Virus record (IMG/VR): IMGVR_UViG_3300032249_001118 | Span: 1-31,909 of that record | Reading direction: 5' to 3' (one strand) | DNA length: 31,909 bases | Origin: a virus | Shown: positions 1-31,909 of the stretch, piece by piece | Numbering within the stretch: the first letter of the stretch is position 1 | Layout: each line of letters begins with the position of its first letter | Translations under genes and position numbers: made by a program | Notes under the pieces: generated by a model | Database searches by the model: none | What the model saw: the letters and a program-made list of their open reading frames with translations, nothing else | Told to the model about the DNA's origin: nothing

Positions 1-1
1 G

Positions 2-220
2 ACCGACAGAAAGTCCAAGTTCCACCGGTTGCGAAAGACAACCGCTTCGGCGGCTGCGGCAGCAGGGCTCGATCCATCGATGCTTTTGGATCATACCGAC
101 AGGCGAACAACCGCGAATTACCTCGATCCGCGAATAGCGGTCGACCGGTCGGCAAACGAATTGATGGCTAGGTATTTGCGTGGCGATTTGACGCGACCGC
201 CGAAGAAGGATGCCGGGTAA
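2..220 (+). CDS. Tyrosine recombinase/integrase, C-terminal fragment (5' end outside window)
   Basis: The reading frame is open from the window edge to TAA at 218-220, so only the last 72 residues are present. They carry the end of a tyrosine-recombinase catalytic domain: the H-x-x-R motif (HRLR, local residues 8-11), a second His in LLDHTDRR (residue 31) and the nucleophilic Tyr in ANYLDP (residue 40), nine residues after that His, which is the usual spacing. The enzyme would cut and rejoin DNA through a 3'-phosphotyrosine, here most likely as the phage integrase. The LDH..RR.T..YLDPR wording resembles planctomycete site-specific recombinases as I remember them. An internal TTG at 29 is not needed as a start. 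The gene points toward the phage late operon, which runs on the opposite strand. Whether it is the phage's own integrase cannot be proved from this fragment. Confidence 0.88.
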   Translation, partial: TDRKSKFHRLRKTTASAAAAAGLDPSMLLDHTDRRTTANYLDPRIAVDRSANELMARYLRGDLTRPPKKDAG

Positions 221-252
221 AAACCGGGTATTGACCGGGTATTCCGGGCATT
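213..252. repeat. Short iterated repeat CCGGGYA(TT) just after the recombinase gene
   Basis: CCGGGTA occurs at 213-219, 224-230 and 235-241, and CCGGGCA at 244-250. The spacing is 11, 11 and 9 bp, roughly one helical turn. Two of the copies extend to ACCGGGTATT. The first copy overlaps the end of the recombinase gene. The rest of the gap to 336 holds a second small direct repeat (GGCGGTTT at about 301-320) and no clear promoter. Such phased repeats can be recombinase arm-type sites or repressor/activator sites, but this is inference. Confidence 0.5.
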
Positions 253-336
253 CGCGCCCCGTTTTCTTGCTAGCCCGGCCCTGCTTGGGTAGCCTATTTG
301 GGCGGTTTTTGGCGGTTTAGGCGGATGGAGGCTGCT

Positions 337-567
337 ATGTGGACGATCTTTTATCGCGTCGTCGTGTTCTTGGGTTACTTGCTGCTGTTATGGTTTGTTG
401 GCTGCCTGGCCGTTGTACTGCTGACCGGCCCGAATGGACCTGATTTCATATCGATCTTGGTTGCGGTCGTGGTTTGCGGCGGATTGGCAAGCCACGGCGC
501 GTGGTATTTGTTCTATTACGTGCCGTACTTGTCATCGCTTGAAAAGGAAGCGGAGAAAAAAGACTAA
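337..567 (+). CDS. Small two-helix membrane protein (76 aa), holin-like in shape
   Basis: The start chosen is ATG at 337, preceded by a GGATGGAG Shine-Dalgarno-like stretch; an in-frame ATG at 325 is possible. The product has two hydrophobic segments, roughly residues 5-27 and 35-60, with a short polar turn (TGPNGPD) between them, and a charged tail ending EKEAEKKD. This size and topology match class II holins, but no family motif was recognised. Its stop overlaps the start of the next gene (TAATG at 565-569), so the two are probably translated together. It lies between the recombinase and the convergent end of the late operon. It could be a lysis, superinfection-exclusion or simply accessory membrane protein. 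Confidence 0.6.
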   Translation: MWTIFYRVVVFLGYLLLLWFVGCLAVVLLTGPNGPDFISILVAVVVCGGLASHGAWYLFYYVPYLSSLEKEAEKKD

Positions 568-695
568 TGTCCGCATCTGATCCGTTCGGCCGATTCCGCG
601 ACATTATCCCCGCTGCGATCGCAACACTCCTCGGCCTGCTTTTCTTGCTGGCTATCAACGCCTTATCGCAACTCTGGCGGCGTGGCGGGTTCTAG
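567..695 (+). CDS. Small single-pass membrane protein (42 aa), coupled to the upstream gene
   Basis: ATG at 567-569 overlaps the TAA of the previous gene by one base. The product begins MSASDPFGRFRDIIP, has one hydrophobic segment (about residues 14-35, rich in Ala, Leu and Ile) and ends with a basic tail SQLWRRGGF. The last 33 bases overlap, tail to tail, the 3' end of the methyltransferase-like gene on the other strand. The overlap start, the clear transmembrane segment and the positive tail argue that it is real. No function can be assigned; a two-component membrane partner of the 76-residue protein is one possibility. Confidence 0.5.
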   Translation: MSASDPFGRFRDIIPAAIATLLGLLFLLAINALSQLWRRGGF

Positions 696-1145
696 AATCT
701 GCCCCAGGTCGTGCCTCGACAGAATGAGCGTCCAGGGCTTGGTCGATTTGTACACCTGGTGGTGCGGCATGCACTTGATCATCTGGTCGTAGCCCATTGG
801 TTCCCACCAAACAGGTTCCGCGTCGTGAACGATAATCAAGTCGGTCTTGCCTGCCAAAAGCCGAACCCACTCAAGACGAAGTTCGTGTTCTGCCGAATCG
901 ATGAACGCGAATCCGTATCGCTCGCGCTGCACCCATTGGGCGACCGTCTGAACGCCCGGATACCAATGCCGCACGTGATCGGCCCAGGCCTCTTCGGTCT
1001 CGATCGACTGCCCACCGAGCGATTGGATCAGGGCGGTTGAGTAGAACCCGCTGCCGATCTCAATCGGTGGCCCGTCGTCGCGGTTGTAATGCTGGGCGGC
1101 CCAGGCGAGGATCGGAAGGTGCGAAGCGTATCCGTCGATCTTCAT
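663..1145 (-). CDS. Class I SAM-dependent methyltransferase-like protein (160 aa)
   Basis: The product has the look of a small class I methyltransferase. IEIGSGFYST (residues 28-37) fits the glycine-rich SAM-binding motif I, ET (49-50) sits where an acidic residue would contact the ribose, and FAFIDSAEHELR followed by DLIIVHDAEP fits the later strands. It is shorter than most family members, so it is close to the minimal Rossmann core. Its ATG overlaps the stop of the glycosyltransferase gene by 4 bases (ATGA), so the two are translationally coupled and probably act on the same glycan or surface molecule. It is the last gene of the - strand operon and converges on the + strand small gene at 567-695. 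The substrate is unknown. Confidence 0.65.
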   Translation of the reverse strand: MKIDGYASHLPILAWAAQHYNRDDGPPIEIGSGFYSTALIQSLGGQSIETEEAWADHVRHWYPGVQTVAQWVQRERYGFAFIDSAEHELRLEWVRLLAGKTDLIIVHDAEPVWWEPMGYDQMIKCMPHHQVYKSTKPWTLILSRHDLGQILEPATPPELR

Positions 1146-2242
1146 AGGTACTTCTCCAACGCCTCAATCGTCCGCTGCGGGCTGTAATGCTGCTCGATGT
1201 ATTGCCTGGCGTAGGTCGTATCTTGGCCGTACGATTCCACGATGGCCTTGGCCCATTGCTTGGGCGAATCCTCGAGCGAGAGCGTTCTGGCGAGGCCTGG
1301 CGTGGCTGCGATCCCATACGGACCGGAGACCACCGGAACGCCCGCGAGCATCGCCTCGGCAATCGATAACCCGAAGCCTTCCTGGTCTGCAGTCGAAAGG
1401 AATACGCTCGACGCGGCTAGCCAATCGGCGGGATGATCCCACGGACCAACGTACGAGATCCGGTCGTGCAGCTTTGCCCGAAGTTGCTCCTGGCAGTTTC
1501 CGCCACCCGCCATCACCATCAGCCAATCGCGCGGCAAATACCGGGCGACCTCGACCGCAAAGAGCGGGTTCTTTTCCATCGATACGCGGTGCATCCAGGT
1601 ACAAATCTTTTTGTGCCTGCACAAACTAAATTGTGCCCGGACGCTTACCTTTGGACTTAATGCCCGCGATGGATCCACCGGATTCGGAATCAGCACCCCG
1701 CCGAGTTCTTTGGCTACTTCGGGGTGAACGCACAAAAGGACGTCCGCATCCTTAAGTTGCTCCCGCGCAACCGACATCGCCCAAGGCGACCTGGTGTCGC
1801 CGTGGTGCATCGCTATAACGCGATTTGGCCGATTGTCCTGCCAGATGGCCTGCATATCGGACAAGCCCCAGACAACGAGCGTATCGGCGGCGTGAGCAAG
1901 CTGGCGGGCAGCATCTAGGCCGGTGCGAAAAGGACACCGCAAGAGCCCGTCGTTGCCATGGGTATCGCCAACCACCACCACTCCGGCAACGCGATGATTC
2001 TTGAGCCTGGGCAAGATCGACCGGTGCCAAGATTCGACGCCACCGACCCGCATGTAGGCGGCAAGAACAAAGCCGACCTTCGGCCTTGGATCGTCGCACA
2101 AAAACGGGTTTGATTCCCGCTCGGAATAGATCGCTATCCATTCGCGCCACTGGTCGCGGTTCCAATTGCGTGAATCTTTAGGCGGAAGAATTCCCGCCGC
2201 GATTAGCTTTGGCGGAATCGCCTCAATACTACCTCGCTTCAT
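1142..2242 (-). CDS. GT4-family (group 1) glycosyltransferase
   Basis: The 366-residue product shows a GT-B fold of the GT4 family. An N-terminal Rossmann domain starts at PKVGFVLAAYMRVGGVESWHRS (about 54-75), with the glycine loop that binds the acceptor side. The C-terminal half holds WMHRVSMEKNP (216-225) and the E-x7-E signature in EGFGLSIAEAM (Glu288 and Glu296), which contacts the sugar-nucleotide donor. Residues 1-50 are an extra N-terminal piece (PPKLIAAGILPPKDSRNWN) without a recognised domain. The gene starts 8 bases after the tail-tip gene at 2250-3419, with AGGAG close upstream, and overlaps the methyltransferase-like gene by 4 bases. Being at the end of the late operon, it may glycosylate a virion protein or change the host surface; the sequence does not decide. 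Confidence 0.85.
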   Translation of the reverse strand: MKRGSIEAIPPKLIAAGILPPKDSRNWNRDQWREWIAIYSERESNPFLCDDPRPKVGFVLAAYMRVGGVESWHRSILPRLKNHRVAGVVVVGDTHGNDGLLRCPFRTGLDAARQLAHAADTLVVWGLSDMQAIWQDNRPNRVIAMHHGDTRSPWAMSVAREQLKDADVLLCVHPEVAKELGGVLIPNPVDPSRALSPKVSVRAQFSLCRHKKICTWMHRVSMEKNPLFAVEVARYLPRDWLMVMAGGGNCQEQLRAKLHDRISYVGPWDHPADWLAASSVFLSTADQEGFGLSIAEAMLAGVPVVSGPYGIAATPGLARTLSLEDSPKQWAKAIVESYGQDTTYARQYIEQHYSPQRTIEALEKYL

Positions 2243-2249
2243 GCTGCTC

Positions 2250-3419
2250 CTATGGAGTAATCACGTCAGGCCCACCGCCGCCCGAACCGGGAGCGGTTCC
2301 ACCGCCGCCGCTGCTAGTACCGTTCGCTGCTCCACTGGCATCGGCGGTCTGATACCAAAATGCATCTTGCGACAAACGAATCACTGTCAAAACAGCGTTG
2401 TAAGCGATGAATGGACGCGTGCCAGTGTTCTTGACCTTGATCTGGCAAAGCTCCTCAATGGGCGTTTCTTCGTCCCATAGTTGACTTGGAAACTGCACGA
2501 GGCCTGATGGCGCAATATGCTCGCGTCCAGATTTTGCCGTGAGGTATCCAGTGTCTTGATTGATCAACGCTTTTCGAGATCCGTTGAGGTAGTAATTACT
2601 TCCGGGAGTGAAGAACACCACTGGAGAATCGTTCACCATAATTGATGCCTGAAGAATCGTATCGTGGTCGCTGACGCTGGTCGTTGTTGCCTCGATCGAT
2701 GCGTGCATCGAAACATAGTAATTTCCTGGTCCTGGAAGGTAGATCGCTTCTGACCCGCGAGAATTACGATCAACTCCTTCTTCGATGTACACCGCCCGAT
2801 CTGTTCCGGCAACGTGAGACCAAGTGAAATATTCTCCCGCCGCGACTGTTCCTTCGTCGTCTTGAGTATCTAAACGACTAAAGCGATACCCGCCGTGTTC
2901 TTGCGATGGAAATCGATTGACTCCAAACACACCGTAAGCCATGTGCTGCGAGTTGGCTCCGCCGATGTAGCGGCTATTGGCTCCCTCGCTTCGCACCAGC
3001 GCATTTGATCCGAGCCAGCAGAGCGGACCACCGTAGGCAACATGCAATTCCCATTTGCCGTTTTTGATGTTGAAGGTTGTGCCCGGACCGAGCCCGGTTA
3101 AGCCTTCGGTCGAGAACAAGCACGTTGTCGGGTATTCCATAAACCCAAAACCAAACTGCCCAGAAGGAACGGAGGCTGGGCCGTTCACAATCCACAAGCA
3201 TGGATTGCGTTCAACTTCGTGCGTTGCGTTTGGTCGCGTTACTTGAAAATAAAGCAAATCACCTTTGCTGCCGATTGCGCTCGATTCTCGACCAGCCCCA
3301 GGATCGTTTGAGTACCGATCGATCGAGAGGCATCCTACACCGTAAGGCGGCATGGTGTGCGCCGAAATATTCTTGAACCGCACCGGTCGGCGTCGGTCTT
3401 GCTCGCTCTGGTATCCCAT
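2250..3419 (-). CDS. Probable tail-tip/virion protein, unknown family (389 aa)
   Basis: No family was recognised. The protein is rich in Gly, Ser, Asn and aromatic residues, with many short beta-prone stretches and no transmembrane segment, as expected for a virion structural protein. The N-terminus (KNISAHTMPPYGVGC) and middle (GEYFTWSHVAG.DRAVYIEEG) look like beta-sandwich sequence. The C-terminus is a Gly/Ser-rich tail (GTSSGGGGTAPGSGGGG) ending DVITP. The start codon overlaps the stop of the 560-residue gene (TAATG), placing it in the tail-tip operon. Synteny suggests a distal tail or receptor-side protein. The flexible glycine tail is unusual for an assembly interface and may be a surface-exposed linker. 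Confidence 0.6.
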   Translation of the reverse strand: MGYQSEQDRRRPVRFKNISAHTMPPYGVGCLSIDRYSNDPGAGRESSAIGSKGDLLYFQVTRPNATHEVERNPCLWIVNGPASVPSGQFGFGFMEYPTTCLFSTEGLTGLGPGTTFNIKNGKWELHVAYGGPLCWLGSNALVRSEGANSRYIGGANSQHMAYGVFGVNRFPSQEHGGYRFSRLDTQDDEGTVAAGEYFTWSHVAGTDRAVYIEEGVDRNSRGSEAIYLPGPGNYYVSMHASIEATTTSVSDHDTILQASIMVNDSPVVFFTPGSNYYLNGSRKALINQDTGYLTAKSGREHIAPSGLVQFPSQLWDEETPIEELCQIKVKNTGTRPFIAYNAVLTVIRLSQDAFWYQTADASGAANGTSSGGGGTAPGSGGGGPDVITP

Positions 3420-5101
3420 TACTGCCTCGCCAATTGCTGCCGCTGTGCTTGCTGGCCCGGTGTGAGCTTCTGCTGCTTGGCGACCGCCTGAAGTGTTTCC
3501 AGTAGGCGACGCTCCTTGTACGCGGGAGCCAACAGAACTTCCTCGCGGTTACGACTGATTCTTGTCGTGCAGCTTCCATCCGAATTGATCGACCAAGTGA
3601 CTTGAGATATTGCTCCATCACTGGCGACCGAAAGCAGACCAGGAAATGTTGCCGACACCGATTGCTTCGGCTGGTACTGCTGGGCCACCGTTCCCCAATA
3701 GTAGTCAGCCATCTCTTTGCCTTTGGATTCGTCCTTAACCAATACCATTCGGCCCGTTGAGTAATCCTCGTAGTAATTCACCTGAACGTCGTCAAACTTT
3801 TCAAACCGCTTTGACCACGTTGGCGGATTGCTTACCCGGCCTGATGCTTGGGGATTTCGCTTGGAGTATTCGTACCGCAGGAATTGATTTGTCTTTTCGT
3901 TTCGCACGCCGAACGCGGTCCGAAGTTTGATCTTGGCTGGCACGATTGCGAAAAGAAGCGCACCTTGTTCGTTGTTGTCTTTCTTGTAGCGGTAGACGGG
4001 TTCTGAGAACTTCACGATGCCGCGTTCGCTATCAACCGAAAAGCTCTTCGGGTAAAGCGTCTTTGGCTGGTTGGCAAGCCTGCGGTCCGTTCCTTGCTCC
4101 GCAGCCTCAACCGCGTCCTCGCGCCCCAAGTAGTCGCCATACACCCAAGGAGGCCGATTGCGTTTTACGTTGTCGTCTTCGTAGGTTTCGACCTGCTCTG
4201 AAAACAGCGGAAGCACCCGATCGATCTGTTTGATTTCCTCGTTGGTCGCGGTGACCTTGAACGGGGTCTTGATGCGATACCAACGGTACACCGACTCCTG
4301 AGCGTACTTGCGATCGAGGCCTTCTTTGACGTCCACGAATGACTCGATGTCGCCGAATCCTTTTTCAGGTTTGTAGCTTAGTTCGTCGAGCGGTTTGATC
4401 TTTCCATCGGTATCCCGACCGACCGCTTCGAGTTCCAGATCTTGCTGATGCCGCGTAACCGCACCAACGATTTTGATCTCCGCAGGCCAATCCGGAGGAT
4501 CGTAACCGGCCTGAGCTTCGATCGCTCCATTGATCTGCAGATCGCGTCCATTGCCTTTGGTAAACAGGTGGATTCGGTCATCGAGGCCAAGGCATGGCAC
4601 GACTCCTAGATCGTCGCAGAGCTTCGCCAGCGCTTGCCCTGGTCGCTCGTGGTCCCAATCGATCGCTGGTCGGAGCTTCTCGGTTTCCGCGTTCACTCCG
4701 GAAAGATCGTAATTACGTTCTCCGAGAGCATCGAAACAGAGCTTAAGAAGTTCGCTCGGCTTCTTTTCGCGGATCACCGATTCGCCGCGCCGAGTGTTGT
4801 ACACCCCGGAAACGCTTCCGAAGTTAACCCACCGCCATCGGCGATCGAGAATGGTTAGCCGAAGAACCTGTCGACCTTCCGAATCGATGGTCGGTTCGAT
4901 CTGGTCGAGCCTGCAAAAACGAAAGCGAAACGCTGTTGAACCGTAAGTCCAAATCAAATCCGAATCACTGCGGAGGTTTGTTTGTGGAGCAGCGCAATCA
5001 ATAGAACAGACCGAAGGCGAAACGCCCGGTGTGAGCGTCATGCCCGCGGCCAGAATGCCCTCAACATTACCAAACCTTACCAAGCCCTGCGGAGCGCTCA
5101 C
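3419..5101 (-). CDS. Probable baseplate-hub / tail-associated protein (560 aa)
   Basis: This is the largest non-repetitive tail-tip protein. The GTG start at 5101 is supported by GAGGG six bases upstream. Residues 1-110 are beta-rich (IWTYGSTAFRFRF, RLTILDRRWRWVNFG). Around 150-190 comes ERPGQALAKLCDDLGVVPCLG followed by DDRIHLFTKG, a pattern typical of hub proteins of the gp27/gpD/Tal type, where a helix-loop-strand follows the first barrel. The C-terminus is helical and Gln/Lys-rich (LLETLQAVAKQQKLTPGQQAQ), possibly a coiled coil. It follows the 842-residue protein and precedes the 389-residue one in the order expected for a siphophage tail tip. The hub assignment is inference from fold-like motifs and position; no peptidase motif was seen. 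Confidence 0.55.
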   Translation of the reverse strand: MSAPQGLVRFGNVEGILAAGMTLTPGVSPSVCSIDCAAPQTNLRSDSDLIWTYGSTAFRFRFCRLDQIEPTIDSEGRQVLRLTILDRRWRWVNFGSVSGVYNTRRGESVIREKKPSELLKLCFDALGERNYDLSGVNAETEKLRPAIDWDHERPGQALAKLCDDLGVVPCLGLDDRIHLFTKGNGRDLQINGAIEAQAGYDPPDWPAEIKIVGAVTRHQQDLELEAVGRDTDGKIKPLDELSYKPEKGFGDIESFVDVKEGLDRKYAQESVYRWYRIKTPFKVTATNEEIKQIDRVLPLFSEQVETYEDDNVKRNRPPWVYGDYLGREDAVEAAEQGTDRRLANQPKTLYPKSFSVDSERGIVKFSEPVYRYKKDNNEQGALLFAIVPAKIKLRTAFGVRNEKTNQFLRYEYSKRNPQASGRVSNPPTWSKRFEKFDDVQVNYYEDYSTGRMVLVKDESKGKEMADYYWGTVAQQYQPKQSVSATFPGLLSVASDGAISQVTWSINSDGSCTTRISRNREEVLLAPAYKERRLLETLQAVAKQQKLTPGQQAQRQQLARQ

Positions 5102-5102
5102 G

Positions 5103-7631
5103 TTACGCCCTCGCTAGCGTGATGTCTTTACCGATCAAAAGCGTTACATCTTCAACCCCGCATTTAACCAACGCAATTGGGTTGGTGAAGGTGGCCCGCT
5201 CGAACGGATCTTCCAGCGTTGCACCGCCGTAGATGTTCGTGTTGGTTACGGTGCAGCCAGCGGCATTTCCGGACAGCGAAAAGATCGCTCCGGTATAGAC
5301 GTTCAGGGTAGTGATCGTTCCAGAGCCGCGGGCCTCACAAGATCCGCCATCGACATTGAGCGTCGTGATCGTGCTGCTCGTATCGGTGATCAGTGTTCCG
5401 GCACGCTGAGTTACGGTGGTAGCTCCCGAGTTCAAAAGCAGTCGACCGCCATGCTTGTTCACGGTGGTTAACGTCGCTCCGGTAATTCGGACCTGGGAAT
5501 CGTCCTCGACGCTGGTCACATAACCGATCGTGGTTGTAGCGACCACCGGTGCATCGCCCGGTTCTTCGGTTCCGATGCCAACGTTGCCCTTGAGGATTCG
5601 CACCACATTGGAAGCGTTGGTTCCGGTAATCGTCAGAGCTTCGGTGTCGTCCTCGCTCGTTCCGGTGTTGAGTACAAGTACGGTCGATGCCACGGCTTCG
5701 AGATTGAACTTGAGCCGCGAAGAACCGATGCCATTACCTTGCCCAATTGTGAGCGCAGTAATTCCAGACTTCCATCGACGAGGGCGATACTCGTAGTACA
5801 GGCCGTTGTATCGCGGGAGGCCAATTCGACCCAGATAGCTCGCTTCGACCTGAACCACGGCAAGCGTAACCCCGGTCAGGAACTCGAGATTGTAAAGGCA
5901 ATCAACCGATGAATCGCGGAAGATTACCGTATCGCCTGCGACCGGTGCAGCGGCGGTTGTTGGTGCCGATGGGTTGTACCAGTTGTTAGCCTGCGATGCA
6001 TCGTTGGGTCCGGTGGCATTGGTCGTTGTTGTCGCGTTCAAGGTTTGTGTCGATGCCGCCGTGAGGCTTGATCCGTCGCCGGTCATAAGCGGCTGATTTG
6101 CCGCCGCCAGCGTTCCCTTGAATTCAACAAACCAAGGACCGCCGGGGTTACCGGTGGTGATCGCCTCGCTGACGCCAATGTTTGACAACGCTTCCAATGC
6201 GGTTTGAAGCGTCGCCGCCGATGCGTTGTAGGCTACACCGCTCGTGGTTTGCCCGGAGTAAGTGAGCGTAAAGGTTCCGCCCGTTGGGCTACCTTGAATT
6301 GCCACGCGTTGGATTTCGTTTTGAGCGACCACCGCCTCTTGAACGGTAACGACATTGATAAACGGATAACCGCCGGTGATCGTAACCGCCATCTTGGAGA
6401 TGTCGCCTTCTGCCGCCGTAAAGGTTACCTTGACCAACGAGCCCGTATAAACATCGGTTGCGGTAACTGTCGTAATACCGGATAGAGCATCAAGTGCTGT
6501 CTTGATGTCTGCCGCGAGAGCAGTCGTGATACTTCCGGAAGTCTCTCCATCGATCGTGAGAGTGTAAGAAGTGAATCCGCCCAAGAACTGAATGTACTGG
6601 ATCTCTTGCGGAACGCTACCTTCGGTCGCGGTATAAACACCGCTGCCATAGGTGATCGTTCCTGCGTTGTCTTGGGTATCAATCGTGATCGTATCCGGTT
6701 CCCACGTCGCCGAAATGAAAGTGATTTCCCAGGTCGGTGTATTACCGTCGAGATAGTAGCTTGTATCAACCCAGATCCCGATCGAGAGCATTGCTGCCGC
6801 GATTTCCGCGACCGTCGCATTGGACGAAACAAACGGCATGAGCTTTGTTTCGCCAGTGGTCATCAGCATTCGCAGCCGCCAGCCATCAGTCGAGGTGGTA
6901 TCGGTTTTGGTGATCGTCCAACGAAACGCTCCGCCGCCTTGGCTGCCCTGAACCACTCGAATGATGTCCGAAGCACTGCCGGTCAAGCTCGACGTATTGG
7001 CGATCATACGGGCGACCTGCGTCGAAGCGAACGCCTGCTTGAACTCCACATCGTAATAGTCGCCAGCGGTTCCGGTAACGGTCACATCGCCGACCGCGAT
7101 ATTCGAAAGGGCTTCGAGAGCCGAAGTGATCGTTGCGGTCGATGCGTTGTAGGCGAAGCTCGATGTTGTATTTCCTTCGAACGTCAAGTTCAGCGTACCG
7201 CCCGCACCGGCAGGAATCTTGATTCGCTGAATTTCGTTCTTTGCGGCTTTAGCCTCTTGTACCGTAGTGATCAAAAGTGTCATCGCACCGTCAGCAACCG
7301 ACGCTGAAACAGTGAATGGCTTTCCATCGGTCGGGCCAGTGATTCGAAGGAAGGTCGTGTTGCCATTAGAATCGGTTCCCGCGCTGGCGGATACCTCGGC
7401 CCATTCAGGTTCATCGTTGTTGTATTGTCCGATCGCTGAGACAAACGCGGAAACGATCGCAGCAACGCAACTTGGTTGGTCGGCGGAATTGAGCGACTGC
7501 GATGCGGTTACGGTGATGTCTTTGCGGTTAATCGTGAGCGTAAAAGTATCGCCCGGTTCGATGTTGGCCGGTGTGACCGATGTTACTTGCGGAACAGCCT
7601 TTGCCGCTCCTCGCCAGATTTGAGTTGCCAT
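5103..7631 (-). CDS. Repeat-containing tail protein with beta-sandwich repeats and beta-helix-like C-terminus (842 aa)
   Basis: Residues about 18-530 contain several diverged copies of one ~90-100 residue beta-rich unit. The linker TVQEA(K/V)xA(K/Q)NEIQR occurs at about 123 and again at 429. After each come GGT(L/F)xLT(F/Y)xGxTTS, AYNASxAT and ALEALSNI(A/G)V, at about 145-180 and 452-487. More diverged copies lie at about 230-343 and 343-430 (EIQYIQFLGGFTSYTLTIDG, ALDALSGITTV). From about 560 the sequence becomes Thr/Gly/Val-rich with regular short turns (TLNVDGGS, TLNVYTGA), as in right-handed beta-helix fibre domains. It lies between the Dit-like and hub-like genes, so it is probably a tail-tip protein or side fibre. 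The repeats suggest an extended rod with C-terminal binding domain; this is inference. Confidence 0.65.
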   Translation of the reverse strand: MATQIWRGAAKAVPQVTSVTPANIEPGDTFTLTINRKDITVTASQSLNSADQPSCVAAIVSAFVSAIGQYNNDEPEWAEVSASAGTDSNGNTTFLRITGPTDGKPFTVSASVADGAMTLLITTVQEAKAAKNEIQRIKIPAGAGGTLNLTFEGNTTSSFAYNASTATITSALEALSNIAVGDVTVTGTAGDYYDVEFKQAFASTQVARMIANTSSLTGSASDIIRVVQGSQGGGAFRWTITKTDTTSTDGWRLRMLMTTGETKLMPFVSSNATVAEIAAAMLSIGIWVDTSYYLDGNTPTWEITFISATWEPDTITIDTQDNAGTITYGSGVYTATEGSVPQEIQYIQFLGGFTSYTLTIDGETSGSITTALAADIKTALDALSGITTVTATDVYTGSLVKVTFTAAEGDISKMAVTITGGYPFINVVTVQEAVVAQNEIQRVAIQGSPTGGTFTLTYSGQTTSGVAYNASAATLQTALEALSNIGVSEAITTGNPGGPWFVEFKGTLAAANQPLMTGDGSSLTAASTQTLNATTTTNATGPNDASQANNWYNPSAPTTAAAPVAGDTVIFRDSSVDCLYNLEFLTGVTLAVVQVEASYLGRIGLPRYNGLYYEYRPRRWKSGITALTIGQGNGIGSSRLKFNLEAVASTVLVLNTGTSEDDTEALTITGTNASNVVRILKGNVGIGTEEPGDAPVVATTTIGYVTSVEDDSQVRITGATLTTVNKHGGRLLLNSGATTVTQRAGTLITDTSSTITTLNVDGGSCEARGSGTITTLNVYTGAIFSLSGNAAGCTVTNTNIYGGATLEDPFERATFTNPIALVKCGVEDVTLLIGKDITLARA

Positions 7632-7634
7632 CGA

Positions 7635-8369
7635 TTATCGTCCCCACGTATTAGGCTGGCCGTAGAGTGGAAAAGCACTCTCAAAGCGGTATGTCCACGA
7701 GGTAGTTAAGTCTTGCAATGTATCGCCGATCAGTTTCCCGGAATCGATTTCGTAGTCGCCGGAATCCACCACAGCGCTCGGCCAGATCGGATTGGCTCTG
7801 GAAGGCCTGCGAAATAGCCCCACGGCTCGCCCAGATTGCGTCACAGTGAAGGTCGTGAATCGTTTGACTAGTTGTTTGACCGGTGGCGTATCGATCGTTT
7901 CCAGGTGCTTATATCGTGGACCGCCGCCGGAGAATCGAAGCGTCTCGCTGAAAGAGCGAAGCGCGCCGAGTTGCTCGACGATCGGGATCTCTGCTTCGAC
8001 CGTTGCGGTGTAATCCAAATAGTTCACGTGCGATGCGTTGCGGTTGCTTGGTAGCCCAGGCGGGACGGTGACCCGAACCCCGTTGATAGTCTTGTCTGGG
8101 AATAACGATACGATCGACGCACCGCTGCCGATGTTGATCGCAAAGGCCTGATTCGGTTTGCGGTAGGCAACCAGAAGTGATTTGAGCTTCGCCTCAACTT
8201 CGGACGTGCTTTCACCTTCGAGGCGGCCTTGGATCTGAACCGTCCATCGCTCGGCGTAAGTATCCAATCGCTCCGTCTGGATCGCTTGGCGTGAAATGGA
8301 ATACTCCACCTCGCCGGGCTGATGCTGATAATTTCCGTATGAACAGTAGATCTGAAAAGGCGAGGCCAT
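7635..8369 (-). CDS. Distal tail protein candidate (Dit-like position, 244 aa)
   Basis: The 244-residue product directly follows the tape measure gene (TAA and ATG adjacent at 8372-8367), which is the normal place of a distal tail protein. It is mixed alpha/beta with no membrane segment. The N-terminal half (YSISRQAIQTERLDTYAERW, a helical stretch SEVEAKLKSLLVAYRKP, then YLDYTATVEAEIPI) fits a beta-sandwich with one helix, and the C-terminal half is separate. No sequence signature proves Dit, so the call rests on synteny and size. It would form the platform between tail tube and hub. Confidence 0.5.
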   Translation of the reverse strand: MASPFQIYCSYGNYQHQPGEVEYSISRQAIQTERLDTYAERWTVQIQGRLEGESTSEVEAKLKSLLVAYRKPNQAFAINIGSGASIVSLFPDKTINGVRVTVPPGLPSNRNASHVNYLDYTATVEAEIPIVEQLGALRSFSETLRFSGGGPRYKHLETIDTPPVKQLVKRFTTFTVTQSGRAVGLFRRPSRANPIWPSAVVDSGDYEIDSGKLIGDTLQDLTTSWTYRFESAFPLYGQPNTWGR

Positions 8370-10151
8370 TTATCGACCTCCTGACGATTGAATGCGGGCT
8401 TCGGAATTGCGAGCGTTTGCGCGAGCGTTGTCGCGGATCTGGCCTTCGAATCGCTGCTGGAAGGTGGCGATTAGTTGCTTGTCGCGCCGATCGAGAGCTT
8501 CGTTGAGCGAAGCGACCGCTTGGTTGATAAGCGTCGTGTCGTCGCGCTGAACTTCGACAAGCAGTTTCCTTTCGTCTTGGAGACGAACCTCGATTTGTTT
8601 TCGTTGTCGCTCGGATGATCCAAGCGCGGCCTGCTCTTCGGCTCCGAAAAACTGATCAAAGCCAGCGGCATTGGCGTCTTGAATATCTCCGAAGCGAGCC
8701 ATTTCGTTTGTGCTCGACAAGCCAACGCCACGCAGCTTAGCGCGTTCGCTGCGAGTAAGCGATGCCGAGCCTTCTGCGTCGGCCTTGGTCTTGATCGCAA
8801 TGAGTTCCTGTTGCTCGGCTTTGGAAAGCTGGCCGAAGCGTTCCTTCGCAGTAAGCAACGAATTCTGCTCTGCACCGATCCGCTGCTTAACGAGGTCTAA
8901 TTCCTTCTCGGATGACTGAACGCGTTCTTGTGCGTCTTTCTTACGCTCGTCTGCGATCTGTCGTCGGATAGTTAGTTGCTCGCCCAAAGCAGATGTTTCG
9001 AGTTGTCCTAATCGTGCAATGCGTTCTGAAAACGCCTGCTGCTCGATGTCGTTCCGGGCGACCTCGCTGGATTGTGCCGCGATCTCCTCGGCAATCATCC
9101 GGCGCTTTTCGAGAATGCTGTTCAGCTTTTCGGCGGAAGTTGAAGCCGATCCGATGCGATCGTTTGCACCACCAACACGAGCGCCGAAGATATCGTCGGC
9201 CATTCCAACGCGGGCTGTCGTCATCCCGCGAACGGATTCTTCCATGTCGTACTGCGTATTAAATCGACCTTGAGCCCTTCCTAGATTGTTGCGCGATACT
9301 CGCTCGCGGGCTGTGTCTGATATGATCCCCCAGTTGATTCCGGCAAGGCTGTCGTTGACAGAATCGGAAGTGAAACTGTTGAAGTAATTGCTGTACCCTC
9401 GTGCGTCTGATGCGATCCCGATCGCGGTTCCGCCGATCGCTAATCCTACACCAAGAGGTGAAGCGAAACGCCCAAGGCCTGCTAGGCCGCCTGCTCCGCC
9501 TACAGACGACGCGCCGCCCGACGCGGCCCTCGCTGCACCGAGCCTAGCCTCGGCACCGATCTCCGCGTTGATTAACGCGATGTTGCGTGAGCGAGCCGCC
9601 TGTTCTGCGGCTGCGGTTGCAACCACGATCGCCCGATAGCCCTCAACCGCTTTGCTAACCGCTTGCCACGTTTTGACACCGCCGACAACCAGATCAAACG
9701 TACCTTGAACAACGACGAGCCCCTTGAGCAGCTTCTCGGTATTCTCCTCGCCGATCAAACCAAGCGCAGCAAACCCGCGACCAAAGCGGGCAACGCTTTC
9801 AGTGCCCTCAAAGAACGCCGATTTGATCGCTTCTTTCCCGCGTACTTGCTGGGCGGTGTAAGCCTCGTAGGCCTTCGCAAGGTCGTTGATCTTGCGCTCT
9901 TCGTCCTTCATGTATTGGACGCGCATCCGCCAGATCTCTTTGGCGTTTTGCTCCGCATCGCGGCGGCGGCGCTGCTCTTCGCGGGCGGTCGCTTCGGTCT
10001 TTTTACGTTCCGCCTCTTCGACCGTTTGTACTCGCTCCTTTGCGGCCTGCTTTTCCGCTGCAACAACAGCCTTACCAAACGCCTGGGCCTGCGCACCGTT
10101 GGCGCTGTCCTGGAGAATCTTAAGGCGATAGGTTACGGTTCGTTCGGCCAT
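8370..10151 (-). CDS. Tail tape measure protein (593 aa)
   Basis: The protein has long charged helical stretches rich in Ala, Glu, Lys, Arg and Gln (residues about 25-105 and 340-490), typical of tape measure coiled coils. A hydrophobic Gly/Ala region (about 225-255, SPLGVGLAIGGTAIGIAS) lies between them; such segments are thought to enter the host membrane on DNA ejection. At 593 residues, the family rule of about 0.15 nm per residue would give a fairly short tail of roughly 90 nm. The ATG overlaps the stop of the frameshift extension (TAATG at 10153-10149), so it is coupled to the chaperone pair, as in lambda-like phages. No lysozyme or peptidase domain was noticed in it. Confidence 0.85.
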   Translation of the reverse strand: MAERTVTYRLKILQDSANGAQAQAFGKAVVAAEKQAAKERVQTVEEAERKKTEATAREEQRRRRDAEQNAKEIWRMRVQYMKDEERKINDLAKAYEAYTAQQVRGKEAIKSAFFEGTESVARFGRGFAALGLIGEENTEKLLKGLVVVQGTFDLVVGGVKTWQAVSKAVEGYRAIVVATAAAEQAARSRNIALINAEIGAEARLGAARAASGGASSVGGAGGLAGLGRFASPLGVGLAIGGTAIGIASDARGYSNYFNSFTSDSVNDSLAGINWGIISDTARERVSRNNLGRAQGRFNTQYDMEESVRGMTTARVGMADDIFGARVGGANDRIGSASTSAEKLNSILEKRRMIAEEIAAQSSEVARNDIEQQAFSERIARLGQLETSALGEQLTIRRQIADERKKDAQERVQSSEKELDLVKQRIGAEQNSLLTAKERFGQLSKAEQQELIAIKTKADAEGSASLTRSERAKLRGVGLSSTNEMARFGDIQDANAAGFDQFFGAEEQAALGSSERQRKQIEVRLQDERKLLVEVQRDDTTLINQAVASLNEALDRRDKQLIATFQQRFEGQIRDNARANARNSEARIQSSGGR

Positions 10152-10561
10152 TAGTGTTTCAGTCGCTGGAGGACGCTCAGGAGAACTTCGTTTTGGGCGG
10201 CGTGCTGCTCCGCTCGATCATGGCGACGCAGCAGTGAATCGATAATGCTCAAGTGCTTTTGGAGTAATCCGTCGTCGGCCTCCTCGGGGTTTAGTGCTCG
10301 GCCAAACGTTCCTCTGGATCGCATGTACAGCCGAAAGGTTTTGACGTTGGGTAACGTCAATTTCAACTGCTCGGCCCGCTCGGGTGATTGCTTTGGACAT
10401 TGGTTGCAAGGCGGCGGTTGCTTTTCGGTTCGCTCTTGCGGCTTACCTCCTCGCATGCAAGGCTTGCACGTTTTGATGTCGTACACATAGCGTTTGCAAT
10501 CGTTGCAATCGAGGGCTGCGTGCTGCGGGTGCTCCAGCAACAACGACAGCCCGTCAATTAG
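10151..10561 (-). CDS. T-extension of the tail assembly chaperone, made by -1 frameshift; zinc-ribbon-like
   Basis: This frame has no good start of its own (only a TTG at 10543 without Shine-Dalgarno). It is open upstream to the slippery site at 10561-10567, where a -1 shift joins it to the upstream chaperone gene. The extension adds 136 residues beginning LIDGLSLLLEHPQ. It contains CNDC and CKPC, ten residues apart (C-x2-C-x10-C-x2-C), then CNQCPK, so it likely binds zinc. The rest is helical (LKLTLPNVKTFRLYMRSRG, LLQKHLSIIDSLLRRHDRA). By analogy with lambda gpGT, the long form would bind the tail tube protein and the tape measure during assembly. Zinc-ribbon T domains are not part of the lambda version. 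The fusion would be about 281 residues with the TTG start at 10995. Confidence 0.75.
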   Translation of the reverse strand, partial: LIDGLSLLLEHPQHAALDCNDCKRYVYDIKTCKPCMRGGKPQERTEKQPPPCNQCPKQSPERAEQLKLTLPNVKTFRLYMRSRGTFGRALNPEEADDGLLQKHLSIIDSLLRRHDRAEQHAAQNEVLLSVLQRLKH

Positions 10562-10567
10562 TTTTTT
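10513..10567 (-). promoter_or_regulatory. -1 programmed ribosomal frameshift signal (slippery A AAA AAC plus stem-loop)
   Basis: On the - strand the heptamer A AAA AAC (10567-10561) is in the correct zero frame (GAA AAA AAC TAA). The zero-frame stop TAA follows at once. After 8 bases comes GGGCTG (10552-10547), which can pair with CAGCCC (10518-10513). Inside that loop TGCTG can pair with CAGCA. Slippery site, spacing and structure are as expected for -1 frameshifting in tail chaperone genes, and the -1 frame stays open to the tape measure start. Confidence 0.82.
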
Positions 10568-10995
10568 TCTGCTGCGGTCTCCCTTGCCAATCCGGGCAAC
10601 TGGCCCGCCACTTCAGCCTCAAGATCCTTGATGTAATCGCTCGCCTCTTCCGGCGTGGCGGTTTCCTCGATGTCCGAAGGTTCAAGGCCTGCGATCACGC
10701 GATAGAGCCGATGCAAGAGCTTGTAAGGAAGTCTTCGCACCGATTCGAACGCGATCTCGACAGGCTTTTCACTCGAGTCGATTTCGCTCCACGAGACAAG
10801 CTGCTTCGTAACAGCGCTAGCAACCAGATGTAATCCGGTTGCGGCGCTCTTGGCCTTCTCGCTGGACTCCTGGATCGCTTCGACCTGCTCTGCCAAAAGC
10901 GGTCGATAGCTGCCGCTCAAACCTTCGTGGATGCCCTCCATCGGTGCGATGAAAAACGTGCGGGTGTAACCGTCGCGGATAATGTTGCGAGTCAA
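10558..10995 (-). CDS. Tail assembly chaperone, short form (gpG analogue, 145 aa)
   Basis: The start chosen is TTG at 10995, since CGGAGG lies six bases upstream and this keeps the gene clear of the tail tube stop. A GTG at 11037 is the longer option and would overlap that gene. The product is mainly helical and acidic (LAEQVEAIQESSEKAKSA, SDIEETATPEEASDYIKDLE), as in other tail chaperones. It lies between the tail tube and tape measure genes, where G/GT pairs are found. The last codons GAA AAA AAC TAA form the slippery site described above. The short form should be the abundant one. It would coat the tape measure and help the tube protein polymerise; it is not part of the virion in known cases. 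Confidence 0.78.
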   Translation of the reverse strand: MTRNIIRDGYTRTFFIAPMEGIHEGLSGSYRPLLAEQVEAIQESSEKAKSAATGLHLVASAVTKQLVSWSEIDSSEKPVEIAFESVRRLPYKLLHRLYRVIAGLEPSDIEETATPEEASDYIKDLEAEVAGQLPGLARETAAEKN

Positions 10996-11015
10996 AACAG
11001 CCTCCGAAATCAAAA

Positions 11016-11879
11016 CTAAACCTTGGTGAACTTGCACTCCGAGTTGGTTCCGTTATGGAACGACTGGTAAGCAAGCGGGAGCTTCAATTCATCCCGCCCA
11101 GGGATATCGACGCCCACCGCGGGAGCCTTTAGGTTTCCAAATGCGATCGTGTAGGTCGTGGTTCCATCTGTGATTGCCAGCGAACCGGCATAGCCAGTTA
11201 CAGCGACATCGTAAAGCGCGTTGGAGTCACCGAACATCAAAGAGGTTTCGAGGGTTACGATTCGGTCTTTGGGAACGATCGCGGTACGGGTCAACGAGTT
11301 GAGAAAACGATCTCCATCGAGCATGTTGTCGATGGTAAGTCGAAATCGTTCTGGTTGATAGGCAACGCTATTGAGCGTTAGGGTGATCCCAGAGAACACA
11401 AAGAAGTTATCCGTAGGGATGGACAAGGTTGGAAACGTACCGGAGTTGCCTTCGGTCTCGGTTTGGCCGACAAGAGACAAGGTCCAGACTAGCGGCTGTC
11501 CTGGTGATCCCTCGATAACGCAACGGTTCACATAGCATCCAGCATAGGTATAAACCTTTTGAACCTTGTCGATGCAGACAAAACGACCAGTGAGCGCATT
11601 GGCTACGTCAGTCACTCCGCCGGATGTGGTCCCGCCCAAGATCCAAGGCAAAAGCAAATCGATCTCAGTAACGCTTGGGTTCATCACGATGTCGCCAGAA
11701 ATGTCTTGGCGAACCTCGCGAGCGCGATAACTGAACCGCGATCGCGATCCTCGAACGCCCTCGCCGTAAGCAAACGTTTCTTGCTTTTTCAGTGTCGAGG
11801 ACAAGAACTCGAACCGGGCGGTAACCGGATCAGCGGTATGGATACCAAGTTGAGCGGCATAGCCTTGTACGGGAGCCAT
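11016..11879 (-). CDS. Major tail tube protein (287 aa)
   Basis: This beta-rich, soluble 287-residue protein lies directly upstream of the chaperone pair, which is the standard position of the siphophage tail tube gene. The sequence pattern fits the family: an N-terminal QLGIHTADPVTARFEFLSS, a loop region, SGDIVMNPSVTEIDLLLPWILGG, and in the second half FSGITLTLNSVAYQPERFRLTIDN and the NSLTRTAIVPKDRIVTLE strand that often closes the tube domain. TDGTTTYTIAFGNLKAP near the end may be an added beta-domain. Hexamers would stack into the tail tube around the tape measure. The assignment is by position and pattern, not by a named motif. Confidence 0.72.
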   Translation of the reverse strand: MAPVQGYAAQLGIHTADPVTARFEFLSSTLKKQETFAYGEGVRGSRSRFSYRAREVRQDISGDIVMNPSVTEIDLLLPWILGGTTSGGVTDVANALTGRFVCIDKVQKVYTYAGCYVNRCVIEGSPGQPLVWTLSLVGQTETEGNSGTFPTLSIPTDNFFVFSGITLTLNSVAYQPERFRLTIDNMLDGDRFLNSLTRTAIVPKDRIVTLETSLMFGDSNALYDVAVTGYAGSLAITDGTTTYTIAFGNLKAPAVGVDIPGRDELKLPLAYQSFHNGTNSECKFTKV

Positions 11880-11882
11880 TGC

Positions 11883-12344
11883 TTAGCTTCCTTCTCTTGC
11901 AAAACAGCGGGCAGTGAATGAGGTCATGTCGTATTGGTTGCGGAAGGCGTTTTCATCGAGCACGATACGCGGCTCGATCGCGACGCGCCACACTCCCGCC
12001 GAGTTGATGCGGATCTCACGCAAAGCGTCCATCGCCTTCTGTCGCCAGTAGGTGAGTTGGTCGAGTTGCGTTTCGCTTTTGTTGTTGCGGTCGGTCTTTT
12101 GAAAAATCAGGATTCCGACACCGTAGCCCACATCGTCTCGCCTGGTTGTGGCAAGGGTGCGGGTATCCTCGACCGGAACGATAAAAATGCCTGGTCCGGT
12201 TTCCTCAGTGACGTTCCAAGGATTCTTTCGGATCATCATCTTGGCATCGGTGATCTTGTAGTCAGCGGACGAGCTTGTACCGATAGCCGCCTGCAAAAGC
12301 GATTGAATCTGGGTTGCGATCGCCATCCACGCGGAGTAGGTCAT
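11883..12344 (-). CDS. Tail terminator / tail completion candidate (153 aa)
   Basis: This alpha/beta protein of 153 residues sits between a virion-morphogenesis gene and the tail tube gene, where lambda gpU-type tail terminators are found. It starts with a helix (YSAWMAIATQIQSLLQAAI), followed by alternating strands (GPGIFIVPVED, VGYGVGILIFQKTD), a helix (LDQLTYWRQKAMDALRE) and closing strands (WRVAIEPRIVLDE, MTSFTARCFARE). This order fits the gpU-like fold. The ATG overlaps the previous stop by 4 bases. It would cap the tail tube as a ring and form the tail side of the head-tail joint. No diagnostic residue was recognised. Confidence 0.55.
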   Translation of the reverse strand: MTYSAWMAIATQIQSLLQAAIGTSSSADYKITDAKMMIRKNPWNVTEETGPGIFIVPVEDTRTLATTRRDDVGYGVGILIFQKTDRNNKSETQLDQLTYWRQKAMDALREIRINSAGVWRVAIEPRIVLDENAFRNQYDMTSFTARCFAREGS

Positions 12345-12784
12345 TTGACGTCCTCCAATCGCTTCAGGCCTGCCTCGGCGATTTGGTCGTCGATCACCTG
12401 GAGGCTCTTCTCGGGTGCGCCCATGTACTCGCGCTGCGGCATTCGGCTTGAGCCGTAGTTATGAACGCCCGCGTAAGGCACGCCCGATACTCCAAGCACC
12501 AACTGCTGCGGCTCAACGATGGTCAGGCTTCCGCCGCCACCGGTCGCCGCTTCCATCAATCGCATCGTATCGATCAAGAGCGGGTGGCCATCGCCGACCA
12601 CCTTACGAGGCGGCCACGATCCACCTTCGGGATTGGACGATTTAGCAAAGTTCTCCCAAACGCCATCGAGGACGGTGTTGCGAATTACTCCTGAAAGCTC
12701 GGGAGTAAAATCTGCACTTTCAAGCATGCGAGAGAGTCGTGAAGCATGCGCGGAGAACTCTTCGAATTGAATTTCATCGCTCAT
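12341..12784 (-). CDS. Phage virion morphogenesis protein (tail completion, gpS/Mu gpG-like, 147 aa)
   Basis: The pattern of the virion morphogenesis family is visible: SNPEGGSWPPRK, followed by HPLLIDTMRLMEAATGG, then LGVSGVPYAGVHNYGSSRMPQREYM and a final helix. The W.P.k...HPLL.dTg.L and YA..Hn.G....P.R.fmG elements are the family hallmarks. Such proteins complete the tail and help join it to the head. It overlaps the next gene by 4 bases (ATGA) and lies 3 bases after the previous one, within the connector block. Length is normal for the family. Confidence 0.78.
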   Translation of the reverse strand: MSDEIQFEEFSAHASRLSRMLESADFTPELSGVIRNTVLDGVWENFAKSSNPEGGSWPPRKVVGDGHPLLIDTMRLMEAATGGGGSLTIVEPQQLVLGVSGVPYAGVHNYGSSRMPQREYMGAPEKSLQVIDDQIAEAGLKRLEDVK

Positions 12785-12787
12785 GAT

Positions 12788-13114
12788 TTATGCCTCCCTT
12801 CTGCATTGCAGCCGCATTTGAGCCCCATCAGGACGACGCGAGAGAACACCGATAATCGTGTAATCCACGCCACCGACCGTAAGCACTCCGTTGATACGCG
12901 GCTCGACGTCGAGCGTTTCGAGCCAGATCGTAATCGGTACGTCCCTGGGTGAAACGCCGAAGCCGCCTGCGTAATCGCTTCGCGTGAACGAGCCGATGCG
13001 AATCTTGACGCTGCCATAGGCGGGAGTCGTTGCGTCTGGCAAAGTGTACTGAGCATTGTCGACGCCCTCGACGTGCTGCCAGTCGCCGGAATAATCCACG
13101 GAGTACACTGCCAC
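12788..13114 (-). CDS. Head-tail connector / head closure candidate (108 aa)
   Basis: A small beta-rich protein of 108 residues in the connector block. GVLTVGGVDYTIIGVLSRRPDGAQ and the closing MRLQCRREA resemble the strand-turn-strand end of SPP1 gp16/lambda gpFII-type head closure proteins, and PRDVPITIWLETLDVEPRINGV precedes it as a long hairpin. Position between the 88-residue gene and the virion morphogenesis gene supports a role at the head-tail joint. The family assignment is by pattern and position only. Confidence 0.5.
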   Translation of the reverse strand: MAVYSVDYSGDWQHVEGVDNAQYTLPDATTPAYGSVKIRIGSFTRSDYAGGFGVSPRDVPITIWLETLDVEPRINGVLTVGGVDYTIIGVLSRRPDGAQMRLQCRREA

Positions 13115-13117
13115 GGC

Positions 13118-13384
13118 TTATGTCCATTCCTGGGTCTCGTAGACACCGAAATCGCCAGCATCCGCCGACGCTTCAATCTCAAGAAGTCCAATCGTCTCAG
13201 TGAGATCCTTGAACTCCTTGAGCAAGCTCTCGCGATAACCGACATGATCAATCGACAACCCGTCGCCGTTGCTGTTGGGCTTGCCGCCCGCCTTGGCACT
13301 AGACATTGCCGCAAGCTCTGCCGCAACGTTAGCGCGGCGCGTCTTAAGGTTTGCCAGTATGGTTGCCGATGAGGTGTCGGTCAT
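13118..13384 (-). CDS. Small helical protein in head-tail connector block (gpW-like position, 88 aa)
   Basis: The 88-residue product has two helices (SATILANLKTRRANVAAELAAM and YRESLLKEFKDLTETIGLLE) joined by a Gly/Asn-rich turn and a short hairpin (DGLSIDHVG), a layout similar to gpW-type head completion proteins or helix-hairpin adaptors. The hairpin plus second helix (sidhvgYRESLLKE..DL) is the most family-like part. It is encoded three bases upstream of the connector gene. No function can be claimed beyond probable involvement in head completion. Confidence 0.45.
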   Translation of the reverse strand: MTDTSSATILANLKTRRANVAAELAAMSSAKAGGKPNSNGDGLSIDHVGYRESLLKEFKDLTETIGLLEIEASADAGDFGVYETQEWT

Positions 13385-13386
13385 AG

Positions 13387-13740
13387 CTAATCCTGAACCA
13401 GCACAACGTCGAATTGCAGCTTATGAATCGTGTCGCGTTCGATGCCTTGAGCTTCGATCAGTAAAGCGATCGCGCTTGGTTCATCGACCGCGTCAACTTG
13501 AATTGGCGGATCTTCTTTGCCGCGAACGCTCACAAGAAATCGCTTCAACGGTGTTGGCTTGGCGAAGTCTTTGATGTACCGGGCTGGGTCGATGTCGTCG
13601 ACCGTTTTATTGTTGGCCTTGGCGTACTCTTCGATCTCTTTTCGAAGGTCGCTTGGACGGAAGATCGATGGAACGGGCGTTGCGGCTTCTGCAACTTCTG
13701 CAACTGAAGGTTCAACAACTGCTTCATCTACGCTCGACAT
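13387..13740 (-). CDS. Unknown protein after the major capsid gene (117 aa)
   Basis: Not recognised. The first 25 residues are low-complexity Val/Ala/Glu-rich (VVEPSVAEVAEAATPVP). Then comes a helix (SDLRKEIEEYAKANNKTVDDID) and a compact alpha/beta part (FLVSVRGKEDPPIQVDAVDEPSAIALLIEAQGI, LQFDVVLVQD). It is the first gene after the terminator that follows the capsid gene, so it is probably made at lower level than the capsid protein. Position suggests a head or connector component. No metal site, membrane segment or repeat is visible. Confidence 0.5.
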   Translation of the reverse strand: MSSVDEAVVEPSVAEVAEAATPVPSIFRPSDLRKEIEEYAKANNKTVDDIDPARYIKDFAKPTPLKRFLVSVRGKEDPPIQVDAVDEPSAIALLIEAQGIERDTIHKLQFDVVLVQD

Positions 13741-13769
13741 AACAGCCTCACTAAACTCAGTAACGAAAC

Positions 13770-13811
13770 AAAAAACGCCCGCCCACGAATCGCTAGCTTC
13801 GCAAGCGGGCG
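13770..13811 (-). terminator. Intrinsic terminator after the major capsid gene
   Basis: On the - strand CGCCCGC (13811-13805) pairs with GCGGGCG (13782-13776). An inner GCGAA/TTCGT pairing extends the hairpin, and a run of six T follows (13775-13770). It lies 26 bases after the capsid stop codon, in the only sizeable gap of this block. It would attenuate transcription into connector and tail genes and keep capsid mRNA high. Confidence 0.75.
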
Positions 13812-13836
13812 CTGGTAGCGAATGGCACGTCTGCGA

Positions 13837-15000
13837 CTATGCCGTATTGCGTACAACTGCTCGTGGCTCTAGGCAGGCCACGGTTCCTCGTTCCGAAGCC
13901 TTGAACTGCGAAACAATGTCGCGTTCAAATTCGGCCTGCGAGTTGACGGGAGCCTGAACCACTTGGATCGGCCAGTTTTCCATGTAAGCGAATGCTTGCT
14001 TGAAATCGCCCATGTACCAACTCGTCGAAGAACCGGATCGGCTCTTGACGTATGGGCTGGACAGCACTTCAAAATTGCCAGGAAGCGGCGATGCCGAATA
14101 GGTATTGGTGTTGGTACTCGTCGTTTGGCGAACCGTGGTTGCGGTCAGCAATCGACGAGCGGTCATCACCAAAGCACCCGGAACAAGCACCTGATAACCA
14201 TTGAGCACGATCGGCTCGCCGGTGTTCGGATCGGTCAGATCCTCGAACGCCAATAGCGCGTTTTCGATGTCCGAAAAGTCGGCCAGCGCGTTGGTGGCTA
14301 CGAGGTTGTCGAAATCGTGGTTGCCGGAGTTATCGCCGTAAGTTGCGATCACGCCGCGGCCCTTGCGGTTGTAGAGGCTCGTCACCCCAACCGCCGCGTC
14401 GATGATTCGCTTCTCTTTGTTCATCGCAAGCGTTTCCGCTACCTTGCTGGCGCGGTCGAGAAGCTGACCGGTGCGATCGAAGAAGATCGCTTCTTTGGTC
14501 ACCTCGACCATGATGCCGCGCTTGGTTGTCTGCGGCGTTTCGACATAGTCTTCGTTCACGCCCGCGCGAGGATACGGTGAGCCTTCCTGGATCGAATCGA
14601 CGTCATCGCTGAGCATCGAGATACCAGCAATCTTCTCACCCGAAAACGACGTCGAAACAGTTCGGCACAGACTCGAACCGATCAGAGCAGGGCTATTGAA
14701 CGCCTGCAGAAAGGTCGAGTAAATGATCTGGCCGGTGATGTTCGAAAACGTCGCCGTGTTGATGTTGGATTCGTGCAGGTGAATCCCGCTTTGGAATCCG
14801 CCGACCTTGCGAGGATTCCAACTGTTGATGATCTCGCGACCATCCTCAACGAAGTGCTCAAACGTCTCGCGGAGCGAAACGTGCTCGGGCTTGAAATCGC
14901 CGCTCTCAAGACCCTTGTGAAAGCTCTCCCAGAACTTGTGCTCGTTCTTTTCTTTCACGCGGGCGCGGAAGTGTCGTGCTTCTTCTTTTGCCACAAACAT
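13837..15000 (-). CDS. Major capsid protein (HK97 fold, 387 aa)
   Basis: Features of an HK97-type capsid protein are visible in order: a helical N-terminal arm (ARHFRARVKEKNEHKFWESFHKGLE), an E-loop-like stretch, an A-domain region (DFSDIENALLAFEDLTDPNTGEPIVLNGYQVLVPGALVMTARRLL in parts), and the characteristic end YMGDFKQAFAYMENWPIQVVQAP, then FERDIVSQFKASERGTVACLEPRAVVR. The last segment, where a strand is followed by a statement of P-domain residues and a short C-terminus, is common to major head proteins. AAGGAATT lies seven bases upstream of the ATG. The gene follows the protease-scaffold and candidate decoration genes and is followed by a terminator, as expected for the most abundant virion protein. 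Confidence 0.88.
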   Translation of the reverse strand: MFVAKEEARHFRARVKEKNEHKFWESFHKGLESGDFKPEHVSLRETFEHFVEDGREIINSWNPRKVGGFQSGIHLHESNINTATFSNITGQIIYSTFLQAFNSPALIGSSLCRTVSTSFSGEKIAGISMLSDDVDSIQEGSPYPRAGVNEDYVETPQTTKRGIMVEVTKEAIFFDRTGQLLDRASKVAETLAMNKEKRIIDAAVGVTSLYNRKGRGVIATYGDNSGNHDFDNLVATNALADFSDIENALLAFEDLTDPNTGEPIVLNGYQVLVPGALVMTARRLLTATTVRQTTSTNTNTYSASPLPGNFEVLSSPYVKSRSGSSTSWYMGDFKQAFAYMENWPIQVVQAPVNSQAEFERDIVSQFKASERGTVACLEPRAVVRNTA

Positions 15001-15086
15001 GGCTTGAAATTCCTTGCGCCTCCGAAAATTGTGACAGTCAAAGTGACAACGAACCGCCGCGCCACATTGCGTGTTTCTTTAAATGC

Positions 15087-15809
15087 TTACTGCCGGACTT
15101 GTTGAGCCCACCAATAATCGAGGTTGAGTGGTTGCTGCGCTGCAGTGCCATTCTTAACTCCGACAACCATTTGCGCTTCGGTTGCAGCGGAGTAAGAAGC
15201 CTCGCCGATGTCGTAGACCAGCACGCCATCGATGTAAAACTCGACGCGGCAGCTTGTGCTGCTAATCGGGTAGATATCAATTCGGAGCGTTTGGTACGCA
15301 GATCCACCAGCGGTGTAAAGCAACTTGGTTCGGCTGTTTGCCACGGTCAACGGAACGATGGTTTGCGAAGCACCGTTGCTGTAGCAAACACGCCACGTTG
15401 TTTCACCGTCGATCTTGTAGAAGATCGCGCCAGAGAAGTTCGCATCCGGGCCAGCACCGTTGTCTTGGAGTGTGTTGGCTGCAACAGCATCCATCACACC
15501 AAACAAAATGTTCGCTGCGTTGGTTGCCGCTTCGGTGAACTGGATTCGTGCTTCAACGGTGAGCGGCTTGTTATTGGCAATCAACAAGCACTCTCGAGTG
15601 GTCGCCAAGTACGCTTCGTCGTTGTCAGCGATCGTACCGTCAGATGGGTTTAGCTGAACGATGCCGCCGATACCATCAACAAGAGCCGCGGTTCCGGTAT
15701 CTGTCAAAGTCGCAGCGTACTTTGCTGTTCCGTAGTCAGCGAAATCGTCGAAGAAAATAAAGTTGCGGTACAGCGCCAAAGCGATTGGGTTGAAGTGAAT
15801 CGAACGCAT
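15087..15809 (-). CDS. Candidate capsid decoration protein with jelly-roll (lectin-like) features (240 aa)
   Basis: The gene sits between protease and capsid genes, the classic place for a decoration protein such as lambda gpD, but the product is much larger (240 residues). It reads as a concanavalin A-like jelly roll: FIFFDDFADYG at the start, NKPLTVEARIQFTEAATNAANILFGVMDA, ATTWRVCY-type strands, then QTLRIDIYPISSTSCRVEFYIDGVLVYDIG and QMVVGVKNGT, the V.f.iDG......G signature of LamG-type folds. A good ribosome site (AAGGGAGC, 8 bases upstream) suggests strong expression. It may bind glycans from the capsid surface or simply stabilise the shell. It may instead be a minor head protein; the fold assignment is by eye. 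Confidence 0.6.
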   Translation of the reverse strand: MRSIHFNPIALALYRNFIFFDDFADYGTAKYAATLTDTGTAALVDGIGGIVQLNPSDGTIADNDEAYLATTRECLLIANNKPLTVEARIQFTEAATNAANILFGVMDAVAANTLQDNGAGPDANFSGAIFYKIDGETTWRVCYSNGASQTIVPLTVANSRTKLLYTAGGSAYQTLRIDIYPISSTSCRVEFYIDGVLVYDIGEASYSAATEAQMVVGVKNGTAAQQPLNLDYWWAQQVRQ

Positions 15810-15866
15810 TTCTCAAAGCTCCCTTAGTGTTTTGTCCTAGCCCCCGGATTTAACCGCCGCGAGCCA

Positions 15867-16982
15867 CTAGCTCCGCATGAACGTATACATGCCGCGTCGT
15901 GCAGCCTCGGCTCGCTTTTGAGCTTCTTCTGCGTTTGTTTCTTCTGATTCTCGGATCGACCGAACAGCGGGCTTGCTACCCTTCGCTGGCCGAGGTTCGA
16001 ATCCTTCGATGAGCTTCACAGCTGCTTCTGCAGAAGGTGCTGCATCGATCAATTCGCGTTGCTTCGATGTCAGATCGGCACGCGAAACGCCGAACGATTC
16101 GAGGCTTTCTCGGATCGCATCGCGGCGAGCGATCTTTTCGACCTGATCCTTCAGGGCGTTAAAGCTCTCGGCCATCGGTGCGTCGGCGCTGGTATCGGTT
16201 TCGGTTGTTGCCGCTTCGGCCTTAGCCAGTAGGTCGGCTTGGACGCCAAGGATCTGCTTGATCTTCTTTAGCTTGCCAGCGTCGTCGAGAGATTCGTCGT
16301 CGACGACAGCAATGATCATCGCCTTTAACGCGGCTTTGACCTGATCGTCCGGACCTGCCTCATCGCTCATTTCCGGCATAGGCATTTCCGCCATAGCGGC
16401 CATCGAGTCATCTTCGAAAAGCTTGATCAATCGCTGAGCTTTTGCGTTATCGGTGAGGGCTGCCAAAGATTCCTTAAGTTGCATGATTGGTCGCTCGCTT
16501 TCGAAGAGCCCCTTGTTGGTGGCTGGTACTGAAACGATGTCGATGGAGTTGACGGTATCAAGGCCTTCGACAAGATCCTTGCCGCCCTTGCGTGTGACAG
16601 ACCCGCTCGCGTCATGCGAAAGGCCGAAGGTATTCGGGAAGCGTTCGGCTCGCTCCGCGATCGCCTCTGCCAGCGGGTGTGATTTGATGTAATGCAAATC
16701 GGCGTACACTCCATCCGATTCAACGCGAGTCGATTTGATCACGCCAAAACCGTCTGAAATGGGCCGTTCGCCTTTGTACTGGTGATTCAAGTTAACGCGA
16801 TTTCCCTCATAGAGCCTCGCGGCATCTGCGAGAGCAGAATCGGTGTACTCGCGATTGTTTCGAGAAACGCGGCCAAGGCATTTCACGCCCGAGATAACGC
16901 CTGCTTCGCGGTCAACCTGAAGCGTAGTACTCGCGGTTGACTCGTGCAGGGACGTTCGTTTTTTGGTGGCCGTCTTATTCAT
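15867..16982 (-). CDS. Prohead maturation protease fused to scaffold domain (371 aa)
   Basis: The N-terminal ~160 residues fit an assemblin-like (herpesvirus-fold) phage prohead protease. VNLNHQY carries the likely catalytic His67, FGLSHDASG the likely Ser122 with His123 next to it, and NSIDIVSVPATNKGLFES is the usual closing motif. The remaining ~200 residues are charged and helical (DAGKLKKIKQILGVQADLLAKAEAA, ALKDQVEKIARRDAIRESLES), fitting a C-terminal scaffold that fills the procapsid and is cut out at maturation. It lies between the MuF-like gene and the decoration and capsid genes. No clear Shine-Dalgarno precedes the ATG at 16982. The catalytic residues are proposed from motif position. 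Confidence 0.8.
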   Translation of the reverse strand: MNKTATKKRTSLHESTASTTLQVDREAGVISGVKCLGRVSRNNREYTDSALADAARLYEGNRVNLNHQYKGERPISDGFGVIKSTRVESDGVYADLHYIKSHPLAEAIAERAERFPNTFGLSHDASGSVTRKGGKDLVEGLDTVNSIDIVSVPATNKGLFESERPIMQLKESLAALTDNAKAQRLIKLFEDDSMAAMAEMPMPEMSDEAGPDDQVKAALKAMIIAVVDDESLDDAGKLKKIKQILGVQADLLAKAEAATTETDTSADAPMAESFNALKDQVEKIARRDAIRESLESFGVSRADLTSKQRELIDAAPSAEAAVKLIEGFEPRPAKGSKPAVRSIRESEETNAEEAQKRAEAARRGMYTFMRS

Positions 16983-17015
16983 GTCGCACGTTGTCGAAAA
17001 GAATTCTGTTCAATG

Positions 17016-17654
17016 TCAAGAGTTTGCAGCCAAGTTTTTTGCAATCGGTGCCCACAAAAGCCAGCATCGGCAGTTCGGATGTGCGGGCGGTCCGTTAATG
17101 TATTCCTCGGGCCAGCGGTCGGCGGTTGTATTGTGCAGCGGCGAGCAGATTGGGCAAACGCTCGCGTCGCGTTCTGTCTGCCACAACGCAACAACGTTTC
17201 CGGTATTTAGGATCGGCGGTCCATCGACACTCGATGCGTCTCCACCGGAGGACAAACGAGCCGCGAGGATCTCCGCCTGCGTGATCGTGCGAGTGATCTC
17301 GGTTGCGGCAATGATCCCCGCTCGGGAACGGGCGAAGGTTCTATCCGGATTGATTCCCGACTGAAGCTCGCGCGAGATGCTGGAAGCAAGCCCGGTGGCG
17401 ATGTTGCGAGATTGATACTGCGACCACTGCGAAGAGAATTGCGAAGCCTTCGAATCGTCATCGAGCATCATTAAAAAGACGACTGCAAAAGCGGTTTGGA
17501 TCTCGGGGATAATCTTGCTTGCAGTCTCCTCTGTCCATTCGTTCCAAGAAAACACGCGGCCCGATTCGAACGATTGCTGTGCCTTAGCAATCTGCGGCGC
17601 AAGGGCATCAGCCAAACCGGATTCAAACTTTCGGCGGTCTTCTGGGTCTGCCAT
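17016..17654 (-). CDS. MuF-like minor head protein (212 aa)
   Basis: The C-terminal part is a clear Mu gpF (head morphogenesis) domain: AATEITRTITQAEI (about 116-129) carries the T-E pair, WQTERDASVCPICSPLHN carries the first CxxC (167-170), and GPPAHPNCRCWLL (188-200) the closing H-x2-C-x-C. These Cys/His residues probably hold a metal ion. The N-terminal half is helical. MuF proteins are minor head components injected or placed near the portal during procapsid assembly. The gene normally follows the portal directly; here about 8.6 kb of lysis-type and fibre genes lie between them. ATG follows the preceding TAA without a gap. Confidence 0.85.
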   Translation of the reverse strand: MADPEDRRKFESGLADALAPQIAKAQQSFESGRVFSWNEWTEETASKIIPEIQTAFAVVFLMMLDDDSKASQFSSQWSQYQSRNIATGLASSISRELQSGINPDRTFARSRAGIIAATEITRTITQAEILAARLSSGGDASSVDGPPILNTGNVVALWQTERDASVCPICSPLHNTTADRWPEEYINGPPAHPNCRCWLLWAPIAKNLAANS

Positions 17655-18311
17655 TTAGCTTCCCAATCCAGCTTGTCGAATATTCAAACGAATCTCCGAA
17701 AGAGATTTCTTGGTGCTGGCGATCCGTAACGCCACAAAAACGTTATCGGTCACCAGTGCCATCGTCGCGGCATTGGGCGTGAAGGTCCAATCGTTGTTGC
17801 TTGCTCCGCTGATCGTCGCGGTTGTCGTGAGCAGATTGGTTCGGACGTTAGGAAGTTCTGGGTTCTCAATGTAATCGGCGACAACCTCAAGAGTTCCTTG
17901 CGCAGTCAGGTCGACCGCTGTTCCGTTACTATCCACCACGCCATAAACCGTAATCGGAGAAACATCGCCAACCGCTCTCGGATAAGTAACGCCAACAACG
18001 TCGGAAGGCATCGGAGAGGTAATGGGCGAAACAACAACAGAAGTGCCGCCGGGAGTTCCTGGATCATCAACGACGTAACTAATGGCGGTATTCAGCGTCC
18101 CTTGGTAAACCACCGATCCGGACCTGAGAACATCCGCTCGATATTTACCAGACAAACTTTCGGCAACCGTTGCAGTGAAGCAACCAGTTGTTGTTTCGGT
18201 AAGCGTATCGCCTCCTGTATTGGTGATCGCGCCTCCAGCGAGCGGAAACAACTCAATCGTCAAACCGGTTTGACCAGCGAAGAGACGCAGTTGTGCAGTT
18301 ACGGTCGGCAT
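17655..18311 (-). CDS. Beta-rich structural protein, possibly baseplate/fibre-related (218 aa)
   Basis: The 218-residue product seems to be two beta-sandwich domains. The first (residues 1-85, AQLRLFAGQTGLTIELFPLAGG, CFTATVAESLSGKYRADVLRSG) resembles a small carbohydrate- or fibre-associated sandwich. A Pro/Gly/Ser linker (DDPGTPGGTSVVVSPITSPM) follows. The second (ITVYGVVDSNGTAVDLTAQG, WTFTPNAATMAL) has the pattern ofN-terminal baseplate domains of the BppU type, in which a property is declared on one strand and limits on the next. It lies between the DUF4376 protein and MuF, so it closes the fibre block. Exact role unknown. Confidence 0.5.
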   Translation of the reverse strand: MPTVTAQLRLFAGQTGLTIELFPLAGGAITNTGGDTLTETTTGCFTATVAESLSGKYRADVLRSGSVVYQGTLNTAISYVVDDPGTPGGTSVVVSPITSPMPSDVVGVTYPRAVGDVSPITVYGVVDSNGTAVDLTAQGTLEVVADYIENPELPNVRTNLLTTTATISGASNNDWTFTPNAATMALVTDNVFVALRIASTKKSLSEIRLNIRQAGLGS

Positions 18312-18322
18312 GGGTTACTCCA

Positions 18323-18829
18323 TTAGGTCGGCGGAATGAGATCAAACATTGTCTGAGGCCAAGCCGCGTTCATTGCATCAAGTACTTGCTGCTTAGTCGC
18401 GCCGGAATCGTATAGGTCACACAATGCCTTCTCGACCGCGAAGCAGGCCTCGACGTACCACGCCGCACATTCGGCCAAACGCGCTACCGTTGTCATGTTT
18501 AGTACGTGCGTCTCGGTCGTGCCCTTCGGCTTGTAGTTGATCGTTAGGTTCGGCTTGAAGATTGCGTTGAACTGCATAGCCAGAATCGTGCCGCGTTCGA
18601 TGCGTTCAGTTGGAACGAAGTAAGGCCCGACCATGATGCCTTGCTCCTCGCGTCGCCATCGCTCCTCTGCAATCTTCGCCTTCAGGTCTGCGATGTAGTA
18701 CGACGACATGCCCGACGCCGTGGTTTCGTCCACCACCGTATACCCGTCTGGCGGTGTGTACTGCTCGATGTTCGCGACCTCGACGTAGTCGTAGACCGAC
18801 CCATCCTTGACCAATCCGAATCGACTCAC
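18323..18829 (-). CDS. DUF4376-domain tail-fibre-associated protein (168 aa)
   Basis: The start chosen is GTG at 18829, which overlaps the stop of the glycine-rich gene (GTGA). A longer reading frame upstream is Arg/Trp-rich nonsense read from the glycine repeats. After a beta-hairpin start (VSRFGLVKDGSVYDYV) comes the DUF4376 pattern: IADLKAKIAEERWRREEQGI, VGPYFVPTERIERGTILAMQ, LTINYKPKGTTETHVLNMTT, and WYVEACFAVEKALCDLYDSG. The R...E..Gi.v.g..i.Td..s...i sequence and the final helix with 'A..FA.E' fit the family well. DUF4376 occurs at the ends of phage tail fibre proteins and next to fibre genes, often with a chaperone or attachment role. Its place after three adhesin-like genes agrees. 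Confidence 0.75.
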   Translation of the reverse strand: MSRFGLVKDGSVYDYVEVANIEQYTPPDGYTVVDETTASGMSSYYIADLKAKIAEERWRREEQGIMVGPYFVPTERIERGTILAMQFNAIFKPNLTINYKPKGTTETHVLNMTTVARLAECAAWYVEACFAVEKALCDLYDSGATKQQVLDAMNAAWPQTMFDLIPPT

Positions 18830-19692
18830 GGTATCACTCCGATCAAGCAAAACCCATCGCCGCCCTTGCCACCCGCGCCGCCCGTCAACCCGGACCCGCC
18901 ACCACCGCCGCCAGAACCGTACGCGCCATCGCCGCCACGCCCACCGGTTAGACCGAAGTTCGCTCCGCCGCCGGTTCCACCTGTGCCGAAGAACCAACGC
19001 GGGAGCCACAATCCGTTCGGTCCGTTGCCACCGCCAACCGATCCGCCCGTAAGCGTCTCGTGCAAGTTCAACGCCGCATTTTGACCGCCGCCCGCAAAGT
19101 TTGTCGGGACGGAGTTCTGACCGCCACCACCCGCACCACCTCGCGTATGGCGGTTGTTTGCCGGAGCATTCGACGACGTTCCCGATGCACCAAGCCCGCC
19201 CGCTACTCCGCTGCCGTTAACGAATCCTCGCTGCATACAATGCAGATTGAATATCTGCAAATTACCAATCGCCGCCGCACCGCCCGCCGTTCCTGCTGAC
19301 GTACTTCCACCGCCACCGCCACCGCCGCCCGTTGGTATCTGAATGATGTTGACCGTCCCGCCGGATCGGTCGAGATATATTCTAGCGGACCCACCTACTG
19401 CACCAGCGAGCGTCGCCGCACCACCCGCACCACCTGCACCAGGCGAGATAATGAACGAAGGCGGAAGCATAGTCGCTACGAACAAGCTGACATACGTGCC
19501 GCCCGGACCACCGCCGCCGCCACCGCCTCGCGATACCGTGTTATCTCCTGACGCACCACCACCGCCACCGCCGCCCGGACCCTGCAACGTGATCCAAACA
19601 TAGGACGCCCATTTCGGCACGTTGTAGGCTACCGTCACATTGCCCGCGATGAACTGGAAGTTGCGAAGTTGCTTGCGATTTATTGTGTGCAT
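18826..19692 (-). CDS. Glycine-rich tail adhesin-like protein, copy 3 of 3 (288 aa)
   Basis: ATG at 19692 overlaps the previous TAA (TAATG); a frame start at 19710 would overlap more and is less likely. The first ~50 residues form a beta-rich head ending in VPKWASYVWITLQGP. It is followed by blocks of 5-8 consecutive glycines (from about 47) separated by short variable loops. The end is SGGGGGGSGLTGGAGGKGGDGFCLIGVIP. The layout matches phage Gly_rich tail proteins and, in spirit, the polyglycine-II sandwich of T-even gp38 adhesins such as phage S16. The loops between glycine runs would bind the receptor. The opposite strand carries Pro-rich open frames that are only shadows of the GGX codons. 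Confidence 0.75.
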   Translation of the reverse strand: MHTINRKQLRNFQFIAGNVTVAYNVPKWASYVWITLQGPGGGGGGGASGDNTVSRGGGGGGGPGGTYVSLFVATMLPPSFIISPGAGGAGGAATLAGAVGGSARIYLDRSGGTVNIIQIPTGGGGGGGGSTSAGTAGGAAAIGNLQIFNLHCMQRGFVNGSGVAGGLGASGTSSNAPANNRHTRGGAGGGGQNSVPTNFAGGGQNAALNLHETLTGGSVGGGNGPNGLWLPRWFFGTGGTGGGANFGLTGGRGGDGAYGSGGGGGGSGLTGGAGGKGGDGFCLIGVIP

Positions 19693-20555
19693 TACGACAC
19701 CCACACCCAAAGCGCACCATCGCCGCCCTTACCGCCGGAGCCGCCTGGGTTGCCAGATCCACCGCCGCCGCCACCGCAACCTAATGCACCCTCGCCACCA
19801 CTGACGCCAGTGCCCGCACGAACCGACGCGCCGCCCATCCCCGGATGATAAAAATTCCACATCGGAAAGTAAAAGCCACCGGGAACGTTGACGCCGTTCG
19901 GGAAGAACAATCCGGAGTTGCCAGCCGACTCGACGCCGCCACTGAAGTCTGCCGCCGCACCTTGACCACCGCCACCAGAACCCGGAGCGAAGTGCGGGTT
20001 GCTGTTGTTGTGGCCGGTGTTGCTTCCTGCCGATCCAAGCCCGCCAGCCGATCCCGCAGCACCGGTCATAAAGCGATGGCATAGCGTTTGACTGAACAAC
20101 GAAAACTCGGCTATTGCTGCCGGTGCACCACCCGTCGTACCCGCTAGCGTTGACGTCCCTGCGTTGCCCGCTGGACCGCCCGCCGCCGCCACGAGGTCTG
20201 TCGTGTTGCTCGTGCCGATAGGACGAAAGAACACTCGGCACGTAGCACCCGCCGATCCGTTGCCCGCTGGCGGGCCACCGTTGCCGCCCGCTCCCGGAGT
20301 GACGTTCATCGACGAAGGAAACATCCGAGCCAAGCCGCATATCACAAACGAGTTCGCTGTCGATCCACCTGCACCACCACCACGATTCGTCGCCGCGTCC
20401 ACGCCGGAGAATCCGCCGCCGCCACCTCCTGCTCCGCCGATGCCGACGAGCCACACCATCTCGGCCCATTTCGGAATATGGAACGAGTACGTGCCCGCGC
20501 CGCCGGTATAGAGCCCGATGAAACGTAGCTTGCGTTGGTTCATCGCGGTCAGCAT
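19692..20555 (-). CDS. Glycine-rich tail adhesin-like protein, copy 2 of 3 (287 aa)
   Basis: Paralogue of its neighbours. ATG at 20555 overlaps the preceding TAA by one base; an in-frame ATG at 20543 (MNQRK) is an alternative. The head domain has IPKWAEMVWLVGIGG at about residues 27-41, in the same place as VPKWA/VPRWA of the other copies. Glycine blocks and variable loops follow (NTGHNNSNPHFAPGSGGGG; FPNGVNVPGGFYFP). The C-terminus departs from the other copies: it reads GCGGGGGGSGNPGGSGGKGG and ends DGALWVWVS instead of an IGVI end. The middle contains more aromatic and His residues than copy 3. A receptor-binding role is inferred. Confidence 0.75.
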   Translation of the reverse strand: MLTAMNQRKLRFIGLYTGGAGTYSFHIPKWAEMVWLVGIGGAGGGGGGFSGVDAATNRGGGAGGSTANSFVICGLARMFPSSMNVTPGAGGNGGPPAGNGSAGATCRVFFRPIGTSNTTDLVAAAGGPAGNAGTSTLAGTTGGAPAAIAEFSLFSQTLCHRFMTGAAGSAGGLGSAGSNTGHNNSNPHFAPGSGGGGQGAAADFSGGVESAGNSGLFFPNGVNVPGGFYFPMWNFYHPGMGGASVRAGTGVSGGEGALGCGGGGGGSGNPGGSGGKGGDGALWVWVS

Positions 20556-21445
20556 TAAATGACTCCGATGAAAACGTAACCGTCGCCGCCAGTGCCGCCA
20601 CGACCACCGGTTAAACCTGATCCACCGCCACCGCCGCCGCTACCCGGTCCTCCGTTGCCGCCACGCCCGCCCGTCGCACCGTGGTTTGATCCGCCACCCG
20701 TTCCGCCCATCGCTATCTTGTAGCGTGCATCCCAAAACCCATCAGCACCATCGCCGCCGCCCGCAAGGCCTCCCGGTATGTTTACCGCGCTATCCTTGAA
20801 CGTAGTGTTCAAAGAAAACGCATTCGCCCCGCCAGCGAAGTTTGCAGGCGTCAGCGAGTGACCACCGCCGCCAGCCCCGCCGAACGCATGTCTCGCGTTG
20901 CCAGATCCGGAGGCGTTAGCACCGACCGCACCCGAGCCTCCAGCATGACCGCCGCCGATATTGTTCGTTCGACCAAGCGAGAACGGACCAAGCAACTCCA
21001 TGAAGGTCGGAACCGTTGGCGCGCCCGCCGCACCGCCAGTACCGGTTCCAGGATTGCCGCCGTTGATCGTCATCAGCAACACCGTGCCCGCCGTTAGTGT
21101 TCGATACGAGATCGACAACGCGCCGCCAGTGCCCCCCGTAACACCGTTGCCCGCACTTCCACCTGCGCCGCCTGCACCACCAACGCCCGGAATGATGTTG
21201 AGCGAAGTTGGAAGTAGGATCGCCGGAACCATAACCGACATAAAACTGCCGGGACCGCCACCGCCGCCGCCGAATCGGTTTGCCGTGGTATCACCACCAA
21301 CACCACCGCCGCCACCGCCGCCGGGAGATACCGCCGTGATAAAGACGAGCTTCGCCCACCTAGGAACGCGGAACGTGCCGTTACCCGCTCCACCCCAGAA
21401 CTCAACGTACTTGCGGAATTGCTTGTCGCTGATGAATGACTGCAT
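20555..21445 (-). CDS. Glycine-rich tail adhesin-like protein, copy 1 of 3 (296 aa)
   Basis: First of the three in transcription order. The head domain runs from DKQFRKYVEFWGGAGNGTF to VPRWAKLVFITAVSP, followed by GGGGGGG blocks. Conserved framing (FGGGGGGPGSFMSVMVPAILLPTSLNIIPGVGGAGGAGG in pieces) is shared with copy 3. The end SGGGGGGSGLTGGRGGTGGDG and YVFIGVI closely matches copy 3, so copies 1 and 3 are nearest relatives. The stop of the 141-residue gene lies 3 bases upstream. As with the others, an elongated glycine-helix sandwich with exposed loops is the likely structure. Confidence 0.75.
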   Translation of the reverse strand: MQSFISDKQFRKYVEFWGGAGNGTFRVPRWAKLVFITAVSPGGGGGGGVGGDTTANRFGGGGGGPGSFMSVMVPAILLPTSLNIIPGVGGAGGAGGSAGNGVTGGTGGALSISYRTLTAGTVLLMTINGGNPGTGTGGAAGAPTVPTFMELLGPFSLGRTNNIGGGHAGGSGAVGANASGSGNARHAFGGAGGGGHSLTPANFAGGANAFSLNTTFKDSAVNIPGGLAGGGDGADGFWDARYKIAMGGTGGGSNHGATGGRGGNGGPGSGGGGGGSGLTGGRGGTGGDGYVFIGVI

Positions 21446-21448
21446 CGC

Positions 21449-21874
21449 TTAGTAGTCGCCACCGATTGCCATCACATCATAGCCAGCCGCGACCGCCGTA
21501 CCGAACAACACGAGCAGTCGATAGCCCGCCGGAATCTGAATGTTCATTGGAATCTCAAACTCGGGCGTCGATCCGTTCGCCGCCGCCGTGGTCGCCGGGA
21601 GCGGATATTCGGTCAGCAACGCATTGTTTGCTTGAGTCGCGTTTGTCGATCCATTATTCAAGAACACTCGAATCACGGTCTGGATATTCGTACCGCGAGC
21701 CCGAAGGCGGATACGTTCTACGAACGACCCGTTTGCGCCCGCAGTGAAGATCGTGTAGATGTTCGTGCCGATAGTGCCCGACCCGTCGTACACGTTATTT
21801 GCGGTCGTGCCGATAGCACTTGCCCAAGCAACGTCTGGTGTAAGCGTAAAGATCGGTGCGGTGTTGGCTGGCAT
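21449..21874 (-). CDS. Beta-rich fibre-block protein (141 aa)
   Basis: The start chosen is ATG at 21874 (MPANTAPIFTLTP), which overlaps the fibre gene's TAA. A longer frame to 21994 would begin with Trp/Arg-rich out-of-frame sequence. The product is a compact beta-sandwich-like protein: APIFTLTPDVAWASAIGTTA, FVERIRLRARGTNIQTVIRVFLNNG, FEIPMNIQIPAGYRLLVLFGTA. A closely similar pattern (potential 'property/limits' hairpins, Thr and Asn-rich) is common in small proteins encoded next to phage tail fibres in bacteria. No membrane segment or catalytic motif. It may be a fibre tip or chaperone; function unknown. Confidence 0.55.
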   Translation of the reverse strand: MPANTAPIFTLTPDVAWASAIGTTANNVYDGSGTIGTNIYTIFTAGANGSFVERIRLRARGTNIQTVIRVFLNNGSTNATQANNALLTEYPLPATTAAANGSTPEFEIPMNIQIPAGYRLLVLFGTAVAAGYDVMAIGGDY

Positions 21875-23289
21875 TAGTACGTTACTCCCACAAACATAAG
21901 ACCAAGCGAGACACCGCCACCACCACCGCCGGTGCCAAGCGGGCCGACCGTTGTACCACTGATCCGAACATACATTCCCGCTGTGGTCGTCCATACGTCG
22001 CCGTTTGTCGGCGATGTTGGATCAGTACCATGCGGCAAGCGAAGGCCAGCACCACCCGAAGCCGATGCCGCTGTGATAAGCGGTGTCGAAAACGTCGCGT
22101 TGCTGCTGTTAATAATCAACGCATCGGTGACCGCGGAGTTAATACAAACTCGAAGCGAGTGCGCCGTGGTCGTACCGACAACGATGTCGCCACCGTTTGA
22201 GGCAAGATAAACCGCGTTGGCAGCATTGAATGAACCCGACCCGGTGAAGCCTGACGAGTTGATTCCGAACTCGCCGAAGCCTGTAGTATCGGTCGAGAGG
22301 TTGTTGTTGACGATGAAGTTCGAGCTTGCCGAAGTGCCCGAAGAACTATTCTGCGCCAGCACCTGATTGAATCCGTTGACCGACGACTGCAACTTGACCA
22401 TTGCGTTCGTTGGCGTAAAGGTCAAAGTTCCCAGGTTGTAAATGGGTGCGGTTAGCTGCGTACCGTCAAACGTGAATCCCGCTGTACCGCTGACCAACGT
22501 GCCTGTTGATGCGTAGTATGCAACTTGATTCGCAGTACCGGAATTGAATCCTAACGTTGTCCGAGCAGTGGTTGCAGACGCTTCGGTCAAGAGACCGCGA
22601 CCGAACGCAGTCGTTACTAGCGCTGCGATGGATGTAAGGTCGGCATCCAGTGGTTGTTTTGCGTCAAGAGTTGTCTGCAGACTTGCTACATCAGAAATCG
22701 CGATCGCTAACAGCGTTTTGACCTGGGCTGCCGTAAGAGCGACAGGCGTCGCCGCAGAGCCAGTATTGTTTCCAATAATGGAGTTGGCCGCGAGGTTTGC
22801 CATTTTTGCCAGCGTAACCGCACCGCCAGCAATCGTTACAGCGATCGACGTTGCTCCGCTGCCGCTTGCATCACCGGAAAGCGTAACCGTTTGATTGCCG
22901 GTGAGGTACGTCGATGTGTCCCACGACAATGTTCCGCTGCCGTTATTGCGAAGCATCCCCGACGCGTTTGCCGGATACGTTGCGGTGGCCCATGCGGTCA
23001 ATCCAGAGACTGCCGCAGCGTTCAGCGTTTGAAATGTCTTATCGCCGCGCCAGTATTGCGCGGTTGTTCCCGCGGTGATCGTTCCTTCTTTTCCACCGAG
23101 AGCGGTATTGAGATCCGTTTGGCTTGCCAGCGTTCCGGAGATCGTTCCCCATGTAGCTCCGCCACTTCCCGCAGAACGACCGATCTGTCCTGACGCATTG
23201 ATCGTTAGGAATTCGGTTGTTGATGGGAGCGAATTAAGGCCTAGCAGTGGTCCCGCTAGGCCTGCGAGTACACCGGGGATGTATCCCAT
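21874..23289 (-). CDS. Tail fibre protein (471 aa)
   Basis: Low-complexity, Ala/Thr/Ser/Gly-rich fibre sequence with typical phage fibre phrases: TWGTISGTLASQTDLNTALGG, GTTAQYWRGDKTFQTLNAAAV, SLQTTLDAKQPLDADLTSIAAL, TEASATTARTTLGF. These occur in trimeric long tail fibres across many phages. The middle (ANQVAYYASTGTLVSGTAGFTFDGTQL) looks like triple-beta-helix or pectin-like repeats. The C-terminus ends with TTVGPLGTGGGGGGVSLGLMFVGVTY. The ATG overlaps the previous TAA. It is followed by the small beta protein and three glycine-rich adhesin-like genes, which together look like a host-recognition block. It does not carry an evident chaperone or peptidase domain. Confidence 0.8.
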   Translation of the reverse strand: MGYIPGVLAGLAGPLLGLNSLPSTTEFLTINASGQIGRSAGSGGATWGTISGTLASQTDLNTALGGKEGTITAGTTAQYWRGDKTFQTLNAAAVSGLTAWATATYPANASGMLRNNGSGTLSWDTSTYLTGNQTVTLSGDASGSGATSIAVTIAGGAVTLAKMANLAANSIIGNNTGSAATPVALTAAQVKTLLAIAISDVASLQTTLDAKQPLDADLTSIAALVTTAFGRGLLTEASATTARTTLGFNSGTANQVAYYASTGTLVSGTAGFTFDGTQLTAPIYNLGTLTFTPTNAMVKLQSSVNGFNQVLAQNSSSGTSASSNFIVNNNLSTDTTGFGEFGINSSGFTGSGSFNAANAVYLASNGGDIVVGTTTAHSLRVCINSAVTDALIINSSNATFSTPLITAASASGGAGLRLPHGTDPTSPTNGDVWTTTAGMYVRISGTTVGPLGTGGGGGGVSLGLMFVGVTY

Positions 23290-23474
23290 TAGCCTTCCAA
23301 AGCCTCTCTTCGTTTTTCAATATCGGCGGTTACTTCTCGGATCGCTTTATCGAGTTGTTCCAACCGCTGCTTGGCTTCTAGTTCAATCGCCTCGCGCTGC
23401 TGTTTCCAAACCTCAATTTGGGCGGTCGCTCGTTCAATGTCTTGTCTTAGGATTTCTTCTTTGGTGACGCTCAC
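23289..23474 (-). CDS. Short coiled-coil protein (61 aa)
   Basis: GTG at 23474 overlaps the preceding TGA (GTGA); GTG at 23483 is an in-frame alternative. The longer reading frame to 23552 reads through another gene's codons and was not used. The product is almost wholly a charged heptad-type helix (EILRQDIERATAQIEVWKQQ, LEAKQRLEQLDKAIREVTAD), without a membrane segment or Cys. Its TAA overlaps the fibre gene's ATG. It could be a fibre-assembly or spanin-type partner; unknown. Confidence 0.6.
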   Translation of the reverse strand: MSVTKEEILRQDIERATAQIEVWKQQREAIELEAKQRLEQLDKAIREVTADIEKRREALEG

Positions 23475-23575
23475 TTCTGCCACATACTCCCAATAATCGA
23501 AGCAACGCTGAACCCAACAAATAGACCAAGCGAAAACCCAAGGCCGAAACAAAACCCGCTAAGTAGAGGTTCCAT
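23471..23575 (-). CDS. Micro-ORF encoding a one-helix membrane peptide (34 aa)
   Basis: ATG at 23575 has AAGGG eight bases upstream. The product, starting MEPLLSGFCFGLGF and ending SIIGSMWQK, is one long hydrophobic helix (about residues 4-30). The first part is nested in another frame of the 29-codon gene, and the TGA overlaps the start of the coiled-coil gene. The ribosome site, the overlap chain and the helix argue for a real product; very short size keeps confidence moderate. Small phage membrane peptides of this kind may be holins or antiholins. Confidence 0.45.
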   Translation of the reverse strand: MEPLLSGFCFGLGFSLGLFVGFSVASIIGSMWQK

Positions 23576-23648
23576 GAGTTAGCCCTTGCAGCCAGTACCC
23601 AAGAGCGACCATTACGACAGCAGCGAACAGATGAATCAAAATACTCAT
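23559..23648 (-). CDS. Micro-ORF encoding a one-helix membrane peptide (29 aa)
   Basis: ATG at 23648 overlaps the TGA of the 118-residue gene by 4 bases (ATGA). The product starts MSILIHLFAAVVMVALGYWL and ends with a polar tail QGLTHGTST. It has one hydrophobic segment (residues 2-20). It overlaps the 34-codon gene by 17 bases in another frame. Coupling to the upstream gene and the clear helix make it a candidate lysis-module peptide, though shortness allows chance. Confidence 0.42.
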   Translation of the reverse strand: MSILIHLFAAVVMVALGYWLQGLTHGTST

Positions 23649-24001
23649 TGAACAGACTCCCGCTTTCCCGGACCAATAATGTGATTCTTGATCGCGGTCA
23701 CATCCGTTTGAACGCTATCGATCTTATGACCGACGCCTTGTAGGTCATCGATGATCGCTTTTCGCTTTTCGTCGACGTGCGTTGTTTGCACGCGAATGTT
23801 GTCGTTGATCTGCGAAAGCGTATCCGACAAGGTATCCATCGCTCGGTTGGTTGCATCGAGGTGCGCAAACGCTCGGTCGCGTCCAGGCTTTACGATCTCA
23901 TTCAAAACCCATCTCACGAACCAGCCTGCAGCAACAAGCAGGGTGACCGCGATGAAGTACGACAACCCTCGCTCGAGTGCAACGTTCAGTAGGGAGTCCA
24001 A
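23645..24001 (-). CDS. Membrane-anchored coiled-coil protein (118 aa)
   Basis: The TTG start at 24001 is supported by GGAGG seven bases upstream, inside the end of the previous gene. Residues about 13-35 (LSYFIAVTLLVAAGWFVRWVL) form one transmembrane helix near the N-terminus. The rest is a long amphipathic helix (FAHLDATNRAMDTLSDTLSQI, KRKAIIDDLQGVGHKIDSVQ). This layout resembles i-spanins or XhlA-type lysis proteins, but without a recognised motif. Its neighbours (peptidase, exported small protein, two membrane micro-ORFs) fit a lysis cassette. The tail would face the cytoplasm or the periplasm depending on orientation; the charged residues after the helix (Arg, Lys) suggest the positive-inside rule favours cytoplasmic. 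Confidence 0.6.
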   Translation of the reverse strand: MDSLLNVALERGLSYFIAVTLLVAAGWFVRWVLNEIVKPGRDRAFAHLDATNRAMDTLSDTLSQINDNIRVQTTHVDEKRKAIIDDLQGVGHKIDSVQTDVTAIKNHIIGPGKRESVQ

Positions 24002-24004
24002 GGA

Positions 24005-24316
24005 TTAGCCTCCGCAACAAGAGCGCCGCAGCAATCGACCGAACAATCGTGGTCGCGCTTTGATTGATCGCGTTACGTGCTTGACCGGTCGCACAAGTAC
24101 CGACTGCACAACCTTCTTGGTTGCTTGCGGAACCGAGCATTGGCCGTTGACGCAGACGGGAGCGTCCTGAACTGTCAAGGATTCTTTAACAGTTGGAATC
24201 GGCTCAACGACTGCTGGCAACGCAACCGCATCGATTGGTGCTGCGGGTGCTTGCGGTGGTATCTGGATCAGGTAAACGCCTAAAGCAAAAACCGTCAGCG
24301 CAAAAAAGGTACGCAT
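24005..24316 (-). CDS. Small exported protein with paired-Cys tail (103 aa)
   Basis: ATG at 24316 has AAGGA six bases upstream; TTG at 24322 is a weaker alternative. Residues 1-27 are a signal-peptide-like helix (MRTFFALTVFALGVYLIQIPP). The rest is Pro/Val-rich, with CVNGQC (about 54-59) and a basic C-terminus RLLRRSCCGG. CxxGxC plus a 'RPVK.V' stretch and a Cys-rich end recall small exported proteins that are frequent in planctomycetes, as I remember them. In a lysis cassette it could be an o-spanin-like partner, but there is no lipobox. It lies between the papain-like gene and the coiled-coil membrane protein, tightly spaced on both sides. Confidence 0.6.
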   Translation of the reverse strand: MRTFFALTVFALGVYLIQIPPQAPAAPIDAVALPAVVEPIPTVKESLTVQDAPVCVNGQCSVPQATKKVVQSVLVRPVKHVTRSIKARPRLFGRLLRRSCCGG

Positions 24317-24318
24317 CG

Positions 24319-25137
24319 TCAATCCTTTGGTGTGGGTGGTGAAGATTCGCCATCAGTCGATGAACGAATCAAGTAGAAGAAGTGATACTTTATCGTCGTG
24401 ACAAAGTGTTTTTTCCAAGTCAAGAAGCATCGTCCTTCGTTGCCCCATCGCGGAGCCCAGGAGTTGAACATGTCGAACGCGAATTCGTTTCCGATGATCG
24501 TAACGTCATCCACGCCAACAGCGTGATTGCCGACGCCTGTATTACTGGTCCCGGCAATACCGTTTGAATCAAGAGTACTCCACACGTTATTAGCGTGAAC
24601 AGCAACAACTCCGACAAAGCCTGAAGCCAAACCGCTCGCCAATTCAATTTCTGTCTCCGCGCGATAACATTCCCAGGCCTTGTAATGCCGCATCGTGTCC
24701 TTGGCTACCTGCGGAATCTGTGACCAAAGATAGGTCGGCTTCTGTACTAAGGCTTCTGGCGGAACTCCGTTTTCACATATCGCCGACATGCCCTCTTCGA
24801 GGCCGCTGCCGTTGTCTCTGCCGCCGCTGATTTGTGCGTACAGCCCAAAGCCCGAAAGCATCACACGCGGCAAGCCACGAAGCACGCGGGCACGAGCGAG
24901 AGCATACGCACCCGCAAAGCCATTGCAGGCTCCCATGTTTCCCTGATTGCCGATCCAGTCGACACCAAATCGCTTTCGGCCTGCCTTGCGTTTCGGATCG
25001 CTGATGATGTCTTTGATTTGCTCGGGGCTCAACATCGGCCCAGCGTCGGAATAGGCCTTGAAGGTGCTTGTGCGGACCGAAGGCAATTGCAAACCGGTTC
25101 CATACTGCACGCCATCGATTTCGATTATCTGATTCAT
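24319..25137 (-). CDS. Papain-like (C1 family) cysteine peptidase, candidate endolysin (272 aa)
   Basis: The catalytic centre of the C1 (papain) family is plain: Gln65 and Cys71 in NQGNMGACNGFAGAYAL, His205 in VGNHAVGVDDV and Asn225 in FNSWAPRWGNEGRCFLTW, all in the right order and spacing. GGRDNGSGLEEGMSAICENGV (about 105-125) fits the usual middle segment. There is no signal peptide and no cell-wall-binding domain. The N-terminal 50 residues may be a short propeptide. It has ATGA overlap with the membrane-anchored gene upstream and is in the midst of small membrane genes, so an endolysin acting on peptide cross-links after holin release is a sensible guess. Papain-type lysins are unusual; a role in virion or host protein processing remains possible. 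Confidence 0.82.
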   Translation of the reverse strand: MNQIIEIDGVQYGTGLQLPSVRTSTFKAYSDAGPMLSPEQIKDIISDPKRKAGRKRFGVDWIGNQGNMGACNGFAGAYALARARVLRGLPRVMLSGFGLYAQISGGRDNGSGLEEGMSAICENGVPPEALVQKPTYLWSQIPQVAKDTMRHYKAWECYRAETEIELASGLASGFVGVVAVHANNVWSTLDSNGIAGTSNTGVGNHAVGVDDVTIIGNEFAFDMFNSWAPRWGNEGRCFLTWKKHFVTTIKYHFFYLIRSSTDGESSPPTPKD

Positions 25138-25535
25138 CGTCCAGTTGCCTCCTTCACGAGGCTATCGAGCTTTTCAATTGGCGTCGGCAGCGGGCCAGCG
25201 CGAACGACCTTTCCAGCCTTGTCCGTAATCAATACTCCGGGCCGATCCTTAACCTTCTCAACGTACTTGGCCGCTTCTGGAGCATCATCATCGTAGGCTC
25301 GCCAATTGAGGCCGCGAGCTTTCAGTCCATCCCAAAAATCAGCGGCAGCAAATACCTTGGCAACCTCGGGTGATCGCTGGGCTGTTTCCTCAACAACGAT
25401 GATCCACGCACCTTCATCGAGAACAACCGGAGTTGGCACCGGAGTTGGCAACCAATCCGGGAACTGGATCTTGCCTCCGAACAAGATCAGCAAACCGCCA
25501 ACGATCAAGATTAACGCGGGTGCGTATCTACTCAT
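25134..25535 (-). CDS. Membrane-anchored thioredoxin-fold-like protein without CxxC (133 aa)
   Basis: Residues 5-23 are a hydrophobic anchor (APALILIVGGLLILFGG), followed by a Pro-rich linker (FPDWLPTPVPTPV). The remainder reads as thioredoxin-like: GAWIIVVEETAQRSPEVAKVF (strand and helix), YDDDAPEAAKYVEKVKDRPG, then GVLITDKAGKVVRAGPLPTP, where the Pro before the strand could be the cis-Pro of that fold. There is no cysteine at the redox position, so it should not be an oxidoreductase. The gene overlaps both neighbours by 4 bases. It could be a non-catalytic periplasmic protein of the lysis or exclusion type. The fold is inferred by eye. Confidence 0.55.
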   Translation of the reverse strand: MSRYAPALILIVGGLLILFGGKIQFPDWLPTPVPTPVVLDEGAWIIVVEETAQRSPEVAKVFAAADFWDGLKARGLNWRAYDDDAPEAAKYVEKVKDRPGVLITDKAGKVVRAGPLPTPIEKLDSLVKEATGR

Positions 25536-25762
25536 TTTGCACCCGTCTTGTCGTAGAGACGTTTTCCGGCCAGCCGCAACTCTTGCGTTTCAATCTTGTT
25601 GCTTTCAAACGCGGCGATCAACGAATCCAGTTGCGAGTGTGCAACTAGCTTCCAATCCTCCGTTTTGGAGGTTGAAGGCGGCAATTGCTTTGGCCGCGAG
25701 ATCCACTGATACGCTGCCCAAATCACACCGGCAACCAACAGTAAATATCCAAGTTCAGTCAC
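25532..25762 (-). CDS. Small membrane protein (76 aa)
   Basis: The GTG at 25762 is supported by GGAGG nine bases upstream and overlaps the end of the previous gene by 8 bases. One transmembrane helix lies near the N-terminus (residues 4-21, LGYLLLVAGVIWAAYQWI), then a Pro/Ser/Thr linker and an amphipathic tail (WKLVAHSQLDSLIAAFESNK). It is coupled to the thioredoxin-like gene by ATGA. Layout is that of a membrane-anchored lysis-cassette protein; no family recognised. Confidence 0.55.
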   Translation of the reverse strand: MTELGYLLLVAGVIWAAYQWISRPKQLPPSTSKTEDWKLVAHSQLDSLIAAFESNKIETQELRLAGKRLYDKTGAK

Positions 25763-26024
25763 AGGGACAATCCTCCCCGAAACCAGGAACGTCTGACGAT
25801 GGAACGATGGACGGGAGACTAACTTGGTTGTCGATCCATTTGTCGATGATCTTGATAATCAACAGAATGATCGCCTCGATCACGATCGGGCTTAGACCGA
25901 CGCGATTACGCAACCGCTCTCTGGCGATTGCAACAGCAACATCTTTGTTGCCGTTAGATTCGATCCAGGCGTCTCTCGCAATCTCGTAAGCCATTTGGCG
26001 TCGATGGAAATCGAGTTCGATCAC
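25755..26024 (-). CDS. Small membrane protein with Cys-Pro-Cys end (89 aa)
   Basis: The start chosen is GTG at 26024: AGGAG lies eight bases upstream and the GTG overlaps the TGA of the holin-like gene (GTGA). A much longer open frame upstream (to 26600) is Arg-rich and crosses the portal gene and the terminator, so it was not used. The first 50 residues are helical and charged (HRRQMAYEIARDAWIESNGN, AVAIARERLRNR). A hydrophobic helix follows (SPIVIEAIILLIIKIIDKWI, about 54-73), and the protein ends GFGEDCPCD. Function unknown. Confidence 0.6.
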   Translation of the reverse strand: MIELDFHRRQMAYEIARDAWIESNGNKDVAVAIARERLRNRVGLSPIVIEAIILLIIKIIDKWIDNQVSLPSIVPSSDVPGFGEDCPCD

Positions 26025-26221
26025 TTCGGTGGCTCCTGCGACTTTAACCATTGATTTGCCGCGTTGATCAAAGCCGAAAAGATCGGCGTTAATGTGATCA
26101 ACCAAATCGATTGCGATGACTGCATTTGCGGAATAATCACAGTCGAGGCATAAGCCAACGCACTGCTGCCGACCGCGATCAAAGCACCCTTTAGGATCTT
26201 TTGAAGTTGTTCTTTGTTCAT
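26021..26221 (-). CDS. Holin-like small membrane protein (66 aa)
   Basis: ATG at 26221 has GAGG six bases upstream. The product has two hydrophobic helices, about residues 12-31 (GALIAVGSSALAYASTVII) and 40-58 (IWLITLTPIFSALINAANQW), a short turn and a charged C-terminus (KSQEPPK). Size and two-helix layout agree with class II holins, and it is the first gene of a lysis-type cluster that includes a peptidase. It follows a strong intrinsic terminator by only 13 bases, so its expression should depend on readthrough or antitermination, or on a promoter I could not see. Holin is a position-and-topology call. Confidence 0.6.
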   Translation of the reverse strand: MNKEQLQKILKGALIAVGSSALAYASTVIIPQMQSSQSIWLITLTPIFSALINAANQWLKSQEPPK

Positions 26222-26234
26222 CACTTGCCTCTTG

Positions 26235-26294
26235 AAAAAACGCGGCTAACGGCAAACACAACGGAGGCTCTGCCATGCCTGCCGCTAGCCTGCG
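26235..26294 (-). terminator. Intrinsic terminator after the portal gene
   Basis: On the - strand GGCTAGCGGC (26290-26281) pairs with GCCGTTAGCC (26253-26244), ten pairs with one G-U. Flanking CGC (26294-26292) and GCG (26243-26241) can add three pairs across a bulged base. Six T follow at 26240-26235. The loop is about 27 bases long. It lies 8 bases after the portal stop and just before the ribosome site of the holin-like gene, so it separates the packaging block from the lysis and fibre block. Confidence 0.72.
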
Positions 26295-26302
26295 GCGGTT
26301 GT

Positions 26303-27919
26303 CTAGGGATATCCGGTCCATTGCTTCCAAACGGATTCGGCCATCTGTGCGGGCTTGGGCGTTGGCGGTGGCGATAGTTCTTGCGCCTTCCGCATGCTCG
26401 GCTGATTCTGCTCTTCGGCGTAATCGAGGCCTTCTTTGCTGGCCCACGTTTCTAAGCTCAAGAGCCCCTTGTCGTTGAGCATTTGGCGTCGGGATAGTTC
26501 TTGTGCGTCGTTGCCGATCGCGATCTCGTTGCCTTGCGCGGTGACCTCGCAGACCGCAATAAAATCGTCGTAGGTGAAATCCAGCATGCCGACCTGACAA
26601 GCGACCTTCACGATACGCAAGCCAATGCGGCGATAAGCCTGCTCGATGCGATATTGCCGCGAACGGGCTGCACGCACAAATGGCGATCCGGCCACGAGCG
26701 TCGAGGCATAGTTCGCGTTCGATGCGTCTCCGCTGATCATGTACTCGGGCATCTGCCAGCGAATACCGAGCACGCGGATCGCGGCCTTGAACACCTCGAG
26801 GTAAACGCCGGATTGGCTCGAACCCATTGGACCGGCTTGGTACTGCATTCCGTTTGGGATATCGACCACGGTTCCCGGCAAGGCTCGGCGTGAGTTTACC
26901 GACCGAACGCCCTTGCTCGTAGTTTGCAAATCGGTTGCATCGGATCGAGCCGAGACGAAGCTGCCGATCTGACCAGGGGTGACTGTTGCGGCATGTTGCC
27001 GGATGTAGGCGATCGAGGCCTGCACCGCTGCGCCAACGGTTGTGTTGTTGAGCACCTTCGCCGCTTTGTCGATCGTGTCGGATACCGCCTTAAAGTCACT
27101 CAGCCCGCGCTTCACTTGGCTCGGGGTGTTTTGTTTGAAGTGCAGAAGCTCGTCGGTGTTGTACGCTTCCCATTCGGTCGCGCTGGAAACACCGCAAACG
27201 AAGTACGCTTTGGGCTGGTTGGTTCGTTCGGGATCGGTTGCGACACCGTATTTCCAATTGAGCGATTGGGCGACGCCTGCATACGATGCGACCTTGGCCG
27301 GATCGCCGGGCTCGGTAACACGCGAGGCATCGAGAAGTTCGATGCAAGGCTCGCCTTCGCGAGCACCGATGTAGAGAAACCATTCGCCATCAATCACGAG
27401 GTTGTCGAATGCCTCAAACTCGAGATTTCCGTACCAGTTGCAAGCCGAAAGAATCCGCTCGATCGCGGCCTGGGCCTTGCCTGCGTACTCCTTTGCCTCG
27501 GGCGATTTGCGGTAGGCCTTGCGTGGTGCGGCCAGAATGTCGACGCCTTCGCCAATCACATAGTTGCGAAGATTCTCGCGGGCGGAAATGGCGACTTCAT
27601 TGAGCGTCGACAGATACCGAGCATTGCCCCGAATCTCGGCTAGCTCTTGCTCGGTGCGGAAGTGTGGGAAGAAGTCACCGTCGCGGTAATCTTCTACGCG
27701 GGCGGTTAGGTACGATTCATTGTAGCCTCCGAAGCTCGGGTCGTCGCTCAGATACCCTCGGGTATCGACCATCGTGGCGGCTTCACGGACGACGCTTTGG
27801 ATCGTCCGCTGCCAATGTACGCTCTCACGCAAAGACGCAAGTTCAGCCTCGAGCGCGAGCGTTTCCCGCTCGGCCTTGAGTGCCGATAGTTGCTGTCGCT
27901 GGCTTGGTTTGCGTGCCAC
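26303..27919 (-). CDS. Portal protein (538 aa)
   Basis: The GTG start at 27919 is supported by AGGGGG about seven bases upstream. The product has the portal layout: an N-terminal helical arm (ALKAERETLALEAELASLRES), a wing with DGEWFLYIGAREGEPCIELLD, a segment ELLHFKQNTPSQVKRGLSDFKAV (the R-G-L-S motif before the stem helices, typical of lambda/HK97-type portals), then YLEVFKAAIRVLGIRWQMPEYMISGDASNANYAS in parts, which is the usual crown/clip end. The C-terminus is Pro/Gln-rich (SPPPTPKPAQMAESV). The dodecamer would be the DNA entry point of the head and the terminase docking site. It overlaps the HTH gene by 77 bases and is followed by a terminator. Confidence 0.88.
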   Translation of the reverse strand: MARKPSQRQQLSALKAERETLALEAELASLRESVHWQRTIQSVVREAATMVDTRGYLSDDPSFGGYNESYLTARVEDYRDGDFFPHFRTEQELAEIRGNARYLSTLNEVAISARENLRNYVIGEGVDILAAPRKAYRKSPEAKEYAGKAQAAIERILSACNWYGNLEFEAFDNLVIDGEWFLYIGAREGEPCIELLDASRVTEPGDPAKVASYAGVAQSLNWKYGVATDPERTNQPKAYFVCGVSSATEWEAYNTDELLHFKQNTPSQVKRGLSDFKAVSDTIDKAAKVLNNTTVGAAVQASIAYIRQHAATVTPGQIGSFVSARSDATDLQTTSKGVRSVNSRRALPGTVVDIPNGMQYQAGPMGSSQSGVYLEVFKAAIRVLGIRWQMPEYMISGDASNANYASTLVAGSPFVRAARSRQYRIEQAYRRIGLRIVKVACQVGMLDFTYDDFIAVCEVTAQGNEIAIGNDAQELSRRQMLNDKGLLSLETWASKEGLDYAEEQNQPSMRKAQELSPPPTPKPAQMAESVWKQWTGYP

Positions 27920-28148
27920 TGGTTGCCCCCTGGTTACTCGTGCGTGGCGGAGTGGAAACCGGGGAGGTGTTCAATGTCAAGACTTTGGAAACGATGCGCG
28001 AAGCGTTTTTTGCGGCCAGCAAATCACCGGCATAACGGCGAACCGACGACTCCGAAACGCCACATGCCCTGGCGGTCGCTTGCTCGGTGCGGCCCTCTTT
28101 GATCTTCTTGCGAATCGCGGTCACGATGTGCGGCTGTAGTGGCTTCAT
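27843..28148 (-). CDS. Helix-turn-helix DNA-binding protein between terminase and portal (101 aa)
   Basis: ATG at 28148 overlaps the large terminase stop (ATGA). Residues about 5-42 form a homeodomain-like HTH: HIVTAIRKKIKEGRTEQATA, then RACGVSESSVRRYAGDL, the classic 'a..gVs.sTV.ry' recognition helix. The rest is low-complexity Thr/Pro/Ser/Gly-rich (SPVSTPPRTSNQGATSGTQT), perhaps an exposed tail, and its last 77 bases also encode the portal N-terminus in another frame. It could be a small terminase or a regulator of the late operon. A typical small terminase would lie before the large one, so this order is odd. Confidence 0.65.
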   Translation of the reverse strand: MKPLQPHIVTAIRKKIKEGRTEQATARACGVSESSVRRYAGDLLAAKNASRIVSKVLTLNTSPVSTPPRTSNQGATSGTQTKPATATIGTQGRAGNARARG

Positions 28149-29617
28149 ACCTTCAGAACCTCCGTTTGTAGATTATCGATCTGCGAATCAATCGCTCCTC
28201 GGTGGAGCAGTAACCGAATCAAACCTTCGAGCGCATCCGGTCCGTCGTCGTGATCTCCGTTGGGAAAGTCTTTGAGTTGCTTGACCAGCATGCCGCACGA
28301 CGACCGAAGGAACTTGATTTTGTCTCGCTTCAGATACGGACCGATTCTGGCGATGCGTAGCTCCTTGGCGACAGTGTTCACATCGAGCGACACATCGAAC
28401 GCCTCAAACTGATTCTCGTCGACGTACCGGGTGAACTCGGGCGCGAGCAGTTCCTGGAATCCGTTCGCCTCCATGCCGAAGCACTGCGGGAGGTACTGCT
28501 GGCGAAGGGCGATCGCATCAACCACGATCTGCGACACCGGCCTGCGGGCCAGAGAAGCGTCGACGTACAACGTTCCGTTATGAACACCGCCAAATACGAT
28601 CGCGGAGTAGTCGCCCTTCTTTGCGTTCTTGCCTTTGCTCGGATCGATGTAGATGCCCGACAAATCGAACTGCGTCGGCATCGAATCGCACCAGATGTCG
28701 AGGAAGTATTCCGCGGGCCATTCGTTCTTGCCGTATTGGCCGGGTCGCTGCTGGAAGAGGGCTCCCCACCAATACGCTCCAAGAACCGCCTCGCGTTGCA
28801 ACAGCGTTTGGCGATCGTAGCGCTGCGGCCAAAGCGGCTCGCCGGGCTCGCGGCCTAACAGGTCGCCACCTTCGGCCAACGCTGGAAGCGACAAAAGGTA
28901 AACCGGGCACTTGAGTGAGTGAGCGTTCTTTAGGATGCGGCCTGCTAGGTCGTCCTCGTGCCAGCGGGTTTGAACCACGATACAAACGCCGCCCGGTTCT
29001 AGCCGCGTCCATGCGGTCGAGGTAAACCATTCCCATTGCTTGTCGCGGATCTTGTCGGAGATCGCCTCCTCGGCGTTCTTCAGCGGGTCGTCGATGATCA
29101 GCAGATGCGCTCCCTTACCGGTGAGACCACCGCCGACGCCCGCCGATACCATACCGCCATCGTGCCCGTCGATCTGCCAATCGGAAACGCTCGACACATC
29201 GTGGCGGATGCCCTTGATACCGAAAGCCCAAGCGTACTCGTCAAGAAGGTCGCGTGAATGGCGAGAGAACATCCGGGCCAGCGAATCGGAGTAACTCGCC
29301 AATATCACGCGATTGTCTGGGTATCGCCCGCAGTACCAGGCCGGAAGACTGCGCGAGATGAATTGCGACTTACCATGACGCGGCGGAAGCTGCACGATCA
29401 GAATGGCGTTCTGCTTGGCCTCGATCAGTTCAACCACCGAGCGGCAGATCTGGGTCAAGTGCTTCGCCGGCTGCCACTTCCCGCGACTGCTCCAGGCTGC
29501 GAAGGCTGACGGTGTGGCTGTCGCTCGTGATAGTTCCTCGGCTCTCGCCCGCAAGACCTGGGGATCGAAGCTCGCGGGCAATTGCTCCTGCCAGTTGGTC
29601 GAGTCCGTCCGTACCAC
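28145..29617 (-). CDS. terL: Terminase large subunit (about 490 aa)
   Basis: The start is uncertain: GTG at 29617 is used (AGAGGG 11 bases upstream). TTG at 29581 or 29554 are alternatives, and the longest frame to 29740 is Arg-rich and unlikely. With the 29617 start, Walker A is IVQLPPRHGKSQ (about 74-85). Walker B is HLLIIDDPLKNAEEA with the catalytic acid after DD, and coupling motif WTRLEPGGVCIVVQTRWHEDDL follows. The RNase-H-like nuclease shows YIDPSKGKNAKKGDYSAIVFGG (first Asp), GMEANGF (Glu) and GDHDDGPDALEGLIRLL (last Asp). It would cut and pump DNA into the procapsid. It overlaps the small-terminase candidate in another frame by about 190 bases. Confidence 0.9.
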   Translation of the reverse strand: MVRTDSTNWQEQLPASFDPQVLRARAEELSRATATPSAFAAWSSRGKWQPAKHLTQICRSVVELIEAKQNAILIVQLPPRHGKSQFISRSLPAWYCGRYPDNRVILASYSDSLARMFSRHSRDLLDEYAWAFGIKGIRHDVSSVSDWQIDGHDGGMVSAGVGGGLTGKGAHLLIIDDPLKNAEEAISDKIRDKQWEWFTSTAWTRLEPGGVCIVVQTRWHEDDLAGRILKNAHSLKCPVYLLSLPALAEGGDLLGREPGEPLWPQRYDRQTLLQREAVLGAYWWGALFQQRPGQYGKNEWPAEYFLDIWCDSMPTQFDLSGIYIDPSKGKNAKKGDYSAIVFGGVHNGTLYVDASLARRPVSQIVVDAIALRQQYLPQCFGMEANGFQELLAPEFTRYVDENQFEAFDVSLDVNTVAKELRIARIGPYLKRDKIKFLRSSCGMLVKQLKDFPNGDHDDGPDALEGLIRLLLHRGAIDSQIDNLQTEVLKV

Positions 29618-29816
29618 GCTCCGCTTTACCCTCTTCGATATTGAGTTTATCCGCAGCCACCAGCGCCTTGAACGCTGCAACCCTCGTCCGTGGATTCTTG
29701 GCAGTCTTGAAGAGAGCGAGCATTTCCTTGACCAGTTCAAGGCGTTGCTCGGCTTCCATCGGAAATCGGTTGTTGAACGCCATCGCTACTTGCGTTGCCC
29801 TCAACCGTTTACCCAC
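29430..29816 (-). CDS. Small terminase candidate (128 aa)
   Basis: Starts GTG at 29816; ATG at 29783 (MAFNNRFPMEAEQ) is an alternative. The core RFPMEAEQRLELVKEMLALF then NPRTRVAAFKALVAADKLNI (about 18-60) is a helical unit that I associate with proteins encoded just before planctomycete large terminases; this is memory, not a search. The last part (RSPGLAGESRGTITSDSHTV, DPDLPLGG) is low-complexity. Its 3' third overlaps the terminase large subunit N-terminus in another frame (29430-29617), an unusually long overlap. Small terminases recognise the packaging site. No HTH is obvious here, unlike the protein at 27843-28148, so which of the two is the DNA-recognition subunit is open. Confidence 0.5.
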   Translation of the reverse strand: MGKRLRATQVAMAFNNRFPMEAEQRLELVKEMLALFKTAKNPRTRVAAFKALVAADKLNIEEGKAERGTDGLDQLAGAIARELRSPGLAGESRGTITSDSHTVSLRSLEQSREVAAGEALDPDLPLGG

Positions 29817-29827
29817 CCCAGGAACCC

Positions 29828-30187
29828 CTAGCGAACCAGTGCAACTACGCTAGAAAACACCGCCGCACTTATCGACAGAAGCACAACCACCAAAGCCGCA
29901 ATCGTTAACTGATCAACAAGCCACTCGGATCGTGTTAGCGTTGGCGCTGACTCAATCGCGAGTAACCCGAACGCCCTAAGCAATCTCGATCGTGCCTCTT
30001 CAGTTGATTTGCACTGCGGAAGCACCGCTTCAATGATCGCGGCCACATCCATACGGATCGTGAAATCATCGATGCGATCCAAAAGCGTTCTCAGTTCAGG
30101 CCGTGCAGTTCTGGAATGTATCCACAAGCTCGCTTCACTAGCGATTGCCTCCAGAATCCTCTCAATCGGTTCGGGCTTAGATTGCAC
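29828..30187 (-). CDS. Unknown protein with C-terminal membrane anchor (119 aa)
   Basis: GTG at 30187 has AAGG seven bases upstream. The first 90 residues are helical and charged (IERILEAIASEASLWIHSRT, LRTLLDRIDDFTIRMDVAAI, STEEARSRLLRAFGLLAIES). The C-terminus is one hydrophobic helix (LTIAALVVVLLSISAAVFSSVVAL, about 94-117), so it is probably a tail-anchored membrane protein. It lies between the intergenic repeat region and the terminase genes. No family recognised. Confidence 0.55.
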   Translation of the reverse strand: MQSKPEPIERILEAIASEASLWIHSRTARPELRTLLDRIDDFTIRMDVAAIIEAVLPQCKSTEEARSRLLRAFGLLAIESAPTLTRSEWLVDQLTIAALVVVLLSISAAVFSSVVALVR

Positions 30188-30352
30188 TGGTGCGCCTTGC
30201 GGGTGAGTTCTAGAGAGGGTGGCGAATTTTTGCCGAGGCTGTCAATATGCAAACCGTTAATTTTACCTCGATTCGCCACGCATTGCATCCAGAACCCCGC
30301 CCAAACCGTAGTCAAAGATCACATCTTTCGCGTGCCAAAGCGGTTGTTTTAG
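30188..30352. promoter_or_regulatory. Intergenic region with inverted repeats upstream of the packaging genes
   Basis: This is the largest gap on the - strand side (165 bp). It contains a short perfect dyad AAAGAT-CAC-ATCTTT (30314-30328) and a 9-bp inverted repeat GTGGCGAAT (30219-30227) / ATTCGCCAC (30271-30279). No convincing -35/-10 pair was found (TTGACA occurs on the - strand near 30237-30242 but lacks a matched -10). Being just before the packaging operon, it could hold the late promoter with its operator, or the cos/pac recognition site; none is proven. Confidence 0.4.
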
Positions 30353-30718
30353 CTAGCGTCGCTTGGCAAGGATTTCGAGCTTCTCTGGTGTGCCCGGCAT
30401 CGCCTCGGTTGGTTGGAAAGAGTCGAGGTTCTCGGGCCGGAAGTCTTTCATGTCCTCCGCTTCTTGGTTCCACTGCCGGACCAGTCGCTTGCGGATCTGT
30501 TGCTTATGCTCGGACCGGAGCATCGAGATGGCGACCCACTTACCGAAGCGGCTAGAAGCCATCCGGCCCGTTCGTGATGCGCGGATGATCTTCGCCCGCC
30601 CATTGTCCACCTCTGTGACACGAACCGCGACAGACCGAAAGTAGAGAATCAGGCCGGGTTTGACTTCCATGCTTAACCACGTGCGATCCGGTGCACGCTC
30701 CAAAACGATAGATGCCAA
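30353..30718 (-). CDS. Unknown small protein with PGTPEKLEIL tail (121 aa)
   Basis: TTG at 30718 lies two bases after the previous TAG, with GGGG seven bases upstream. The first ~50 residues are beta-rich (MEVKPGLILYFRSVAVRVTEVDN, AKIIRASRTGRM), like a small beta barrel. The middle is basic and helical (MLRSEHKQQIRKRLVRQWNQ). The end AMPGTPEKLEILAKRR resembles a 'PGT.EK...L..R' motif seen, as I recall, in many small planctomycete proteins. The protein may bind nucleic acid; that is a guess from its basic character. Confidence 0.55.
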   Translation of the reverse strand: MASIVLERAPDRTWLSMEVKPGLILYFRSVAVRVTEVDNGRAKIIRASRTGRMASSRFGKWVAISMLRSEHKQQIRKRLVRQWNQEAEDMKDFRPENLDSFQPTEAMPGTPEKLEILAKRR

Positions 30719-30720
30719 AG

Positions 30721-30951
30721 CTATTCCCCACCTCGCAACCGACTAACGCGGTACTCGGTAACCCGCTCCACGGTCAGTGTATGGATTACTTCCGGTTCGG
30801 ATTCGTCGCGGACTTGGATCACATCACCATCGTCCGCAAAGATGTAAGCGTATTCGATTGCTGCCTTTTGAAATGTCACAGCACCAAAACCAATCCACGT
30901 TCCGGAATCTGGTTTTCTCGCCTGCCTGTTCATCGTGCCTTGCCCGCTCAT
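30721..30951 (-). CDS. Unknown small beta-rich protein (76 aa)
   Basis: ATG at 30951 has GAGG six bases upstream, within the end of the zinc-ribbon gene's leader spacing. The N-terminus is basic (MNRQARKPDSG), the rest beta-rich (TWIGFGAVTFQKAAIEYAYIF, GDVIQVRDESEPEVIHTLTV, RVTEYRVSRLRGG). It has no Cys and no membrane segment. The neighbours are equally small unknown genes of the pre-packaging cluster. No function can be given. Confidence 0.5.
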   Translation of the reverse strand: MSGQGTMNRQARKPDSGTWIGFGAVTFQKAAIEYAYIFADDGDVIQVRDESEPEVIHTLTVERVTEYRVSRLRGGE

Positions 30952-30954
30952 CGG

Positions 30955-31167
30955 TTACCTCATCACTTTCTTCTGTCTTGACTGCTTCCACTCAACAAGA
31001 ACCTTTTTTCGCTTTGCTTCGTGCAATCGATTGATTGCCATCGCAAGTTTACGAAGCCGGTTCGATAAATCATTGACACACGAATTGCAGCACTCGTGCC
31101 CGCCGTAGTCTTTCGTAAGCGTTTCCGTCTCTCGCGTTTTGCGTCCGCAGTTGTCGCAGATTCTCAT
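30955..31167 (-). CDS. Small zinc-ribbon protein (70 aa)
   Basis: An N-terminal C4 zinc-binding module is visible: CDNC (residues 4-7), then HECCNSC at about 24-30, giving C-x2-C and C-x2-C pairs 20 residues apart. The remainder is a basic helix (LSNRLRKLAMAINRLHEAKR, VLVEWKQSRQKKVMR). Such proteins often bind DNA or RNA, for instance as small phage regulators. The ATG overlaps the next gene's stop region (ATGA, 31164-31167). Role in this phage is unknown. Confidence 0.6.
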   Translation of the reverse strand: MRICDNCGRKTRETETLTKDYGGHECCNSCVNDLSNRLRKLAMAINRLHEAKRKKVLVEWKQSRQKKVMR

Positions 31168-31385
31168 TTATCAACCTCTCGATAAACCTTATCGCCAACT
31201 ACGATTGTGTGTTCATCGAGTCGGTATGTTTTGCCGCTGTGTCGAATCTCAACTTTAGGTGAGCTAAACCCGACGTATAAGACAGCGGCCCACAACACCA
31301 GTATCGGCGATAAGAACAGGGATATCGCAAACAGTGGCGTTGACCACTTCAAAACCTCCCAGGCGTACGTTATGTGCCTGTTCAT
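31164..31385 (-). CDS. Small two-domain membrane protein (73 aa)
   Basis: ATG at 31385 has AGAGG four bases upstream. Residues about 14-38 form one hydrophobic segment (STPLFAISLFLSPILVLWAAV), then a short beta-type polar domain (PKVEIRHSGKTYRLDEHTIVV, GDKVYREVDK). It has 4-base overlap with the zinc-ribbon gene. No family recognised; the C-terminal domain might be a small extracytoplasmic or cytoplasmic beta unit. Confidence 0.5.
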   Translation of the reverse strand: MNRHITYAWEVLKWSTPLFAISLFLSPILVLWAAVLYVGFSSPKVEIRHSGKTYRLDEHTIVVGDKVYREVDK

Positions 31386-31402
31386 CGTGCCTCTACTCCT
31401 TG

Positions 31403-31618
31403 CTACTCCACCGCCTCAACGCGGACTTCGCTATCAACCAAGCCAGCAAACACCATTGCTTTCTCAACGGTGCAGGACAGGTTTGCAGCCTGCATTGCCG
31501 CATCATGGTCATTGATTTGCACTGCCGTTTTACACATCCAATTCAAAACCCGAAGCAACTTGCCGACTGGCACTTCGCTGTATATCAGTTCGGCTTGCTT
31601 CGTTTCTTCGCGGGTCAT
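31403..31618 (-). CDS. Unknown small helical protein (71 aa)
   Basis: ATG at 31618 overlaps the TGA of the upstream gene; a GTG at 31621 is possible as well. The product is helical (REETKQAELIYSEVPVGKLL, NDHDAAMQAANLSCTVEKAM), with two Cys and no membrane segment. It is part of the small-gene cluster before the packaging genes. No function recognised. Confidence 0.5.
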   Translation of the reverse strand: MTREETKQAELIYSEVPVGKLLRVLNWMCKTAVQINDHDAAMQAANLSCTVEKAMVFAGLVDSEVRVEAVE

Positions 31619-31872
31619 CACCCCCCCTTCGCTTTCTTGATCGCTGCTTTCACCTGTTCAAATACAACCTGATCGCTCCAAGGTCGCGGCTGTCCTTCAA
31701 GCATCCACAACTTGAATAGCTCACACGCCGCCAGCAACTCCGGGACGGCTGCGATGAGCTTGGCGTGAGTTTGTTCGCAGACGCAAACCATTTTGTCGCC
31801 GTTGCGAACATGCAGCAGGCCTGGGTTCATTCCGGGTTCAATCGTCCACGGCCCTTCGCTATGCCCGCTCAT
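31618..31872 (-). CDS. Small phage protein of the 'GPWTI...AKLIAAVPELLAA' type (84 aa)
   Basis: The pattern is common in tailed phages: GPWTIEPGMNPGLLHVRNGD, MVCVCEQTHAKLIAAVPELLAACELFKLW. Typical members read tPGpW...iaeV...n..NArLIAaaPeLLeAL. Their function is unknown, though they are commonly carried in early or accessory regions. The 84-residue length is normal. ATG at 31872 has GGAG upstream and overlaps the stop of the partial gene at the window edge. Confidence 0.75.
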   Translation of the reverse strand: MSGHSEGPWTIEPGMNPGLLHVRNGDKMVCVCEQTHAKLIAAVPELLAACELFKLWMLEGQPRPWSDQVVFEQVKAAIKKAKGG

Positions 31873-31909
31873 TCGCTCCGCTCCTGTTCTGCCGCATTCA
31901 ACTGATGCA
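31869..31909 (-). CDS. 3' end of a further upstream gene (partial)
   Basis: A frame open from the window edge ends HQLNAAEQERSE and TGA at 31871-31869, overlapping the next ATG by 4 bases (ATGA), the same junction type as in the rest of the operon. Only 12 codons are visible, so nothing can be said about its product. Confidence 0.35.
   Translation of the reverse strand, partial: HQLNAAEQERSE

Follow-up and report, generated by a model that had tools for sequence, protein, structure and literature searches.

Locus organization

How is a 136-codon frame expressed that follows a tail gene in a different register and has no good start of its own? This question is raised by the tail module of a 31,909-base virus record, the whole of which is the window analyzed here. 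A sequence-only reading had answered it with a programmed -1 frameshift that joins a tail chaperone (G) to the downstream frame (T). The tail genes lie on the minus strand, with the following features.

11016..11879, minus strand: major tail tube protein, upstream neighbour of G (Pfam PF18906 Phage_tube_2, E 1.3e-23)
11001..11005, minus strand: GGAGG ribosome-binding site of the G frame, 5 nt ahead of TTG 10995 (read in the sequence)
10558..10995, minus strand: G, predicted tail assembly chaperone, zero frame, TTG to TAA, 145 aa (relatives in 35 clusters; structural model; match to 2ob9)
10561..10567, minus strand: slippery heptamer A_AAA_AAC in register with the zero frame (read in the sequence; conserved in relatives)
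10558..10560, minus strand: zero-frame stop TAA adjoining the heptamer (read in the sequence; enriched among clusters)
10507..10558, minus strand: probable stimulatory hairpin 3' of the slip site, with core GGGCTG/CAGCCC and an inner stem (folding energy and shuffles)
10151..10561, minus strand: T, predicted -1 extension of the chaperone, 136 codons then TAA, with a CxxC...CxxC pattern (homologues; structural model)
8370..10151, minus strand: probable tape measure protein, 593 aa, its ATG overlapping the T stop (position; partial similarity in relatives)

A direct reading of the minus strand shows GAA AAA AAC TAA at the end of the zero frame, which confirms the claim of an in-register A_AAA_AAC (10567-10561) with the stop directly behind it (TAA, 10560-10558). 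The -1 frame is likewise open for 136 codons (10561-10154) up to the tape measure start, as had been claimed, and its TAA (10153-10151) overlaps the start codon (ATG, 10151) of the following gene. TTG 10995, together with the GGAGG, is a credible start of G; counted from it, the predicted fusion has 145 + 136 = 281 residues, the size given in the earlier reading. The T frame of the window contains two TTG codons, at T codons 7 and 8 (10543 and 10540), which have no ribosome-binding site and both fall within the hairpin. The 593-aa gene downstream of T has no match of its own in Pfam or PHROGs and is similar to the corresponding gene in relatives, and G and T are thus placed between the PF18906 tube protein and a candidate tape measure.

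Three further observations concern other minus-strand genes of the window. A predicted 272-residue protein (24319-25137) resembles, by eye, a papain-like cysteine peptidase. Two neighbouring glycine-rich proteins (19692-21445) are apparent tandem paralogues, perhaps fibre or appendage proteins. In an 842-residue protein (5106-7631), repeated segments match PHROGs families of tail sheath and major tail proteins, likely through shared repeat domains.

Family search and sampling

Searches of Pfam, PHROGs and NCBIfam gave no convincing match for G, T or the members of their alignments, and INPHARED phages and the sequences of solved structures gave no match at all. Used as single-protein queries, G, T and the tube protein retrieved nothing from viral contigs or INPHARED; an Rfam search also returned nothing. 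The entry point to the family was the capsid protein, which as a query gave 45 viral loci. Eleven distinct loci found through the capsid carry the tube-G-T module, with T in the -1 frame in each. Alignments A1 and A3, taken in full, proved too divergent to serve as search profiles and were dropped. A six-member T alignment used as a query gave 8 genome loci and 80 viral loci. The family set contains 103 loci with T, which form 36 clusters at 70% T identity; the clusters share descent, so the p-values given below overstate their independence. The protein family is new and unannotated, while the frameshift mechanism itself is already known.

Downstream of T, some relatives differ in gene content from the window. 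An extra frame of ~110 residues, absent from the window, lies between T and the tape measure candidate in three loci (L009:16147-16482, L019:8321-8650 and L039:12895-13248). In L018:19250-19626, the place expected for the tape measure holds a frame that by eye looks like a family-25 glycosyltransferase.

Conservation of the slippery heptamer

A canonical heptamer stands in register where T homology begins in all 103 loci, and this identical placement in related loci excludes its chance occurrence. Altogether 86 loci have A_AAA_AAC, 15 have G_GGA_AAC and two have A_AAA_AAA, numbers that correspond to 29, six and one of the 36 clusters, respectively. As a further test set, the T profile was run against 392 Planctomycetota genomes, of which 17 matched, a few of them weakly. 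The heptamer is in place in 13 of 13 intact full-length strong matches (12 A_AAA_AAC and one G_GGA_AAC), and the stop follows it directly in 12 of the 13; this draw is nearly but not wholly independent, as L139 equals the genome copy L054 and L141 is close to L134. Two strong T matches lack the heptamer (L149 and L154); both are pieces of T within chimeric or broken frames, which we read as decayed prophages. The weak matches L151-L153 (18-33 bits) were left out of the counts. In L149, from a planctomycete genome, a 510-residue frame (685-2214, reverse complement) joins a capsid-like N-terminus, part of T and a tail-like C-terminus, and is probably the deletion remnant of a prophage.

These counts bear on two ways in which the A run could mislead. 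A single extra A would join the frames, and a sequencing or assembly error could in principle have split one continuous gene; yet the same split recurs in 103 loci from many metagenomes and genomes, some with sites that have no A run, and this conservation refutes the error for the family, leaving it a negligible probability at this locus. Alternatively, RNA polymerase slippage on the seven consecutive A of the window might add an A to some transcripts, enough to reach the T frame and to produce the same fusion with no ribosomal slip. We consider this very improbable, since six of the 36 clusters have G_GGA_AAC in place, a site with no long homopolymer in which tandem tRNA re-pairing is nevertheless kept.

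Expression of the T frame

Judged from its homologues, the -1 frame of T codes for protein, with similarity beginning at its first codon. In five of the 36 clusters, no ATG, GTG or TTG occurs in the T frame between the preceding stop and the first conserved cysteine; in the remaining clusters, T-frame starts are scattered and mostly have no ribosome-binding site. Taken with the window, where no T-frame start has a ribosome-binding site, the five startless clusters bear out the claim that the downstream frame has no good start of its own. T could also be a separate gene, started within the overlap by re-initiation or by translational coupling at the G stop, and the TTG codons at 10543 and 10540 and the nearby G stop would suit such an arrangement. 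We regard it as extremely improbable given that the five startless clusters have no common start and the others have scattered ones, that a near-invariant Leu (T codon 1) sits right at the heptamer, and that re-initiation needs no invariant in-register heptamer.

RNA structure downstream of the slip site

Folding of the region 3' of the heptamer reproduced the hairpin that had been proposed by eye. GGGCTG (10552-10547), which begins 8 nt past the heptamer, forms the core stem with CAGCCC (10518-10513), and this stem encloses a second one; the minimum free energy is -23.9 kcal/mol for 45 nt and -32.6 kcal/mol for 81 nt (z -3.2, 0 of 200 shuffles as good). The stem of the window can be extended outward (AATTGA/TCGATT), in which case the spacer is 0-2 nt. 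A shuffle test on the 60 nt after the heptamer, in which protein and codon content were held constant, gave z -5.5 for the window hairpin (0 of 200 synonymous-codon shuffles). Across the family, 33 of the 36 clusters fold more strongly than their synonymous shuffles (mean z -1.9, versus -0.01 in control windows of the same genes; Wilcoxon p 2e-9, for clusters related by descent). L004, the closest relative of the window, had no unusual folding in the shuffle test.

The coding sequence of T carries a corresponding signature. GGG is enriched at Gly4 of T (21/34 versus 73/283, p 4e-5) and fits the 5' arm of a stem, often GGGGTG with CACCCC, about 7 nt after the heptamer. One consensus stem for all clusters was rejected, as a fixed 11-bp model paired 66% of cells, while column shuffles reached 61% and slid positions of the model 40-56%. 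The hairpin itself is genuine, with a register that varies from cluster to cluster, and we propose no single consensus structure. The hairpin probably stimulates frameshifting, and a conserved hairpin downstream suits ribosomal rather than transcriptional slippage.

The G and T proteins

The structural model of G has a pLDDT of 88.9 (the modelled sequence had one extra N-terminal codon). Its top solved match in Foldseek, and the only relevant one, is the HK97 tail assembly chaperone 2ob9, with probability 0.96, TM 0.35-0.44 and an E-value of 0.033 that is not significant. T homologues share 21-53% identity across the 36 clusters. C19, C22 and C52 are invariant and a fourth cysteine occurs in all, so that a CxxC and a second cysteine pair of variable spacing are present in 36 of 36 cluster representatives. 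The T model (pLDDT 96.5) had no fold match in PDB or BFVD. T appears to be a compact domain with four conserved cysteines, a candidate for a zinc-ribbon-like domain with putative zinc binding. Profiles of G and T could allow annotators to find and name tail chaperones in these phages.

Predicted G/GT frameshift

Combining these results, we predict with high confidence that a G/GT tail-assembly-chaperone -1 frameshift joins G and T. The prediction is supported by synteny (PF18906 tube, G, T, candidate tape measure), by the invariant heptamer in 36 divergent clusters, by the interchange of A_AAA_AAC and G_GGA_AAC, by a hairpin beyond shuffles, by clusters in which T has no possible start, and by the match of the G model to the HK97 chaperone. 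The recognition of a G/GT pair from the letters of a single locus has therefore held up.

We infer that slippage occurs, and likewise its rate and the binding partners of G and T, along the following lines. Most ribosomes would translate G (145 aa) and terminate at its TAA. A smaller share, delayed by the hairpin that lies a few nucleotides further on, would slip by -1 on A_AAA_AAC, where both tRNAs can re-pair (Lys on AAA and Asn on AAA), and would read on through the -1 frame to give the 281-residue GT. By analogy with lambda, for which the G/GT mechanism and a 30:1 ratio are reviewed in PMC5009743, G may coat the tape measure and the T part may recruit the tail tube protein.

Heptamer type and hosts

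A_AAA_AAC had been called an ideal heptamer. It is canonical, in register and conserved, but it is not ideal in E. coli, where A_AAA_AAG is far more shift-prone (PMC5009743). A_AAA_AAC is among the best heptamers for mammalian ribosomes, and about half of bacteria have a single tRNA-Lys that serves both codons (PMC5009743). No AAG-type slip site occurs in the family. A tRNA-Lys(CUU) candidate was found by pattern search in 12 of 13 host genomes and confirmed by ARAGORN in 10 genomes. Such a tRNA would re-pair poorly on AAA, and AAG sites should therefore work less well in these hosts. Independently of this, T codon 1 encodes a near-invariant Leu, which would itself favour C at that heptamer position. 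Low queuosine is not the likely cause of AAC sites, as the TGT gene is present in 13 of 13 hosts tested. This is a bacterial phage family that uses the heptamers best in mammals, which fits hosts with tRNA-Lys(CUU).

Genome matches of the T alignment occurred in Schlesneria, Gimesia and Gemmataceae. Among 398 Pseudomonadota, the sole match was the seed MAG labelled Emcibacter, possibly a binning error. Since the genome copies are in Planctomycetota apart from this MAG, the host of the window is likely a planctomycete, judging by where related sequences occur.

Stop codon adjoining the heptamer

The sequence-only reading had singled out the adjacent stop as a feature worth testing that may pace the ribosome, and the family shows that it is enriched. 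The zero-frame stop follows the heptamer directly in 23 of 36 clusters (64%); in the other 13, G ends 1-13 codons later. Almost every T frame opens with a Leu CTN codon, and other CTN codons in T frames are therefore the appropriate baseline; 53 of 246 of these produce a zero-frame stop (21.5%; binomial p 5e-8, for related clusters). AAC/AAA-type sites only, together with a stop at zero distance, are departures from E. coli practice, the latter being shared with Rous sarcoma virus and luteoviruses.

The stop might merely end G and have no effect on frameshifting, a reading compatible with the frameshift itself to which we assign slightly less than an even chance. G has to end somewhere, 13 of 36 clusters lack the adjacent stop, and the adjacent stop of Rous sarcoma virus was reported to be changeable without effect (PMC4373837). 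This reading is opposed by the excess of 64% over 21.5%, by PEMV, in which changing a near-adjacent stop to a sense codon cut frameshifting by 72% in vitro (PMC4737148), and by bacterial RF2, which was a competitor of slippage at the HIV heptamer once a stop had been introduced behind it (PMC4373837). Other systems provide evidence both for release factor competition and for stimulation (PMC4373837, PMC4737148).

We raise tentatively, as a rather doubtful possibility, that this phage family uses the zero-distance stop behind its AAC-type heptamer as a component of the frameshift signal. If so, release factor and slippage would compete with the stop in the A site, the G:GT ratio would be set by host termination and the hairpin, and the site would be a bacterial counterpart of the luteovirus and umbravirus layout, tuned to hosts whose separate tRNA-Lys(CUU) makes them poor at E. 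coli-type AAG heptamers. The family, made up of viruses and prophages mostly of Planctomycetota, offers more than 100 natural versions of one frameshift signal with the adjacent stop present or absent, so that the influence of such a stop on -1 slippage, long a matter of dispute, becomes directly testable in bacteria.

Comparison with known systems

The locus resembles the G/GT pair of phage lambda and conserved frameshifting in tail chaperones (Xu, Hendrix and Duda 2004; reviewed in PMC5009743) in the order tube - G - T - tape measure, in a -1 heptamer near the end of G, in a T without its own start and in a presumed minor long product. Unlike lambda-type systems, this family has no sequence relation to any family searched, AAC-type heptamers, a stop adjoining the heptamer in most clusters and a T with four conserved cysteines. 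The mean distance from heptamer to stop in PRFect is 26 nt for SEA-PHAGES and 36 nt for the Xu set (PMC10885494). HK97 gp13 (PDB 2ob9) is the best solved match of the G model, although no sequence similarity to G was detected and the TM-score is modest; HK97-type chaperones frameshift, with 6-7% measured (PMC3711429). In the haloarchaeal viruses HCTV-1 and HCTV-2, the g-t frameshift takes place on G_GGA_AAC and A_AAA_AAC (PMC5009743), but their hosts are archaeal and HCTV-5 has the AAG type that is absent here. A stop lying directly at the -1 slip site or 3 nt away, together with a downstream structure, also occurs in Rous sarcoma virus, barley yellow dwarf virus and umbraviruses (PMC4373837, PMC4737148); in contrast, these are eukaryotic RNA viruses or retroviruses with no homology to the family, and their product is a polymerase rather than a tail chaperone. 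Set against these systems, the mechanism at this locus is ordinary and its recognition secure; the family is unannotated, and the site layout is distinctive and new.
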